Shown piece by piece: positions 1 to 64,000 of a stretch of 64,000 nt of DNA. The notes beneath the pieces are model-generated. The model was given only the letters and a program-made list of their open reading frames with translations, did no database searches and was not told the DNA's origin. The translations under genes were made by a program, and so were the position numbers. The stretch's first letter is position 1, and each line of letters opens with the position of its first letter. Origin of the DNA: Hellea sp. (lineage in GTDB: Bacteria; Pseudomonadota; Alphaproteobacteria; Caulobacterales; Maricaulaceae); assembly GCA_020628425.1 (NCBI GenBank), contig JAHDEZ010000001.1, forward strand, positions 62,001 through 126,000. Direction: 5' to 3'.

Positions 1-825
1 GAGTGGGTCTGCAGCATAGGCTCCTAACATTATGATTTCTTCTGAAAAAAAGCTCAGTTCCTCCATGGCATGCTGCATGGCTTCATCTTCAGGGTGGGCT
101 TCGACATCCATATAAAACTGTGCCGCCGTAAACGACCCTCCGATCATATAGCTCTCCAATTTGGTAATATTAACACCGTTAGTGGCGAAACCGCCCAAGG
201 CCTTGTAGAGAGCGGAGGGCACACTACGGACACGAAATACAAAACTAGTGACGACGGGTCCGTGACCTTGAGCAGCTACCTCGCCCTCCTGCGCCAACAC
301 CAGAAAGCGTGTTGTATTATGGTCAGCGTCCTCTATGTTTTCCGCCAATAGATCCAACCCGTAAATTTCTCCGGCCAGAGCTGAAGATATGGAGCCCACA
401 GACTTGTCGCCACGTTCAGCTACTCTTCGGGCTGCACCGGCCGTATCCGTGTCTGATTTCGGCGTGATACCCCATCCGGCCAGACGTTTACGCACCTGCC
501 CCAGCGCCATTGGATGGGACCGGGCCACTTTGATATCTTCTCGTTTTGCCCCCGAAACGCCCCAGAGATTGTGATGAACGGGTAAATAGTGTTCGCCGAT
601 GATCTTAAGTCCGCCTTCCGGTAAAAGATGGTAGATATCCGAAACCCGTCCCGCCACGCTGTTGTCTACGGGGATCATGGCCAGATCGCCGGGCGTTGCT
701 CTGACGGCAGCAAAGGCGGCTGCGAAGCTCTGGCAGGGTCGCGGCGTCAACTGCGGAAAAAACCGAGAACAGGCCAAATGTGAGAAAGCACCCGGCTCAC
801 CCTGATAGTGAATATTTCCACTCAT
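1..825 (-). CDS. pheA: Prephenate dehydratase (3' end cut by window edge)
   Basis: Converts prephenate to phenylpyruvate in phenylalanine synthesis. The ORF track omits it because its stop lies outside the window; I translated it from the minus strand. The protein starts MSGNIHYQGEPGAFSH, which is the family N-terminus. It continues with the substrate-binding region containing IPVDNSVAGRV and the conserved TTRFLVL segment, then a C-terminal ACT domain with the ESYMIGGSF motif that binds phenylalanine for feedback inhibition. About 275 codons are visible against a usual length near 280-300, so little is missing. The ATG overlaps the kdsB stop as ATGA, so the two are translationally coupled. 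This monofunctional form (no chorismate mutase domain) is usual in alphaproteobacteria. Confidence 0.93.
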   Translation of the reverse strand, partial: MSGNIHYQGEPGAFSHLACSRFFPQLTPRPCQSFAAAFAAVRATPGDLAMIPVDNSVAGRVSDIYHLLPEGGLKIIGEHYLPVHHNLWGVSGAKREDIKVARSHPMALGQVRKRLAGWGITPKSDTDTAGAARRVAERGDKSVGSISSALAGEIYGLDLLAENIEDADHNTTRFLVLAQEGEVAAQGHGPVVTSFVFRVRSVPSALYKALGGFATNGVNITKLESYMIGGSFTAAQFYMDVEAHPEDEAMQHAMEELSFFSEEIIMLGAYAADPL

Positions 826-1547
826 GACTTCGCTCCTAATAAGGCTCTAGCCCGCTCCAAATCCTCTAGTGTATCTACGCCGTCCGGTGCGGCGTCCAGT
901 ACTATAACGTCAATGTGCATATTATCCTCAAGCGCACGCAATTGCTCCAACCGCTCGCGTTGCTCCAGCGGCGATGGTGGCATGGCGCAAAACCTGTCCA
1001 AAGCCGCTCTTCGATAGGCATAAAGCCCCACATGGTGCCAGATGCCGCCCTCACCCGTCGGAACAGAGGCTCTAGTAAAATAGAGCGCCCGTTGCTTTTC
1101 CGTAATAATAGCCTTCACAACATTAGGGTCATTGATCTCGCGGGGATTATCTGTGTGAACCACGGCTGTCGCGATATCGCAAACGGGATTGCGTTTTAAA
1201 ACGGCGACCGTGTCTTTGACGATGGAAGGGTCTAATGCCGGCATATCCCCTTGCACATTGACCACCACATCATAAACCTTATCCGGATCATAACTGTCTG
1301 CAGCTATTTGGACCCTGTCGGTTCCAGAGGGCAAGTCGGGATCGGTCAATACCGCTATTCCGCCTGCGGCTGTTATGACTTCAGCGATCTCAGTCTCTGC
1401 GCAAGCTACGACCACAGGACCGCAATCCGCAGCCATAGCTCGTTCATATACGTGTAGAATCATCGGCTTGCCGTGAATATCGGCAAGCGGCTTACCCGGC
1501 AGACGCGTGCTGGCCATGCGGGCAGGTATGACAATCAAAATCTTCAT
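822..1547 (-). CDS. kdsB: 3-deoxy-manno-octulosonate cytidylyltransferase
   Basis: Activates Kdo with CTP to CMP-Kdo for lipopolysaccharide inner-core synthesis in the cytoplasm. The nucleotide-binding N-terminus PARMASTRLPGKPL is at about residues 8-21. It is followed by the DLPSGTDRV segment and the NVQGDMP metal/nucleotide loop typical of KdsB. The length of 241 residues is normal. The gene is first in a minus-strand pair with pheA (ATGA overlap) and diverges from a membrane cytochrome c gene. The cytochrome c/kdsB/pheA neighbourhood recurs in alphaproteobacteria, which supports the assignment. Nothing unusual is seen. Confidence 0.95.
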   Translation of the reverse strand: MKILIVIPARMASTRLPGKPLADIHGKPMILHVYERAMAADCGPVVVACAETEIAEVITAAGGIAVLTDPDLPSGTDRVQIAADSYDPDKVYDVVVNVQGDMPALDPSIVKDTVAVLKRNPVCDIATAVVHTDNPREINDPNVVKAIITEKQRALYFTRASVPTGEGGIWHHVGLYAYRRAALDRFCAMPPSPLEQRERLEQLRALEDNMHIDVIVLDAAPDGVDTLEDLERARALLGAKS

Positions 1548-1707
1548 GCTTTATTTCCTGACACGATAATCAGACAGGCCTTAAACCCTTTGCGACCCTT
1601 CGCCGCAAGAGTTGAGTGAGCAAATAGCAGGAAAACATTTGGCTTGAACCCTATATTTTAATAGTAAGGCCTCAATTAAGAGGACCCAAGTCTGACAGGA
1701 ATTCGCT

Positions 1708-2568
1708 ATGGCCGGAGATCTCACATTAAATAAGTTTGCAGGGGCTATCCTGGCGACCGCGCTCGGCGTGATGTTGATCAAGGAATTCTCCCATGGTGCC
1801 GTCCATGCCCATGAGCAAGAACACGGTTTTGCTTACCTGTCCGAAGTTGATCCCGGAACGAAGGTCGAAATCGTCGAAGAAATCGAATTGCCCTTCCCGC
1901 AAACCACATGGGTAGAGTCCATGGATGCGGAAAAAGGCGCAAAATATTTTCAGGTTTGCAAAACCTGTCACTCTGTAGAGCCTGGCCCGTCTAACCTGAC
2001 TGGCCCAAGCCTTTGGAATATTGTTGGAAGGTCTTCGGGCTCTGTTGACGGCTTCGGATATTCAGGCGGCATGTCTGATATGAACATTACATGGGGCTAT
2101 GAAGAGCTGGACACTTTCCTTGAAAGACCTGCCAAATACGTCAAAGGCACAACCATGGGCTATGCCGGTGAAGGCAAAGAAAAGCGCCGGGCCGCAATAA
2201 TAGAATATCTACGTACACTCTCTGATAACCCACAACCCCGTCCAACCGCAGCACCGGCGGCTCTGCCGGCCGATGATATGGTCGAAGAATTGAGTGCTCC
2301 GGAAGGTGAGGCACCCAAAGCTGTCGAACTTATCGAAAGCGTTGAAGTCGGGACTGACGCCGTGATAGACAATGCCAGTGAAATGGCAACTGACGCAGGC
2401 GAGATGGCCAAAGATATGGCCGGAGACGCAATGGAGACCGTTGAAAGTGCAGCCGAAACAGTCGGTGAGGGCGCAGGCGATGTCATGGACAAAGTCGAAG
2501 ACGGCGCCAAAGACTTGATGGACGCGGCAGAAGACAAGGCGAAAGACCTGGTCACCTCTGACGAATAG
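1708..2568 (+). CDS. Membrane-anchored cytochrome c with long acidic C-terminal tail
   Basis: An N-terminal transmembrane anchor (FAGAILATALGVML, about residues 10-24) is followed by a single class I cytochrome c domain. The haem motif is CKTCH near residue 90, and a likely axial Met lies in KGTTMGY. It resembles CycM/cytochrome c552, which carries electrons between the bc1 complex and terminal oxidase at the outer face of the inner membrane. Residues from about 180 to the end form an unusual Ala/Asp/Glu/Lys-rich tail with helical repeats (DKVEDGAKDLMDAAEDKAKD). That tail is not part of the usual family. The SD AGGA lies 7 nt before the ATG. The gene is convergent with the NlpC/P60 gene. Confidence 0.85.
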   Translation: MAGDLTLNKFAGAILATALGVMLIKEFSHGAVHAHEQEHGFAYLSEVDPGTKVEIVEEIELPFPQTTWVESMDAEKGAKYFQVCKTCHSVEPGPSNLTGPSLWNIVGRSSGSVDGFGYSGGMSDMNITWGYEELDTFLERPAKYVKGTTMGYAGEGKEKRRAAIIEYLRTLSDNPQPRPTAAPAALPADDMVEELSAPEGEAPKAVELIESVEVGTDAVIDNASEMATDAGEMAKDMAGDAMETVESAAETVGEGAGDVMDKVEDGAKDLMDAAEDKAKDLVTSDE

Positions 2569-2587
2569 TCGTTTCAAATCCTAAAGA

Positions 2588-3415
2588 TTAAAGACGCCGG
2601 ATACCGGTTACGGGGCCGGCGTTTTTCTTTATGCGAATGTTGGCCGTGTCCAAAGGTTCACGCTCTACCCGCATATGATGGGCATTGGCATGGAGTAGTT
2701 CTTTAGGAGAACTCATGATCCCCACATGACCTTTCCAGAAAACCAGATCACCCCGTTTCAAATTTGTAAAGCCAGAGCTTATCTCTACAGGTTTACCCAA
2801 AATTGCTTGTTGATCTGAATCTCTTGGTGCGTCTTTCCCAGCAAGACGCAAAGCCGTTTGCACAAGGCCTGAACAATCCAGACCAAAACCACTGATACCG
2901 CCCCAAATATAAGGGCACTCAAGAAACTGTTCCGCGATAGACACCCATTCTGCTTGCGGGCTGGATGTTAAGCGCCGTGCATGGTTTTTATGTATAAAGC
3001 CCAATTCCGTCCGTACAAAATCGCCGAACGTCTCACCAGAGACAACACTGCCCATGGACAAAACGGTTTTAACCTCTGATTTAATGGAACTTTTTACAAA
3101 AACCGGAGCCGTGCGCGCAGAGACGACGAAGCCCGGGTCGAGATAAATATCTTCCAAGTGAGAGGCTTTAACCCAGCCGACATAACCGGGATATTTTCGG
3201 CCAGGCAAACGGTTTTCAGATTGGCCCCAGACCCAACCGCGACCGACCTCGTGGATATGAAACAAGGTTCCATAAATCAACTCTGTCTCTGCCGATCCAG
3301 ATGGCTTTGCAGAAGCTCGTATAAAAGTGGACGGCACGGAGATTTGCCGGGTTTCTCGGCGTGGATGCGTCATTTGGTCGATAGAATTTCGGCTATCAAC
3401 GTTGTCCGAAAACAT
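2588..3415 (-). CDS. NlpC/P60 family cell-wall endopeptidase with SH3-like domains
   Basis: A putative gamma-D-glutamyl-diaminopimelate-type peptidoglycan peptidase. The C-terminal NlpC/P60 domain (about residues 145-275) shows the catalytic Cys in GLDCSGLVQTAL and the catalytic His in GHVGI. A candidate third polar residue is in the NAHH segment. The N-terminal half has two SH3-like (bacterial SH3) regions that would bind the wall or substrate. No clear signal peptide is visible, as is common for the alphaproteobacterial members. It starts 5 nt after the MarR gene stop, so the two are probably co-transcribed. A later Met (MTHPRRE) is a possible alternative start, but neither has a strong SD. 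Confidence 0.87.
   Translation of the reverse strand: MFSDNVDSRNSIDQMTHPRRETRQISVPSTFIRASAKPSGSAETELIYGTLFHIHEVGRGWVWGQSENRLPGRKYPGYVGWVKASHLEDIYLDPGFVVSARTAPVFVKSSIKSEVKTVLSMGSVVSGETFGDFVRTELGFIHKNHARRLTSSPQAEWVSIAEQFLECPYIWGGISGFGLDCSGLVQTALRLAGKDAPRDSDQQAILGKPVEISSGFTNLKRGDLVFWKGHVGIMSSPKELLHANAHHMRVEREPLDTANIRIKKNAGPVTGIRRL
2594..2630 (+). terminator. Rho-independent terminator of the cytochrome c gene
   Basis: The stem ACGCCGG / CCGGCGT is followed by TTTTCTTT on the plus strand, about 25 nt after the cytochrome c stop. It lies inside the last codons of the convergent NlpC/P60 gene, so the sequence serves both as coding DNA and as a terminator. Confidence 0.7.
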
Positions 3416-3420
3416 AGGTT

Positions 3421-3786
3421 CTAGGCCACCCGCGTTTTAACAATATCGCGAATTTGATCTGCAAAATCACTGAGGAAATGCGTACCCGACGCGGTTCGCT
3501 CAATCACCACAGATCGCTTATCCACCGGATCATCACAACGTCGCACTAATCTTTCACTTTCCAGACGATCCAGCGCTCGCGTTATCGGCGACTTTGTGAG
3601 ACTTAACTTGCGCGCCAATGAGCGCACCGTATGCGGGCCTTCTTCGAGATAAATAGTTGTTAGAATAACAAGCTGGCGGGGCGATAATTCCTGATGAGTG
3701 CTGCGAACGCGTTCCAGAGTGACATCGTGCCATAGGGCCAGAGCATCGGTTCTATTGAACTTAACCGGCACGACGCGAGCCGTCAT
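3421..3786 (-). CDS. MarR-family winged-helix regulator
   Basis: A short (121 residues) MarR-like protein. The winged helix spans about residues 33-105, with helix-turn-helix HTVRSLARKLSLTKSPITRALDRLE and a wing containing DPVDKRSVV, both typical of the family. It is shorter than the usual 140-150 residues because the terminal dimerisation helices are trimmed. It precedes the NlpC/P60 gene by 5 nt. The leader just upstream of the ATG holds two TGATTTG direct repeats (plus-strand CAAATCA near 3797 and 3811), which could be an operator. No ligand can be deduced. Confidence 0.85.
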   Translation of the reverse strand: MTARVVPVKFNRTDALALWHDVTLERVRSTHQELSPRQLVILTTIYLEEGPHTVRSLARKLSLTKSPITRALDRLESERLVRRCDDPVDKRSVVIERTASGTHFLSDFADQIRDIVKTRVA

Positions 3787-3979
3787 ATCTTCCCCTCAAA
3801 TCAAAAAACAAATCACTTGATATGATGAGAATCGCACAAGCATGATTCTAGCGTCAAGACGTAATACTGACGACCAAATTCTACGGCGCTTAAGTGTTTA
3901 AAATGACTCACTATTTTTGCAGCAAATATTAAGGAATTTCCTCTATTCTCAAGAAAATAAAAACGAAAGTTGGGTGAGT

Positions 3980-5086
3980 ATGGGCGATAATCGTCCTAAA
4001 TTGTCGGAGGCCCCCCTCCCAAAATTGAACGCAATCCGGGTCATTATCGTTATGATGATCGCTTTGGGTTATGCGTCTACAATGCCGCTTGGTGAAAACA
4101 ATTCCGCCGGATTGCCTAATCCGGAATTTCTAGCCCACTTAGGTTATGACCCCAGCTGGATAGGCATATCACTCTTGTTTTTTTTGTCGGGTTTTCTGGG
4201 TATGCGCTCATTGGACCGGCACGAGTCTTCGACAAAATATCTGGAATCTCGTCTTCTTCGCAATATTCCTGTTCTGATATTTGTTACATTGATTGTAGTG
4301 CTTTTACTCTATCCAGTATTTGGGCAAGGCACGGGGTCAACGCGTGAAACCTTATCGACTATTTTCTTTTACTTTCTAGGCACTGTCACTTGTATCAAGC
4401 CAGGAGAGTTACTTCCGGGACTACTGGATAGTGCCGCCTATATGTGCATCGCGCAAGGGGCGATATGGACCCTGAAATGGGGCGTTATTGCGCACATCAT
4501 AGTCGCATTGGGCTATCAGATTAAACTTTTTTCGAACCGCGCCATAGTTCTGTGCCTGTCGCTTCTTTCTATTGTTTTTTATATCAGTATTGTCTTTGTG
4601 CATCTAAATTACAACCCAATGCCGGCGGATATTGTATTGGCGGCTCAGCTCGGCTGGCCGTTTCTGGTTGGTATTAGTGTGTACCAATATTGGGATAAAC
4701 TACCGCGCAGAGTCTGGCCCAATTTATTGATCACGGCGGGCTTTTTTGGACTAGCATTCGGTCTTTACTACACTTCTCTTATGCCGTGGTCCAAAGCCAT
4801 CATCGTAAGTTTGACAATGGGATGGGGATGGCTTTGCGTGACGCTTCTAAAGCTGGAGACACATCAGTTTTCGTTCCTGAATAATTGGGCACCTTTGGCT
4901 CTTGCACTTTATCTGGTCAACTGGCCGACAGCGCAGATTCTCCTTTTGGTATTACCAGAGCTTCCTTTAGGAGTTTTCATGACCTTCTCACTGACAATAA
5001 CAACATTGATTGCATGGTCGGTACACAAGCTCATTGCTGAGCGCGCGTTCGACTACGCAAGTCGACGGCGAGTAATGGCGGCTTAA
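3980..5086 (+). CDS. Acyltransferase-3 (OafA/NodX-like) membrane protein, catalytic His replaced
   Basis: A polytopic membrane protein of about ten hydrophobic segments. It has the acyltransferase-3 layout: an LNAIR-type N-terminal motif, LFFLSGFLGMRSL, and the YLESRLLRNIPVL element. Such enzymes transfer acetyl or other acyl groups to exported glycans. At the position where the family has its catalytic His (about 15 residues after the Leu of LNAIR) this protein has Tyr in ALGYAS. The ORF track starts at a TTG (3917). I prefer the ATG at 3980, with a GTG at 3974 also possible, because the extra 21 residues are polar and the family motif follows closely. It could be a non-catalytic or diverged member. 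Confidence 0.68.
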   Translation: MGDNRPKLSEAPLPKLNAIRVIIVMMIALGYASTMPLGENNSAGLPNPEFLAHLGYDPSWIGISLLFFLSGFLGMRSLDRHESSTKYLESRLLRNIPVLIFVTLIVVLLLYPVFGQGTGSTRETLSTIFFYFLGTVTCIKPGELLPGLLDSAAYMCIAQGAIWTLKWGVIAHIIVALGYQIKLFSNRAIVLCLSLLSIVFYISIVFVHLNYNPMPADIVLAAQLGWPFLVGISVYQYWDKLPRRVWPNLLITAGFFGLAFGLYYTSLMPWSKAIIVSLTMGWGWLCVTLLKLETHQFSFLNNWAPLALALYLVNWPTAQILLLVLPELPLGVFMTFSLTITTLIAWSVHKLIAERAFDYASRRRVMAA

Positions 5087-5095
5087 TCGAGCCGA

Positions 5096-6499
5096 TTAAA
5101 TAGACAAAGGTCCGGTTTTTAACCAGTCATAGAGACCCCGAACAGCAAAAATCTCACCGCCCGCAGGGTGCCCGGGCGCACTGGACGGGTTCCAGCCATA
5201 GACATCAAAATGCATCCAGCGCGCGTCCACAACAAACTGTTTGAGAAACAGAGCCGCGGTAACACTGCCCGCAAAGCCACCACCGGCATTCTTCATATCC
5301 GCAATAGGCGAGCTCAGCATTTTGAAATAAGGTTCCCAGAGTGGCATCTGCCAGACTGGATCATTTGTTTTTGTGCAATGTTCCAATACAGGCTCGACAA
5401 ACTCATCTGTATTACAGAAAAACGGCGGCAATCGAGGGCCCAAGGCAACACGCGCCGCGCCGGTCAATGTAGCAAAATCTATAATGAGCTCGGGCTTGTC
5501 TTCGCTGGCCTTGGTTAAAGCGTCCCCTAAAACCAGACGACCTTCAGCGTCGGTATTATCGATCTCAACTGTTTTTCCTATGCGCGACTGAAGAACATCA
5601 CCGGGACGGTAAGCCCCCGCTGAAACGGCGTTTTCCGCGATAGCCAGCAATAGGTGCAAACGTACAGGCAGATTATTCGCCATTATTAGATGTGACAATG
5701 CAATCGCATGAGCAGCACCCCCCATGTCTTTTTTCATCAGACGGGCACTCGAAGCGCTTTTAATATTCACCCCACCCGTATCAAAGGTAATGCCCTTGCC
5801 CGCAATAGCAAGACGCGGATGGCTCGGATCGCCCCACTCGATTTCAACCAGTCTCGGCGCCTCATGAGCGGCCCGGCCGACCGCATGAATCATGGGAAAA
5901 TTATTATCCAGCAGGGCCAGTCCCTCTGTGACCTTCACCTCGGCCCTGTGGCGTGAAGCGAGTGCCCGTGCAGCGTCTTCCAAGGCGACGGGCCCCATAT
6001 CATTTGATGGCATATTGATCAGGTCTCGCCCTAGATTGATACCGTCCACAATTGACTCAATTTCGAGATAATTTTCAAAATCACTCAAATCCAAACGCGG
6101 CTTTTCCTTTTTGTCTTTGAGGTATTTATCGAATCTATAGGATCCGAGCCCCCATCCAACCGCCATTAATGTCCCGTCCCAAGCCTCTGGATAAGTTTCT
6201 ATTCGGTAGTCGCCTTTGCTCAGCATTGACGACAATTTTCCGCAGCGAATAGGACCGAACTCGTCATGGGGGTTGCTACCGGCTCCAAACAGAATCATAT
6301 CGATTTGACCTGCGAGGCCCGGGATTTTCACCAACTGATTGGCTTTGCCCGTGAAGCCCTGTGCTCGGGCGACATTCACCAATGGCTCATCCAGACTCTC
6401 GAACAAAACGTCAACCTCATCCGACAGACAGATATATATCGGCGTGACCCCTGAATTATCCCTGTTTTCCTGTGGTTTTTGTGTGAAGAAAGCTGCCAT
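5096..6499 (-). CDS. M17 leucyl aminopeptidase family protein
   Basis: A cytosolic metallo-aminopeptidase removing N-terminal residues from peptides. The C-terminal catalytic domain shows the M17 signature NTDAEGRLVL. It also has the metal-binding GKGITFDTGG element, the KKDMGGA segment and the later TLTGAARVALG motif. The N-terminal regulatory domain is short and diverged, as in the PepA-like paralogues of alphaproteobacteria. The ATG at 6499 is preferred over the upstream TTG (6511) because AAGGG lies just before it. It is convergent with the acyltransferase gene, 9 bp away. Confidence 0.92.
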   Translation of the reverse strand: MAAFFTQKPQENRDNSGVTPIYICLSDEVDVLFESLDEPLVNVARAQGFTGKANQLVKIPGLAGQIDMILFGAGSNPHDEFGPIRCGKLSSMLSKGDYRIETYPEAWDGTLMAVGWGLGSYRFDKYLKDKKEKPRLDLSDFENYLEIESIVDGINLGRDLINMPSNDMGPVALEDAARALASRHRAEVKVTEGLALLDNNFPMIHAVGRAAHEAPRLVEIEWGDPSHPRLAIAGKGITFDTGGVNIKSASSARLMKKDMGGAAHAIALSHLIMANNLPVRLHLLLAIAENAVSAGAYRPGDVLQSRIGKTVEIDNTDAEGRLVLGDALTKASEDKPELIIDFATLTGAARVALGPRLPPFFCNTDEFVEPVLEHCTKTNDPVWQMPLWEPYFKMLSSPIADMKNAGGGFAGSVTAALFLKQFVVDARWMHFDVYGWNPSSAPGHPAGGEIFAVRGLYDWLKTGPLSI

Positions 6500-6606
6500 A
6501 TCACCCTTCAAAGTAACGTCTCGTTAACCGGCTGTGTTTACGTTTGTTAACCAATTAGCCGGGTGACGCAACCACAATTAGCGCCCCGATGTCATGGAAG
6601 CCGATT

Positions 6607-7857
6607 ATGAGACTTCGTAAGCTGTTAATTCTGGGCCTGAGCGCTTCATTGCCGACCCTTCTGTCCGCCTGTTCCATAGCCAAAGGCTATTCGGACTCTG
6701 AGAAGGAAATGGTCAACACCATGACACCGTCCAAATATCAACCGGCAACCCGGGATATGCGGACCAGTATCGAAACACAGGATGTATTGTCTCAGGCGGC
6801 ATTTTGGTCCCGAGAATATCAGCTCAATCCTGCGGACTTGGAAGCTGCCGTTAAACTTGCTTCAGCCGTGCGACGTATGGGTAATGCCGCCAAAGCCGCC
6901 GAAATCACACAAACGACCCGCGCTATGTATCCCGACGATCCTTATTTGATTGCCGAACATTCAGCTGCATTGATTGCGTTGGAAAAAGGTCAGGAAGCTA
7001 TCCGGCCGCTGGATAAGGCTCTACATTCGGCTCCAGGTTATGCACGTTTATGGTCCTTAAAGGGCGCGGCTCTAGATCAGATGGGCCAATACCCACAAGC
7101 GCGCCAACACTATAATCGTGCAATGCAAATAACGCCGAACGATCCAAATATCCTTGCGAATATGGGATTGAGTTTTGCATTGGCCGGCGACCCGGCTTCT
7201 GCGGAACAATGGCTCCGCCGCGCCGCCAGCCATCCAGAAGCCGGTGACGGGATCCGACAAAATCTGAACCTGGTTTTACAGCTGCAAGGTAAACCGACTT
7301 TATCTTCAGCGGCTGAGCCGAAGGCGCTCCAACAGCCGTCGGTTCAGAGACAGTCGGCGCCTCAAGCCCGTGGTGTCTATACGCCAGTTCAGCGATCAAC
7401 CGCGCCACAGCCAGCCCGTCAAACACTACCACAAGCCACTCATTTCGGCCATCGTTCCAATATTGCAGTCATGGGAAATCAGCCGGGTGCGCCTAAAACG
7501 GCCGCGGAGGCCGCCCGTGCAGCAGCGGCTCAGTCAACCCAACCCCGCACGGTTGTCCCTCAACAGGGTTACCCACAGATGCAAGGTCAAGTGCAGAGTC
7601 AGGTGCAAGGCCAGATGCCGGGTCAAATTCAGGGTCAGGTTCCGATGCAGACTCAAGCACGACCTCAGGGTGACATACTCGAACTTATTGCCCGATCTAA
7701 CAGTCAAAGACGAGCACAGGCAGCCCCCTATGGTCAACAGCCTGTTCCACAAACAGCCCCGCAACCTTATCTGCAACCGGGTCAAATTGCGCCGTCACAG
7801 CCCCAAATGTCATATGGAGATATGCCAGCCCGACGCGGTGCGGCCCGACGCCGCTAG
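6607..7857 (+). CDS. tadD: TadD-like TPR lipoprotein of the Tad pilus locus
   Basis: A lipoprotein signal peptide ends in the lipobox LSAC. At least three tetratricopeptide repeats follow (about residues 60-210, e.g. ARLWSLKGAALDQMGQYPQA and ILANMGLSFALAGDPASAEQ). TadD is an outer-membrane-linked pilotin-like TPR protein of Tad secretion. From about residue 230 the chain is Gln/Pro-rich and low in complexity, with repeated QGQVQ units, and is probably disordered. The start at 6607 is preferred over the ATG at 6589 because GGAAG sits 6 nt before it. It is convergent with tadC, at the far end of the minus-strand Tad cluster. Confidence 0.82.
   Translation: MRLRKLLILGLSASLPTLLSACSIAKGYSDSEKEMVNTMTPSKYQPATRDMRTSIETQDVLSQAAFWSREYQLNPADLEAAVKLASAVRRMGNAAKAAEITQTTRAMYPDDPYLIAEHSAALIALEKGQEAIRPLDKALHSAPGYARLWSLKGAALDQMGQYPQARQHYNRAMQITPNDPNILANMGLSFALAGDPASAEQWLRRAASHPEAGDGIRQNLNLVLQLQGKPTLSSAAEPKALQQPSVQRQSAPQARGVYTPVQRSTAPQPARQTLPQATHFGHRSNIAVMGNQPGAPKTAAEAARAAAAQSTQPRTVVPQQGYPQMQGQVQSQVQGQMPGQIQGQVPMQTQARPQGDILELIARSNSQRRAQAAPYGQQPVPQTAPQPYLQPGQIAPSQPQMSYGDMPARRGAARRR
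7575..7665 (+). repeat. Degenerate tandem repeat coding for QGQVQ-type units in tadD
   Basis: Short repeated CAGGTCAAGTGCAG-like units encode a run of Gln/Gly/Val/Met pentapeptide-like repeats. The pattern suggests expansion by slippage in a disordered tail. Confidence 0.55.
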
Positions 7858-7885
7858 CATTTTTTTTAAACTAATCTAAATAAAG

Positions 7886-7912
7886 AAAGGCCGTTTCGTA
7901 GCGGCCTTTTTT
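7886..7912. terminator. Bidirectional rho-independent terminator between tadD and tadC
   Basis: AAAGGCCG, an 8-nt loop, then CGGCCTTTTTT, between two convergent genes. T-runs are available on the plus strand and, through the AAAG side, partly on the minus strand. Confidence 0.8.
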
Positions 7913-7940
7913 ACTATCCAAACTTGTTCTCGATGAATTC

Positions 7941-8900
7941 TTAGAGTGCGCTGCCCAATCTCATTGCAGCAGGTGTCAAGATGACGATAAACAGAACCGG
8001 CAAGAAAAACAGGATCATTGGAACGGTCAGTTTAGCTGGCAAAGCAGCTGCTTTTTTCTCAGCAGCCATAACCCGCATCTGGCGGTTTTCATTGGCAAGC
8101 GTACGCAAAGTGTCACCCAGCGGCGTACCGTAACGCTCTGATTGAACCAAAGCAGTTGAAACCGATTTGATACCTGAATTATCATTCCGTCTGGCAAGGT
8201 TTTCGAAGGCCTGACGACGGCTCTGCAGATAAGAGAGCTCAGCCGTGGTCAATGAAAATTCTTCGGCCAGCTCAACTGAGTTTTCTGCCATTTCCTGGGA
8301 AACCCGCCCAAAGGCCAACTCTACGGACATGCCGGATTCCACACAAATCAGCAAAAGGTCTAACGCATCAGGAAATACCCCCGCAATTTTTGCAGCGCGC
8401 TTTGTCGCGGTGTTCTTCACGTAAAGCAAAGGCATGTAGTAGCCGAGGAGTATCATGATCATGGTGATCATGAGATTTTGCGTGAAATTCAACTGAAAAT
8501 AATTCATCCCGATTAGGAAAACGAGCCCGAGAAGTCCCAGCACGATGGGTGAAGCAAACCTGAAGAAATAAAACATATAAACAGGACGCTGTCCGCGCAT
8601 TCCCGCCTGTGCCAGCTTGTCTTTAAGGTCGGACGCTTCCAGAAGTCTTTGCAAACTAAATCGGTCAACAAAACTTTTGATCCCACCTTTGTTTGAACCT
8701 CGCAGTGCGTTTTGCTGGCGGTTGAGTTCCTTAAGGCGACGCTCTTTTAACTGATCTCGGGCCGTCGAAACGGATTTCATCCGCTTCCGTTTTTTGTCAC
8801 CTTCTAGGAGAGGAACGGCCAGCGTATAGAAGGTCCCCACGACCATTATGGCCAGGATCGCATATCCAACATTCTGGAATAATGTGAAATCGCCTTCCAT
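7941..8900 (-). CDS. tadC: Tad pilus inner-membrane platform protein TadC
   Basis: A type II secretion system F-domain protein (319 residues) forming, with TadB, the inner-membrane platform on which the CpaF ATPase acts. Hydrophobic segments lie at the N-terminus, in the middle (FFRFASPIVLGLLGLVFLIG and LMITMIMILLGYYMPLL) and at the C-terminus. The T2SSF domain spans about residues 175-305, with the ALDLLLICVESGMSVELAF segment. It is the last gene of the minus-strand series, 7 bp after tadB. It corresponds to CpaH in Caulobacter naming. Confidence 0.92.
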   Translation of the reverse strand: MEGDFTLFQNVGYAILAIMVVGTFYTLAVPLLEGDKKRKRMKSVSTARDQLKERRLKELNRQQNALRGSNKGGIKSFVDRFSLQRLLEASDLKDKLAQAGMRGQRPVYMFYFFRFASPIVLGLLGLVFLIGMNYFQLNFTQNLMITMIMILLGYYMPLLYVKNTATKRAAKIAGVFPDALDLLLICVESGMSVELAFGRVSQEMAENSVELAEEFSLTTAELSYLQSRRQAFENLARRNDNSGIKSVSTALVQSERYGTPLGDTLRTLANENRQMRVMAAEKKAAALPAKLTVPMILFFLPVLFIVILTPAAMRLGSAL

Positions 8901-8907
8901 AAATCCT

Positions 8908-9900
8908 CTAAATCTTGAAGTTAATCATCTTGCGCATAACGAGCGTACCTAAGACCATCATAACGGCACCAATCACCATGTTTTGCTGACCTCGATCCGT
9001 ATAATAGAGGTCATTCATGTAATCTGGTGATGCGATTGTTACGATGATCGCTACAGCGATGGGCAAGGCACCAATAATAATTGCCGACATTTTAGCTTCA
9101 GCAGAAAGCGCTTTGATTTTCTCGCGTAAAAGTTTGCGGCCCCGTAAAACGCCCGAAAGGTTAGCGAGAGATTCACCCAGGTTACCACCGGTTGTTCTTT
9201 GAATGTTTAAAACTGTCGCAAAGAAGTTCACTTCTGGAACCGGCATGCGTTCAAACATACGTTCCAAACAGACCTCGATAGGTACGCCAACTGCCTCGCC
9301 TTCGACTACCCGCAAGAATTCGCCAGCTACTGGTTCGGGGCTTTCATGAGCAATGATTTTCAAACAATCACCCAATGGCAAACCGGTTCGAACACCGCGA
9401 ACAATAATGTCCATGGCGTCCGCAAAGTTTTTAGTGAAGTTCTTTTGGCGTCTTGCAATAACAAAGTTCAAGAACCATCGCGGTAAACCAAAACCAACGG
9501 CGAAGGCAATACCTGCCGCGATAAGCGGTTTACCTGTGATCAAAAATCCAAGCGCCCCGGCTCCGACCCCTATTATAACGGAAATAATGGTAAACCGTTC
9601 GGCCGAAGTCTTCCAATCCGCTTGAACCAGTTTTGCTTTAAGAGACTTGCGTTGTTTCTTTCTGTTCCTTTGATCGGCTTCCAGTTTGTGCAGAGATTCT
9701 TCGATCTGTTTTCTGCGCTGACTGGTATCTTCGACTCGCATAAAAGAAAGTCGGCCTTTCTTGTCGGTGCCGCCTTTGCTTCCGCCAATAGTTTTGACTC
9801 GTTTGTCAGCGGTAGATGAGCCACCGCCCATCAAAAACATAAATAGGACGACCACGAAAGCCGCCCCTAAAATTGCTGTCAGAGTTGCCTGGTCAAACAT
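8908..9900 (-). CDS. tadB: Tad pilus inner-membrane platform protein TadB
   Basis: A T2SSF-domain membrane protein of 330 residues, partner of TadC. An N-terminal membrane segment (LTAILGAAFVVVLFMFLMGG) and a basic, coiled cytoplasmic stretch rich in Lys/Arg (about residues 55-90) come first. A membrane pair and the T2SSF domain follow, with ADAMDIIVRGVRTGLPLGDC and the RTTGGNLGESL motif typical of TadB. It lies 2 bp from cpaF and 7 bp from tadC. It corresponds to CpaG. Confidence 0.93.
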   Translation of the reverse strand: MFDQATLTAILGAAFVVVLFMFLMGGGSSTADKRVKTIGGSKGGTDKKGRLSFMRVEDTSQRRKQIEESLHKLEADQRNRKKQRKSLKAKLVQADWKTSAERFTIISVIIGVGAGALGFLITGKPLIAAGIAFAVGFGLPRWFLNFVIARRQKNFTKNFADAMDIIVRGVRTGLPLGDCLKIIAHESPEPVAGEFLRVVEGEAVGVPIEVCLERMFERMPVPEVNFFATVLNIQRTTGGNLGESLANLSGVLRGRKLLREKIKALSAEAKMSAIIIGALPIAVAIIVTIASPDYMNDLYYTDRGQQNMVIGAVMMVLGTLVMRKMINFKI

Positions 9901-9902
9901 GA

Positions 9903-11315
9903 TTATCCCCCTGCGGCATCCAGGGCTTCGGCCAGTTCTTTTTCAAGATTGAAATAGCGGGCCCGGTCCCAGAAGGCCGGGCGGGCGATACCGGTAGATT
10001 TATGTTCACCGATAATATTACCCTGTGCGTCTTCGCCGTCCATTTCATAAACAATCAAATCCTGCGTGACGATGACGTCACCTTCCATTCCAATGACTTC
10101 GGTCACTTTTGTAATACGCCGCGATCCATCCCGCAAACGTGCCGCCTGAACTATGACATCAACAGAGCCGACGATCATTTCTCGGATGGTCTTAGCCGGA
10201 AGGCTAAAGCCCCCCATGGTGATCATGGATTCCAGGCGAGATAAGGCTTCGCGGGGTGAGTTTGCGTGAAGAGTACCCATGGAACCGTCGTGACCTGTGT
10301 TCATTGCCTGTAAAAGGTCAAAGGCTTCTGGCCCTCGGACCTCACCCACAATAATGCGTTCCGGTCTCATCCGAAGACAGTTTTTAACCAAATCCGCCAT
10401 TGATACCTTACCTTTGCCTTCAAGATTAGGTGGGCGAGTTTCAAGGCGGACAACATGAGGCTGTTGCAATTGCAATTCGGCGGCATCTTCACAGGTGATA
10501 ATCCGCTCATCCGGATGAATAAAACCCGTTAAACAATTTAAAAGCGTCGTTTTACCAGAACCTGTACCACCAGAAATAACAATATTACATTGGCATGCCC
10601 CGATAATTTGCAGGACCTTCGCACCGGCAGGGGAAATGGATTTGAAATTCACTAAATCCTCAAGCTTAAGCTTATCCTTTTTAAATTTACGAATTGTCAG
10701 TGCAGGCCCGTCAATCGATAACGGTGGCGCGATAACGTTAACACGTGAACCATCTAGTAAGCGCGCGTCACAGATTGGGCTGGCTTCGTCAACACGACGT
10801 CCCACCTGAGACACAATCCGCTGACAAATATTCATCAGCTGCTGATTATCTCGGAAACGGATATTGGTTTTCTGCATCTTGCCATTGGCTTCAATGAAAA
10901 CATGCTTAGCACCATTGACCATAATATCGGCAATATCGTCCCGGGCTAAAAGCGGCTCTAAAGGGCCGTAACCCAGAATATCGTCACAAATTTCACTTAT
11001 GAGTTGATTTTGTTCGGCAACGGACAGACGTACATTTCGAATCGCGATAATTTCATCAACAATGACCCGGATTTCCTGGCGCGCTCGGTCAGGCTGCATA
11101 CCCGCAAGGGCAGATACGTCAATGGTTTCAAACAAGGCATTAAAAATAGTCGCCTTGGTTTCATAGTACTCTTCAGATCGGTCGGAACTCGTCGAGGCCG
11201 CCGATGTGGAGGCTTGCGGCGCCGGCTGAGCAACCTCAACTGGTTTAGGAGATTCGACCTTTGCAGGCTCCGGTGCGCTTAGCGCGGCATTGTTCGATTG
11301 CCTTTTCCCAAACAT
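9903..11315 (-). CDS. cpaF: Tad pilus assembly ATPase CpaF/TadA
   Basis: A secretion ATPase of the GspE/VirB11 type that powers Flp pilus extension and retraction at the inner membrane. The Walker [12 protein letters not shown] lies in the middle of the chain, followed by the Asp-box/Walker B region [14 protein letters not shown] and the His-box [15 protein letters not shown]. The length of 470 residues is normal. The N-terminal 45 residues are a Pro/Ala/Ser-rich linker seen in many CpaF proteins. Tightly packed between cpaE (6 bp) and tadB (2 bp). Confidence 0.96.
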
Positions 11316-11321
11316 GAGCGG

Positions 11322-12977
11322 TTATTTCCTTTTCTTAAACTTGGAAAATAACGATTTAGACTGAGCTTCAGGTGCACTGGCTGCGGCCTTGGCGGCACGT
11401 CCGGACTTCCGGCTCTTACGCTTGGCAGCATTCTCTGGAACGCCTACAAACGAACCGGTCTTAATACGATTAGCAATATATGTCAGGCCGTTCACGGTTG
11501 ACTGGGCCGACTTTACATCGGTCAACATCTTGCCGTCATTGGCAGCCTCGAAAAATCCATCTGGATCAAACGGCACAACGAGAGACGGCTCCAATCCAAT
11601 CGCAGCACTGAAATCTTTGACCGAAATCTCGTGCCCTTTGGAACGACCCACCTGGTTTAAAATTAGTATTGGCGCCGCGTCATTGGGGCGTTCGGCTTTA
11701 AGGTAATCGATAAGATTTTTTGTGTTACGCAAATTCGCCAGATCGCTGGTTGCTGTAATAATGACATCATCAGCACCAATCAAAACATTGCGCGTCCACT
11801 CGCACCAGTAATGAGGCAGATCCAGTATGGATACCGGACTGATCTTGCGCACACTCCTTACAACGGTTTCGAAGGCCTCTGAATTCATAATCGGATCCCC
11901 CTCAAGTGTTGCCGATGCCGGCAAAATGGAGAGCTTTGCTGTGTGTCTGAGCATAATCCGGTCCAGAAGTGTGTCATCGAGACGCTCTGGTTGCGACAAG
12001 GCTTCTTCTAAGCCCTGCGTCGCATCATAAGCAAAATCCAAACCGGTCGTTCCCCAGGATGAATCCAAATCAACCAGAGCTGTTTCTTGCTGAATGCGTT
12101 CTGACAAACACCAAGCGACATTATGGGCTAAAGTCGAAGACCCAACACCGCCTTTGGCGCCAAAGAAGGCCGCAACCCGCCCCATAAACGGCTTCTCCGG
12201 ATCTACAAAATGTTCAGAAATCGTCCTGATCAGGCTAAGCGGATGGAAAGGTGGAACGATATAATCACTGACACCTTTTTCCAAAAGCTGACGGTATAAT
12301 TTGATATCATTTGTTGCGCCAATCATGATCAGCTTAGTGCCCGCATCACAGACAGAAGCCAGCTGATCCAATTGTGCGAATAGTTCGTTACCACGCATGC
12401 CGGATTCAATCAGGATCAAAGCCGGGGTGCTTTCTTTATGATAGAAATCCAGAGCGGCTGGTAAGCCACCCATGAAAATCTTCAAATTTGTTCGTTTCAT
12501 CCGCCAATCACGAGACATCTCGTGAATGGCACCAGCTGTCTCAGACCGCTCACAAAATGCCTGAATCGCAATATTTGGGAGGGCAACTTCACCCCCCTCA
12601 CCATATGGCTCTGGAGACGGTGGTTGAAAACCGGGGGCCTGAACGCCTGCCATGGGCATAGTTGAAGATGCCATTGGCGATGATGGCATTGGCATTCCGG
12701 GTTGAGCACCAGGTACCGGCATCGGCATGCCTTGACCCGGATGTGGGGCGGGTGCCATTTGACCAGGAACAGGAGCAACCGGTGGGGCCATTGGTGCCGG
12801 TGCATGAGGCATAGGTGCCTGTTGCGGGACACCCTGCGGCATTGCTTGTGGCGGCTGACCATAAGGAGACGGCATTGGAGCCGCGACCGGAACACCCGGC
12901 ATTGGCGGCGCCGGCATAGGCTGAGGCGCGGGTACCGGTTGCGGAGCTGGCGGTGGTAGTTGAGAAGGATTTGTCAT
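11322..12977 (-). CDS. cpaE: CpaE/TadZ pilus localisation ATPase with long Pro/Met-rich N-terminus
   Basis: A ParA/MinD-like protein that positions the Tad machine, at the pole in Caulobacter. After about 125 Pro/Met/Ala/Gln-rich, evidently disordered residues come a receiver-like pseudo-domain (about 135-255) and the ATPase domain. The deviant Walker A is FFGAKGGVGSSTLAHN and the later motif VDLDSSWGTTGLDF is present. The C-terminus is basic (KRKSRKSGRAAKA). At 551 residues it is longer than many CpaE proteins because of the N-terminal extension. It begins 19 bp after cpaD. Confidence 0.93.
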   Translation of the reverse strand: MTNPSQLPPPAPQPVPAPQPMPAPPMPGVPVAAPMPSPYGQPPQAMPQGVPQQAPMPHAPAPMAPPVAPVPGQMAPAPHPGQGMPMPVPGAQPGMPMPSSPMASSTMPMAGVQAPGFQPPSPEPYGEGGEVALPNIAIQAFCERSETAGAIHEMSRDWRMKRTNLKIFMGGLPAALDFYHKESTPALILIESGMRGNELFAQLDQLASVCDAGTKLIMIGATNDIKLYRQLLEKGVSDYIVPPFHPLSLIRTISEHFVDPEKPFMGRVAAFFGAKGGVGSSTLAHNVAWCLSERIQQETALVDLDSSWGTTGLDFAYDATQGLEEALSQPERLDDTLLDRIMLRHTAKLSILPASATLEGDPIMNSEAFETVVRSVRKISPVSILDLPHYWCEWTRNVLIGADDVIITATSDLANLRNTKNLIDYLKAERPNDAAPILILNQVGRSKGHEISVKDFSAAIGLEPSLVVPFDPDGFFEAANDGKMLTDVKSAQSTVNGLTYIANRIKTGSFVGVPENAAKRKSRKSGRAAKAAASAPEAQSKSLFSKFKKRK

Positions 12978-12996
12978 TATTTCACAGCCTGTCAGT

Positions 12997-13662
12997 CTAG
13001 TCAGTCGAAGAGATGGATTGGTTAGGCGGAATCACCGAAGCCGGGCTTTCACCTTTTATATATTTGTCATAAACGGTCATCCGACGTCGCATGTCCGCTG
13101 GGGCCATATCGTAAGGGTGCAGGAATTGTGAGTAGTCCTGAACCATGGCAGCCAAATTGGCATTCTGGCTACAGCCAAACTCGTGATAAGGCTGATTGTT
13201 ATAAGTCCGCGTTAGATCAGTTCGAATTGTACAATCCTGAGGCAATGTCTTGAGACGACGATAGGAAATAACCACGGGGGCGGGCTGACCTGGACGGGAT
13301 TGATACTGTCCTTCTTGAATAGGCGCACCCGCCATGCCGATTTCAGCCATGAGATTTTGAACAACACCGCGGGTCTGGACGACACCAGCGGAGCTGTGAG
13401 CTGGGAGATTCATATAGAGCGGGCCATCACCAAACCGGCCATATCCGCTTAAAAAGCCCGCCACAGCCTGCTGATCCCGAGCGGAAAGAGACATGCCGTC
13501 AGGACGCGAGTAAAGCTCTAAACGCTCAATAGATTCAGCGATCTGAATCGGGTTTTTTCTAAAGAGGGGCGGCTCGCTTTGCATCGGCGTTGCACAACCA
13601 GCCAGAAAAACAACCGTACCCGCCAAGAGGCTCGTTTTCATTTTCATGCTCAATTTCACCAT
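12997..13662 (-). CDS. cpaD: CpaD pilus assembly lipoprotein
   Basis: An outer-membrane/periplasmic lipoprotein of the Tad apparatus. The signal peptide ends in the lipobox LAGC (FLAGCATPM). The CpaD family core follows, with VISYRRLKTLPQDC and the EFGCSQNANLAAMVQD segment that is characteristic of the family. I chose the ATG at 13662 because AGGGGAACGAC precedes it. The upstream start in the track (13689) would overlap cpaC and put extra charged residues before the signal peptide. The gene lies between cpaC and cpaE. Confidence 0.9.
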   Translation of the reverse strand: MVKLSMKMKTSLLAGTVVFLAGCATPMQSEPPLFRKNPIQIAESIERLELYSRPDGMSLSARDQQAVAGFLSGYGRFGDGPLYMNLPAHSSAGVVQTRGVVQNLMAEIGMAGAPIQEGQYQSRPGQPAPVVISYRRLKTLPQDCTIRTDLTRTYNNQPYHEFGCSQNANLAAMVQDYSQFLHPYDMAPADMRRRMTVYDKYIKGESPASVIPPNQSISSTD

Positions 13663-13678
13663 GTCGTTCCCCTTTCTA

Positions 13679-15157
13679 TCAGTCAACAATGTGACCGAAG
13701 GTTCCTGTATTTGAGGTACCGGTTACATTTTTCGCCGCGTCTCCGTAGACCTTGTTGATAGTCCCCAAGAGAATGGAATCTTTGTCATTAGATGGAACAA
13801 AGCTGTCGAGTGGCGTCTGCAAATTATCCGGATGTGTTGGGTCCACCAGATAAGGCGTCACGATTATGACCAGCTCTGTCTGTGTGGTCAGGTCGTCCCG
13901 ACTACGGAAGGCTGCACCGACCAGTGGGAGGTCTTTCGCCCCCGGAATACCGTCAACAGATTGACGTGCTTCTTCGCGGATAAGCCCAGCGATAACCAAG
14001 CTGCCACCTGCCGGAAGTTCAACGACGGTGTTTGCTCTACGAATTCTTAGACCTAGGATATCTGATGAGACCCCCCCCGTTTCAAATGAACCTTCAGTTG
14101 TCGGCTCTGAAACCTCAGTAGAAATATTTAGAGAGATACGACCTTCGCTAAGCACGACCGGTGTAAAGCCCAAAGCAACACCATAAGGCTTAAATTCAAA
14201 CTCCCTTTGAACACGGCCCTGATCATCGACGAAGACATTTGTCAAAAGCGGGAACTCACCACCCACTAGGAAGTTCGCCGTTTCACCGGAAATGGCCGCC
14301 AAAGTCGGCTCAGCAAGGGTTCTAATAAGACCGACGCGCTCCAATGCATCAAATGCACCCGTAATCCGATCTAGCGCCCCGCCAAGGTCAAGATTGAAGT
14401 TACCGGCAAGACCGGCACCAGTCTGCAAGGCATTGTTTGATAACAGAGAAACTGTCGACCCGCCGCCTAATTCGCCGATAGCATTCAAATTAATACCCAT
14501 TTGCTTGGATACACTGCGCTGCATTTCGACCATTCTAACTTTAAGAAGGACCTGGTCCTTACCTTCGACAGTCATCATATTGACGATCTGACCCGCATCG
14601 CCGCCACCGCCTGTATTTTCCCCGAGCCACATATTGGCTATCGCTGCGACTTTGTCAGCTACAGCCGCATTAGGGACGCGCCCGGTCAGCAAAAGATTGT
14701 TATTTACCGCCTGAACCTCGACCTGAGCCCCTTCAGCATGCTGCGCTATCAAGGACTTAAGACCGTTGAGGTCTCGTTCAACCCGAATTTCCAGCGTGAG
14801 GATTTCTTCATTATTACTGCCATAAAAATAAACATTCGTTTGACCGACTTTGCGACCAATCAAAACTGTTCGGTGCTGTGTATGTGGCATCGCTTCAACA
14901 ACGGACGGATCAGCAACAATCACATCCATCATGGGCACAGGGAGTTCTACTGTAGTGGATTTACCAAAAGGCAGAACAATTGACCTTGTGACGGCACTCT
15001 GTCCTGGCAGTTGAATATTGATACCATCACTGGCTTGTGACTGAATATATGAATACGTCCTGTCACCCGCATTCGCCGTCCCTGCAATCAAAGCCGCAGA
15101 TGTTAAAATCAGGCCTGTTTTCAGGGCAAATTTTCTGATGTCAAAGTTTCTCATCAT
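13679..15157 (-). CDS. cpaC: CpaC/RcpA secretin of the Tad pilus
   Basis: The outer-membrane secretin channel through which Flp pili exit. A signal peptide (ends near TANAGD) is followed by the pilus-assembly N-terminal domain (about 45-125) with the IVADPSVVEAMP motif. A BON/secretin N-domain follows, then the secretin domain with LKVRMVEMQRSV and the GGEFPLLTN and VVLSEGRISLNI strands. The C-terminal motif LPAGGSLVIAGLI ends the domain. The length of 492 residues is normal. Its ATG overlaps the cpaB stop (TAATG). Confidence 0.95.
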   Translation of the reverse strand: MMRNFDIRKFALKTGLILTSAALIAGTANAGDRTYSYIQSQASDGINIQLPGQSAVTRSIVLPFGKSTTVELPVPMMDVIVADPSVVEAMPHTQHRTVLIGRKVGQTNVYFYGSNNEEILTLEIRVERDLNGLKSLIAQHAEGAQVEVQAVNNNLLLTGRVPNAAVADKVAAIANMWLGENTGGGGDAGQIVNMMTVEGKDQVLLKVRMVEMQRSVSKQMGINLNAIGELGGGSTVSLLSNNALQTGAGLAGNFNLDLGGALDRITGAFDALERVGLIRTLAEPTLAAISGETANFLVGGEFPLLTNVFVDDQGRVQREFEFKPYGVALGFTPVVLSEGRISLNISTEVSEPTTEGSFETGGVSSDILGLRIRRANTVVELPAGGSLVIAGLIREEARQSVDGIPGAKDLPLVGAAFRSRDDLTTQTELVIIVTPYLVDPTHPDNLQTPLDSFVPSNDKDSILLGTINKVYGDAAKNVTGTSNTGTFGHIVD

Positions 15158-15996
15158 TATTGTCCTCTGATTGCAACCTGAGAAGGTTGACCATCCCGAT
15201 ATATGACAAGTGAAGATACTTCGCCGCCGTTACTGCTTTTGACAGTTGCGTGGCTTCTTCCGGGTACAGACCCTTTGCCAAGTGGGCGCAGCGTCAGGCT
15301 AAGATCGCCCTGCGCTACAGATTGCTGTAAAACTTCCGCGTCGTCTTGTGTCAGCTCGAAGGTCGCTGTTGAGCCGATAACAGCTGGGCCGGCTTCTGTG
15401 CTGGTAGAGAATGTCTGGTCGATCGCCAAAACACGAACATTTTCAAAGATTGTCTGAGATACGAACCGTTTCGACCCTTGAGACGCCCCTTGCAGACTAC
15501 TAATCGAGCTAGTCAGGATAATATCGACATGGTCACCGGGCTGAATAAAGCCGCCAGCGGCTGTATCAACAGAAATCCGAGTTGTAACGGCACGCATACC
15601 GGGGCTCAACAGGGCTGACATGACGCTCTTCTCACCAGGCATAACGATTTTCCGGCTGGAAATCGGATCTTCAGCGAAAAACTCTGCCTTAGCAACACCG
15701 CCAATGAAGGCTTCCATAGCCTGAGGGTTCGAATCCTTTGTGACGTGGTTCGCCAATAAAGCCTCTGACGGCCAAGGGCGCCAACTCATATGGCTCTCAT
15801 TCAAGCGTGTTCCGAAGGATATATCTGTACTGGCAACCAGAATGTCTGTGTACTGAACTCTTTCAACAACCTCAGTCACCTGTTGTGGCGGTGGAGGCGG
15901 TGCCGCTTTGGGTGTTCCCATCTTCCGCAACTGCAGAAAAATCAGTGGCACCAATATTATCATCAAAATGAGCAGTATCAGTCGTCTTTTATCCAT
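15157..15996 (-). CDS. cpaB: CpaB/RcpC Flp pilus assembly protein
   Basis: A periplasmic Tad component anchored by an N-terminal membrane helix (RLILLILMIILVPLIFL). An SAF domain (about residues 50-115, with LVASTDISFGTRL) and the CpaB/RcpC domain with MRAVTTRISVDTAAGGFIQPGD follow. Members have proposed roles in binding the secretin and peptidoglycan. The ATG at 15996 is preferred over the upstream TTG (16014). A CtrA-like box lies about 65 bp upstream, so cpaB may start its own transcript. Confidence 0.93.
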   Translation of the reverse strand: MDKRRLILLILMIILVPLIFLQLRKMGTPKAAPPPPPQQVTEVVERVQYTDILVASTDISFGTRLNESHMSWRPWPSEALLANHVTKDSNPQAMEAFIGGVAKAEFFAEDPISSRKIVMPGEKSVMSALLSPGMRAVTTRISVDTAAGGFIQPGDHVDIILTSSISSLQGASQGSKRFVSQTIFENVRVLAIDQTFSTSTEAGPAVIGSTATFELTQDDAEVLQQSVAQGDLSLTLRPLGKGSVPGRSHATVKSSNGGEVSSLVIYRDGQPSQVAIRGQ

Positions 15997-16059
15997 GATC
16001 TGAACTTCCCTCAATAACCGTTCAATTATGTTCCCGACCCTTTTTTAGGCGCGGAAACC

Positions 16060-16074
16060 ATAAAGCATGGTTAA
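16060..16074 (-). promoter_or_regulatory. CtrA-like half-site pair upstream of cpaB
   Basis: On the minus strand TTAA-CCATGCT-TTAT, one mismatch from TTAA-N7-TTAA. It sits in the cpaA-cpaB gap. A 7/8 match is expected a few times by chance in intergenic DNA, so this is only suggestive. Confidence 0.35.
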
Positions 16075-16111
16075 TTTTTAGGAATCTTCGGCAAAGAAAA
16101 GGTTAACAAGA

Positions 16112-16618
16112 CTAGCTTAATAGCGCTGCAGCCCGGAAAATTTCACTATTTAGCAGGGCGAAGATGCCTCCAAAGGCCAATGCCAGGCCATAGGGCATGT
16201 CATTTTGCACTTTTACGAGCTTATACATCCAATCTGTCCCGAGCACTGTGACAGGGATATATTTCCGGCAACAAAGGATCAGAGCTGAAATCAATCCACC
16301 GGCAATGGCCGTCCAGACCACATAAAACAATAAATCCGGCCATTGCCAGAAAAAGGAGGTGGCTGCCATTAGCTTTGCGTCGCCACCACCCAGCCAACCG
16401 CCAGCAAACATAGCAAAGCCAAACAGGAATACGGTTGTACCAACCAAAAGGTGCTCACCAAACATTGACCAGCTTTCCATGACAAATGGTGAAATGACGA
16501 GGAAGCCCACAATCAGAAAAAGACTTATCCAATTTGGGATAGTCATGGTCGTCGCATCACTCCAAGCTGCGGAGAGCATGGCAAAGACAAAAATAGCGAA
16601 AAGGATAAATGTAATCAT
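16112..16618 (-). CDS. cpaA: CpaA/TadV prepilin peptidase
   Basis: An aspartyl membrane protease (type IV leader peptidase family, A24) that processes the Flp prepilin and TadE-like pseudopilins. The two catalytic Asp residues are in WSDATTMTIPN (near residue 20) and the GxGD-type motif GGGDAKL (near residue 80). There are about five hydrophobic segments. The length of 168 residues matches the short CpaA form lacking the methylase domain. It lies between flp and cpaB. Confidence 0.94.
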   Translation of the reverse strand: MITFILFAIFVFAMLSAAWSDATTMTIPNWISLFLIVGFLVISPFVMESWSMFGEHLLVGTTVFLFGFAMFAGGWLGGGDAKLMAATSFFWQWPDLLFYVVWTAIAGGLISALILCCRKYIPVTVLGTDWMYKLVKVQNDMPYGLALAFGGIFALLNSEIFRAAALLS

Positions 16619-16713
16619 CGCTGTTGAATCCTGATGTCGACTGTTGAACCTTTCTTAGCGCAACAGAGTTAACGTCCCGTTTCTAAAGGAATTTTTCTCT
16701 GGGATCTGGGCAT

Positions 16714-16740
16714 AAAAAAACCGCCCCGAAGGGCGGTTTA
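16714..16740 (-). terminator. Strong terminator after flp
   Basis: On the minus strand AAACCGCCC-TTCG-GGGCGGTTTTTTT, a 9-bp stem with a UUCG-type tetraloop, 22 bp after the pilin stop. It would separate abundant pilin mRNA from the downstream cpa genes. Confidence 0.9.
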
Positions 16741-16761
16741 AATCTGTTATCGACCGGCGAA

Positions 16762-16932
16762 TTATGCGCCGTCGACCTCGCCAGCGATGAAGCTGAACTT
16801 TTGGTTCAGAGATGTACCCAGAGCCTGAGCACCAATGATGATAGCGATAGCGATCAGAGCGGCGATAAGACCGTACTCAATAGCAGTTGCACCAGATTCG
16901 TCTTTAATAAAACGAGAAACCAACTTTTGCAT
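16762..16932 (-). CDS. flp: Flp-type major pilin (56 aa, missed by the ORF track)
   Basis: I translated this from the minus strand: MQKLVSRFIKDESGATAIEY, then GLIAALIAIAIIIGAQALGT and a short tail ending GEVDGA. It is the Flp/PilA prepilin. A basic leader is cleaved by CpaA after Gly (DESG|ATAIEY), the mature chain has Glu at position 5 and Tyr at 6, and a hydrophobic helix follows. At 56 residues it falls under the track cut-off. It heads the cpa cluster, with a strong terminator behind it and a CtrA-like box about 80 bp ahead. PilA transcription depends on CtrA in Caulobacter. Confidence 0.95.
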   Translation of the reverse strand: MQKLVSRFIKDESGATAIEYGLIAALIAIAIIIGAQALGTSLNQKFSFIAGEVDGA

Positions 16933-17251
16933 AACTTACTCCCACGTATGCGTTAGAGGAATTGTCCTCACAGGGCCAATCCCTGTTAAAACTGCTTATA
17001 GGGGTCACGCGTTACAATCTCTTTAAAGAGTATAGTAAAGAAAACCTTATTTTTTCAGTTGTTTAGCTTCCATTCACTTATCGGATAAATGTGGCGTAAT
17101 TATGCCCAATTCCGCTTAAAAAAACGCCCCTATATATATAAAGCCACTTATTTTGACGGCGGTTCCACTCCAAACTCCGTTTTATCAACGATTTATAAAC
17201 GCTTGATTCACTATGTTGGGGGAAATTCGCTTAAACTAGAGGACCACTGCG
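16933..17251. other. Divergent intergenic region between flp and the CpaC-N-like gene
   Basis: 319 bp without a credible gene. It holds the flp leader, a CtrA-like box (17012-17026) and AT-rich stretches that could carry both promoters. The 82-codon ORF at 17089 has no family resemblance and overlaps the next gene. Confidence 0.6.
17012..17026 (-). promoter_or_regulatory. CtrA-like box in the flp promoter region
   Basis: Minus strand TTAA-AGAGATT-GTAA, 7 of 8 positions of TTAA-N7-TTAA, about 80 bp before the pilin ATG. The placement fits the known CtrA control of pilA in Caulobacter. The match alone is weak. Confidence 0.45.
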
Positions 17252-17809
17252 ATGGTTTCGACAAAAAATTTACTCAAAACAGGCATTTGTTTTGCTGCAA
17301 TGGTGGTAAGCGCTCACGCTCAGGCTGGCGACTTTAGCGGAACTTATAGCGTTGAGCTTAATAAGACAGAAATCGTTCGTTTGAGTGAACCAGCGGCGGC
17401 TGTTGTCATCGGCAATCCCAAAATTGCCGATGTATCTGTACACTCCAGCGATACTGTTTTTGTATTAGGACGCGGATATGGCCAAACGAATCTGATCATT
17501 CTGAATTCGAACGGCGATACAATTATGGATGCCGACATCCAGGTTGTGGCTCCGATTTCTGTTGGGAATGTCCGACTTTATGAAGGTCGTAACAGGTCCA
17601 CCTTTAGCTGTGCACCAAATTGCCTCCCGTCTCCGGTCCTGGGAGATTCTGTAGAGTTTGTTGTTTTGAATACACCGGAAACCCGTGAAATCAGTACTAC
17701 GATGATTAGCGGTCCAATTACCCGACCTCAAAACATAGTCGGTATGGCTGTCGAGACAGAACCTGAATTTTCCGAAGATGATCCACGTCGACCTTATTTT
17801 CCAGAATAA
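17252..17809 (+). CDS. Pilus assembly protein N-terminal domain protein (CpaC N-domain-like)
   Basis: A secreted protein of 185 residues. The signal peptide ends near SAHAQAGD. The following domain is like the N-terminal domain of the CpaC secretin (T2SS-T3SS pilus N domain). Its VVIGNPKIADVSVHSSDTVF and GRGYGQTNLIILN segments closely parallel IVADPSVVEAMP and GRKVGQTNVYFYG in CpaC from this locus. It has no secretin domain. It probably assists the periplasmic or outer-membrane part of the Tad machine. Two Cys in the C-terminal part (FSCAPNC) may pair. It diverges from flp and precedes two TadE-like genes. Confidence 0.82.
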   Translation: MVSTKNLLKTGICFAAMVVSAHAQAGDFSGTYSVELNKTEIVRLSEPAAAVVIGNPKIADVSVHSSDTVFVLGRGYGQTNLIILNSNGDTIMDADIQVVAPISVGNVRLYEGRNRSTFSCAPNCLPSPVLGDSVEFVVLNTPETREISTTMISGPITRPQNIVGMAVETEPEFSEDDPRRPYFPE

Positions 17810-17872
17810 GTCACGTTTACCTCCGGTTAACGATAACCTTTCTCATAAAATAAATCATTTTTAGCTATTAAT

Positions 17873-17892
17873 CCGCGGAATTAGTTCTGCGG
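17873..17892 (+). other. Hairpin covering the ribosome-binding site of the first tadE-like gene
   Basis: CCGCGGAA-TTAG-TTCTGCGG forms an 8-bp stem (one G-U pair) whose 3' arm overlaps the GGGG of the SD, 6 nt before the ATG. It could limit initiation. No experimental parallel is known to me. Confidence 0.4.
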
Positions 17893-17898
17893 GGAAAT

Positions 17899-18465
17899 AT
17901 GACTAGACGTTATCGTAAGTGGCTGAATAAATATAAAAACAATAATGACGGTGCGACAGCCATTGAATTTGCTATCTTGGCCGTGCCTTTTATGGCCTTG
18001 CTTTTTTCCATTGTAGAACTGGCCATTGTTTTCTTTATTAGTTCAACGCTCACATATGCCATGAACGAAGCCGCCCGTGATATTCGGACCGGTGAATTTC
18101 AGTCGACTTGTGGAACAGCAGAGACGTTCAAAACTGCTGTTTGTGATAATATGAGTACATTGGGGAATTGCGATAACCTGCGGATTGACGTCGTGACCTC
18201 TCCTAGCGGTACATTCCAACCAAATCTGTTGCCGCCTCCAACGCCAATCGAAGATCCCGACAATCCTGGGACGCCGCTCGTCCCCGTAGACGAATACATG
18301 AGCACAGGCCCCCGCGACGTTGTCGTTGTTCGCGCTCAATATTACCACAAATTGGCTTTCCCAGGCAAATTTACACGGCTGTCCAATCAACCTGGAAATA
18401 ATCGCCTGATAACATCATCAACAGCTTTCCGAAATGAGCCATTCCCGCAAGGATCCTGCGCATGA
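17899..18465 (+). CDS. TadE-like pseudopilin 1
   Basis: A 188-residue TadE/TadG-like protein. A basic N-terminus precedes NNDGATAIEFAILAVPFMAL, the pseudopilin processing site and helix (cleavage by CpaA after Gly, Glu at +5). The C-terminal periplasmic domain contains three or more Cys (STCGTAETFKTAVC, GNC) and a Pro-rich loop. TadE proteins are minor pilins needed for Flp assembly. It overlaps the next gene as ATGA, so the two subunits are probably made together. Confidence 0.88.
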   Translation: MTRRYRKWLNKYKNNNDGATAIEFAILAVPFMALLFSIVELAIVFFISSTLTYAMNEAARDIRTGEFQSTCGTAETFKTAVCDNMSTLGNCDNLRIDVVTSPSGTFQPNLLPPPTPIEDPDNPGTPLVPVDEYMSTGPRDVVVVRAQYYHKLAFPGKFTRLSNQPGNNRLITSSTAFRNEPFPQGSCA

Positions 18466-19121
18466 CTTTAAAGACCAAATTACTAAGCACTATTGCTAAC
18501 CGTTTCCCAACTTTTGTAAAATTACGGGAAGATGAAGACGGCATCGCAGCTATTGAGTTTGCTTTGATTGCCCCAATTATGATTATCTTATATTTTGGGA
18601 TGTCCGAGATTGCTATGGGCATTATGGCAGACCGTGGCGTGTCTCATGCGACGGCCGTAACAGCGGACCTTACAACACAACTCCCAACCTATAATACAAA
18701 CGAAATTGCGGATATTATGACAGCTACGGTTGCAGTTCTTGGTGTTCCAGACTCCAAGCTGAATGAAGTCTCCATTGAGCTCAACAGCTATCAGAAAATG
18801 ACAGACGGCACCGTCAATCGTGTTGGTTATGCCTTATTGGGTGACGCCATTTCTACAGGTGCCGGAGCGACTTACGACCCAGAAGTTCTGAGCGATCAGA
18901 TGTTCAATGCTCAGTCCGGCGTTGTGGTTGCACGCATTAATTACAAATATACGCCGTCAACCTTTTGGTTCCTGGAGAATATGACCATGGCAGAAACCTT
19001 GGTAATGAAACCAAGAAAATCTGTGAATGTACCCTTTGACGAAGGTGGCGCGAATAGCTTTACCTGCTCTGTTGGAACGGACCGACTTGTCACCTGTTCC
19101 GTTTCGGCTTCGTCCGTTTAA
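18462..19121 (+). CDS. TadE/TadF-like pseudopilin 2
   Basis: A second TadE-domain protein (219 residues). It has the EDGIAAIEFALIAPIMIILYFGM helix, with Ile-Ala replacing the Thr-Ala of the pilin. An extended periplasmic domain follows, ending in CSVGTDRLVTCSVS with two Cys. It is translationally coupled to TadE-like 1 (ATGA). It probably corresponds to TadF, or to TadG without a von Willebrand domain; which one cannot be decided by eye. It is convergent with the phosphatase gene (4-bp overlap). Confidence 0.85.
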   Translation: MTLKTKLLSTIANRFPTFVKLREDEDGIAAIEFALIAPIMIILYFGMSEIAMGIMADRGVSHATAVTADLTTQLPTYNTNEIADIMTATVAVLGVPDSKLNEVSIELNSYQKMTDGTVNRVGYALLGDAISTGAGATYDPEVLSDQMFNAQSGVVVARINYKYTPSTFWFLENMTMAETLVMKPRKSVNVPFDEGGANSFTCSVGTDRLVTCSVSASSV

Positions 19122-19891
19122 GTTACCAGATATTGGCGTCGAATAGCGTCAATATTCGAATTCGGAACTTTTAAAACGTTCAAAATATAATCATTGAATG
19201 GTCCCATGGCAGATAGAGCGGCTTCCAGATAGACTGGCTCCACGCCAAACATCGGGCGCAAGGCTTCTGGGTCTATAGGACGTCCAAATCTTTGGGACAT
19301 GAACTTTGCTGCTGGCTCCAAAAAGCTATCAACATCGACCGCTTTCATGGTCAACATATAGTCCTTCATGATATCATCATCATTCATACCGAGAAGCTTT
19401 TGAATAATCGCCACAAGCGTTCCGGTTCTATCCTTGCCCGCCGCACAGTGTACTACGAGCGGCGTCCCCTGCTCCGCCATGTGTGAAATCGTCCTCGAAA
19501 ATATTTCAACGAATTTGGGATTATTGGCACGGTCCGTATAGGATCCGATCATATATTCACGGGCATCTTGCGGTTTCTCGAGCCGCTCTTTCAAGAACAT
19601 TTCGTGGGGCGCATATTCCGGGGCCGTCTCAGGCTCTACCATAGTATAAGTCAAGATATCTTCAGGGGAAGGATAACGATTGGGTTGTCTTTTTTGCTCG
19701 GGTTTATGTCGCAGATCGACAACAAGGCCAAGACTCAACGCTTCCACGAAATCCTTATCCTCTGGACCAGTTTCATTGAAATGAGCCGACCGAAAAAGCT
19801 TTCCCTGAACAAGCTCACGCCCGTCCAGTCCATTGTAACCCCCAAAATCTCTGAAATTCCGGATCGTTTTTAAGGGATAAATTTCTGGCAT
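19118..19891 (-). CDS. Tyrosine-protein phosphatase (Y_phosphatase3 type)
   Basis: A 257-residue phosphatase of the secreted/cytosolic PtpA-LipA group, related to eukaryotic dual-specificity enzymes. The catalytic P-loop is HCAAGKDRTGTLVA (nucleophilic Cys, Arg six residues later). The N-terminal NFRDFGGYNGLDGRELV segment is the family hallmark. No signal peptide is visible. The substrate could be phosphotyrosine proteins or phosphoinositides; this cannot be told from sequence. It lies 14 bp behind nrdB and may be co-transcribed with it under the NrdR boxes. Confidence 0.88.
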   Translation of the reverse strand: MPEIYPLKTIRNFRDFGGYNGLDGRELVQGKLFRSAHFNETGPEDKDFVEALSLGLVVDLRHKPEQKRQPNRYPSPEDILTYTMVEPETAPEYAPHEMFLKERLEKPQDAREYMIGSYTDRANNPKFVEIFSRTISHMAEQGTPLVVHCAAGKDRTGTLVAIIQKLLGMNDDDIMKDYMLTMKAVDVDSFLEPAAKFMSQRFGRPIDPEALRPMFGVEPVYLEAALSAMGPFNDYILNVLKVPNSNIDAIRRQYLVT

Positions 19892-19905
19892 GAGGCTTTA
19901 AAGCC

Positions 19906-20952
19906 CTATTCGGTTAGAGATTCCACCAGTTTTTTTGCTTGAATATTTTCAAAGCGTGACCAAACACCATCATCACCGTGCCAAGCCCCCTGCGTGGCCC
20001 CTTTAGAATATTCAGTAGCTCGGGCTTCAAAGAAGTTCGCATGCTCAACACCGTTGAGAATTTCCGTCAACCATGGCAGCGGGTGATGTTTAATTCCGTA
20101 GACCTTTGGCAGACCCAGCTGTCCTAGGCGCCAATCAGCAATATATCGGATATACTGCTTGATATCTTCACTGGTCATGCCTTCGACAGGGCCCAGCTCA
20201 AAGGCCAGATCGATAAACTTGTCTTCGAGACCCACAACCGTCTTACAGCAATCTACAATGTCATCGGCGACAGCCGGGGTGACACAACCGGTTTCTTTAG
20301 CGAATGTGTGATAAAGCTTGATCATTCCCTCGCAATGAAGGCTCTCATCCCGAATAGACCACGTTACGATCTGCCCCATGCCCTTCATCTTATTGAGGCG
20401 TGGAAAATTCATCAGCATAGCAAAAGAGGCAAATAGCTGAAGGCCCTCGGTGAAAGCACCAAACATGGCAACTGTCCGCGCGATATCGGCTTCTGTTTCA
20501 ACGCCGAAATCCTGCATATAGGTGTGCTTATCGGCCATGGCCTGATAATCCATAAAGGCGGAGAATTCCGTATCGGGCATGCCGATAGTCTCCAGCAGCA
20601 GTGCATAGGCTGCAATATGGATTGTTTCCATATTGGAAAAGGCCGACAACATCATTTTGACTTCGGTCGGCTTAAACACACGGGCATAGCGCTCCATATA
20701 ATTATCGTTCACTTCCACATCAGATTGGGTGAAAAATCTAAAAATTTGCGTTAGCAGGTTCTTTTCATTGTCCGTGAGATTTGTCGCCCAATCCTTGCAA
20801 TCCTCCCCCAAGGGCACTTCCTCGGGCATCCAGTGCACTTGTTGCTGCTTTTTCCAGAACTCATAGGCCCATGGATAGCGAAAAGGCTTGTAACTATGTG
20901 ACGGAATTAACAGTCCAGATTTTCCTGTCTCGATTGGCCCCTGTTGTCCCAT
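19906..20952 (-). CDS. nrdB: Class Ia ribonucleotide reductase beta subunit
   Basis: Carries the diiron-tyrosyl radical cofactor for making dNTPs. The ligand/radical set is readable. Glu and His are in NMETIH (about E109, H112) and the radical Tyr follows in HIAAY (about Y116, the counterpart of E. coli Y122). The second half-site is the DESLH motif. The length of 348 residues is normal and the C-terminal tail needed to bind NrdA is present. It is separated from nrdA by about 4.6 kb of unrelated genes. Upstream are two NrdR-type boxes 31 bp apart. Confidence 0.95.
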   Translation of the reverse strand: MGQQGPIETGKSGLLIPSHSYKPFRYPWAYEFWKKQQQVHWMPEEVPLGEDCKDWATNLTDNEKNLLTQIFRFFTQSDVEVNDNYMERYARVFKPTEVKMMLSAFSNMETIHIAAYALLLETIGMPDTEFSAFMDYQAMADKHTYMQDFGVETEADIARTVAMFGAFTEGLQLFASFAMLMNFPRLNKMKGMGQIVTWSIRDESLHCEGMIKLYHTFAKETGCVTPAVADDIVDCCKTVVGLEDKFIDLAFELGPVEGMTSEDIKQYIRYIADWRLGQLGLPKVYGIKHHPLPWLTEILNGVEHANFFEARATEYSKGATQGAWHGDDGVWSRFENIQAKKLVESLTE

Positions 20953-20988
20953 CTTTTTCCCCTCGCGAATGAATCAGTTGAATAACCA

Positions 20989-21035
20989 CTACTATATATT
21001 GACGAAGAGAAAGCCAAGACCTCAATATGTAGAGC
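20989..21035 (-). promoter_or_regulatory. Paired NrdR boxes upstream of nrdB
   Basis: Two 16-bp boxes have the cores CTATATATTG (20992-21001) and CAATATGTAG (21023-21032). They match CWATATATWG at 10/10 and 9/10 respectively and are spaced exactly 31 bp start to start. This is the classical arrangement bound by NrdR, the nucleotide-sensing repressor of ribonucleotide reductase genes. The pair begins about 37 bp before the ATG. Confidence 0.82.
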
Positions 21036-21109
21036 GGACACTTTTTCGCAGGCTGACAGCCTCAAGGTGTTGATAACCGAACCGGAAACGAAATGAATGA
21101 GTGCCTAAC

Positions 21110-21877
21110 TTAGCGGCGCCAAGTAAAGGAAATAGCCGCGGCGTCCTCACTAAAACTTGAGTTTTGCAAATCTGTTTCATTGCCAAAGGACGTGACCTCC
21201 CGGCGGAAATATCCAAGCGAAATATCGGTAGATTCGTTTAAACGATATCCCACACCAGCCTGCGCATCTCCAACAATCACACGTTCCTGTAAGCGGAAAT
21301 CACCAATTGTCACCCGGTTCATGTCATTAGGCGCATAAGAGAGCGCCTCGGCATCTGCGCCGGCAAACACATACCATGTATTGGATTTAAATTCTTCCCC
21401 GTCCTTGAGGTCGTCGCCGATTTTTACATGAGCGCCGACGGCCGCACTAGACGTACCATCGTTAAAAGTCACAGCGGCTCTGGGCGTCAGCTCAATATCA
21501 ACCACTTTGTCGATCAAAGACGTTGATAATGACTTGGAATAACGCATATCCAGAGCCTGATCACTGGTCAAACAACGTTCGTCTCCGGTCAAACAATTGA
21601 TTTCCGTGAGGTCCAAATCAAAAATCTGCGATCCAAAAGTTTCTGGAGTAAGCTCCAAATCCCGATTCAACTGAGTTAAATCATTAGTATTTGAAAACGG
21701 CGTTTCAACATTCAACCGGAACGCATCATTGTTGGTAGCTTTTTCGTCAACATCCTGGGCAAAAGTCAGAGAAAATGGAAAAATTCCTGCAAAAACAATA
21801 GCTAAAGCACAGCTCACGTATCTCGTGAACCCTTGGCTTCCATTATGGATTTGATATTTCAAACCCTGCTTACGCAT
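21110..21877 (-). CDS. Putative outer-membrane or exported protein, family not recognised
   Basis: 255 residues with a signal peptide (ALAIVFAGIFPFSLTFAQ). The second half alternates polar and hydrophobic residues in strand-like blocks (VVDIELTPRAAVTF, AAVGAHVKIGDDL, WYVFAGADAEAL, QAGVGYRL, DISLGYFRRE). It ends in strand AAISFTWRR, suggesting a small beta-barrel. A Cys pair (NCLTGDERC) lies near residue 95. It is the last minus-strand gene of the insert between nrdA and nrdB. A CRP-type palindrome lies about 160 bp upstream. I assign no function. Confidence 0.6.
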   Translation of the reverse strand: MRKQGLKYQIHNGSQGFTRYVSCALAIVFAGIFPFSLTFAQDVDEKATNNDAFRLNVETPFSNTNDLTQLNRDLELTPETFGSQIFDLDLTEINCLTGDERCLTSDQALDMRYSKSLSTSLIDKVVDIELTPRAAVTFNDGTSSAAVGAHVKIGDDLKDGEEFKSNTWYVFAGADAEALSYAPNDMNRVTIGDFRLQERVIVGDAQAGVGYRLNESTDISLGYFRREVTSFGNETDLQNSSFSEDAAAISFTWRR

Positions 21878-22178
21878 CTTTCCTTCTCTAACTGGGGCCG
21901 AATTCCGGTTAACCCGGTCCCACTATACCATAATTTCCGTCAAAAAGAGACAGAAGAACAGTTAAAATCCATTAATCAGGATCTATACTGAATACAAGAT
22001 TAAGACCTTAATAGGACATAGTTTTGCAAAGAAGTGTGACCTAAATCACACGCTTTGCGAGAAAACACCAAATTCCGATTTTTTCATCTTAATTGTACGA
22101 CTCACACTTTTTCAATCTCCACTCAGCCAAGATGGCAGGTACGAACAAATTCGTGATTCGATGACGATGGCCCGTTCA
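21878..22178. other. Intergenic region with CRP/FNR-type palindrome
   Basis: About 300 bp between the small protein gene and the exported protein gene. It holds the palindrome at 22026-22058 and AT-rich promoter-like sequence. No ORF is credible. Confidence 0.6.
22026..22058. promoter_or_regulatory. CRP/FNR-type operator TGTGA-N6-TCACA inside a longer inverted repeat
   Basis: TGTGACCTAAATCACA is a perfect CRP-consensus palindrome. It is flanked by outer arms GCAAAG/CTTTGC, giving a 33-bp near-symmetric element. No T-run follows on either strand, so a terminator is unlikely. It is about 160 bp before the exported protein gene. Confidence 0.45.
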
Positions 22179-22496
22179 TTAATAAGGGGCGGCTTTACGG
22201 AAATCCCTTAAAACCTGCCACCATGCGCGCCATTCACTCTTAGTCTCTCCATATCGATACATTACAAATCTTTCTGCGACAAACGCGGAGCCCCCTGCTG
22301 GACCTGAAAAGGTAGAAATTCGAGCCTGAAGACTTGCCTGATCTCCATTAAAAGACAATAAACCTTCATCCACCATCGCATTATATGCAATGTAGTATCC
22401 TGCTCTGTCATGTGTAGCTAAAAGGTCTTCCAAAATTTTTAATTCAGCTTCGGTCAAAACCAAAGTTTTCTGCGAATCTACAGTATAATTAATCAT
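22179..22496 (-). CDS. Small uncharacterised protein (105 aa)
   Basis: No family recognised. It starts MINYTVDSQKTLVLTEAEL and contains no signal peptide or membrane segment. The C-terminus is rich in Trp/Arg (SEWRAWWQVLRDFRK). The ATG is preceded by GAGGGGA at good spacing and overlaps the upstream lipoprotein stop as ATGA. It is therefore translationally coupled to an exported lipoprotein although itself apparently cytosolic. That pairing is worth noting, but no role is assigned. Confidence 0.6.
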   Translation of the reverse strand: MINYTVDSQKTLVLTEAELKILEDLLATHDRAGYYIAYNAMVDEGLLSFNGDQASLQARISTFSGPAGGSAFVAERFVMYRYGETKSEWRAWWQVLRDFRKAAPY

Positions 22497-23161
22497 TTTA
22501 TATCCCCTCTAACTGTCATGCTTGATAAAAACCTATCTACGGACTGACACACGAACTCGGTATTGTTCATTAGTCGTCTATCGATACTCATATTGACCGA
22601 CCAGCCATCTTTATTGAGGTAGAGTCGACACATATATGGCGGCGCAGATGTCGTTGTGGCACATTTGTCAAAACGTCTTTTGCGTTCAGTTGGCGTTTCA
22701 CAAAACCCAAATTCTCTAATACTAGTGTTTAATCTATTGTTTTGTAGCCTTATAATTATCTCGTTTTCCACACTCAAAGGATCTTCTCGATGTGGATAGG
22801 AACTAATCGTCCCTGAATCTGGATCCATAATTCCACGTAGCTGCACCATATACGCATTTCTTTGATTTAACCCCGAAGCTGGATGCGCGGTTCCTGGAAC
22901 TCCATTATTTCCCATGTGAGACATTACAAATTCTTGCGGTATCCGGAGCAACCAGCGATTTTGAATATACTCTTCTTTTTGCTGCGCGTGGGACAATCTT
23001 TCCCAAGCTCGGAAATCGGCCTCATAAATGCCAGTTCCTTCACCGGATGTCTGGACCCTTTTGCCCTCACCACATCCAGTCAAAATCAAGAATAATGACG
23101 CGAACAAAAAAGTAATAAACGAATGCGTCATTCGCCGAAAATTACAGATATTGTTACCCAC
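22493..23161 (-). CDS. Cys-rich lipoprotein, paralogue A of a tandem pair
   Basis: A lipoprotein signal with lipobox LTGC is followed by about 190 periplasmic residues. It is clearly homologous to the next upstream gene: shared blocks are NRWLLRIP, ENEIIIRL and KDGWSV, plus four Cys at equivalent places (CETP, KCAT, MCRL, VCQS), so two disulfides are likely. The family is not recognised. A GTG at 23161 is proposed as start because the sequence GGGACA-TGTGGG around it is conserved between the paralogues. The track uses an ATG at 23176, and ATG 23131 is also possible. It lies in a more AT-rich stretch. Confidence 0.62.
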   Translation of the reverse strand: MGNNICNFRRMTHSFITFLFASLFLILTGCGEGKRVQTSGEGTGIYEADFRAWERLSHAQQKEEYIQNRWLLRIPQEFVMSHMGNNGVPGTAHPASGLNQRNAYMVQLRGIMDPDSGTISSYPHREDPLSVENEIIIRLQNNRLNTSIREFGFCETPTERKRRFDKCATTTSAPPYMCRLYLNKDGWSVNMSIDRRLMNNTEFVCQSVDRFLSSMTVRGDIK

Positions 23162-23411
23162 ACTGTCCCCATTCATATTGCATTCATTTAAAGCAAATCT
23201 ACATCTGCTTGCGAAGTCCTAATTTGCAATTTTGGCGATTTTTTGATGCGAATGTGGATAAATTGATTTTTCAGTCGGTTTTCAGGGGAAAGTTTAAGCA
23301 CGGAGACCTTGAAAAACGGATTATGATATCCTTTGTCAGGCACAGTATAGAGAACGCTTGCCCTCCCTACTTTCTGTTAACATCTACAAAATCAAACACC
23401 GTCATTATCTC

Positions 23412-24068
23412 TTATAACTCACTCATTTCATCCAAAAACGTCTCGACTGCACGGCAAACCGAAACATGATGTTTCATCAAATTTTTGTGGATATTCAGCG
23501 AGACACTCCACCCATCCTTTTTTAGAAAGACGGAACACAAAGCTCGTTTACTTTGGCCTTCATCAGCTCCACAATTATCAAGCATAAACTCGCTCACTTG
23601 GCTGGGCAGAAGACAGGTTTCGGCTTTGTCAACAGTCCTTATAAGCTTTCTGTTTTTTATGCGGATAATAATTTCATTCTCAAATACCCGTTGGTCTGCT
23701 GGGTCAGGATGAGAAATAATGGCACTGTTATCTGAGGCCATGACAACTCTTAATTTTACGACATATTCATTTTCGTCATTCTCGCCCGAATTAGGATGAG
23801 GAAATGCCGGAATGCCACTCTTTCCTCTATAAGACATCAAATGTTTTCGCGGTATTTCTAGGACCCATCTATCCTGGCGATATCCATCAAATGCATCGGC
23901 TGCCGAGGAACTTTCCCATATTTGAAATTCCGCTTTATAAAGACCTTCTCCCGCACCATAGGTCTTCGTGTTCCCGGAGCCGTCGCATCCCGCAAATACG
24001 GATAAGGCGAGTCCGGCAGCCGCATAAATAAGTCGCTTGAAAATATTTTGTATTAGCTCATTCCCCAC
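23412..24068 (-). CDS. Cys-rich lipoprotein, paralogue B of a tandem pair
   Basis: A lipoprotein (lipobox FAGC) homologous to paralogue A, with DRWVLEIP, FENEIIIRI, KKDGWSVSLN and four matching Cys. A 30-residue segment (HPNSGENDENEYVVKLR) parallels HPASGLNQRNAYMVQLR in A. The track start (24110) overlaps the Sel1 gene. The GTG at 24068, in the same conserved context as A, leaves 10 bp after the Sel1 stop and is preferred. A 235-bp gap separates A and B. The role is unknown; the duplicated, exported, disulfide-rich form is seen in immunity or inhibitor lipoproteins among other things. Confidence 0.62.
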   Translation of the reverse strand: MGNELIQNIFKRLIYAAAGLALSVFAGCDGSGNTKTYGAGEGLYKAEFQIWESSSAADAFDGYRQDRWVLEIPRKHLMSYRGKSGIPAFPHPNSGENDENEYVVKLRVVMASDNSAIISHPDPADQRVFENEIIIRIKNRKLIRTVDKAETCLLPSQVSEFMLDNCGADEGQSKRALCSVFLKKDGWSVSLNIHKNLMKHHVSVCRAVETFLDEMSEL

Positions 24069-24078
24069 ATTGTCCCAA

Positions 24079-25479
24079 TCATAATAATTCTCGGAGATTA
24101 ATATACACATTATGGCTCGACGCAGGTTTCTTCACCTGGCCGCCCTCGCCAATTATGAAAATGGCTGAGTCAGCGCCGGCCATGCCTGCGGGTAAGGCGA
24201 TAGAGCCGCTAACGAAGAAACAATTCAATTGTATCTGGCATCGACTAAGCCCGGTCCGCACATCTCGGGGTCGTCTGGCTTCAGTGCCTTCGGTCTCTTC
24301 GTCCTCCCACTGGTTTAGCTCAAATTCCGTGACATAACGGATTTTACCATCAGCAATATAAGGGCGCAGCTCTTTGTAACGGTCGCCGTTTCTGTTCTTG
24401 TCGAAAGCCTCCAAATTTACGGCGATACTCTGCACTTTGCCATCGGAACTATTATCGAGGTTGGCCAGGATCTGTTTGGCGTCACGCCAGTAATCCGCTT
24501 GTTCCAGATATTTTCGGGCTTTGTTTTTATCAACCGGCCCACCTTTGCCTTCCAAATATAGCAGAGCTAGTTCATAGGCCGCGCTTTGGGAATTATTGAC
24601 ATCGGCCGAGCGGCTGGTGGGGAAACCCCGCCATCGCAATCCATCCTCTCGTACTATCAGTTCATATTCAAAACCGGCACGCGGCGCGGCGGCCACGGCG
24701 TACCACTTTCGCGCCTCTTGATATTGCCCGGCCTCCTCGGCCCGATAAGCAAGTTCCTGCGCCGCCGTCAAACTGCGATTGACCGGGTTTGTTGCCGCCT
24801 GTTCCAACCAGAAGTTTGAGTCGTGACGGTTCTCAAAATAGCTCCCGAAAAAGTCCTGCGCGTCCGCAATGCCTGATTTTGCCGCCAATTCCGCATAGGA
24901 TTCACCTTTGGCTTTCAATTCCTCTAATTCAAACCTCATATTATGGGCATATTTATAGGCTGCCCAGCCATTGCCGCGATCTGCAATCGCCCGCATAGCG
25001 TCGTAATAAGCCTCTCCGTTTAAGGGTTTTGCCAACATCAGGTCTTTGGCGTCTCGGGACATTGCATCCCCCAACCTGATGCCTTTATCGAAATGAGACA
25101 ATGCGATTTTGTAGCATCTTTGTTTTGACCCGCAGCGGTAATTAAACATGCCGCGATTATAGGCTGCAGCCGGCAGGCCCTGACCTATCAGTAATTCAAA
25201 ATCATCTCTGGCCGCTAGGATGATTTCATCTTTTATAGTTTTGGGAAAATCCTCATCCGCGATCGCCAGACGGTAGTTCAAGACATGATAATTATTGGTC
25301 GACAAAGGCTCGCCCTGCCATTTGCCAATAGCGTAAACTGTTTTGGCGGCCGTCCAATACCCACCTTCAACCATTTTATAGGCCAGCGCGTTGCGGGCAT
25401 CCTGTACGGGACTGAAAGGCAGGAATATGGCTGACAAGGTCAGCAGGCCTAATCCGAGAACCTTGTAAGTTTTTCGCAT
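24079..25479 (-). CDS. Exported Sel1-like repeat protein
   Basis: A hydrophobic N-terminal signal (VLGLGLLTLSAIFLPF) without lipobox is followed by Sel1/TPR-like alpha-alpha repeats. Examples are LPAAAYNRGMFNYRCG, IALSHFDKGIRLGDA, WAAYKYAHNMRF, YAELAAKSGIADAQDFFGSYF and AAYELALLYLEGKGG. SLR proteins are periplasmic scaffolds or adaptors. The C-terminal 70 residues (LSRCQIQLNCFFVSGSIAL onward) are not repeats and have a Cys pair. The start at 25479 is chosen because GGAGGGG precedes it. It is the first gene of the accessory series downstream of nrdA, after the nrdA terminator. Confidence 0.7.
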   Translation of the reverse strand: MRKTYKVLGLGLLTLSAIFLPFSPVQDARNALAYKMVEGGYWTAAKTVYAIGKWQGEPLSTNNYHVLNYRLAIADEDFPKTIKDEIILAARDDFELLIGQGLPAAAYNRGMFNYRCGSKQRCYKIALSHFDKGIRLGDAMSRDAKDLMLAKPLNGEAYYDAMRAIADRGNGWAAYKYAHNMRFELEELKAKGESYAELAAKSGIADAQDFFGSYFENRHDSNFWLEQAATNPVNRSLTAAQELAYRAEEAGQYQEARKWYAVAAAPRAGFEYELIVREDGLRWRGFPTSRSADVNNSQSAAYELALLYLEGKGGPVDKNKARKYLEQADYWRDAKQILANLDNSSDGKVQSIAVNLEAFDKNRNGDRYKELRPYIADGKIRYVTEFELNQWEDEETEGTEARRPRDVRTGLSRCQIQLNCFFVSGSIALPAGMAGADSAIFIIGEGGQVKKPASSHNVYINLRELL

Positions 25480-25536
25480 GTCACCCCTCCACATTATTTT
25501 TATAATGGGATTAAACAACAACCCTTAATTTCAATT

Positions 25537-25562
25537 AAAAAAGCCCGGACAATGCCGGGCTT
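25537..25562 (-). terminator. Rho-independent terminator of nrdA
   Basis: Minus strand AAGCCCGG-CATTGT-CCGGGCTTTTTTAATT, 26 bp after the nrdA stop. It isolates nrdA from the accessory genes behind it. Confidence 0.88.
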
Positions 25563-25587
25563 GGTTAATTAAGCTTAAAACTGCTCA

Positions 25588-27510
25588 CTACTGACAGGCT
25601 AGGCATTCCTCGTAATCGGTGGGGGCGGCTTCGCGCATGGCCTTTTCCATTTCGTTTTCCGGCTTGTCTTCGGCACCAGCAAAAGAGGCGCGCTGAACTG
25701 ATTTGGAGCGGCAATAGTAAAGCGACTTTACGCCCTTCTCCCAGGCCGACCAGTGCAGCATGTGCAAGTCCCATTTATCCACGTCACCCGGGATGAAAAT
25801 ATTCACACTTTGCGCCTGACAGATATAAGGTGAGCGGTCAGCGGCGTGCTCGATAATCCATCGCTGGTCGATTTCAAAGGCGGTGCGGAAGACGGCCTTT
25901 TCGTTTTCATCCAACTCGTCCATGTGCTGGACGGAGCCTTCATTCTCCAGAATGGTCGCCCAGACTTCCGCTGTGTTCAGGCCCTTTTCTTCGAGCAGAG
26001 CTTCGAGGAACTTGTTCTTGACCGTGAAGGACCCAGACAATGTTTTATGGGTGTAGATATTGGCCGGTATCGGCTCGATACCTGCGGATGTGCCTCCGCA
26101 GATAATAGAGATAGAGGCAGTCGGTGCCACGGCCAGCTTGTGCGAGAAGCGGGCATTGGTATCCATATCGGCGGCGTCCGGACAGGCACCGCGCTCTTCG
26201 GCTAGTTTGACAGAAGCCGCATCGGCCTCGCGCCGGATATGGCGGAACATGCGGTTATTAAACGATTTCGCCATGGCACTTTCGAAAGCAATGTTCTTGG
26301 CTTGCAGCATGGAATGGAAACCCATCAGCCCTAGACCCACAGAACGCTCCCGCATGGCGGAATACTTGGCATCCGCCATTTCATCGGGGGCGCGCTGAAT
26401 GAAGTCTTCGAGAACATTATCGAGGAAGCGCATAATGTCTTCGATAAAGCCTTCTTCGTTCTTCCACTCATCCCATTTCTCGGCATTCACCGAAGACAGG
26501 CAGCAAACGGCGGTACGCTCTCTACCGAATTTGTCTTTGCCCGTTGCGAGCATGATCTCGGAACAGAGATTAGACTGCTTGACCGATAGGCCCTGCTCTC
26601 TCTGGTGCTTGGCGAGGGCCTCATTCACTGTGTCAGAAAAGACCAGATAAGGCTCACCAGTTTGCAGGCGCATTTCTAGGATTTTCTGCCAGAGATAACG
26701 GGCATCAATAGTTTTGATAACTTCATCCGTTTTAGGAGAGCGTAGACCAAATTCCTTACCGTCACGGACAGCCATCATGAACTCGTCCGAGACATTCAAA
26801 CCATGGTGCAGGTTCAGAGATTTGCGGTTAAAATCGCCAGATGGCTTGCGGATTTCCAGAAACTCTTCGATTTCCGGATGGTGAATATCCAGATAGACAG
26901 CTGCGGACCCGCGACGCAGCGAACCCTGGGAAATAGCCAGAGTGAGAGAGTCCATCACACGGATAAAGGGAATAATCCCTGAGGTTTTTCCGGCCTTGCC
27001 GATTTTTTCACCGATAGAGCGCACATTGCCCCAATAAGTCCCGATACCACCGCCATTTGACGCCAGCCAGACATTCTCATTCCAGATGTCGACGATAGAC
27101 CCAAGGCTGTCATCGACAGAGTTCAAGAAACATGAAATCGGAAGACCGCGATTGGCTCCACCATTGGATAGAACAGGTGTTGCCGGCATGAACCAGAGAC
27201 GGGACATATAATCATAGATACGTTGGGCGTGTTCCTGGTCATCGCCATAAGCCTCAGCCACGCGGGAGAACATGTCTTGATAGCTTTCGCCTGGCAATAG
27301 ATAACGGTCAACAAGCGTCTTTTTACCGAAATCGGTCAGCAAAGCATCGCGGGATTTATCCTGACGGACTTTAATGGAATCAACCATTTTAACGTGGCGG
27401 GGTTTACCAGCTTTTTGTTTATCAACCGGTGGTCGGTTCTCTATCTGTTCTGCTGCATCCATTTCTGGCAAGATCTGCGCCGTCGCTTCATTCAAGCTCG
27501 TCTCCGACAT
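25588..27510 (-). CDS. nrdA: Class Ia ribonucleotide reductase alpha subunit
   Basis: The catalytic subunit reducing NDPs to dNDPs. The active-site Cys residues are in LPISCFLNS and the NLCSEIML motif (Asn, Cys, Glu). The C-terminal redox tail ends ECLACQ. The specificity-site region follows SLGSIVDIWNENVW. At 640 residues it lacks the N-terminal ATP-cone that E. coli NrdA (about 760) carries, as is known for many alphaproteobacterial NrdA proteins. It is not adjacent to nrdB. Upstream are paired NrdR-type boxes and a perfect CtrA-type site. Confidence 0.96.
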   Translation of the reverse strand: MSETSLNEATAQILPEMDAAEQIENRPPVDKQKAGKPRHVKMVDSIKVRQDKSRDALLTDFGKKTLVDRYLLPGESYQDMFSRVAEAYGDDQEHAQRIYDYMSRLWFMPATPVLSNGGANRGLPISCFLNSVDDSLGSIVDIWNENVWLASNGGGIGTYWGNVRSIGEKIGKAGKTSGIIPFIRVMDSLTLAISQGSLRRGSAAVYLDIHHPEIEEFLEIRKPSGDFNRKSLNLHHGLNVSDEFMMAVRDGKEFGLRSPKTDEVIKTIDARYLWQKILEMRLQTGEPYLVFSDTVNEALAKHQREQGLSVKQSNLCSEIMLATGKDKFGRERTAVCCLSSVNAEKWDEWKNEEGFIEDIMRFLDNVLEDFIQRAPDEMADAKYSAMRERSVGLGLMGFHSMLQAKNIAFESAMAKSFNNRMFRHIRREADAASVKLAEERGACPDAADMDTNARFSHKLAVAPTASISIICGGTSAGIEPIPANIYTHKTLSGSFTVKNKFLEALLEEKGLNTAEVWATILENEGSVQHMDELDENEKAVFRTAFEIDQRWIIEHAADRSPYICQAQSVNIFIPGDVDKWDLHMLHWSAWEKGVKSLYYCRSKSVQRASFAGAEDKPENEMEKAMREAAPTDYEECLACQ

Positions 27511-27634
27511 TTTTCCCCTCGTCTATTAATAACGCGAACAATTGCGCCCGCTAATTTTACCCAAAACATCCCTCGCCGCGCCGTAAGCGCGGTGCCGTCT
27601 TTAATTGTTCGAAAGATCAACTCTATGAGTTATC

Positions 27635-27681
27635 GAACTATATATAGTGTTGATTTGCCATCTTTCGTCAACACCTTGTGT
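27635..27681 (-). promoter_or_regulatory. Paired NrdR boxes upstream of nrdA
   Basis: The strong box ACACTATATATAGTTC (minus strand, 27635-27650) has core CTATATATAG. A degenerate second box (27666-27681, core CAACACCTTG, 7/10) starts exactly 31 bp away. This is the same 31-bp geometry as at nrdB, which supports the weaker box. Confidence 0.75.
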
Positions 27682-27702
27682 GCTAAAAAAGGAAATTTTT
27701 TG

Positions 27703-27717
27703 TTAACGAGAAGTTAA
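27703..27717. promoter_or_regulatory. CtrA-type box TTAA-N7-TTAA between nrdA and the glycosyltransferase
   Basis: TTAACGAGAAGTTAA is a perfect 8/8 match to the CtrA full site. About one such match is expected by chance in 64 kb at even composition, so its intergenic location adds value but is not proof. It could act on nrdA, the glycosyltransferase, or both. Confidence 0.5.
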
Positions 27718-27844
27718 GTACCCAATTTAATTATAAATTTTTTTCACCGGCCTATTATTAAGGTCGCTTTATGCCCATAATCGCCCTGACATGCGGAAAA
27801 TCTTACCGCAATAAAACGCCAATTTATAGGCTTGGAGAGCGATT

Positions 27845-28900
27845 TTGAGGATCATGCTGGTGACAGATGCATGGAAACCCCAAATGAATGGGGTTGTGAA
27901 AACCTTATCCACAACTATTGAGCATTTGCGCCGTCAGAATCATGAGGTCGAAGTTATAGCTCCAAGCGATGGATATTGGACCATGCCGCTTCCGACCTAT
28001 CCCGATATTCGTTTGGCGCCGTTTGCTAAACGCGATGTGCAACGCCGGATTAAAACCTTCCGCCCGCAAGCCATACACATTGCAACCGAAGGCCCCTTGG
28101 GACAGGCCGCCCGAAAATATTGTTTAAAATGGGATATGCCTTATTCGACCAGCTATCATACAAAATTCCCTGAATATGTAAAAGCCAGGTTCCCATTTGT
28201 TCCTCTGTCACTCGCTTATCGAGTCGTTCGTAAATTTCATAACAGTGGTCAGCGCATTATGGTGACGACGCCGTCTATGGCAGAATTCCTAAAGACAAAA
28301 GGTTTTAAAAACCTGGCAGCTTGGAGCCGCGGCGTCGACTTAAAACAGTTCAGTCCGGCCCTCCGGTTTAATCCAGAGGATGTTTATAAGGGTTTACCAC
28401 GGCCGATTTTTGTCAATGTTGGTCGTGTCGCAGTAGAGAAAAATATTGAGGCATTTCTGGATATGGACTTACCGGGTTCCAAAGTCGTCGTAGGAAAAGG
28501 TCCCCAGTTGGACGCGCTTAAAAAGAAATACCCAGATATCCTGTTTACAGGTGCAAAATTTGGAAATGAGCTTGCTCGATATTTTGCTGATGCCGATGTG
28601 TTTGTGTTCCCGTCGAAAACCGATACGTTCGGCTTGGTGAATATTGAAGCCATGGCCACCGGGACGCCCGCGGCCGGCTATCCGGTTTCTGGCCCAATCG
28701 ACATTATACCGGGCAGCGGCGCTGGGGTCGTGCACGAAGATTTGCGAGAAGCCTGCTTACAATGCTTGAATATCGACAGAGATATCCCCGCACAATTTGC
28801 CAAAACGTATAGCTGGAAAAATGTCGCTGACCTCTTCTTAGATTATCTTGCTCCGCTCGACAATGAGGACGTTGAGACATTTTGGGACAAAATAAGATGA
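27845..28900 (+). CDS. GT4-family glycosyltransferase (MgtA/SQD2-like)
   Basis: A 351-residue retaining glycosyltransferase of GT-B fold. The N-terminal motif LVTDAWKPQMNGVVKTL is typical of the SQD2/MgtA/PimB-like group. The C-terminal donor-binding region holds NVGRVAVEKN and the FPSKTDTFGLVNIEAMATG motif with its EX7E-like Glu pair. Group members glycosylate diacylglycerol or glycolipids; the donor is uncertain. I keep the TTG start because homologues begin MRI-LVTDAW and a GGAG SD lies about 8 nt before it. ATG at 27854 is the alternative. It is not coupled to its neighbours. Confidence 0.85.
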   Translation: MRIMLVTDAWKPQMNGVVKTLSTTIEHLRRQNHEVEVIAPSDGYWTMPLPTYPDIRLAPFAKRDVQRRIKTFRPQAIHIATEGPLGQAARKYCLKWDMPYSTSYHTKFPEYVKARFPFVPLSLAYRVVRKFHNSGQRIMVTTPSMAEFLKTKGFKNLAAWSRGVDLKQFSPALRFNPEDVYKGLPRPIFVNVGRVAVEKNIEAFLDMDLPGSKVVVGKGPQLDALKKKYPDILFTGAKFGNELARYFADADVFVFPSKTDTFGLVNIEAMATGTPAAGYPVSGPIDIIPGSGAGVVHEDLREACLQCLNIDRDIPAQFAKTYSWKNVADLFLDYLAPLDNEDVETFWDKIR

Positions 28901-28909
28901 TAGAGCCGA

Positions 28910-29098
28910 CTAAATAGGACGCTTGAAATAACAGGTTGTACTGTTTTCACCATATTTGATGTTGGCTTGAACAAGCTCCCAGCGATCCTGTCCGAGGCGA
29001 TTAATAGTGTCTTCGACCTCCGCCCGACGGCTTTCAGCAGAGCGAAAAACACCCGCACCTAATCGAACGACTTTATACTGCCATTTAACATGTGACAT
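28910..29098 (-). CDS. DUF4177-like small protein
   Basis: A 62-residue protein with the DUF4177 pattern: WQYKVVRL at the start, an amphipathic helix, then the LGQDRWELVQ motif and a final strand TTCYFKRP. The family has no established function. It begins directly after the RHH gene stop (TAA-ATG). It is the last gene of a three-gene SPFH-RHH-DUF4177 operon. Confidence 0.72.
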   Translation of the reverse strand: MSHVKWQYKVVRLGAGVFRSAESRRAEVEDTINRLGQDRWELVQANIKYGENSTTCYFKRPI

Positions 29099-29308
29099 TT
29101 ATGACTCTCCTTTATTTTTACCTTCCTGAGGTGACGTCTCAGTCATAACAGGCGTGCTTTCCTTGAGACGGCCCTGCCGACGCAATGCGTCGCGCAGCAC
29201 ATATTCTATTTGCGCATTTAGTGAGCGCAGCTCGTCATCAGACCAACGCTTCATGGCCTTTAGCACATCAGCATTGATCCGAAGCGGATATGATTTCTTA
29301 CCAGACAT
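29099..29308 (-). CDS. Arc-like ribbon-helix-helix DNA-binding protein
   Basis: A 69-residue protein. The strand KSYPLRINADVLKAMKRWSDDE and helix LRSLNAQIEYVLRDALRRQGR form the Arc/MetJ-type RHH fold. The C-terminal 20 residues are polar. In alphaproteobacteria such proteins often follow an SPFH-domain gene. It may repress its own operon, since an AT-rich palindromic element (30242-30276) lies in front of the SPFH gene. No toxin gene is adjacent, so a toxin-antitoxin reading is not supported. Confidence 0.75.
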   Translation of the reverse strand: MSGKKSYPLRINADVLKAMKRWSDDELRSLNAQIEYVLRDALRRQGRLKESTPVMTETSPQEGKNKGES

Positions 29309-29322
29309 CTATATGAAGGTTG

Positions 29323-30225
29323 TTAGTATAGCGAACCCGTATTCACGACTGGCTGTGTGGCCCGGTCAGAACACAGCACCACTAGAAGATTGGACACCAT
29401 AGCCGCTTTCCGCTCTTCGTCCAAATCTACAACACCTTTTCCAGATAGTTCATCCAGAGCATGCTCCACCATGCCGACGGCACCCTCAACAATTTTCTGG
29501 CGGGCGGCAATAATAGCTCCGGCCTGTTGACGTTGTAGCATGGCTTGCGCGATTTCCGGCGAATAGGCCAGATGCGAAATACGGGCCTCGATGACATTGA
29601 TTCCCGCTTGTGCCAGTCGGTCCTGAATTTCCACCTTCAAACGCTCGGATATTTCCGTTGGGTGCGACCGTAGAGAGATTTCATCCGGTTCATGTTGATC
29701 ATAAGGATAGCTTGTTGCCATAGCGCGAATGGCCGCCTCTGACTGGATTTGAACAAAACTCTCATAACTATCGACATTAAAGACCGCCTCAGCCGAGTCC
29801 GAGACCTCCCATACCACAATAGCCGCAATCTCAATAGGTGAGCCGTCCAGCTCGTTGACCTTTAAGCGTCCACTTTCAAAATTACGCACTCTGAGGGAAA
29901 CTTTTTTCTTGGAATAAAAAGGATTGTTAAACCGCAGTCCGGGTGTCCGGACCGTACCGATATATTTTCCAAATAGCGATAGGACAGCCGACTGATTGGG
30001 CTCAACTTTATAGAGGCCAGTCAAACCAAAAACCGTCGCCAGAAAGATACCAACACCGCCTAATATGCGGGGTATATAATCATACCTTATTCCCGTGAGA
30101 AACAAGAATGCGGCACAAGCTAGCATAGCTAGCAAGACAAATAAGAACGGAATACCGCTGACAGAACCAACCTGTCTTTCGCGAATATCGTCCGCACGTA
30201 CATTTTGGGTTCTGTATTCAGACAT
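29323..30225 (-). CDS. SPFH/Band-7 domain membrane protein
   Basis: About 300 residues. Two N-terminal membrane segments ([20 protein letters not shown] and [15 protein letters not shown]) come first. The SPFH domain follows ([19 protein letters not shown] ... GLRFNNPF ... [19 protein letters not shown]), then a C-terminal helical region with [17 protein letters not shown]. This is the layout of prohibitin/stomatin-like scaffold proteins that organise membrane microdomains and proteases. The ATG at 30225 with AGGGAGA ahead is preferred over the upstream start in the track (30321). It is first in the operon with RHH and DUF4177 genes. Confidence 0.88.
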
Positions 30226-30241
30226 AGAACTCTCCCTTTGA

Positions 30242-30276
30242 ACAAATAAAATGATATCTTTTTGATATCTATTTGT
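30242..30276. promoter_or_regulatory. Palindromic operator-like element before the SPFH operon
   Basis: ACAAATA...TATTTGT arms enclose two GATATC palindromes placed 11 bp apart, one helical turn. It starts 17 bp before the SPFH ATG. Tandem short palindromes one turn apart suit RHH dimers, so the operon's own RHH protein is a candidate. Confidence 0.5.
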
Positions 30277-30369
30277 CAATATGGTGGTAACAAGTACAAC
30301 TTTCAAGACCTGTACCCGCATTAATTTATACGCTAAGAGACTTCTCTGAGAGATTACCGGGAGAGACCA

Positions 30370-31296
30370 ATGAAAAAGATTTTGCTAATATCCGCATTAT
30401 CCCTGACTGTTTTGGCGGGATGCGGCGGCGAAACAACATCAGAGAGCCCAAAGGCCGAATCCAATGAAAACATAATGACAGATACAGCCAAGGAAAACGT
30501 AATGGCGTCTTCCTCAGCGCGTCTGGACGATGTCCTCGCAGCGCAGGGCAATGACCATAAGGCCCGCTATCAGTATCGTCACCCTAAGGCCACAATTGAG
30601 TTTTTTGGAATTGAACCAGGAATGACCGTCGCGGAAATTCTGCCCGGCGGAGGATGGTATTCCAAAATTCTTATTCCCTATCTCGGGGATGACGGACACC
30701 TAGTTGGAATTGATTATGACCCGGCCATGTGGGCAAAGTTTGGCGGTTTCGCCAATGAAGAGTTTTTGAAGAAAAAGGAAACCTGGGCTGCTGACTGGGT
30801 CAAAGGCGCCAATGAATGGCGCGGCGGATCCAATGGCGAGATTTCCGCCTTCGCCTTTGGAAAGGCCCCCACAGACATGAAAGGAAAAGTCGACGTGATT
30901 TTCCTGCCACGGGCTATTCACCACTTAAACCGGTTTGAACAAGCCCACCTTGCCAGTGCTCTGAATGATATGAAAGCTATCTTGAAGCCTGATGGGACGG
31001 TGGCCGTCGTGGCGCACCGTGCTGCCGAAGATCAGGACGATGGCTGGGCCAATGGCGATAATGGCTATATGAAACAAAGCAAAATCGTTGAGATCATGGA
31101 AAGTGCCGGCTTTGTTCTAGCGGGCTCAAGCGAAATAAACGCCAATCCAAAAGACCAAGCCAAATCCGCCAACAAGGATATGGTTTGGCGCCTGCCACCT
31201 AGTCTGGCTACAAGCCGGGAAAACCCCGAACTCCGCGCCGAAATGGAAGCCATCGGAGAAACGGACCGCATGACACTCAAGTTCAAGTTAAAATAA
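30370..31296 (+). CDS. Lipoprotein class I SAM-dependent methyltransferase (COG4798-like)
   Basis: A 308-residue protein with a lipoprotein signal (SLTVLAGCGG) followed by a Rossmann-type methyltransferase domain. Motif I is AEILPGGGWYSKIL, the acidic motif II is GIDYDP, and DVIFLPRAIHHL and LKPDGTVAVV follow. The family is annotated as predicted methyltransferase; its substrate is unknown. Export of a SAM-dependent enzyme is odd because SAM is not expected in the periplasm. The SD GGGAGA lies before the ATG. It is followed closely by a DUF1993 gene. Confidence 0.82.
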   Translation: MKKILLISALSLTVLAGCGGETTSESPKAESNENIMTDTAKENVMASSSARLDDVLAAQGNDHKARYQYRHPKATIEFFGIEPGMTVAEILPGGGWYSKILIPYLGDDGHLVGIDYDPAMWAKFGGFANEEFLKKKETWAADWVKGANEWRGGSNGEISAFAFGKAPTDMKGKVDVIFLPRAIHHLNRFEQAHLASALNDMKAILKPDGTVAVVAHRAAEDQDDGWANGDNGYMKQSKIVEIMESAGFVLAGSSEINANPKDQAKSANKDMVWRLPPSLATSRENPELRAEMEAIGETDRMTLKFKLK

Positions 31297-31303
31297 TAAA
31301 GTT

Positions 31304-31819
31304 ATGTCAACTCACTCAATCTATGAATCTAGTGTGCCGGTCCTGAACCGGCTGCTGGATAATTTGGAACACATCCTCAGAAAAGGCGAAGCTAATGCGA
31401 GCGAACGGGATATCGATCCAGCCGTTTTCCTAAGCGCACGTCTAGCGCCAGACATGGCCACACTGACCAAACAAGTTCAGATCGTTGCATCATTAGTTAA
31501 AAACTGCGTGCACCGTTTGGCAGCTACGGAACCTCCTATCTTTGAAGAAACTGAGACGAGCTTCGCAGAACTTTATGCCACACTCGATAGAGCGCGGACA
31601 GAACTTAGAGGTGCATCCAAAAGTCATATCAATGACAATGTAAACAGGAGCTTTTCAGTAAAACTGGGCCCGATGGAGGTGGCGTTTACATCGCCGTCAT
31701 ATTTGAACAGCTTCACACTGCCCAATGTCTATTTCCATATTACGACCGCTTATAATATCCTTCGCCACAATGGTGTACCCTTGGGTAAGATGGATTATTT
31801 TGGCGGGAAAATGACCTAA
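31304..31819 (+). CDS. DUF1993 family protein
   Basis: A 171-residue protein resembling the DUF1993 family (DinB-like four-helix fold). Matching features are the N-terminal IYESSVPVLNRLLDNLEHIL helix, ARLAPDMATLTKQVQIVAS and the C-terminal LPNVYFHITTAYNILRHNGVPLGKMDYFG. The function is unknown. It sits 8 bp after the methyltransferase gene, so probably on the same transcript, and is convergent with the serine hydrolase gene (4-bp overlap). Confidence 0.85.
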   Translation: MSTHSIYESSVPVLNRLLDNLEHILRKGEANASERDIDPAVFLSARLAPDMATLTKQVQIVASLVKNCVHRLAATEPPIFEETETSFAELYATLDRARTELRGASKSHINDNVNRSFSVKLGPMEVAFTSPSYLNSFTLPNVYFHITTAYNILRHNGVPLGKMDYFGGKMT

Positions 31820-33009
31820 CGGGAACCCGAGCCCTCATAAACAGGGCCCTGATTAACGTTACCGCGCGCATATCGGTTATAGCGAGGCGCCAGACGCATC
31901 CAGTCGCGTCTGGGTCGATCATACACCTGATCGAACACTTCAAGAGCCAGGCCGGAAGGCCGATAGTGAGAACTGTTCCATAAAACAGCGACCCCAGTTT
32001 TTAATTCTGGGTCAAAAAGTATATGAGCCCGATAGCCCTGAACAGCGCCGCGGTGGCCGACAACTCTGTGACCTTCAAAATCATAAATCCGCCAACCCAA
32101 CCCGTAGCTGGCATTTGTCAGCGCTCCATAATAGCGGCGCATTTTGCGGTCCTCATAGGGCGTCGCAATCCGGGGCGTATGTGTCGACTGTACGACCTCA
32201 GCACCCAATGGTGTTTCTTCGCCAAATTGTGCCTGCATCCATTTGGCCAGATCAACAACCGACGAATTGACACCCGCAGCAGCCGGGACCCGGTAATAGG
32301 TCGGCTTAACATCGCTAACAGGCATGCCGCGACTATTGTGCGGACGCGCCCAATTACGGGACTGTTTTAATCCTGCCAAAGTCGTCGTGGCGGAATCCAT
32401 CCCCAGAGGCTTGAAAATTTGTTCAGAAATAACCGCTTTATATGGAAGTCCGGTTGCACTTTCGATGGCTTCGGCCGCCGCATCGAAAGCAACATTTTGA
32501 TAGCTGTGGCAGGCGCCAGGCTCACATAAGCGATCCACACCTCCTAAAGCCCTTCTGACAAATTTCGCCTGTTGCCCCGCTTCGATCCGCCGATCATAGG
32601 CATTATGGGCAATACCAGTCCTTTGCGAGAGGATATCCTCAAGCGTCGTTTCATACTCGGACCCGGGCATAACCAGAGATGGCGCGTAATTGGATATGGG
32701 CATTTGGAGTTCGAGCATGCCCTCTTCGGCTAATTGCATGGCGGCAGTTGCGCCAACGGCCTTGGATAGTGACGCCCAACGAAACACGGTATTTTCATCG
32801 ACCTTGTCACGGCGGGAGCGGTCTCTGAGACCAAACCCTTTGGCGAACACGACCTCCCCGTTTTCGACAATTGCTACAGCCAGACCTGTCATTTCAGGTC
32901 TTTGCATGAGCTGGTTAATGCGACGCTCAACCTCCTTTGTATCAATATTATCCGCTCGCGCCGTAAAGGCCGAAATCACTATCAGACATATAACCAAAAA
33001 CTGTTTCAT
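31816..33009 (-). CDS. Beta-lactamase-fold serine hydrolase (class C/esterase family)
   Basis: A 397-residue exported protein with signal peptide (QFLVICLIVISAFTARA). The catalytic SxxK motif is SLSK within FRWASLSKAVGATAA, and a Tyr motif candidate lies in CHSYQNVAFDAAAEAIE. The C-terminal GHRGAVQGYRAHILF is the HxG-like third motif. Such proteins are usually peptidases or esterases acting on wall peptides rather than true lactamases. Its ATG overlaps the uppP stop (TGATG), linking it to wall-lipid recycling by context. Confidence 0.85.
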   Translation of the reverse strand: MKQFLVICLIVISAFTARADNIDTKEVERRINQLMQRPEMTGLAVAIVENGEVVFAKGFGLRDRSRRDKVDENTVFRWASLSKAVGATAAMQLAEEGMLELQMPISNYAPSLVMPGSEYETTLEDILSQRTGIAHNAYDRRIEAGQQAKFVRRALGGVDRLCEPGACHSYQNVAFDAAAEAIESATGLPYKAVISEQIFKPLGMDSATTTLAGLKQSRNWARPHNSRGMPVSDVKPTYYRVPAAAGVNSSVVDLAKWMQAQFGEETPLGAEVVQSTHTPRIATPYEDRKMRRYYGALTNASYGLGWRIYDFEGHRVVGHRGAVQGYRAHILFDPELKTGVAVLWNSSHYRPSGLALEVFDQVYDRPRRDWMRLAPRYNRYARGNVNQGPVYEGSGSR

Positions 33010-33818
33010 CAGAGCAATAAAATAAGAATTATCACCAAACCCAGCAAAACCCGGTAGACCATAAAAGGAAACATTCCAATTCGGCTCACGAGCTTCATGA
33101 AAAAGGAGATCGCAATATAGGCGGATATAAAGGATAGCAGCGCTACGACAAGGCCGGACTGCAGGGAAGCACCACCTACCCCCTCGCCTCTCAGGAGTTT
33201 CAATAATGCAAATGTGCCTCCAGCCCCGATAAGTGGAATACTCATCAACATGGAAAAACGTGCGGCCTCCACGCGCGTAAAGCTCATCATACGCGCCGCT
33301 GTCATAGTGATGCCTGAACGGGAAGTTCCTGGAATAAAAGCGATTGCCTGCGCAAGACCCATTTTAAATGCTTGCTTCCAGGTTAAGTCCTCGGTGGTTT
33401 TTTCTCGGGCAAATTTGATGTCTGCCCACCATAAGACAATACCAAAAAACATCGAGGCGGCGGCAATAATCCAAGCTTGCCGCAATATTTCTTCCGTGTC
33501 GGTCAAGGCTAAACCGGCCCCGACCAGTAAAGCCGGAGGCGTCGCAACGATGAGATTCAGTGCGAGCGCTGAATTTTTGTTGAGTTTTCGCTGAATGAGA
33601 TCAAAAAACCCGCTTATCCCATCCATAACATCTTTGCGGAAATAAATCAGAACAGCAAAAAGTGAGCCGAAATGGGCCATCAGATCAATCATCGCGCCTT
33701 GATTAATCTCTTCATGGACAAGCGACGGCAAAATAAGATGAGCCGAACTCGAAACTGGCAAAAACTCAGTCAAGCCCTGAATAATCGCCAGAAGAACAAG
33801 ATAATATAAAGGCAGCAT
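33009..33818 (-). CDS. uppP: Undecaprenyl-diphosphatase
   Basis: A BacA/UppP integral membrane phosphatase that recycles undecaprenyl pyrophosphate for peptidoglycan and LPS synthesis. The two signature motifs are visible: QGLTEFLPVSSSAHLIL near residue 15 and PGTSRSGITMTAARMM near residue 165. There are about seven to eight hydrophobic helices and a normal length of 269 residues. It is first of a two-gene unit with the serine hydrolase. Confidence 0.96.
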   Translation of the reverse strand: MLPLYYLVLLAIIQGLTEFLPVSSSAHLILPSLVHEEINQGAMIDLMAHFGSLFAVLIYFRKDVMDGISGFFDLIQRKLNKNSALALNLIVATPPALLVGAGLALTDTEEILRQAWIIAAASMFFGIVLWWADIKFAREKTTEDLTWKQAFKMGLAQAIAFIPGTSRSGITMTAARMMSFTRVEAARFSMLMSIPLIGAGGTFALLKLLRGEGVGGASLQSGLVVALLSFISAYIAISFFMKLVSRIGMFPFMVYRVLLGLVIILILLL

Positions 33819-34270
33819 GGGCGGGTTTTACGATTCGGGCGTTACAATAGGGTTATCAAATTAAAAAATGACGTCACCATAACCATATTCAGAAAACAAA
33901 ACCTTCAATTAGAGGGAAAACTATATTTTTACACATGATTGACATTTTGTCTCACCTTGTAATTATACAAATAAATTGATTTTTTTGTTTATTTTCAAAA
34001 CCTTATAAGCTTCCCCATATATTTTTTTGCGAACCTACGCTATTTTGTCGCACTTTATTTACTCACTTCAAACAAAACAATAGCATCAAACCGCTCACGC
34101 AATGCCAAATTAACCTTCTCGTAATAGACTTTACGTCATTTTGAGGCATTTTATCCCAAACCATCATCCCTCAACAGCATAAACATGTCTTTTGACGAGC
34201 AAAACAACTCCCTGCTATAAGCTTTTTTCGGGCGACCCCTCCCCGTTTTCTTTACTTGATGGAGCCGACC
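33819..34270. other. AT-rich intergenic region upstream of gltD
   Basis: About 450 bp, very AT-rich, with no credible gene. It contains a TTGACA hexamer (33939-33944) that could be a -35 element, although no good -10 follows at 17 bp. A CtrA-like TTAA-N7-GTAA (34110-34124, chemically weak at 7/8) is also present. It probably holds the glt promoter and a long leader. Confidence 0.5.
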
Positions 34271-35695
34271 ATGCCGCAGCGCATGCTTAAATTTGTGGAT
34301 GTTGACCGGCAAATGCCGGAAAAAAGACAAGCCGAAGCCCGTGCCGAAGATTTCGCAGAAATTTACGGCGACTACATCCTGGAAAAGGCTGAAGAACAAG
34401 CCTCTCGCTGTTCCCAATGCGGGGTTCCTTTTTGCCAGAGTCATTGTCCGCTGCAAAACAACATTCCTGACTGGCTCCGTCTAACCGCTGAGGGGCGTTT
34501 AAAGGAAGCTTATGCTGTCTCCGCCGCGACGAATTCCATGCCGGAAATCTGCGGGCGAATTTGCCCTCAGGACAGGCTTTGTGAAGGCAATTGTGTCATC
34601 GAACAATCTGGTCATGGAACGGTGACCATTGGCTCTGTGGAGAGGTTTCTGACTGATAACGCTTGGAATGAAGGCTGGGTCCCTCCGTTGAAGCCACGGG
34701 TCGAGCGCGACTTGTCTGTTGGTATTATCGGGTCCGGCCCGGCAGGACTAGCCGCCGCCGAAACCCTGCGAGAGCAAGGATGGCAGGTCACAATCTATGA
34801 CCGCGCAGATCGTCCCGGCGGTCTGCTGATTTACGGCATCCCGAATTTCAAACTGGAAAAGTCCATAGTTGAGCGCCGTACAAAGCGCCTTCAAGATGGA
34901 GGCGTCAAATTTGAGCTAGGTGTGGATGTTGGCGCAGACATTAGTTTTGATAAGCTTCGTGAGAAACATAATGCAGTTCTAATCGCTACAGGTGTTTACA
35001 AAGCCCGTGACCTTGAATGTCCCGGAGCCGGCCTTGATGACGTACGCCCTGCTTTGAATTTCTTGATTGATAGTAACAAACGGGGTCTTGGTGACAAAAT
35101 CGACAGCGAAACCGCTGAAGGTAAAGATGTGGTCGTCATCGGCGGCGGCGATACGGCCATGGACTGTGTGCGCACAGCCGTTCGTCAAGGCGCAAAATCC
35201 GTCACCTGCCTTTACCGCCGTGACGAGACCAATATGCCCGGCTCTGCCCGCGAGACCTATAATGCCAAAGAAGAGGGTGTTGAGTTCAAATGGTTAGCCG
35301 CCCCCAAAGCCATTTTGGACTCAGATGGCAAGGTCTCGGCGGTTAAAGCTGATAAAATGCGGCTGGGTGTCAAAGATGCCTCTGGACGTCAGCGCCCCGA
35401 AGCCATCAAAGGTGCAGACTTTGATGTTAAGGCTGACCTTGTCATCAAAGCCCTCGGCTTTTTGCCAGAAAATATGGAAAACCTGAAACCGGAGCTTACA
35501 ACAACCCGTTGGGGGACTGTCCGTGTTAATCCGGTGACCTTTGAAACAAATCTCGACGGTGTTTATGCCGCTGGTGATATTGTACGCGGTGCTTCGCTTG
35601 TGGTCTGGGCCATTCGCGAAGGTCGGGATGCAGCCGAGCATATGCACAAATATCTATTGGAACAGCAATTCGCCGTGATGGAGGCGGCTGAATGA
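34271..35695 (+). CDS. gltD: Glutamate synthase (NADPH) small subunit
   Basis: The FAD/NADPH-binding beta subunit delivering electrons to GltB. The N-terminal 4Fe-4S cluster Cys residues are in SRCSQCGVPFCQSHCPLQNN and GRICPQDRLCEGNC. The FAD motif is GIIGSGPAGLAAAE, the NADPH motif is VVIGGGDTAMDCVRTA, and the late FAD motif is GVYAAGDIVRGASLV. I prefer the ATG at 34271, with GGAG 6 nt ahead; the track uses a TTG at 34256. The stop overlaps the GFA gene start (ATGA). Confidence 0.95.
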   Translation: MPQRMLKFVDVDRQMPEKRQAEARAEDFAEIYGDYILEKAEEQASRCSQCGVPFCQSHCPLQNNIPDWLRLTAEGRLKEAYAVSAATNSMPEICGRICPQDRLCEGNCVIEQSGHGTVTIGSVERFLTDNAWNEGWVPPLKPRVERDLSVGIIGSGPAGLAAAETLREQGWQVTIYDRADRPGGLLIYGIPNFKLEKSIVERRTKRLQDGGVKFELGVDVGADISFDKLREKHNAVLIATGVYKARDLECPGAGLDDVRPALNFLIDSNKRGLGDKIDSETAEGKDVVVIGGGDTAMDCVRTAVRQGAKSVTCLYRRDETNMPGSARETYNAKEEGVEFKWLAAPKAILDSDGKVSAVKADKMRLGVKDASGRQRPEAIKGADFDVKADLVIKALGFLPENMENLKPELTTTRWGTVRVNPVTFETNLDGVYAAGDIVRGASLVVWAIREGRDAAEHMHKYLLEQQFAVMEAAE

Positions 35696-36108
35696 GCGAA
35701 CTATCAGGACAATGCCTTTGCGGAGCCGTCACCTTCACTGTCGCAGGCGACATCAATAGAGTTTCCGCTTGTTACTGCGGACAGTGCCGCGCACAAAATG
35801 GTGGCGGCGCTTTTCATGGCGCTGAATTTCAAGGCGAGTTGACCCTGACACAATCTGAAGCATTGAAATGGTATGCGTCGTCGAAAAAAGCCCGCCGTGG
35901 TTTCTGTACAGAGTGTGGGTCCTCACTTTTCTGGCAATCCAACGCTAATCCCGCTTATTTTGACGTTAGTCTTGGTGCCTTCCCAAATGAAGAGTTTGAA
36001 CTCGACGCTCATATTTTTGTCGACAACAAAGCTAATTACCAATCCCCCCCCAAAAACGCCCCTCATTTTATCGAGAGCACGAGCCCGCTCTCACAGGAAA
36101 CATTATGA
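35692..36108 (+). CDS. GFA/CENP-V family zinc protein inserted between gltD and gltB
   Basis: A 138-residue GFA-domain protein (glutathione-dependent formaldehyde-activating enzyme family). The zinc-binding Cys are CLCG near residue 8, CYCGQCR near residue 29, and CTECGSSLFWQ near residue 75. The fold is well supported, but the activity is not: most members have no proven reaction. It overlaps gltD and gltB by ATGA at both ends, so all three are translationally coupled. Confidence 0.85.
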   Translation: MSELSGQCLCGAVTFTVAGDINRVSACYCGQCRAQNGGGAFHGAEFQGELTLTQSEALKWYASSKKARRGFCTECGSSLFWQSNANPAYFDVSLGAFPNEEFELDAHIFVDNKANYQSPPKNAPHFIESTSPLSQETL

Positions 36109-39100
36109 GCAATTGGAAAGAAACCTACGAAAAGAACCGGGATCTGCTGATCGAAGCCGGTACCTATAACCCTGCCGATGAGCACGATGCGTGCGGTGTT
36201 GGCCTTGTCGCCTCCATCGACGGATCGCCGCGGCGCGATGTGGTGGAAATGTCCATTCAGGCCCTCAAAAATGTCTGGCACCGCGGTGCTGTTGACGCCG
36301 ATGGCAAAACAGGTGACGGTGCTGGCATCCGACTGGATATCCCACAAGGCTTTTTCAAAGCCCAAGTTGAGCGCACGGGGCACAAAGCCGGAAATTCTAA
36401 AATTGCGGTCGGTATGATTTTCCTGCCGCGTACGGATTTTGGCGCTCAAGAGGAAGCACGGACAATTGTCGAATCTGAATTGCTACGCGAAGGCTTTTAC
36501 ATATACGGATGGCGTCAGGTGCCCATTAATATTGATGTCATTGGCGAAAAAGCCCAAGCCACACGTCCAGCGATTGAGCAAGTGCTCTTCAGAGATAGCC
36601 GTGGTCGCAAGGGCGATAAGCTGGAACGGGAGCTTTATATAATTCGGCGACGAATAGAAAAGCGCGTCATCGCCGCCGCTATCCCGAGCTTTTATGTCTG
36701 CTCACTCTCTGTCCAGACTATCATCTACAAGGGAATGTTCCTGGCAGAGGACATTGATGCCTTTTATCCGGACCTTACAGATGAGCGCTTCGTATCTCGC
36801 GCCGCGATTTATCATCAGCGTTACTCGACCAATACATTTCCTCAGTGGTGGCTGGCTCAGCCATTTCGGATGCTGGCCCATAACGGCGAAATCAATACCG
36901 TAAAAGCGAACACAAATTTCATGAAAAACCATGAAATCAAAATGGCAAGTTCTGCTTTTGGTGATCGGGCCGGTGATGTAAAGCCAATCATTCAAAAAGG
37001 CAGCTCAGACTCGGCGGCTTTGGATTCCGTGTTTGAACTGCTTGTCCGCGCCGGTCGGATTGCCCCTATGGCCAAAACCATATTGGTTCCTGAAGCTTAT
37101 TCCAAACGCGGCGACCTGATGCCCGATAGCTGGCGCAATCTTTATGAATATTGCAATGGTGTGATGGAACCCTGGGACGGCCCGGCCGCCCTGGCCGCTT
37201 ATGATGGACGTTGGTGTATGGCAGGACTCGACCGCAATGGTCTGCGTCCTATGCGCTATGCAATCACTAAGGATGGCATACTGGCCGTTGGCAGTGAAAC
37301 CGGTATGTGTCCGATATCTGAAGCTGTTATTCAAAAGAAAGGCTTCATCAAACCCGGTCGGATTATTGCCGTGGATCTTGAGGAAGGCAAATTTTACCAC
37401 TCCTCAGAGATCCTAGACAAGATGGCCTCTGAGCGCCCCTATGCCAAATGGCTGGAAAAGGTCGTTAACCTGGATGAAAAACTTTCCGGGCCTGAACCAA
37501 CTCCCGAGCTCTCGGGCGAAGACCTGATACGCCGTCAATACGCCTCCGGCCAAACCTTGGAAGATATGGAACTTATTCTGACGCCAATGGCTGAAAATGG
37601 TAAAGAGTCAGTCGGATCTATGGGGGATGATACACCTTTAGCTGTCCTGTCAGACATGTACAGACCACTATCCCATTATTTCCGTCAAAAGTTTTCTCAG
37701 GTTACCAATCCCCCAATTGATCCTTTGCGTGAAACCCGCGTCATGGGACTGAAAACCCGCTTCCGCAATTTGCGGAACATCCTTTCTGACGGTGAGGTCC
37801 AGACCAAGGAAATGCTGGTGCTCGATAGCCCAGTCATGACCAATGGGATGTATGGGCGTTTTATGGATATGTTTGAAAAAAGCTCCCATGTTGTGGACTG
37901 TACTTTTGACAAGCCAGTCCCTGATATTCGGGCTGGGCGCACTCTGAAGCTGGCACTCGATCGTATTCGTGAAGACGCCGAAAAAGCCGTTCGCGATGGT
38001 AATGAAAATATCATTATTAGCGACAAAGCTGTGTCGGAAAATAAGCCCGCCATGCCAATCATTCTTTGTGTTGGAGCTATTCATTCCCACCTGGTGAATA
38101 AGGGCCTTCGCTCGTCGTGTTCAATTATCGTTCAATCGGCTGAATGTCTGGATACACATTATTTCGCCGTCCTCATTGGTGCCGGTGCAACTGCGATTAA
38201 TGCCTATATGGCGCAAGACAGTCTGACTGACCGCGTGAATCGCGGTCTGCTGGATATGGATGCGGACAAAGTCGCGCAGCAATATAAAAAGGCCATCGAA
38301 GCCGGGCTTTTGAAAATCATTTCTAAGCTGGGAATCTCTGTTATCTCCTCTTATCGTGGCGGGAATAACTTCGAAGCTTTGGGCTTATCCCGCTCTCTGG
38401 TCGGAGAATTTTTCCCAGGCATGACCAGCCGAATTTCTGGAATCGGTTTGGCCGGACTTGAGAAAAAACTACTGGAAATTCACGAAAAAGCTTTTGACCC
38501 CTCTGTCATCACCTTGCCCGTGGGCGGACTATATCGGGTACGCGCCAAGTCCGAGCGACATGCCTATACAGCGGATATGATCCATATGTTGCAGGAAGCG
38601 GTGACACGAGGCGATTACGAGCTCTACAAGCGATATGCCGAAGTCGTGAACAATCAATCACCCATACAGGTCCGTGATCTGCTGGATATACAGCCACTCG
38701 ACAAACCTTTGCCGTTGCGAAACGTACAAAGCGTCAACGAAATCAGGCGTCGTTTCTGTACCCCTGGTATGTCGCTGGGGGCCCTGTCACCGGAAGCTCA
38801 CGGCACACTGAATATCGCTATGAACCGAATTGGTGCGAAATCTGTTTCTGGCGAAGGCGGTGAAGATCGATCTCGTTATAAGCCCTTACCCAATGGCGAC
38901 AATCCCAATTCTGCCGTTAAACAAATTGCCTCTGGTCGATTTGGTGTCACGGCTGAATATTTGAATCAGTGCCGTGAAATTGAAATTAAAGTCGCTCAAG
39001 GCGCCAAGCCTGGCGAAGGTGGACAATTACCCGGCTTCAAGGTAACAGAGATGATCGCTAAATTTCGGAACGCTACACCGGGCGTAACACTCATCTCTCC

Positions 39101-40619
39101 ACCCCCCCACCATGATATCTATTCCATCGAGGACTTGGCGCAGCTGATTTATGATCTCAAACAAATCAATCCAACCGCGCGGGTCTGCGTGAAGCTCGTC
39201 GCCTCCTCAGGAGTGGGCACAATTGCAGCCGGTGTGGCCAAAGCAAAAGCCGACACTATTTTGATCGCCGGACATAACGGCGGAACAGGGGCGTCGCCCA
39301 ATACATCTCTGAAATATGCTGGCATGCCGTGGGAATTAGGACTGTCCGAGGCCCATCAGATCCTTACGCTCAACAATCTGCGCGATCAGGTGACTTTGCG
39401 GACAGATGGCGGTCTCAAGACGGGTCGAGATATTGTCATTGCCGCCATGTTGGGCGCTGAAGAATATGGCATAGGTACACTAAGTCTAGTGGCCATGGGC
39501 TGTATCATGGTGCGTCAATGTCATTCAAATACCTGCCCTGTTGGAGTCTGTGTTCAAGATCCGCGCCTACGAGAAAAATTCACGGGTACGCCGGAAAAGG
39601 TCATCAACCTTATGAGCTTTATTGCCGAAGAAGTCCGTGAAATCCTCGCCGAACTCGGTGCGGAACGATTGGAAGATATTATCGGTCGAACCGACCTGCT
39701 GACTCAGGTATCCCGCGGTGCGGTGCACTTGGACGACCTGGATTTGAACCCCATTCTGGCCCGAGTTGATAACAGTCCAGTACTGGATACGCGTCATGAG
39801 CGGATCGAAGTCCCGGACGGACTTGATCCGCTTATCATACAGGACGCCGCTCAATTCTTTGAGCGCAACGAGAAAACCTCACTGACCTATGCCGTGCAAA
39901 ATGTCCACAGAGCGGTCGGGACTAGAACATCATCCGAGATATATCGAACTTTTGGCGACGTGAATCTACCGGCAGGTCATTTAACCGTGCGCCTGCGGGG
40001 ATCAGCGGGACAAAGCCTCGGGGCTTTTGGCGTCAGAGGCCTTCGCTTGCTTGTGGATGGCGACGCTAATGATTATGTAGGCAAAGGCTTGTCGGGCGCT
40101 GAAATTATTGTGTCGCCTCAGGGTCGAACACCCATTAACGCCCACTTATCCGCTATCATCGGGAACACCTGTCTTTACGGAGCCACGGCCGGAACATTGC
40201 TAGCTGCGGGTCGCGCAGGTGAGCGTTTTGCGGTTAGGAATTCGGGCGCGCGGGCCGTGGTTGAAGGCTGCGGGACCAATGGCTGTGAATACATGACTGG
40301 CGGTGTCGTCGTTATACTAGGTGCCGTCGGTGATAATTTTGGCGCCGGCATGTCCGGTGGTATGGCTTATGTTTATGACCCTGAGAGCCGTTTTGAGAAG
40401 GCCGTCAATCCGGACATGGTCGTCTGGCAACGATTTGGCACTGAGTATTGGGAAAATGAGTGCAAGACACTCATTGAAGAACACGCCAGGATGACGGGAT
40501 CAGATTTCTCCCGCAAACTCCTATTGGAATGGGAACTCGAACGCGGCCATTTCTGGCAAATTATACCTAAGGAAATGCTGAGCCGTCTAGCTCAGCCTTT
40601 ATCAGAAGCGGCGGAGTAA
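36105..40619 (+). CDS. gltB: Glutamate synthase (NADPH) large subunit
   Basis: The alpha subunit (1504 residues, normal) making two glutamates from glutamine and 2-oxoglutarate. The N-terminal class II glutaminase domain becomes active after removal of the propeptide before the nucleophile Cys in HDACGVGLVAS (about residue 29). The central and FMN-binding domains follow, with GEGGEDRSRY, the PGEGGQLPG motif and the 3Fe-4S cluster Cys in MGCIMVRQCHSNTCPVGVC. The C-terminal GXGXG beta-helix is also present. The stop codon sits in the loop of a perfect 8-bp hairpin. Confidence 0.97.
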   Translation: MSNWKETYEKNRDLLIEAGTYNPADEHDACGVGLVASIDGSPRRDVVEMSIQALKNVWHRGAVDADGKTGDGAGIRLDIPQGFFKAQVERTGHKAGNSKIAVGMIFLPRTDFGAQEEARTIVESELLREGFYIYGWRQVPINIDVIGEKAQATRPAIEQVLFRDSRGRKGDKLERELYIIRRRIEKRVIAAAIPSFYVCSLSVQTIIYKGMFLAEDIDAFYPDLTDERFVSRAAIYHQRYSTNTFPQWWLAQPFRMLAHNGEINTVKANTNFMKNHEIKMASSAFGDRAGDVKPIIQKGSSDSAALDSVFELLVRAGRIAPMAKTILVPEAYSKRGDLMPDSWRNLYEYCNGVMEPWDGPAALAAYDGRWCMAGLDRNGLRPMRYAITKDGILAVGSETGMCPISEAVIQKKGFIKPGRIIAVDLEEGKFYHSSEILDKMASERPYAKWLEKVVNLDEKLSGPEPTPELSGEDLIRRQYASGQTLEDMELILTPMAENGKESVGSMGDDTPLAVLSDMYRPLSHYFRQKFSQVTNPPIDPLRETRVMGLKTRFRNLRNILSDGEVQTKEMLVLDSPVMTNGMYGRFMDMFEKSSHVVDCTFDKPVPDIRAGRTLKLALDRIREDAEKAVRDGNENIIISDKAVSENKPAMPIILCVGAIHSHLVNKGLRSSCSIIVQSAECLDTHYFAVLIGAGATAINAYMAQDSLTDRVNRGLLDMDADKVAQQYKKAIEAGLLKIISKLGISVISSYRGGNNFEALGLSRSLVGEFFPGMTSRISGIGLAGLEKKLLEIHEKAFDPSVITLPVGGLYRVRAKSERHAYTADMIHMLQEAVTRGDYELYKRYAEVVNNQSPIQVRDLLDIQPLDKPLPLRNVQSVNEIRRRFCTPGMSLGALSPEAHGTLNIAMNRIGAKSVSGEGGEDRSRYKPLPNGDNPNSAVKQIASGRFGVTAEYLNQCREIEIKVAQGAKPGEGGQLPGFKVTEMIAKFRNATPGVTLISPPPHHDIYSIEDLAQLIYDLKQINPTARVCVKLVASSGVGTIAAGVAKAKADTILIAGHNGGTGASPNTSLKYAGMPWELGLSEAHQILTLNNLRDQVTLRTDGGLKTGRDIVIAAMLGAEEYGIGTLSLVAMGCIMVRQCHSNTCPVGVCVQDPRLREKFTGTPEKVINLMSFIAEEVREILAELGAERLEDIIGRTDLLTQVSRGAVHLDDLDLNPILARVDNSPVLDTRHERIEVPDGLDPLIIQDAAQFFERNEKTSLTYAVQNVHRAVGTRTSSEIYRTFGDVNLPAGHLTVRLRGSAGQSLGAFGVRGLRLLVDGDANDYVGKGLSGAEIIVSPQGRTPINAHLSAIIGNTCLYGATAGTLLAAGRAGERFAVRNSGARAVVEGCGTNGCEYMTGGVVVILGAVGDNFGAGMSGGMAYVYDPESRFEKAVNPDMVVWQRFGTEYWENECKTLIEEHARMTGSDFSRKLLLEWELERGHFWQIIPKEMLSRLAQPLSEAAE

Positions 40620-40627
40620 TCCGCCGC
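40608..40627 (+). other. Hairpin enclosing the gltB stop codon
   Basis: GCGGCGGA-GTAA-TCCGCCGC is a perfect 8-bp stem with a GNRA-type loop containing the TAA stop. No T-run follows, so it is more likely a 3' stabilising or pausing element than a terminator. Confidence 0.5.
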
Positions 40628-40645
40628 CAACTCCATTCTTCGCGC

Positions 40646-42097
40646 TTAACTGCTTATTGGGAAAGCAAAAAAGGCAATCACCGCAGAGCCCAATGCCACC
40701 GTATTGACAATCTTGCGAGCGCGATCATCCTGTTTCAGCAAGAAGAAAGCTACCGGCAATAGTAACAGGTTAGCGATAATCACGAATATCAGGAATTGAT
40801 ATGATATGGCAGTGACGTCTTTCCCGGTCATATATTGTGAAAGACGCGGCAAACCGACCGCCATATTGATGGAAATCACCAGGCCGATATAGGCCTTGGA
40901 CAAATCCGATAATGACAAGCGCCAAGCCTTATCGACTGATAAATCCTTGCGCATAATAGAGAAACCAAATTCACGACCAGCAATCAATCCCAGGAAGACA
41001 AAGGTCGTCGACATCGGGATCTCTGAAACCTCTTTAAAGAAGAACAGGAGACCGGCATAAATAAAATCAATCATCGTAGCTGAACGGATATCAGTCACAG
41101 AGGTTTTGGCCTGAAGAATTTTCTGAACCGGTCCGCCCTTGTTCCAGAACGTATATCCCAGCAGTGCGACCATCACCAAAAGCGCAATAAGACCTTCGAG
41201 CGCCGTTATGCCTCGTGGCATGAAAATCAGAATATTAGCAAAGTCCTGAATAAGCCAGACTCCCCACAACCAAGCCGTCGTAACCCATTGTAGAATGGCC
41301 CAATAAGACGCATTGCCAAATTTTCGGGAGACTGAAAAAATAATGGCTTCGATGATAAACCCACTTCCGATGATATAGGGAATAGAAGCCTGATAGGTTG
41401 CGATCTTACCCAAACCTTTATTGCAGGATTTGATAGCGTCCGGATCCGACAAGGCAGACGGATCGCACCCTAGCAACAGGCCCGGAATAAAATATACCAC
41501 GGCCGCAATAAGCAGTCCCATTATACTGGCAAGGCCCCATGGGGCTCTGTGGGAGGTATCATGTTCTTCGAAATATTTCTCTACGGTTCGAGTGATTGCA
41601 AGGAACACTAATAAGCCAACCAGGAAAGCCAAACCATAGCCGGTCAGAGATTTACCCAACATGGATGTGAATCCGTCTACGGCAGCAAACACGGTCAAAA
41701 CCATGAATGACGTCGAAACTGGAACCCCTAATCTGGTAATTATCAAAAGTGCCAAAGGCGGCAAAATGTGATACCATTGGATATCGACTATCGGGTATTT
41801 GGATACTTTATTCAGCCTTCCCCAGGATCCATCCCGCCTTTGCTCCCAGAAGGACGTATTGCCGTCTTGAACTATCCCGGCTGCAGCCGCCACATCCTCA
41901 TTGAGCGGGTTTGCATACCAGCCATAAACAAAGGTGAAGATTAGAACAGAACTGGCGAACATAAACAGCCAGAACCAGTGAAGCCTAGAATTTGAATTGA
42001 TGAAAGTCCCAAGTGTTTGCAGGGCGTCATTTCCCACCACTGCATAGGCGGCAAAGAAAAACCCCATAAATGCGAAAAAAGATACTTCGAACATCAT
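40646..42097 (-). CDS. PiT-superfamily-like transporter
   Basis: A 483-residue polytopic membrane protein with about eleven helices. Its two halves carry the paired signatures of phosphate permeases: AAYAVVGNDALQTLGTFI with VPVSTSFMVLTVFA in the first, and QDFANILIFMPRG with EIPMSTTFVFLGLIAGRE in the second. In PiT proteins the equivalents are GANDVANAxGT and PVSTTH. The Asn/Asp motifs are altered, so the transported ion may differ from phosphate. It is convergent with gltB. Confidence 0.65.
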   Translation of the reverse strand: MMFEVSFFAFMGFFFAAYAVVGNDALQTLGTFINSNSRLHWFWLFMFASSVLIFTFVYGWYANPLNEDVAAAAGIVQDGNTSFWEQRRDGSWGRLNKVSKYPIVDIQWYHILPPLALLIITRLGVPVSTSFMVLTVFAAVDGFTSMLGKSLTGYGLAFLVGLLVFLAITRTVEKYFEEHDTSHRAPWGLASIMGLLIAAVVYFIPGLLLGCDPSALSDPDAIKSCNKGLGKIATYQASIPYIIGSGFIIEAIIFSVSRKFGNASYWAILQWVTTAWLWGVWLIQDFANILIFMPRGITALEGLIALLVMVALLGYTFWNKGGPVQKILQAKTSVTDIRSATMIDFIYAGLLFFFKEVSEIPMSTTFVFLGLIAGREFGFSIMRKDLSVDKAWRLSLSDLSKAYIGLVISINMAVGLPRLSQYMTGKDVTAISYQFLIFVIIANLLLLPVAFFLLKQDDRARKIVNTVALGSAVIAFFAFPISS

Positions 42098-42160
42098 TCA
42101 ACCCTATGATCCTGCAACATGCGACCTTACGGTCGTATTGCTTTATTTTTTTCTGAACCG

Positions 42161-44908
42161 TTACCTGTCCCTCAATGCGTCTGCGAGTTCGACAATTTTG
42201 GCATTCTTCAAAGCTGTACATAGCTCTATTGTTTCTAAAGTCTGTGCCAATGTCCGCTCATAGCCAGGTATCAAATCTGCTTTGGACTTAAAGAATGATT
42301 CGGCATCATCTCTAAGGTCTTTTGAACAAAAACCTGACGCAAACGCTGGCATGGAAGCACGTCGAACATCCGGCACACGTTTTTCAACATAGACATCGAA
42401 GTTTGACTTAAGCCAACTCCAGGCCATATCTTCCAATTCATCTCGTTGCATAAATGAATAGACGATGCCCGCGCTGTCGCGTCCTGAAATGGGGCCTGCG
42501 TCGTCCAGGGACCATTCCAGCATTTGAGCCACACGGTCCTCAGATTTAACTCCGGTTAATGCCCTCAATGCTACGCCTTTGTCTCTAGGAGAGCCGGTTA
42601 CATAAATATCCAAGAGAACATCAAAGGCTTCGTCTTCCCTGCTCTCAAGAACTGCGCCCAGCGCAAATCCCAACAAGTTGGACGGCACAGCTCCTTTGTC
42701 AGCTGCGTCAGCATCCAACCCCAGATACCTTGCGCCCAACTCTGCATATTCCGTTTTCAAAGCCACGTCATTGGCCCGGGACATTAAATTTCCAAGCAAA
42801 GTTGGAGTCAGAAGCTGGCTTTCAGTTGTATCTTTTCCCTTCAGGGACTCATAACGTTCTGCGTAAATATCCCGGACAAACCTCTCATAATCCAGGCGCG
42901 CCGTATCAGGCAAATGCTCGTTCATAAATCCAAGTAAATCTCCCGCTTTATCAACTACATCATATTCAGGATGTTTCGCAAAAGCCTCAACGCCTTTTAA
43001 ATAGACTGAACTCTCAACCTCGCCCGCACGGTATGCAGCGAGCAAACTATCCTGTGTCGCCAGAACTTCACGGGTATTCAGTTTATCCATATTATCGATA
43101 AGTTTTGCCCAATTCTCAGTGGACATAGTAAATCTATAATATCCCGCACCATTGGCATTAGGCATTATAAATGATGGGCAGGTCCTCTCTTGCGTCATGA
43201 GGAATTGACGATATCCCTCTTTTGATTCCCGCAATATCATACAGGAATTTTCGGCATCGTTGGATGCTCCAAGATTTACACATAAAGGAATTTCCCAAGC
43301 TTGCGTATTCTCGACCTTAGAGCCAAGCGGTTTGTAACGACTTTGAGTAATCTCAAGACTTGCCTCAACCGTCTCAGGGCAAAGAATTTTGTCCACATTG
43401 ACCAAAGGTAGACCTGGTTGGTCGACAAATGTTTTGAGAGCATCCACAACGTCGGCATTGCCTGAGCCATCTGCCAGACTTTGGAAGAAATCATCAGCGG
43501 AGGCTACGCCATGTTCAAAGCGTTTCATATGCAATTGCACACCTTTACGGAAATTTTCCTCCCCGAGATAGCTTTCGATCATGGACAAAACTCCCCCCCC
43601 TTTGCGGTAGGTAATGCTGTCGAACTGATCCATGACACGCTCGGACCGCTCCAACGTCGTTCGAATGGCTCGGGTATTGGCCAGACTATCCAAGTTCATT
43701 GTGCCAAGGGCTGAGCGCTGGTTATTGCGGTCAAAATTGCCATCAGGCTTCCATGTGGTGATGCCTTTATTACCCATCCACGTGGCGAAAGCTTCATTGA
43801 GCCAGATATCTTCCCACCAATAAGGTGTTACAAGATTGCCAAACCATTGATGGGCCAGTTCATGAGAATGGACACTTGCATAAGCACGCTTTTGTGACAG
43901 GGGCGCATTTTCGTCCATCAATAAAAGGTATTCGCGGTAAACAATAGCGCCCGGATTTTCCATAGCACCAAAGGCGTAATCGGGCGCCGCAATCAAATCG
44001 ATTTTCTCATATGGGTAAGGTATGTCGAAGTACTCTTCGATAGCCTCCAGAATACCGGCTGTATTTGCCAGAGCATATTCAAATTTCACCCCCTCGCCGC
44101 GCGCCGCAATACCTCGTAAGGGAATAGCATGATCGCGAACGGGGGTCGGTGGCAGTGGGTCATACTCAACCACATCATATGGGCCAACGCCGAAAGCTAT
44201 AAGATAGGTCGGAAGTGGTAGAGTTTTTTGAAACTCATATTTTGTCCAGCCATCCAGTGTTGAGGAGGTCGCAACCTTCGGCGTATTTGCATAGACGAAA
44301 TCCTCATTCGGAGCCGTAATAGATACCGTAAAAGGTATCTTAAATCGCGGCTCGTCAAAACTAGGGAAGGCCTCCCGTGCCCCCAAAGGTTCGAACTGAG
44401 TTACGACGTATGCATCTTCGCCGCGCACGACTTTATATGCTGAATTCAGAGACAGGTTAAACGGCGTTTCATAGGGTAACCGCAAGGTCGCTTCGCCTGC
44501 AGGGATAATGGTGTCTGAGGTAATTTTAGCAATACCAGATGGCGCCTCATCCGCTGGCAACTCCGTAAATTGAATGGGGAGTGAATTGCCATCGGCCAAG
44601 GCGATCGTCCCTTCTGAGACAGTCATATTTTTACCATGTAACCAAATGTGTTTTGTTGCCTGCCTGATATTGACATCGATCTCGACGACACCGCTATATC
44701 CGTCTTGATCTGGGTCAATTGTCATATGAAGACGATATTCCGTCGGATTTACGTTATCCGGCAGCATGGCATGCGGCACCTCCCCTTCCACCAAAAATTT
44801 ACCGCTCTCTGGTTCTGTTTCTGAAGCAAGCGGCGCATCGGCCTGCCGACAGCCAGATAACAAGATGAGCATGCCTACGAATACAAGGAACAGATTTCTA
44901 GCTGTCAT
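42161..44908 (-). CDS. M1 family aminopeptidase, lipoprotein
   Basis: A zinc aminopeptidase of about 915 residues. The lipobox is LLSGC after a short signal. The substrate-binding GAMENPGAIVYRE motif is present, as is the zinc site HELAHQWFGN with the distant Glu in WLNEAFATW. The ERAP1-like C-terminal helical domain follows. Cytosolic PepN has no such signal, so this one probably trims peptides in the periplasm or at the outer membrane. The start is set at 44908 (MTARNLF) rather than 44986 because the signal peptide begins there. Confidence 0.92.
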   Translation of the reverse strand: MTARNLFLVFVGMLILLSGCRQADAPLASETEPESGKFLVEGEVPHAMLPDNVNPTEYRLHMTIDPDQDGYSGVVEIDVNIRQATKHIWLHGKNMTVSEGTIALADGNSLPIQFTELPADEAPSGIAKITSDTIIPAGEATLRLPYETPFNLSLNSAYKVVRGEDAYVVTQFEPLGAREAFPSFDEPRFKIPFTVSITAPNEDFVYANTPKVATSSTLDGWTKYEFQKTLPLPTYLIAFGVGPYDVVEYDPLPPTPVRDHAIPLRGIAARGEGVKFEYALANTAGILEAIEEYFDIPYPYEKIDLIAAPDYAFGAMENPGAIVYREYLLLMDENAPLSQKRAYASVHSHELAHQWFGNLVTPYWWEDIWLNEAFATWMGNKGITTWKPDGNFDRNNQRSALGTMNLDSLANTRAIRTTLERSERVMDQFDSITYRKGGGVLSMIESYLGEENFRKGVQLHMKRFEHGVASADDFFQSLADGSGNADVVDALKTFVDQPGLPLVNVDKILCPETVEASLEITQSRYKPLGSKVENTQAWEIPLCVNLGASNDAENSCMILRESKEGYRQFLMTQERTCPSFIMPNANGAGYYRFTMSTENWAKLIDNMDKLNTREVLATQDSLLAAYRAGEVESSVYLKGVEAFAKHPEYDVVDKAGDLLGFMNEHLPDTARLDYERFVRDIYAERYESLKGKDTTESQLLTPTLLGNLMSRANDVALKTEYAELGARYLGLDADAADKGAVPSNLLGFALGAVLESREDEAFDVLLDIYVTGSPRDKGVALRALTGVKSEDRVAQMLEWSLDDAGPISGRDSAGIVYSFMQRDELEDMAWSWLKSNFDVYVEKRVPDVRRASMPAFASGFCSKDLRDDAESFFKSKADLIPGYERTLAQTLETIELCTALKNAKIVELADALRDR

Positions 44909-44993
44909 GACAATCCACCAATTATTTTTGTAATCATCTACGCGCGGCATCATGTCAGGTAAAGACCAATAAGATAACATTTCCACTATCCTC

Positions 44994-45016
44994 GCGTTAT
45001 GGTTATGCTATAACGC
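44994..45016. promoter_or_regulatory. Palindrome in front of the CDF exporter
   Basis: GCGTTAT-N9-ATAACGC, a perfect 7-bp inverted repeat ending 9 nt before the exporter ATG. It includes a TATAAC that could be its -10 box. A metal-responsive repressor (Fur/Zur/Mur type) would suit the context. Confidence 0.5.
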
Positions 45017-45025
45017 CCGCTCATT

Positions 45026-46009
45026 ATGGCGGAAGAACTCTTGAAATCTGAGGCAGACTACGAAGCGCCGCGCATGCGCGGTCGCCCTGGTCGTATTCCG
45101 CCAGAAGAAAACGCGGCAATAACGCGCAAGATAACCCTGTTATCCATGGCCGTAGGTATATTCTTTGTTGTCGCCAAAGTTTTCTTGCTCGAAGAAACTC
45201 ACTCAGAGGGTATTCTGGCTTCACTGATCCATTCCTCTTTAGACCTCTTCGCGGCCCTTACGACTTTTGTCGCTGTCCGTTTCGCCGTTCGAAAGCCCGA
45301 TGATAGGTATCGATATGGCCGGGGGAAAATCGAAAGCTTTGCTGCAGTTTTGCAGGTTTGCTTGATTGTAGTTGTGGCCATGCATTTGCTGGAGCATATG
45401 GTCGAATCTTTCCATGAACCGGAAGAAGTTGAGCGCTCTGCCTTGGCTATTACGGCTCTGATTGTTTTTATTGTTATAAGTACATTTTTGGTTTTGGCGC
45501 AGGGTTGGGCCATTCGCGAAACTGGTTCCATTGCCGTTAAGGGCGATCGAGCTCATTACTTTGCTGATCTTATATCTAATCTATTTATCATCGCCGGAAT
45601 CCTCTTTGTGACTTACACCCCTTTCAAACGCGCAGATGTAATCGTTGGCATGCTAATGGCTTTATGGCTGTTATATACGGCTTACAAAATTACAACCATT
45701 GCCTGGTCACAACTCATGGATAAGGAGCTTCCGGCTAAAGAAAGAGATCTGATTGTAAAACTGGCTATGGATGACCCTGACGTCAAAGCCGTTCATGACT
45801 TGCGAACGCGTGCATCCGGCCCTCATATTCATATTCAAATGCGTTTGGACCTAGATAGTCAGCTCTCTCTTGAACATGCTCACGACATTATTCTGGCGGC
45901 AGAAAAACGTATGATGCAAGTCTACAAAGCAGCTGATATTCTTATCCACCCGCACCCCACCGGATGTCAGCACGCTCACGGAAATGAACGATTTCGCACG
46001 GATGTTTAA
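45026..46009 (+). CDS. CDF family divalent metal exporter (FieF/YiiP-like)
   Basis: A 327-residue cation diffusion facilitator exporting Zn or Fe in exchange for protons. The metal site residues are HSSLD in the second membrane helix and HYFAD in the fifth. The cytoplasmic C-terminal domain with HDLRTRASGPHIHIQM follows, and a His-rich tail ends the chain (HPHPTGCQHAHG). No SD precedes the ATG, and the -10-like TATAAC lies only 11 nt upstream, so the mRNA may be almost leaderless. It diverges from the M1 peptidase gene. Confidence 0.92.
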   Translation: MAEELLKSEADYEAPRMRGRPGRIPPEENAAITRKITLLSMAVGIFFVVAKVFLLEETHSEGILASLIHSSLDLFAALTTFVAVRFAVRKPDDRYRYGRGKIESFAAVLQVCLIVVVAMHLLEHMVESFHEPEEVERSALAITALIVFIVISTFLVLAQGWAIRETGSIAVKGDRAHYFADLISNLFIIAGILFVTYTPFKRADVIVGMLMALWLLYTAYKITTIAWSQLMDKELPAKERDLIVKLAMDDPDVKAVHDLRTRASGPHIHIQMRLDLDSQLSLEHAHDIILAAEKRMMQVYKAADILIHPHPTGCQHAHGNERFRTDV

Positions 46010-46044
46010 CAGATCGTTACCCACTCTAATATACAAACAAGCTT

Positions 46045-46722
46045 ATGCGCACCCTTTACCATTGGCCGCTAGATCCGCAATCCAGACAGGCACGTCTTGC
46101 TCTGGATGAAAAAAAGCTTCGATATAAATCGGAGTCCATAAACCCTTGGGAAATTGAAGAAGCCTTTTTGGCGCTGTCGCCGGAGGGACGTCCACCGGTT
46201 TTGGTGGAGTCTGTATCCGGTGGCCGTATCGTCATTTCTGGATCGCGTGCTATTTGTGAATACGCCGAAGATCACGCAGCCCGACTAAGTCTCTTACCCG
46301 GCTCACCTGCTGAGCGGGCAGAAGCGCGACGTCTATGTGTGTGGTTCGATGTCAAGTTTCAGGATGAAGTCAACGCCTTTATCCTGGCTGAAAGATTAGA
46401 GAAAACCCTGACAGGCGGCGGCGCCCCAGATCCTCAGATCCTGCGAGAAGGCCGCGCTCATTTGCAATATCACCTAGATTACATGGAATGGTTGCTAGAG
46501 AACCGCACCTGGTTGGCGGGTCATGGCTTTTCGCTGGCGGATATCGCAGCTGGCGCCCATTTTTCCTGTTTGGATTATCTAGGGGAAATCCCTTGGAAAG
46601 ACTACAAACTGGCAAAAGAATGGTATCAAAAACTAAAATCCCGTCCCAGTTTTAAGTCTTTGTTGAACGACAATCTTCCGGGCCTTATACCGCCTCGGCA
46701 TTATCGCGATCTGGATTTCTAA
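46045..46722 (+). CDS. Glutathione S-transferase family protein
   Basis: 225 residues. The N-terminal thioredoxin-like domain (MRTLYHWPLDPQSRQARLALDEK) has the cis-Pro in EGRPPVLV and the glutathione-contact SRAICEYAEDHA. The helical C-terminal domain has the WLAGHGFSLADIAAGAHF motif. It resembles the alphaproteobacterial GSTs found beside queG. The substrate is unknown. The stop overlaps the queG ATG (TAATG), so the two form one unit. Confidence 0.88.
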   Translation: MRTLYHWPLDPQSRQARLALDEKKLRYKSESINPWEIEEAFLALSPEGRPPVLVESVSGGRIVISGSRAICEYAEDHAARLSLLPGSPAERAEARRLCVWFDVKFQDEVNAFILAERLEKTLTGGGAPDPQILREGRAHLQYHLDYMEWLLENRTWLAGHGFSLADIAAGAHFSCLDYLGEIPWKDYKLAKEWYQKLKSRPSFKSLLNDNLPGLIPPRHYRDLDF

Positions 46723-47771
46723 TGACGGCAGGGCGACTCAGTCGGCGCATCGAAGAGCGCTGTCAAAAACTGGGTTTCACTCGGCCATTTATAGCTGACC
46801 TGTCGCAATGGCCTGACACAATCGGCCAACGACTAAACGCATTTATCAAGCAGAATTACCACGGACAAATGGATTGGATGGAAGAGACTCTGGAACGACG
46901 TCAGCATCCTAGACAAATGTGGCCTGACGCCCGTTCCGCCATTGTTCTAGGTATGAATTACGGTCCGGACACAGACCCGCTCAGTAATCTGGGTAACACT
47001 GACAAGGCCACCATATCAGTATATGCCCGCAATCGGGATTATCATGATATTATGAAAGGACGGCTCAAAGAGTTGGCCGGGTTAGTCGCCAGAGACCTCT
47101 CCGCCGATGTAAAAGTATTTGTCGATACGGCTCCGCTCATGGAAAAGCCATTAGCACAACTTTCCGGCATGGGATGGCAAGGAAAACATACCAACCTGGT
47201 CAGCCGGGAGTTTGGCAGCTGGTTGTTTTTAGGAACCATTTTAACAACAGCGGAACTTGCACCGAGCGCAACAGAAACGGATCATTGCGGGAGCTGCCGT
47301 GCGTGTCTGGATATTTGCCCGACAGATGCCTTTCCGGCCCCCTATAAGCTCGATGCCCGTAAATGTATTTCCTATCTGACCATTGAGTTTGATGGCGTCG
47401 TCGAAGAAGAATTGCGGGAGAAAATGGGCAATCATATTTACGGCTGTGATGACTGTCTGGCCGTTTGCCCTTGGAATAAATATGCCCAGACAGCATCCGA
47501 AGCAAAGCTGCAGGCGCGAGAGGAACTCAACGCCCCTGATCTGGTTGAACTGGTCAGATTAAATGACGCGGAATTCCGGCAGAAATTTTCCGGCTCCCCT
47601 ATTAAGCGCATTGGTCGAAACCAATTTATCCGTAACGTTCTGTACGCAATCGGAAATAGCCAAAAGGCAGAGCTGCGCGAAGCGGCTCTGCCTTTTGTAA
47701 ATGATGATGACCCGGTTCTAAGCGAAGCCGCTCGCTGGGCCGTAGGACGTCTTACTCCTCTTCGGGAATAA
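46722..47771 (+). CDS. queG: Epoxyqueuosine reductase
   Basis: A cobalamin-dependent iron-sulfur enzyme for the last step of queuosine synthesis in tRNA. Two 4Fe-4S clusters are shown by CGSCRACLDICPTDAF and the CDDCLAVCPWN motif. The N-terminal cobalamin-binding part includes NYGPDTDPL and KVFVDTAPLMEKPLA. A HEAT-like C-terminal segment ends the chain (EAARWAVGRL). The length of 349 residues is normal. The 3' end overlaps the convergent DUF547 gene by 20 bp and contains a 12-bp perfect hairpin. Confidence 0.95.
   Translation: MTAGRLSRRIEERCQKLGFTRPFIADLSQWPDTIGQRLNAFIKQNYHGQMDWMEETLERRQHPRQMWPDARSAIVLGMNYGPDTDPLSNLGNTDKATISVYARNRDYHDIMKGRLKELAGLVARDLSADVKVFVDTAPLMEKPLAQLSGMGWQGKHTNLVSREFGSWLFLGTILTTAELAPSATETDHCGSCRACLDICPTDAFPAPYKLDARKCISYLTIEFDGVVEEELREKMGNHIYGCDDCLAVCPWNKYAQTASEAKLQAREELNAPDLVELVRLNDAEFRQKFSGSPIKRIGRNQFIRNVLYAIGNSQKAELREAALPFVNDDDPVLSEAARWAVGRLTPLRE
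47662..47696 (-). terminator. Terminator-like hairpin inside the end of queG
   Basis: AAAAGGCAGAGC, an 11-nt loop, then GCTCTGCCTTTT is a perfect 12-bp stem. On the minus strand it lies about 56 bp behind the DUF547 stop and ends in TTTT, so it would terminate that transcript from within queG coding DNA. Confidence 0.6.
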
Positions 47772-48888
47772 CGTCTTCGATGATGACGTAACCGCCGCGC
47801 GGCGTAATCAAACCGCGATTGATTAATGTACGTCGTTTCTCTTCGGCTTCTCTCATGAATTGCATAACATCGCGAGGCACGCTGAGTTCACCGTTTAAAG
47901 CGAGACCTGAAGAACCTCGGCGCTGACCATTTGTCAGGTCCGAGATATCGTCTTGATATTGGTCAAAGGTCAAAGGCAGGTCGCGATTGATATCCGCAAC
48001 GAGATCTTCTTTGGCATAATCGGTCAAGTGTGCCGCCAAATCTTTGTCAAAGTCATTAAAGTAAATACCTTCAAGATCACTATAGAGTTCCGAGACATAT
48101 CGTTTACTGGCACCTTTTCGAAAACCCCGCAGAGAATTGACAAATTCGCCGGCGCTCTCTTGCAATAAAAAGTCTACCCGGTTGGCTGTAAACGCGTTTC
48201 GGTGAATCTTTGGGCTCCCTATATCTCCGCGATAGAAACCATAAAAGACAACCGGGTCACTCCAATTGGCGAAAACAATGTTTTCACGAATATCACGCAA
48301 GGACAATGGTTGCCCCTTGACGTTTAGAATTTTGGCGTCGTCCAATGGTGTTTTCACACCGTTGATGATCACTTTGATCCGGTTTGGCTCTTCGACAGGG
48401 TAAGCTTTTGAAATTTGCTCTAATACCGTCACATTATGCAGGTTAAACCAATAGGCCAACTGCTCTTTGCGGGAAAGTTTAGCAATATCAACGCGGGTTC
48501 CGACCGCTTCCAGCTCTTTTCGGTATGCCGTCAAACCGTCAAGGAAATCGTCTGTGATATAATCAAACGTTACCCTTGTGCCTTCCATACGGTAAGGTGA
48601 AGTATGTCCTTGAATTCGACGTGTTCCCGTTTTCGCCTGTGGTTTCGGCATACGAGACCTGAGCGATGGCCCAAGGTCCAGAACTATATAGCTTAAAGCT
48701 TCGTCCATGAGGCCATAATCCAAACGCGTAGATTTTGTGGGATTAGGAATAAACTGAGAAAAGTCCGAACTTTGAACAATCGTGTTCGTTGTGTGGGTTG
48801 ATGTATCATCAGCCTGGGCAGGCAGTCCAGTCATGGATAATGACAGTAGAATAGCCGCGGTCCTACTTAATAGAATTTTTTTAGTCAT
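47752..48888 (-). CDS. DUF547 domain exported protein
   Basis: A 378-residue protein with signal peptide (LSLSMTGLPAQAD) and the DUF547 domain. Characteristic segments are LAYWFNLHNVTVLEQIS, IKVIINGVKTPLDDAKIL and the LSLRDIRENIVF motif. The domain is found in both plants and bacteria and has no established reaction. A transglutaminase/papain-like fold is sometimes suggested. The C-terminal 100 residues carry no recognised domain. The gene stands alone on the minus strand, convergent with queG. Confidence 0.87.
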   Translation of the reverse strand: MTKKILLSRTAAILLSLSMTGLPAQADDTSTHTTNTIVQSSDFSQFIPNPTKSTRLDYGLMDEALSYIVLDLGPSLRSRMPKPQAKTGTRRIQGHTSPYRMEGTRVTFDYITDDFLDGLTAYRKELEAVGTRVDIAKLSRKEQLAYWFNLHNVTVLEQISKAYPVEEPNRIKVIINGVKTPLDDAKILNVKGQPLSLRDIRENIVFANWSDPVVFYGFYRGDIGSPKIHRNAFTANRVDFLLQESAGEFVNSLRGFRKGASKRYVSELYSDLEGIYFNDFDKDLAAHLTDYAKEDLVADINRDLPLTFDQYQDDISDLTNGQRRGSSGLALNGELSVPRDVMQFMREAEEKRRTLINRGLITPRGGYVIIEDVIPEEE

Positions 48889-48914
48889 GCGCTCTCTCCT
48901 AAATCAGGTAGGTG

Positions 48915-48932
48915 CCCTGCCTTATGGCAGGG
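48915..48932. other. Hairpin between the S9 peptidase and DUF547 genes
   Basis: CCCTGCC-TTAT-GGCAGGG, a perfect 7-bp stem in the DUF547 leader, 22 bp after the S9 peptidase stop reading is taken from the other side. No proper T-run follows on the minus strand, so terminator function is uncertain. Confidence 0.45.
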
Positions 48933-48953
48933 GTATTTCTTAAATCGACAAAT

Positions 48954-50927
48954 TTACATGCCGCATTTTTTGTCCAGGAATTCCAACATGGCTGGATAAA
49001 ATTCCATTTTGTGCTTGTAGAACAAGGTGTTTGAGAAGTGATCGGCGTCTTTGAGCTCGATATAGTCATAGTCCTTCTTCTCTTTTTTCAATGCATCCAC
49101 ATACTTTTTCGCATGTTTAGGCGGAACACGTTGATCGATAGATCCATGAATAACCAAGAGAGGGATGTTGACGTTTTCAACTTCATCAATGGGGTTCACA
49201 CTGTCCGTCCACATATTCAGCTGCTCTTTTCCTGAAGCTGATTCTTCATCCAAAAAGGATCTGTAATAGTTTATCTGCTGGAAATTATCCGCGACCGCAG
49301 CACCAGCAATTGAACAATTATATAGATTTGGTGTTCTCGCCGCCGCAATCAATGCTGCATAACCACCATAAGACCAACCAAAGAAGGCGATTTTATCGGC
49401 ATCAACCATGCCTTTGGATATCAGATACTTAACGCCGTCATCCTTGTCGTCCTGCATTTTCTTTCCACCTTCACCGCCATTGATGAAAGCGGTTTTATAA
49501 AAATCAATGCCGTAGCCTTCGGACCCACGATATTGTGGTTGCAAGACCATATAGCCATTATTGGCCAGCATCTGCGCCCATTCATCATAAAGAACAAACT
49601 CGCGAACAAATGGTCCGCCGTGAGGCATCACCACAAGAGGATGTGGACCAACACCTTTTGGCTTTGTTATAAAAGCCGGAATGGTTTTGCCATCACGAGC
49701 CGTATAGGTGATATATTCAACATCGGACAACCCATCAGGCTTCAACAAACCGTTTGCAGAACCGACCTTCATGAATTTACCGCTATCCGCCTGATACAGA
49801 TAAAAAGTTCCAGGATCTCTTGGTCCGACATTTTCAACAATCATGGTTTTACCATCGCGGGAACGGGAGGTAATTCGCACTAGGCCAGCATTTGCAATGG
49901 AGGCCTCAAATCGCTTCATAATTTGTTCTTCAGTGTTATCGAAGTAGTTTCTGTAGAACTTGTCTTTATAATAAGAGACACCCGTGACTTTTCCTGGGTT
50001 TGACCAAGTATTTGAATGACGGAAGGTATTGTTAATATCGACCTTATCGTCTCTAAACACCAAGTCTTCAAACTGTTTTGTACTAAGGTTAAAACTCCAA
50101 AGTCCCGCACGGTCATGCCCGTTATGGGCGACAACATATATTTGATCTGATGATCCTTCGACCAAACCGGCATATTGGAATGTTTCAAAGGAGCTTGTCG
50201 GCAAACTGTAATATTCACGCCATGTCTCATCACCTGCTAGTTTATAGTGAAAATTTATCTTATTCCCAGAACGGCTGCTTGCAAAACGTGGATTGCCTTT
50301 ATGGTCAAAAATAACATTCCCGAATCTATCACCGCTCATGACAAATTCACGTTTTTCGTTTCTGAGATCGAGTTTGTAGTAATCTCGGCTAACACCTGAA
50401 TTGGAACGACCACGCTCAAATTCTAAAATTCGGACGAGTACTTTATTTGGTTCCTCTGGAAGCGCACCTACAAACTGAACAAGCTTAACTGAACGGCGGC
50501 TTTCTTCTGTCAGATCATTAAACTTATTTGTTCTTAAATCGAAGTGAGCCGTCTTAGTTTTATAGGCGCCCTGATTGAAACCGTCGATAAACTTACTGAC
50601 CTGGTCCCTGAACTGAACAACCATATCATTTTCACTGACCCAGCCAAAACCGGTAACTTCCATGGATTTACCCCCAATCACATAGGGCTTACCCATCAGA
50701 TCATCGACGTCTCGGATTTCGATCACTGGATTACCATCACGGGAAGCTATTTTCATGAAGGCAAGTTTTTTACCATCGGGTGACAAAGATACATTGCTCA
50801 TCTGATCGCGAACCGCCCAGTACTCGATAGGATAAGGCTCAACGGATTGCGCTTCGGCATTCCCCGCAAATGGCGCAGTCATTGTCATGGCTGCAATCGC
50901 AACAGACATGGCTAAAAGTTTTTTCAT
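48954..50927 (-). CDS. S9 family prolyl oligopeptidase-type peptidase
   Basis: A 657-residue exported peptidase. Signal peptide (AIAAMTMTAPFAGNAEA), beta-propeller region (about 40-400), then the alpha/beta hydrolase domain. The nucleophile motif is GWSYGGYAAL, and the acid and His are expected near IHGSIDQRVP and the DADHFSN motif. It probably cuts oligopeptides in the periplasm or outside. It lies directly downstream of a TonB receptor gene, separated by a terminator, which suggests linked peptide use. Confidence 0.93.
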   Translation of the reverse strand: MKKLLAMSVAIAAMTMTAPFAGNAEAQSVEPYPIEYWAVRDQMSNVSLSPDGKKLAFMKIASRDGNPVIEIRDVDDLMGKPYVIGGKSMEVTGFGWVSENDMVVQFRDQVSKFIDGFNQGAYKTKTAHFDLRTNKFNDLTEESRRSVKLVQFVGALPEEPNKVLVRILEFERGRSNSGVSRDYYKLDLRNEKREFVMSGDRFGNVIFDHKGNPRFASSRSGNKINFHYKLAGDETWREYYSLPTSSFETFQYAGLVEGSSDQIYVVAHNGHDRAGLWSFNLSTKQFEDLVFRDDKVDINNTFRHSNTWSNPGKVTGVSYYKDKFYRNYFDNTEEQIMKRFEASIANAGLVRITSRSRDGKTMIVENVGPRDPGTFYLYQADSGKFMKVGSANGLLKPDGLSDVEYITYTARDGKTIPAFITKPKGVGPHPLVVMPHGGPFVREFVLYDEWAQMLANNGYMVLQPQYRGSEGYGIDFYKTAFINGGEGGKKMQDDKDDGVKYLISKGMVDADKIAFFGWSYGGYAALIAAARTPNLYNCSIAGAAVADNFQQINYYRSFLDEESASGKEQLNMWTDSVNPIDEVENVNIPLLVIHGSIDQRVPPKHAKKYVDALKKEKKDYDYIELKDADHFSNTLFYKHKMEFYPAMLEFLDKKCGM

Positions 50928-50964
50928 AACACATTCCCTTTTATGAATTTGGCTTTGAATTACC

Positions 50965-50996
50965 CAAAAAAAAAGCCGCTGACAAATGCCAGCGAC
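50965..50996 (-). terminator. Rho-independent terminator after the TonB receptor gene
   Basis: Minus strand GTCGCTGGCATTTGTCAGCGGC followed by nine T residues, 38 bp behind the receptor stop. Confidence 0.87.
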
Positions 50997-51033
50997 TGAA
51001 ATTTACATGATGTTTTCCTGATGTTTCAGAAAA

Positions 51034-54000
51034 TTAGAAGTTCTTTCTGAGACTTACGAAGAACTCACGTCCGTTGAAGTCATAGCCGTTACCCAGTGGG
51101 GCGTTGGCACGTGAGAATACGAAACGCGGATCAACAAGCGGTGGTCTTTCATCAAAGACGTTAGATACACCACCAACGATACTCCAGTCTTCGCCAGAAT
51201 AACGCAGAGACACAGCATGCTCCCAGTAATCAGGCGCTTCAACAACCGGACGACAGTTTACATCACCCGCAGCTTGACCTGCACAGGTCACGGTACCGAA
51301 GTTGTCATCTGAGTTGAAGTTGGAGAACAGGCGCTGACCTGGAATGATGTTATCCAGATCCGGACCCAGGTTCTCACGCAAGCCGTTGATAACCTGAGTT
51401 TCCTTATCGATTTCAACGCCACTTCTGTACTGTGTTGACCACGTCAAACGGAAGTTATCATACTCGATAAACGGCGTAATGAAGCCTTGCCAATCTGCAA
51501 AACCAAACTCACCAACATCCTCATCGATGTCCAATTCTCCGCTTGGTAGCGTAAAGACGAAGCGACGCTCTGTCTTGTGGTTCAACTGCGCGAAGGCACC
51601 GAAGTCAAAAGATCGATCACCGATTTCGATCCCGTCCTTGCGGAAGCGGGCATTGATGTCAAAACCTTTGGCCGTTTCATTGTCACGGTTGATAAAGCTC
51701 CGGTCAACGAAGACGATATCACCCGGGTTACCGGGATCATTAAAGTCCCGCGTAATCCGTCCACAGAACGCACTGGAGAGGTTAGGCTGCTGGTTATAAC
51801 AGTCGTCAATGATGAAGCCAGCACCCGGCTCGACAACCGTGTCGTCGATATCGATTTCATAGTAAGTCATACCGAAATCAAGGTCGAAAGCGTCAGTGAA
51901 TGGCTGCTCGAATGAGAAACCAACAGTGAAGCTGTCAGATGTTTCCGGATCGAGACCAAAGTCACCACCAGCGCTGGACTCGAGGCTGATGCTTCCGCCT
52001 TGACCCTGACGGAATATCTCTGGGTCAATGCCTGCCAAACGACAGTTCGCCAATGTCAGGTCGGTTCTTGGGTCCAAAGCGCGATCGTAGCCGCCCGAAC
52101 CACCGATGCCACCGCCAAATGCTGCATCTGGAACCGCACATGGGTCGAAAGCGTTACCGAAACCGGATTGGCTTCTCAGGAACAATTCACGGATATTTGG
52201 CGCGCGGAAAGACGTACCATATGTACCGCGAAGCAAGAGCGAGTCGATCGGGCGATAACCAACTTTTACAGAGTAAGTTTCGTTAGTCCCATAGAACTCG
52301 TCATCGGTAAGACGACCGGCAAGTTCGACATTCAGCTCTTTGAAGCCAGTTGTACCCAGACCTAATGGAATGAATGCCTCGGCGTAGAGCTCTTTTGTAT
52401 CTCTCGAGCCAACAGCACCCGCATCAGAGAAGAAGCCGAAGAACAAACCATCACGCGCAATAGCGTCAGGCTGTGAGTTCAGCGTATCTTCACGGTACTG
52501 AGCACCCAGAAGCAATGAAACATCGCCGCCCGGCAAGGAGAACAGATCGCCTTGAACGATACCATCAACAATCGTCTGACCTACGTCAGTGTCAAAGTCA
52601 CGTGAGTCGAACAGATAATCCCGCTCCGCCTGAGTGGCGAAATCCCCGCCTGCCGCGGTAGCATAAAGTGATGGCGCGAACAGGTTAACCGGTACACAGC
52701 CGGCCGTGATATCGGCGTTTAGTCCCGGCTGAGGCGCACAAGGCACGTTGCCAATCGGCGCACCGGAAGCAATATCATTACCCAGAGCAAAGTTTAGACG
52801 GTCACCACGGATACCTGTCCGCGATGAACGACCTTGAGACGCAGAGTGAGACACAGCCACGTCAAATGACCAGTCTTTCACGTCACCAAAGTTCAGGAAT
52901 GGCAGGTCACCTTTAACACCACCAACAACACGGAACTGGCTGATATCTACCAATGTGCGGTTTCTATCGCCCCGAACACCGATAACAGGACGGGCCGTCA
53001 GGGACTGACCTGTGGGCCTTAACAGACCAAATGTGACAGGGTTACAGAAAGGGTCATCACCAATACCAAAACAGTTCGTTGTCCCAAACGGGTTCAAGTC
53101 CGTATTTAGAAAACGCTGGAAATTCGCCAGATAGTTCGGGTTCAACAATGTGGCATTATAAGCTGCATTACAGTCAACGCCATTTGGCTGGTTCAGGTTA
53201 CAAGGGTTAAACGGATTGTTAGCTGGAACAAATGGGAATAATTGTGGCTGACCACTATTAGCTTCCACGTCGAGGCTAGAATAAAGACCTTCGAAATAAG
53301 GTGTAATATTAGCTGAGCCTTCAAGCGTAAGCTCACCCACCAGCATACCAGACCACAGCTCTTGCTGGTTGATCAGGTCTTCAAGCTGGTTCTGCTGACC
53401 GTTTGGAGAGAAGTTCGGGAAAGCCACATCAACGATACCGTCGCCGTTCCCGTCAATAGGGACACTAAAGAGTGACGATTCACTAAAGCCAGGAATATTA
53501 GAACTCGAAATACCTGGCTGATAATAAATAGAGCCAAAGTTCCCAGCAATAAATCGCTGCGTCAGACGATTTGGCAAACATTCGCTTGTCTCAATTGACA
53601 GGCCAAGGGCTTCTGGAACGCGCGTTACCGCTGTGTTGACCGTTCTGATTTCGCCATTTTCGGTAACTTCACGGTAAGTATCACAACCGTCTAAGAAATC
53701 GCGGTCGCCAATTTTAACTGCGTCCTGATAATCATACTCAATGGCGCCACCGATAAATCCGCGGTCACCATTAATACCGTAGCTGGCACCGATAGTGTAA
53801 TCTTCACCGGCACCTTGCTCTGGTGCATCGGCATTCGCAACAACTTCCAGACCATCGAAATCCGATTTCAAGATGACGTTCACAACACCAGCAACAGCAT
53901 CAGAACCGTAAACTGATGACGCGCCGTCCGTTAGAAGGTCAATATTGTCGATCATTGTACTTGGGATCGTATTAATAGAAGGCTGGGTAGGCGCGCCTTC

Positions 54001-54426
54001 CACACCAGCAGCCGCGATTCGTCGACCATTAACTAGGACGAGAGTACGCGATGCGCCCAGTCCACGGAGGTCAATCGTTTCAGAACCTGGGCCGTTATCC
54101 AAAACGAAGCCTTGGAAGGTCGAGTCAATCTGAACACCGCCGGCAACAGATGATGTTTGCAGAATTTCAACGGGATTTAAAAGACCCTGGTCAGCTGCAA
54201 TTTCAGTATCGATAACCTGTAGTGGTGCAACACTCTGGAACGTGTCCTTTTTAAGACGCGAACCGGTGACAACGACTTCATCATTATCTTCTTCATCTTC
54301 TTCAATTGTAGTTGGTGTTGTTTCGACAGGCGCATCCTGCGCGAAAGTTGGCGCTGCGGCAAAAACCGTAAAGCCAGCGATGAGTGTCGAGCCCATCAGC
54401 AATTTTTTCAGATCAATTGATGTCAT
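51034..54426 (-). CDS. TonB-dependent outer-membrane receptor
   Basis: A large 1130-residue receptor. The signal peptide ends at FAAAPTFAQ, and an acidic linker precedes the TonB box-like DEVVVTGSRL. The plug domain (about 60-190) contains GPGSETIDLRGLGASRTLVLVNGRR and DGASSVYGSDAVAGVVN. A long beta-barrel follows and ends in FVSLRKNF with the terminal Phe. The size and motifs fit the peptide- or oligosaccharide-type receptors common in marine Caulobacterales. The ligand is not known; a neighbouring S9 peptidase suggests peptides. Confidence 0.95.
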   Translation of the reverse strand: MTSIDLKKLLMGSTLIAGFTVFAAAPTFAQDAPVETTPTTIEEDEEDNDEVVVTGSRLKKDTFQSVAPLQVIDTEIAADQGLLNPVEILQTSSVAGGVQIDSTFQGFVLDNGPGSETIDLRGLGASRTLVLVNGRRIAAAGVEGAPTQPSINTIPSTMIDNIDLLTDGASSVYGSDAVAGVVNVILKSDFDGLEVVANADAPEQGAGEDYTIGASYGINGDRGFIGGAIEYDYQDAVKIGDRDFLDGCDTYREVTENGEIRTVNTAVTRVPEALGLSIETSECLPNRLTQRFIAGNFGSIYYQPGISSSNIPGFSESSLFSVPIDGNGDGIVDVAFPNFSPNGQQNQLEDLINQQELWSGMLVGELTLEGSANITPYFEGLYSSLDVEANSGQPQLFPFVPANNPFNPCNLNQPNGVDCNAAYNATLLNPNYLANFQRFLNTDLNPFGTTNCFGIGDDPFCNPVTFGLLRPTGQSLTARPVIGVRGDRNRTLVDISQFRVVGGVKGDLPFLNFGDVKDWSFDVAVSHSASQGRSSRTGIRGDRLNFALGNDIASGAPIGNVPCAPQPGLNADITAGCVPVNLFAPSLYATAAGGDFATQAERDYLFDSRDFDTDVGQTIVDGIVQGDLFSLPGGDVSLLLGAQYREDTLNSQPDAIARDGLFFGFFSDAGAVGSRDTKELYAEAFIPLGLGTTGFKELNVELAGRLTDDEFYGTNETYSVKVGYRPIDSLLLRGTYGTSFRAPNIRELFLRSQSGFGNAFDPCAVPDAAFGGGIGGSGGYDRALDPRTDLTLANCRLAGIDPEIFRQGQGGSISLESSAGGDFGLDPETSDSFTVGFSFEQPFTDAFDLDFGMTYYEIDIDDTVVEPGAGFIIDDCYNQQPNLSSAFCGRITRDFNDPGNPGDIVFVDRSFINRDNETAKGFDINARFRKDGIEIGDRSFDFGAFAQLNHKTERRFVFTLPSGELDIDEDVGEFGFADWQGFITPFIEYDNFRLTWSTQYRSGVEIDKETQVINGLRENLGPDLDNIIPGQRLFSNFNSDDNFGTVTCAGQAAGDVNCRPVVEAPDYWEHAVSLRYSGEDWSIVGGVSNVFDERPPLVDPRFVFSRANAPLGNGYDFNGREFFVSLRKNF

Positions 54427-54755
54427 TATTTTCCCCTTCAGAAAATCATGCTAGTTTTTTCGGTAATCCATTAAGGTTCTTTAATGATCGGCTAACGGGG
54501 ATGCAAGAGAATCCCTGAGAACTCCGAAATTTTAGGAGGATAGTGGCAAAAAAAGCACAGAATCCCACAATTAAGCGGGTTTATTTCCAATTATCCCTAA
54601 AAATAGAAATTTTATTTTAATAATTAAATATTTCGAGGGTTTTTTATCGCAATATTCGAACTGAATCTGAACTGAGCACATTGACATTACCGAATTTTTT
54701 GCTAACCGCCGCGAAAAATCATTCACAAGCTAGCGAATTTCCCGTTTTTAGACCA
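54427..54755. other. AT-rich intergenic region upstream of the TonB receptor
   Basis: About 330 bp with long A/T tracts, presumably the receptor promoter, and one inverted repeat close to the receptor start. No gene is seen. Confidence 0.55.
54469..54486. promoter_or_regulatory. Inverted repeat CATTAA-N6-TTAATG before the TonB receptor
   Basis: A perfect 6-bp dyad, 43 bp before the receptor ATG. Its spacing (N6, not N7) excludes a standard CtrA site. It may be an operator for a nutrient regulator. Confidence 0.35.
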
Positions 54756-54968
54756 ATGACAGATCTCGAGTTAACATTGACGGGACTTATCCTGTGCGCC
54801 CTGATAGGCACCTTCAGTTTTTGGCGGCATTTCCGAAAGCGTGAAACCTTGAAAGCGGCCCCGATTATTCCATGGATTATCCCTGGACTAGGCGCGGCCG
54901 CCACTGGATTTATGCTAATGGTCCACCTGGCAAATTTAATGGGATTTGAGACCGGAGGACGGTTCTAA
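54756..54968 (+). CDS. Small membrane protein (70 aa)
   Basis: Two hydrophobic segments (LTLTGLILCALIGTFSFW and IPGLGAAATGFMLMVHLANLM) are separated by a basic loop HFRKRETLK. It ends GFETGGRF. It looks like an inner-membrane hypothetical protein found in related genomes, but I cannot name a family. The ATG at 54756 is preferred over the distant TTG (54681) of the track; the SD is poor. It is convergent with coq4, 8 bp away. Confidence 0.55.
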   Translation: MTDLELTLTGLILCALIGTFSFWRHFRKRETLKAAPIIPWIIPGLGAAATGFMLMVHLANLMGFETGGRF

Positions 54969-54976
54969 ATCCGGAG

Positions 54977-55738
54977 CTAAGCGGCAGATAATTCACCCTC
55001 ATATCCCGCAGCCGACAGGGATTTCAGGGCTTTTTTATAAATCATAGGGTCTTGAATTTTCATGCGTGCTCTCGCCTTCGACAAAGGTTCGTGCATAAGC
55101 GCCACAATGTCTTCATTGACTAGAGATAAACTGCCCTTGCCTCCGGTTTTAGCTTCTTTTCTCGCCGCTTTAACCAGACCTAGTTCAGCCACTTCTTTTG
55201 CCAAATCCCGGGCGGCCATAAAAGATATAAACACGGCACCCAAACCGCCTTGATGGGCATGACTGAACGCCAAGACACAGATTTCACCCAATTTATCCCT
55301 GCCATAGCCTGTTAGAACATGATAGAGATCGTGCGTATCGCGCAATCGACGACCATAAAACTCCAGATCATCATCAAAACGCTCATGATGCGCGAACATT
55401 TTTTCGCTTTCTTCTACGAGCCCAGCAGCTGTGAGACCCTCTCGTTTCATGAAAGCAACATAAGCGCGACCGACTGTCCCCTCCGGCAGAGCTTCCCATC
55501 GTCCGTGGTTATCCATGACTTCCGGCAGTTCTACACGACGACCCATCATGGCCCGTCCTTCTGGCGTCCGAACGGCCCGCTTCAAATGGCGTTCAAGCGT
55601 GCGTCCATTCAGGGCCTCTATGATATGAAACACCTGTTCTGTATCTTCCTTGTCAGCGAGCAATGTATTCATATGCCCCATAGCTTTGAATGGCCGGATC
55701 CGCGGGGGCTTGCGACGAGAATCAATGTAAAGCTTCAT
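54977..55738 (-). CDS. coq4: Coq4 family ubiquinone biosynthesis protein
   Basis: A 253-residue helical protein with the Coq4 zinc-ligand motif HDLYHVLTGYGRDKLGE (His-Asp-x-x-His then Glu), located near residue 135. Coq4 scaffolds the ubiquinone synthesis complex, and recent work on family members links it to modification of the C1 position of the ring. The preceding LPEGTVGRAYVAFM and the following FSHAHQGGLGAVFISF segments also match the family. It is present in a subset of alphaproteobacteria. It stands alone, divergent from the degP gene. Confidence 0.88.
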   Translation of the reverse strand: MKLYIDSRRKPPRIRPFKAMGHMNTLLADKEDTEQVFHIIEALNGRTLERHLKRAVRTPEGRAMMGRRVELPEVMDNHGRWEALPEGTVGRAYVAFMKREGLTAAGLVEESEKMFAHHERFDDDLEFYGRRLRDTHDLYHVLTGYGRDKLGEICVLAFSHAHQGGLGAVFISFMAARDLAKEVAELGLVKAARKEAKTGGKGSLSLVNEDIVALMHEPLSKARARMKIQDPMIYKKALKSLSAAGYEGELSAA

Positions 55739-55946
55739 AACCTAATCTCTTTAATCGCCTTTTGAATTAAAAGCCTGAGACTCGAAAATCAAAGCAAATT
55801 GCAGGCGCTATATCATGCAAATTTGAATAAGTCTGAAATGAAGGCAAAATCATCAGCCATTAAAAAGATGTTAGAATGTGAGCCTACGACTTGAGTCTGA
55901 GCGTATATATTCTAATTTTGTCAGAACAATAAATGAGGCGTAAGAT

Positions 55947-57368
55947 ATGAATAAGCTCTTGAAATCCACGGCCATCGGGACCGCACTTCTCTTGGCACCC
56001 TTTACGGCCCTCTCTGCGAATGCCGGAATGGTGACGAACGCGACCGCGTTTCAAAGCAGCGCTATGATGGTTGATGATGACCGAGGCGTGCTCACGATGG
56101 CCCCACTGCTGGAGCGCGTGACTCCGGCCGTTGTCAGCATTCAAACTGAAGGGGCTGAGCGCCCTCGAAATGATGAAATGGACGAATTCTTCGAGCGCTT
56201 CTTTGGAGATCGTCCGGAGCAAAGGCGCGGCGGGTCTATTGGGTCCGGTGTTATTGTCGACGCTGACAAAGGCTATATTATGACCAATAATCACGTTGTG
56301 GAAAATTCCGATGAGATCATTGTTACCCTCAAGGATAAACGCGAATTAACCGCAGAACTGGTCGGTGGTGATGCGCGAACCGACATCGCCATTCTAAAGG
56401 TTGATGCCACAGGGCTACGTGAAATGAAACTTGCGCCCGAAGACACCACGCGGGTCGGCGACTATGTGATTGCCATCGGAAATGCCTTTGGATTGGAACA
56501 TACGGTCACAACTGGCATCGTCAGTGCTATGGGACGATCTGTAGACCGGGGAGACCGCTTGCAGAACATGATCCAGACGGATGCGTCTATCAATCCTGGG
56601 AACTCCGGGGGTGCTTTGATCAATTCTAAAGGTGAGTTGATCGGTATCAATACCATGATCATTTCACGATCAGGCGGCAATAATGGCATTGGTTTCGCTG
56701 TTCCGGTTAAAATGGCAAAAACAGTTATGGATCAATTGGTTAACTATGGAGAAGTCCGACGTGGTCGTATCGGGGTTTCCATTCGCGATATCGATCCGGC
56801 CCTGCAACAGGCATTGGGACTAACCACGTTAAACGGAGCTTTAGTCAATGACGTCAATGCGGACAGCCCAGCTGAAAAAGCTGGTCTGGAGTCAGGGGAT
56901 GTTATCGTTGGATTTAACGGCGATGACATAAAAAATGCCAATGATATCCGAAATTCCGTCGGTCTTGTTCAACCAGGCACGCGGACCGATTTAACCTATC
57001 TCAGAGATGGTCGACGACTGACCACACGCATCACGGTTGAAGCTTTTGTCGAAGAAGCTTCCGAACAACCTACGTCCAAAAGTAGCAGTTCCAGCCGAAA
57101 ATCAGAAAGTTTCTCGGGTGCGCAGCTGACGGATATTCCAGATGATATGGAACTCATGGACGGGAATGCTGGTGTTCTTGTTTCCAGCGTTACGCGGGGT
57201 TCTCGAGCTCAACGGGCAGGACTTAGACGTGGCGATATCATCCGTGCCGTTGGCCGTGAGAAAGTCTCTGACCTGGCGGAGTTCAATGCAGCAACAGATG
57301 GAAAGTCCGGGCCCTTCGCCTTAACGGTCGAAAGAGACGGTAACAACCTCTTTCTAGCCATAAGGTAG
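55947..57368 (+). CDS. degP: DegP/HtrA-type periplasmic serine protease
   Basis: A 473-residue protease/chaperone. Signal peptide (FTALSANA), then a trypsin-like domain with the triad His in TNNHVV, Asp in RTDIAILK and Ser in NPGNSGGALI. Two PDZ domains follow (GRIGVSIRDIDPAL ... and GVLVSSVTRGSRAQRAGLRRGD). A Ser-rich linker lies between the PDZ domains. It degrades misfolded envelope proteins. The exact paralogue (DegP, DegQ or MucD) cannot be fixed. It is convergent with cheR, 5 bp apart. Confidence 0.93.
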   Translation: MNKLLKSTAIGTALLLAPFTALSANAGMVTNATAFQSSAMMVDDDRGVLTMAPLLERVTPAVVSIQTEGAERPRNDEMDEFFERFFGDRPEQRRGGSIGSGVIVDADKGYIMTNNHVVENSDEIIVTLKDKRELTAELVGGDARTDIAILKVDATGLREMKLAPEDTTRVGDYVIAIGNAFGLEHTVTTGIVSAMGRSVDRGDRLQNMIQTDASINPGNSGGALINSKGELIGINTMIISRSGGNNGIGFAVPVKMAKTVMDQLVNYGEVRRGRIGVSIRDIDPALQQALGLTTLNGALVNDVNADSPAEKAGLESGDVIVGFNGDDIKNANDIRNSVGLVQPGTRTDLTYLRDGRRLTTRITVEAFVEEASEQPTSKSSSSSRKSESFSGAQLTDIPDDMELMDGNAGVLVSSVTRGSRAQRAGLRRGDIIRAVGREKVSDLAEFNAATDGKSGPFALTVERDGNNLFLAIR

Positions 57369-57373
57369 TTCTC

Positions 57374-58288
57374 TCAAGCGCGTTTGATTTGTCCGGCAGC
57401 CGGAACATATTCCTGAGGTGGGATAGTTGGTAATTCTGGCTCCGGCTCAGGGATTATTTCCATAGGATGTTTTTTGAGAACATTTGGATATTCAGCAATC
57501 GGGTCAAAGTTATAACTTGACGATGGTATTTCTTCTTCGGCACCAAACATGAGATAACACTCATGATGGACAATAGAAGACAAAGAACGAATAACTCGTA
57601 TCTGTGCTGGTGAGGAATAATGTTTCAAGCTATTCCTGAATAGTACCAAATCGAATTTCCCGAGACTGTCTAGTTTTGATAGAAGATGAAACTCCTTGAA
57701 CGTCACCATCTCGCGGATTGCAGGCTTCACGATCCAGTCTTCACCAGCGCGGTCAAAATAATTGACTAGGTCTCGTATGGGTAGGCCACGTTGAACTTCA
57801 AAATGCGTATATTGTGCAGCTTTTGCCCGTGTCAGAGCTGGTGACGGATAGTCTACGCCCAAGATTTCGACTTTAAAATCCGGATGTTTTTGGCGAAACT
57901 TATCGACTAATACAGCTAACGAATAAGGTTCCTGCCCACTGCTACAGGCAAAGGAAAGAATTTTTATGCCCAACTTACCTTTTTGCTCATAGAGCTTGGG
58001 CAATAAGTAATCTTGGATAACCTTTATTCCGTCCGGGTCGGGATTAAAATGAGTGTCGCGCTCTAAAAGCGACGAAACCACTTTAATGGCCAACCGAGTT
58101 TGGCCCTGGCCAAACAAATCATCAATCATCTTATTGAGATTCTGATACCCTTCCTGTCGGGCCAGCACCCCCAAACGCGTTTCAACTAGGAAGGCATGAT
58201 CATCTCCCAGATGAACACCGGCGAGTTCAAGGGTCAATCGTTTCAGAGCTTCATAATAGCTGGGTTTGAGACTTAATACTCCGCTCAT
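57374..58288 (-). CDS. cheR: CheR-type chemotaxis methyltransferase
   Basis: A 304-residue SAM-dependent protein-glutamate methyltransferase. The N-terminal helical domain (about 10-75) is followed by the catalytic domain with SAM motif FACSSGQEPYSLAVLVDKF and the acidic EILGVDYP loop. FDLVLFRNSLKHYSSPAQ matches the later CheR motif. A Pro-rich tail of 35 residues is extra. The ATG overlaps the CheY-like stop (TGATG). No MCP genes are in the window; in Caulobacter a cheR and cheY also lie beside chpT, as I recall. Confidence 0.87.
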   Translation of the reverse strand: MSGVLSLKPSYYEALKRLTLELAGVHLGDDHAFLVETRLGVLARQEGYQNLNKMIDDLFGQGQTRLAIKVVSSLLERDTHFNPDPDGIKVIQDYLLPKLYEQKGKLGIKILSFACSSGQEPYSLAVLVDKFRQKHPDFKVEILGVDYPSPALTRAKAAQYTHFEVQRGLPIRDLVNYFDRAGEDWIVKPAIREMVTFKEFHLLSKLDSLGKFDLVLFRNSLKHYSSPAQIRVIRSLSSIVHHECYLMFGAEEEIPSSSYNFDPIAEYPNVLKKHPMEIIPEPEPELPTIPPQEYVPAAGQIKRA

Positions 58289-58656
58289 CAGCCCGTTAGT
58301 CCTGCCTGATAAAACTTGCTATTGATAATATCACTATCAAAGGGCTTCATGATATACTCGTTGGCGCCTGCATTCAAAGCTTCTGTAATCTTGAGAATAT
58401 CCCGTTCCGAGGTACAAAACAAAACCACGGGCCTGTCTCCACTGGGCTCTTGTCGCAGCGTTTTCAAGAAAGTCAGTCCATCCATGACAGGCATATTCCA
58501 ATCCAAAAGGATGACATCAGGCATGCTAGCGCGACACATGTTAAGTGCTTCGAGGCCATTTTCAGCTTCCTCTGTATTGAAGCGCATATCTGATAATATA
58601 CGTCCCGCAACCCGGCGTATCATTTTTGAGTTATCGACAATCAGACAGGTCTTCAC
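58288..58656 (-). CDS. CheY-like single-domain response regulator
   Basis: A stand-alone receiver of 122 residues. It starts CLIVDNSKMIRRVAGRIL (an Asp-Asn acidic pair), has the phosphoacceptor Asp in DWNMPVMDG (near residue 51), Ser/Thr in FCTSE and Lys in YIMKPFD. There is no output domain. It overlaps the unknown 329-aa gene (ATGA) upstream and cheR downstream. It could take phosphoryl groups in chemotaxis or link to ChpT. Confidence 0.9.
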   Translation of the reverse strand: MKTCLIVDNSKMIRRVAGRILSDMRFNTEEAENGLEALNMCRASMPDVILLDWNMPVMDGLTFLKTLRQEPSGDRPVVLFCTSERDILKITEALNAGANEYIMKPFDSDIINSKFYQAGLTG

Positions 58657-59642
58657 GAAACGGCCTCTTGCTCTGATGGAATTGCAGGCCGCGCGGGAAT
58701 ATTTCTAATTTCCAGCCGAATGATGTCCTCTTGGAAATCTAAGTAAGGCGACAAACCACAAGCTCTTAAGTCTTTGACGATTGATTGCGCCAATCCTTCC
58801 TCAAACCCCTGACCGCCACAACTCAACAACACCGTCAAAGTCTTTTGCTTAAAACGAGCGGTCACCGCCATGTGGGCAGACCGACTTAGACCTTTGGCCT
58901 CCAAAGTTTCTGGTGTTCCAACACTTTCAGAAATCAGAATCTCGCCAAACCCTCTTAGGCCGGATTGAATTTTGTTTAATATGTCGGATGCCACAAGGGC
59001 GTCATCACATGCGGAAGAGACACTTATCGATTTTCCTTGAGAACGGGCCTCTCTCAACCATCCATTTGTTAGCGCCGGCAAAATAACATCAAATTGCTCA
59101 AGATCAGATACTAATCCTGCGCGTGGAATCATATTCTTCCTAGAATACACCTGAGTCTTACTATCGGCCTTTCCTCGGTTAGCTGCCAAGTTAACCAATT
59201 TAAACAGGCTCGGACGGTCTTCTTTGTTAGCATATTTAATCAAAGGGACCAGTGTGCGAGCCGTCTCAATTTGGCGGGTCAATTCCGACACGATTGCGGG
59301 TCCAACTGGATTTGTTTTTTCAGATTTGACGACCGGGCTGATCTGCGGTGCAATTTCTGAAAGCCCGCTCTCATATTGATTGATAAGTTTCTGCAGAACC
59401 AGAACCGAACTTGCGCAATCAGTTGGTGACCGATGCCGCGTCAGATCATCGATAACAGTTTGGGCCGATTTATAGATATATCTCGCTCGCATGAGCTTGG
59501 CCTGTGATTGAATTTCGGAAAGACGCATTACCACATCTTCCATGGGGACCTCACCACCGGAAAACATTTCAGACATGTGATTGCGGCACAGATTCATGAA
59601 TCTGCGGGCAGCTATCAGATCATCTCCGCATTTTTCGGCCAT
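58653..59642 (-). CDS. Unknown protein coupled to CheY and near chpT
   Basis: 329 residues; no domain named. The first 110 residues look helical (DDLIAARRFMNLCRNHMSEMF ... VVMRLSEIQSQAKLMRARYIYKSAQTVIDDL) and could be an HPt-like bundle. The C-terminal half is alpha/beta-like, with KSISVSSACDDALVASDILNKIQ and TVLLSCGGQGFEEGLAQSIVKDLRACG, vaguely like a degenerate histidine kinase ATP-binding domain. There is no signal peptide or membrane segment. It is translationally coupled to the receiver gene and 114 bp behind chpT. Confidence 0.7.
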   Translation of the reverse strand: MAEKCGDDLIAARRFMNLCRNHMSEMFSGGEVPMEDVVMRLSEIQSQAKLMRARYIYKSAQTVIDDLTRHRSPTDCASSVLVLQKLINQYESGLSEIAPQISPVVKSEKTNPVGPAIVSELTRQIETARTLVPLIKYANKEDRPSLFKLVNLAANRGKADSKTQVYSRKNMIPRAGLVSDLEQFDVILPALTNGWLREARSQGKSISVSSACDDALVASDILNKIQSGLRGFGEILISESVGTPETLEAKGLSRSAHMAVTARFKQKTLTVLLSCGGQGFEEGLAQSIVKDLRACGLSPYLDFQEDIIRLEIRNIPARPAIPSEQEAVS

Positions 59643-59756
59643 TTATCCTCTCAAGAACGAATCAGCTTGAGCGCAAAGCGTTCACGCTGACTTCTGAAGG
59701 GACAGTCCCAATAAATCGTTAAAATGCGCCTAAAAACCGTTGATTACGTGCGATTA

Positions 59757-60428
59757 TCAGGCCGCGTTTTGAGCCTGTTTCGACGGTAGAAAAACCATAA
59801 ATCGTGCTTCTTCATCATTCAGGGAAGAATCGATCCGACCGCCCAGTTCTCTGACTAGCATGCCCGCATAAAAAGGTTGAATGGTGCGACCATCGAACCC
59901 GTCCTCCGGGGCGCGCCCGGTTAAGGACCGCTGAAATTCCTCATAAATCCTAGCTTTGGGCCCTTTAGCCGTCAGATTATAAATCGAGGCATCAGCCTTT
60001 TTTGTAAGCTCAATGACAAGCTCACCACCCCTTGGAATACTTTGTAAGGCGACCATCACCAGGTTCAGCAAGAGACGCCCTTGCGTTTTCTCAACTTCAG
60101 TCAGAGACGTTTCAAATCTGATGGAGGCCTTCCCTGCGCCGTACATATCCTGTACCAGTGTTTCCAGCTGTCCCATGCCGAGCATGCCTGGGGCTGATGT
60201 GCCAGCTCCAAAAGCCAACCGTAAAAATTTAAGTTTATTTGATGCTTGCCCTGCTGATGTTCGCACCAGATCCATAGCATCTTCATGCATATCAGCATTG
60301 CTTTCGTCATTCAGCACTTCTAGCGCGGCACCCAAAGCTCCAATAGGGCTAACCAAATCGTGACAAATGCGAGCGCACATCAGCGCCGCCAGACTGGAAG
60401 GTGTCAGTTTCGAAGTTTTATCGGACAT
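59757..60428 (-). CDS. chpT: Histidine phosphotransferase ChpT
   Basis: Transfers phosphate from the CckA hybrid kinase to CtrA and CpdR. The dimerisation helix with the phospho-His is ARICHDLVSPIGALGAALEVL (near residue 23). The degenerate Bergerat-type C-terminal domain is present but lacks ATP-binding motifs. The length of 223 residues matches Caulobacter ChpT. A weak CtrA-like box lies about 70 bp upstream. The presence of ChpT strongly implies a CtrA phosphorelay in this organism. Confidence 0.92.
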   Translation of the reverse strand: MSDKTSKLTPSSLAALMCARICHDLVSPIGALGAALEVLNDESNADMHEDAMDLVRTSAGQASNKLKFLRLAFGAGTSAPGMLGMGQLETLVQDMYGAGKASIRFETSLTEVEKTQGRLLLNLVMVALQSIPRGGELVIELTKKADASIYNLTAKGPKARIYEEFQRSLTGRAPEDGFDGRTIQPFYAGMLVRELGGRIDSSLNDEEARFMVFLPSKQAQNAA

Positions 60429-60494
60429 GGAGCCGGATCCTGCTTGCAGCTAATTATGAACGCAACTGAATCAACCCATCCGGTAAATCAAGTG

Positions 60495-60509
60495 TTAACG
60501 AGCGAGTAA
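60495..60509. promoter_or_regulatory. CtrA-like site upstream of chpT
   Basis: TTAA-CGAGCGA-GTAA, 7/8 to TTAA-N7-TTAA, 67 bp before the chpT ATG and just behind ydbL. Suggestive only. Confidence 0.35.
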
Positions 60510-60511
60510 AC

Positions 60512-60895
60512 TTATTTTGAAATCCAGACGCCGTCTGCACCTCGAACTTTTTGCCCACTCGGAGCATTTGCTACCAGCTTCTCACCAGTCAATTGCGCGA
60601 TGACTTCGGTTTGAACATTTTGCTGACGCGCCTTTTGGGTAAAAACGGTTTTGCGTCCAATATTGATTTCATTCATAGCGTCTTCAATATCTTGTGGCAA
60701 AGGCTCTGACACGGCCGAAAGATAGCCCGTGATACTTTCACCAATAACGCCATCGGCCTTAGCCTGATCTACGACCTGTTTAGCATCGCTGGCTTGAGCG
60801 TGAGCTGTGCCCGCCAAGGACGTAGTTATTGCCACGGCGCCGCCCACCATGAAGATCGCGGCCAATAGAGCTGTGATTGATTTCTTAAAAGTCAT
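60512..60895 (-). CDS. ydbL: YdbL family (DUF1318) periplasmic protein
   Basis: A 127-residue periplasmic protein. Signal peptide (ITALLAAIFMVGGAVAITTSLAGTAHA), then the DUF1318 domain with AKADGVIGESITGYLSA and the conserved C-terminal GEKLVANAPSGQKVR. YdbL acts with YdbH and YnbE in outer-membrane lipid homeostasis, where it modulates YdbH-YnbE interaction. The ATG at 60895 has AGGTG ahead; the track uses a GTG at 60904. It is the last gene of the ydbH-ynbE-ydbL series. Confidence 0.9.
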   Translation of the reverse strand: MTFKKSITALLAAIFMVGGAVAITTSLAGTAHAQASDAKQVVDQAKADGVIGESITGYLSAVSEPLPQDIEDAMNEINIGRKTVFTQKARQQNVQTEVIAQLTGEKLVANAPSGQKVRGADGVWISK

Positions 60896-60904
60896 ATTTA
60901 GCAC

Positions 60905-61093
60905 CTAAAACAAATCCGGGTTTTCTTCGATGAGGTCTTCAACTTCTTTATCCAACCTCACTCTGACCTCCTGATCAATCTTGACATTCAGATTGATTTC
61001 AATCGGTTTGTCGGGAGCAGCAATCTGTACCCGCGGCGCACACGCGCTAGCGAAAACGGCCACCAAGCCGATCGAAATTACTACCTGTTTCAT
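60905..61093 (-). CDS. ynbE: YnbE family outer-membrane lipoprotein
   Basis: A 62-residue lipoprotein (lipobox ASAC) with the YnbE motif APDKPIEINLNVKIDQEVRVRLD and an acidic tail. In E. coli YnbE is the outer-membrane partner that stacks on the beta-strands of YdbH to complete a lipid-transfer bridge between membranes. Its stop is 9 nt before the ydbL ATG. Confidence 0.9.
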   Translation of the reverse strand: MKQVVISIGLVAVFASACAPRVQIAAPDKPIEINLNVKIDQEVRVRLDKEVEDLIEENPDLF

Positions 61094-61159
61094 GCTTCAA
61101 ATTACCTTTTTACGTCTGAACTGTCGATTAACACGCCATTCAGAAAAATGCACACGTTT

Positions 61160-64000
61160 TTAGTTCGTGATGGCCTTTTTAACCTCTTCAGCGATCATAG
61201 TTCCCAATTGGAAATTTCGAATGATATTCAACAACTCTCCTTCAATTCGTACGTTGAATTTGAAGGGTATTCCATAAAGCACATCTGGATTGGAACCTTG
61301 GAAAACAAGACGTAAAACAATCAAACCATCTAACGGTCCGTTAAAAGTTGCTTCCAATTCCTCATATTTAAATTCCTTCAGGGAATCAAAGGCATAGCCT
61401 GCATAGGCATTAACATCGGCAGCCAAATCGGTTTGCGCTGAGGAGAACTTTATCACACCACCGTCTTTGACACCAATAGTCCCGTTTTCAACCTCTACAT
61501 TCAGGCCATCAACCTTAATAGGCATTCGTCCATTGACCGTCCCGCTCACAAAGAAGTTTTCACCGCCAAGATCGCTGAACAAGTCCTCAAGTTCAACATT
61601 AATGACATTAAGCTCTACCCGGTTTATATCCCTGTCATAGCGCCACTCTGTTGGGTTCAATGCAACAGACCCTCTCCCCAATGGCCACTGCGCTTTTTGT
61701 ATTTCAAATCCCCCCGGTATTGCTTCAAATTCGACAATACCGTCTTTGAGCGGAAACCCCGGATCAAATTCGTCAATCGTCACAAATTGCCGACCTTCAG
61801 ATACTAAAGGAAAAAACGACGCAAATTTTAGTTCTGTATTGATACCAGACATAGGGCCAGGCATTGTGCCCATACTCATATCAATCAGACGCGCGGACCC
61901 CGAGGATTTTAACTCTTCTCCATCGGCAAACTCTAACTGCATATTGACTTTAGCCGCACCTTCGACACTGCTTATTTTACCTTTTAGTATCGGGATTAAC
62001 ATTTGCGGTTGCAGCCCTCGAGGTGTGAAATAAATCTCGGGGATATCGACATCCGCATAGCCTCGGCTATCCACAAAACGATAGTCGACATTTAACGGCG
62101 TTACCCCGTCAAATGGCAAATAACTGTCTGCGGCGCCAAACCAGTTATCGTCATTATAATCTACATAACCGTCCATCTTGAAAGGTGGAAAATCAGTGGC
62201 GGTAAAGCTGATATCCCCGTTTTGATAGTTCACCCGAAAAGCCTCCGGTTGACCAGCAACTTGAACGGATAACCCCCTGGCATTAACGGCCTCTGTTTTG
62301 ACAGAGGCAGACGGCGTATCAATTGTAAATTCCGTTTTGCCATTCTCATCGAGAAACGCCGTTATGTCCGCTCGGTTTGCTGACATCACAGTCCCCTCAC
62401 TCGGCATGTTATCCGACGTCATTTGGATATCAACTCCATCAATCTGCCAACTTTGCGAAGTTCCGATTTTGGCATCAATCAGTGCCTGTCCAAAGGCAAT
62501 GCTCAGAGCACGTGTTTGCTCTAAATTTTCCAACTCCATACTCAGAGCACTGACTTGCGCGGACAAACTACCTTCATCATTGCCCAGTGTGAAATTCGGT
62601 TTTTCACCGGACTCCAGAAGGAATTTTATATTCCTAGCTTCCCATGGAATGTCAGATAGAAATCGGTCAATAGTTATTGGGCGGGCTTCGTCAGGCTGGA
62701 AATAAAGACGGGACGTAACCCCCAAATCCCCTGTAAAATATCCAGAGGTCTTTAGCCCCTCCACATATCCACCGGGAATATTGCCGTCAAAATCCAGTTG
62801 ACCCGATAATATGAGACGACGCCGGTTTTGTGGCCCGCCAAAATTCACCTTGGCAGATGTTGGCGCTAATCGAACTGGACGAGCTTCGCCCGTTTGGGCC
62901 ACCCAAACTTTGGGTAGGGTAATCTGACCCTCGAATGATTTTGTGCCTTTTATATTACGCCCATTAGTTGAAACCAATTCGAGCCGAGAGCCGTTGAAAT
63001 ACATCGGATAAGGTCCATCCAAACTGGCATTTATCAATAGTCGCATTGACTGCTCAGGGCGATTAAACAGAAGTACCGGACCATCAAGGTTTGGCTGCAA
63101 TACCGCGCTTTGAGAGGATGTCCGCCAATTTAAAGGACCATGCAGAGATATAGTCATAGACTGGGGCGCTTTGTGAATTCGCCCTTTGCCATCAATGGTT
63201 GCCCTATCAAACAATCTGCCAATAGAGCGGGTTAGAGGCTCAGCAAAATCCTCTGTCACCGGAGTTCGCGATAGGCTTTTGTACAGTGAGAGCGTTTCAG
63301 CAATCTCACGTTTGTCTTCTTTGCGTGTGATTGAAAACGCGTCGACCGATGTTTCCCATTCACCATCGGCTAGGAGAATATTTCCGTCACCTCGGGTCAT
63401 GCCGATAGCACCGTCCCAATTAAGCGTCGTATTCTCTATCTCAACAGCAGCTCCTTCGAAAAAACCCAACTTGGTGGATAGCGGACCTTCCAGATAAAAA
63501 GCATCTTCTTCCAATCGATAAGCCCCCTCTCCGCTCAGGCTCAATACCTCCCCGCGCATTTTTTTATAAGTCCACTTCGGTACAGAAAGTTCAAAGACCG
63601 CGTGGTTGCGGCCCTGTGTGTAGTCGACCTGGACTTTACCCAAAACGTCAAAACTTACATCCCCGTATTTTATGTTGGCAGGCATGATTTCGATACCTGC
63701 ATTGAAAGTGTCAGTACTCTGCATCGTCCCGTTTACGACTGAGGTCACAGTCCCAAAGGGACTGATTAAGTCCATTTGACTATTTGTTATCACAATACCT
63801 TTTGGTGGAAATATGAAACCCTCCCCATCTCCTGTTCTTCCACTAGTTTCAAATGGCAGAGACAACTGGCCATTTTCATCAATGGAGACGCTGGCGTTGA
63901 TACCGTCGGCGGTGATTTTTTTGAACCGTCCCTCCAAAGCATCGCGCCAAGCATAGTCAATATTCAGAGTTTTCGCTGTAAGGATCCTAACGTTATCTCT
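61160..64000 (-). CDS. ydbH: YdbH family AsmA-like intermembrane lipid transport protein (5' end outside window)
   Basis: A long beta-rich protein; 947 codons are visible. The reading frame stays open to the right edge (upstream of the track's TTG start it continues RILTAKTLNIDYAWRDA), so the N-terminus with its membrane anchor lies beyond the window. The C-terminal region has the DctA-YdbH/YdbH hallmarks: PIKVDGLNVEVENGTIGVKDGGVIKFSSAQ, LEATFNGPLDGLIVLRLVFQGSNPDVLYGIPFKFNVRIEG. It would form a groove carrying phospholipids to the outer membrane with YnbE. The gene order ydbH-ynbE-ydbL matches E. coli. Confidence 0.9.
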   Translation of the reverse strand, partial: RDNVRILTAKTLNIDYAWRDALEGRFKKITADGINASVSIDENGQLSLPFETSGRTGDGEGFIFPPKGIVITNSQMDLISPFGTVTSVVNGTMQSTDTFNAGIEIMPANIKYGDVSFDVLGKVQVDYTQGRNHAVFELSVPKWTYKKMRGEVLSLSGEGAYRLEEDAFYLEGPLSTKLGFFEGAAVEIENTTLNWDGAIGMTRGDGNILLADGEWETSVDAFSITRKEDKREIAETLSLYKSLSRTPVTEDFAEPLTRSIGRLFDRATIDGKGRIHKAPQSMTISLHGPLNWRTSSQSAVLQPNLDGPVLLFNRPEQSMRLLINASLDGPYPMYFNGSRLELVSTNGRNIKGTKSFEGQITLPKVWVAQTGEARPVRLAPTSAKVNFGGPQNRRRLILSGQLDFDGNIPGGYVEGLKTSGYFTGDLGVTSRLYFQPDEARPITIDRFLSDIPWEARNIKFLLESGEKPNFTLGNDEGSLSAQVSALSMELENLEQTRALSIAFGQALIDAKIGTSQSWQIDGVDIQMTSDNMPSEGTVMSANRADITAFLDENGKTEFTIDTPSASVKTEAVNARGLSVQVAGQPEAFRVNYQNGDISFTATDFPPFKMDGYVDYNDDNWFGAADSYLPFDGVTPLNVDYRFVDSRGYADVDIPEIYFTPRGLQPQMLIPILKGKISSVEGAAKVNMQLEFADGEELKSSGSARLIDMSMGTMPGPMSGINTELKFASFFPLVSEGRQFVTIDEFDPGFPLKDGIVEFEAIPGGFEIQKAQWPLGRGSVALNPTEWRYDRDINRVELNVINVELEDLFSDLGGENFFVSGTVNGRMPIKVDGLNVEVENGTIGVKDGGVIKFSSAQTDLAADVNAYAGYAFDSLKEFKYEELEATFNGPLDGLIVLRLVFQGSNPDVLYGIPFKFNVRIEGELLNIIRNFQLGTMIAEEVKKAITN

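Follow-up and report, generated by a model that had tools for sequence, protein, structure and literature searches.

The genes for the large and small chains of ribonucleotide reductase, nrdA and nrdB, are separated in this Hellea genome by five minus-strand open reading frames (ORFs) of 255, 105, 227, 232, and 466 amino acids, and the question raised by the locus is whether these five genes form one undescribed system. A reading made from the sequence alone had taken them for a single cluster of envelope genes on the strand of nrdA and nrdB, perhaps an exported module of the inhibitor or immunity kind. As that reading claimed, the five ORFs do lie between nrdA and nrdB, on the strand of both. 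Their organization, however, is very probably that of a conserved gene for a putative outer membrane barrel together with a species-specific insert of four genes (a Sel1-repeat gene, lipA, lipB, and a small gene) that occupies a variable site. The features are collected in Table 1; the window is the whole 64-kb stretch of DNA that was analysed.

Table 1. Features of the interval from nrdA to nrdB, in positions of the window.
Feature	Position	Strand	Basis or remark
nrdA, large chain of ribonucleotide reductase, flanking the variable site on the left	25588..27510	-	Pfam PF02867, E 2.4e-118
Terminator-like hairpin and T run directly 3' of nrdA	25541..25562	-	consensus match only
Sel1-repeat protein gene (cargo gene 1), 466 aa	24079..25479	-	
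lipA, predicted lipoprotein (cargo gene 2)	23412..24068	-	probable GTG start 24068; longest ORF from 24110
lipB, predicted lipoprotein (cargo gene 3)	22493..23161	-	probable GTG start 23161; longest ORF from 23176
small gene (cargo gene 4), 105 aa	22179..22496	-	
CRP-family operator motif TGTGATTTAGGTCACA upstream of the barrel gene	22035..22050	-	exact TGTGA-N6-TCACA
CtrA-type box TTAATCTTGTATTCA upstream of the barrel gene	21989..22003	-	motif match, one mismatch
barrel gene, LpxR-like outer membrane protein	21110..21877	-	
nrdB, small chain of ribonucleotide reductase, flanking on the right	19906..20952	-	Pfam PF00268, E 1.1e-75

Measured from the probable starts, nrdA and the Sel1 gene lie 108 bp apart, the Sel1 gene and lipA 10 bp, and lipA and lipB 250 bp; lipB and the small gene overlap by 4 bp, and gaps of 301 and 157 bp follow between the small gene and the barrel gene and between the barrel gene and nrdB. 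Four of the genes had been described as closely spaced, which holds for the Sel1 gene with lipA and for lipB with the small gene, the two pairs to which close spacing is confined, but not across the 250-bp and 301-bp intervals. The gap between lipA and lipB therefore counts against a tight operon, and we infer joint transcription of the Sel1 gene, lipA, lipB, and the small gene from spacing only. Because its start overlaps the lipB stop (ATGA), the small gene is probably translationally coupled to lipB. The terminator-like hairpin directly after nrdA suggests that transcription of the Sel1 gene does not simply continue from nrdA; this hairpin with its T run was not seen in the short gaps between nrdA and the barrel gene in two relatives, G002 and G005. 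Elsewhere in the window, at 17252–19121, genes on the plus strand resemble components of a Tad-type pilus or secretion apparatus, with ORFs that carry signals or are TadE-like.

The flanking genes provide the frame for comparison with relatives, nrdA being 86–91% identical in members of the genus and nrdB 90–97% identical in most of them (82% in G004). The barrel gene adjoins nrdB in eight of nine genus relatives, with nine copies in all, two of them in G006; the 84%-complete assembly G003 yielded neither barrel gene nor nrdB. Orthologues in the genus share about 52–70% identity, and orthologues adjacent to nrdA are found across much of the family, the gene standing beside nrdA, nrdB, or both in other genera. 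Because relatives conserve it at the nrd genes without the other four, its evolutionary history is separate from theirs, and on this distribution it is ancestral to the nrd neighborhood and lies outside the insert. Its GC3 and codon usage are not deviant for the window. All 16 aligned members of the barrel family match the Pfam LpxR profile (PF09982) weakly, with a best E of 4.1e-7, and the window protein reaches 15.8 bits against a curated cut-off of 26, over its C-terminal half (profile positions 171–291). A PDB search with the barrel family gave no match, and since this is combined with a weak profile match the protein is called LpxR-like rather than a deacylase, its assignment as an LpxR-like outer membrane barrel being a weak one. 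That all five genes make up one system working with ribonucleotide reductase, as the shared strand and the adjacency might suggest, is highly improbable given that the relatives which keep the barrel gene lack the other four, and that a terminator-like hairpin intervenes after nrdA.

The gap between nrdA and the barrel gene differs greatly from one relative to the next. In the closest relatives, G002 and G005, whose nrdB is 96–97% identical, the two genes are about 200–250 bp apart and the gap is free of cargo. The distance is about 440 bp in G009 and about 350 bp in G006, where the interval includes an assembly gap, some of these relatives being fragmentary MAGs. Three sister genomes carry quite different cargo at the same place: 1.4 kb in G007, with a single 347-aa exported protein; 4.1 kb in G001, with a histidine kinase and a protein of 563 aa that has no Pfam match; and 8.8 kb in G008 (L061:5680-14104), with a rhomboid, a reprolysin-like protease, ECF sigma/anti-sigma-like genes, a subtilase, and an outer membrane protein. 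Other genes precede the barrel gene in G004. Because the gap is empty in some sisters and holds different cargo in others, between flanks that are conserved, it is by this genome comparison a permissive, variable insertion site. No tRNA was found in the 64-kb window, no integrase or other mobile element among the cargo ORFs or at the site, and no convincing direct repeats flanking the insertion. A search for RNA families in the region returned nothing near threshold. A phage origin of the insert was considered and rejected, with no convincing PHROGs match and no relative among phages or viral contigs, as was a plasmid origin, for which there was no match.

Conserved operator motifs sit beside the barrel gene, downstream of the cargo. 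Both the CRP-type palindrome and the CtrA-type box, as motif matches, are predicted regulator sites. The exact TGTGA-N6-TCACA motif occurs seven times in about 180 kb of DNA from the genus, every time upstream of a barrel orthologue (0.13 matches in shuffles). The CtrA-type box lies about 45–60 bp beyond the palindrome; exact TTAA-N7-TTAA is found at the corresponding position in G002, G005, G008, and G009, and a version with one mismatch both here and in G001. Boxes of the CtrA type would accord with an alphaproteobacterium resembling the Caulobacterales. The nrd genes have motifs of their own. Another CtrA-type box (TTAA-N7-TTAA) lies at 27703–27717, about 190–210 bp upstream of nrdA and before a glycosyltransferase gene that is divergent from it; each of the seven genus relatives where the interval was read retains this box. 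Both nrdB (at about 20990–21005) and nrdA (at about 27635–27655) are preceded by AT-rich motifs like ACTATATA that by eye resemble NrdR boxes, and by eye those upstream of nrdB are kept in G002 and G005.

Within the insert, base composition divides the genes. The middle of the locus had been described as AT-rich, and this applies to lipA, lipB, and the small gene, with GC3 of 0.40, 0.40, and 0.33 against a mean of 0.481 (sd 0.033) over 45 window ORFs, but not to the Sel1 gene, at 0.54, or to the barrel gene. Codon usage of the same three genes is atypical for the window, taking ranks 2, 3, and 4 from the bottom of 46. Since the composition of the Sel1 gene is normal, the four insert genes need not have arrived together.

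The Sel1-repeat assignment is supported, if tentatively, by a match to one repeat of the Pfam Sel1 profile (PF08238; E 4.6e-6), which at 27.4 bits falls just under the curated cut-off of 30.7, and the best PDB match is to a TPR-repeat protein (E 0.028). An N-terminal hydrophobic export signal predicts that the protein is exported or membrane-anchored. The family occurs in 4 of 137 genomes of the bacterial family, and the three relatives, at about 30–39% identity, are single genes at unrelated places: between amidotransferase-like genes, one amidase-like and one gatB-like, in G834 (L096:6366-7859; 39% identity), between ptsP-like and aspartokinase-like genes in G010, and at yet another place in G006, the neighbors being named by eye from translations. 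None of the three is accompanied by the two lipoprotein genes. As the Sel1 family occurs alone at scattered places, the four-gene block is not a travelling unit. The sequence-only reading had offered a block scattered in relatives as the observation that would speak against it, and solitary Sel1-family genes are what the relatives contain; its single five-gene cluster gives way both on these and on a barrel gene that is conserved without the other four.

An alternative is an artefact of assembly, in which a contaminating fragment was joined into the nrd locus. The genome is a draft in 99 contigs with a contamination estimate of 5.4%, and lipA, lipB, and the small gene do deviate in composition. 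However, the nrdA and barrel-promoter sequences at the two junctions are typical of the genus, the Sel1 family is also present in other members of the bacterial family, and insertion at this position is normal, given that the cargo found there in other species is different. We consider an artefact very unlikely.

The products of lipA and lipB are paralogues, as had been proposed, with 36% identity and with four cysteines that align in the C-terminal half of the mature proteins. Judged by eye and by hydropathy, both are lipoproteins, lipB having a signal with a clear LTGC lipobox and lipA a signal with an FAGC cysteine site that is less canonical at position −3. An SD-like GGGACA ahead of the probable GTG start is common to the two genes. 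The 105-aa small protein has no export signal. That most of the proteins carry such signals is borne out by the N-terminal hydrophobic signals of the Sel1 protein, LipA, and LipB, and the description of uncharacterised envelope genes suits these three.

Homologues of lipA and lipB were absent from 80 relatives and from about 380–400 genomes each of the class and the phylum, those of the small gene from 80 relatives and about 380–400 phylum genomes, and those of all three from plasmids, viral contigs, and genome contigs (for lipA from phages as well), where contigs were scanned with short peptides for exact matches and genomes were sampled in part, so that distant relatives of the three could be missed. 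Weak profile matches of lipA and lipB (E above 0.001) fell on short, mostly stop-interrupted stretches and were taken as chance, as was a weak match of the small protein to an unrelated ORF in G654. The gap between lipA and lipB was also searched for decayed remains of the small gene, and the signal did not rise above shuffles. The structure models of the lipA product (pLDDT 35.7) and the small protein (pLDDT 44.7) are both of very low confidence and therefore give no fold support for any function.

What the insert does must be weighed on context. We see about an even chance that its products are lineage-specific envelope proteins for adaptation to a niche, for example in maintenance of the surface or outer membrane, with no role in conflict. 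The same-site cargo of G008 and G001 includes proteases, regulators, and outer membrane proteins, the insert adjoins the barrel gene, and no toxin gene was identified nearby. Against this stand the lack of positive evidence for such a role and the absence of lipA and lipB from all nine genus relatives searched, because of which they are not core housekeeping genes.

If one specific role were to be named, the likeliest single one, although unlikely in itself, would be orphan immunity against an incoming toxin. The Sel1 protein and the lipoproteins would bind toxins delivered to the periplasm by competitors (such as T6SS lipases), with the small protein as a possible relic or partner. A variable site that holds exported genes which are species-specific, diverging, and duplicated in tandem fits this pattern, and there are precedents in the literature: Sel1-like-repeat immunity proteins are known in Tli5b against PldB and Sel1E against VgrG4, tandem paralogous lipoproteins protect from Tle1, and islets of orphan immunity genes are known (PMC7108748, PMC13133936, PMC7400221, PMC9022076). 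On the other side, lipA, lipB, and the small gene match no immunity family in Pfam, NCBIfam, or PADLOC, no toxin-like neighbor or toxin partner was found, and no T6SS sheath gene (VipB/TssC) was detected in the genome itself or in 12 relatives, although orphans need none. Among solved structures, no Sel1 immunity protein gave a detectable sequence match to the Sel1 protein. Identity of lipA and lipB with DUF3304 (PF11745) was considered and rejected, with no profile match at E 10 and no motif shared by eye, and DUF3304 gave no match in the genome either; anti-phage defence families were likewise rejected, with no PADLOC match. More doubtful still is the further proposal that lipA, lipB, and the small gene represent a family of periplasmic inhibitors or immunity proteins that has yet to be described, kept together with a Sel1 scaffold at a hotspot on the downstream side of nrdA where the genus exchanges envelope and competition genes.

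We prefer to think of the locus as mostly ordinary genome turnover of accessory genes, plus an orphan protein family. The four-gene insert occupies the permissive gap in this species only, probably with a promoter of its own after the nrdA hairpin, and leaves the CRP- and CtrA-type promoter region of the barrel gene intact. Its exported products may act in the periplasm, where the Sel1 protein would be a helical scaffold for binding and the lipoproteins, with their cysteines, might be tethered to the membrane and bind a partner that comes from outside or belongs to the envelope. What appeared as a striking gene cluster in an essential neighborhood resolves into a conserved barrel gene and a replaceable insert, and this marks a variable site at which the genus turns over accessory genes; the orphan pair of lipA and lipB is a candidate new family, should homologues appear.

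Several known systems help to place these genes. The C-terminal half of the barrel protein matches the profile of the lipid A 3'-O-deacylase LpxR (PF09982), although with partial coverage and a score below the curated cut-off. Tandem immunity lipoproteins of the Tli1 (DUF3304) type resemble lipA and lipB in being two adjacent paralogous lipoproteins, but differ in their Pfam DUF3304 match and in motif as judged by eye. With the Sel1-repeat immunity proteins Tli5b and Sel1E the locus shares an exported or membrane-associated Sel1 protein, a C-terminal region without a named domain, and exported neighbors, whereas neither an effector nor VgrG is encoded alongside the Sel1 gene here. While the site lacks a visible integrase, tRNA, or repeats and the insert numbers only four genes, it resembles the genomic hotspots and islets found beside housekeeping genes in its conserved flanks, its species-specific cargo, and its empty sites in close relatives.
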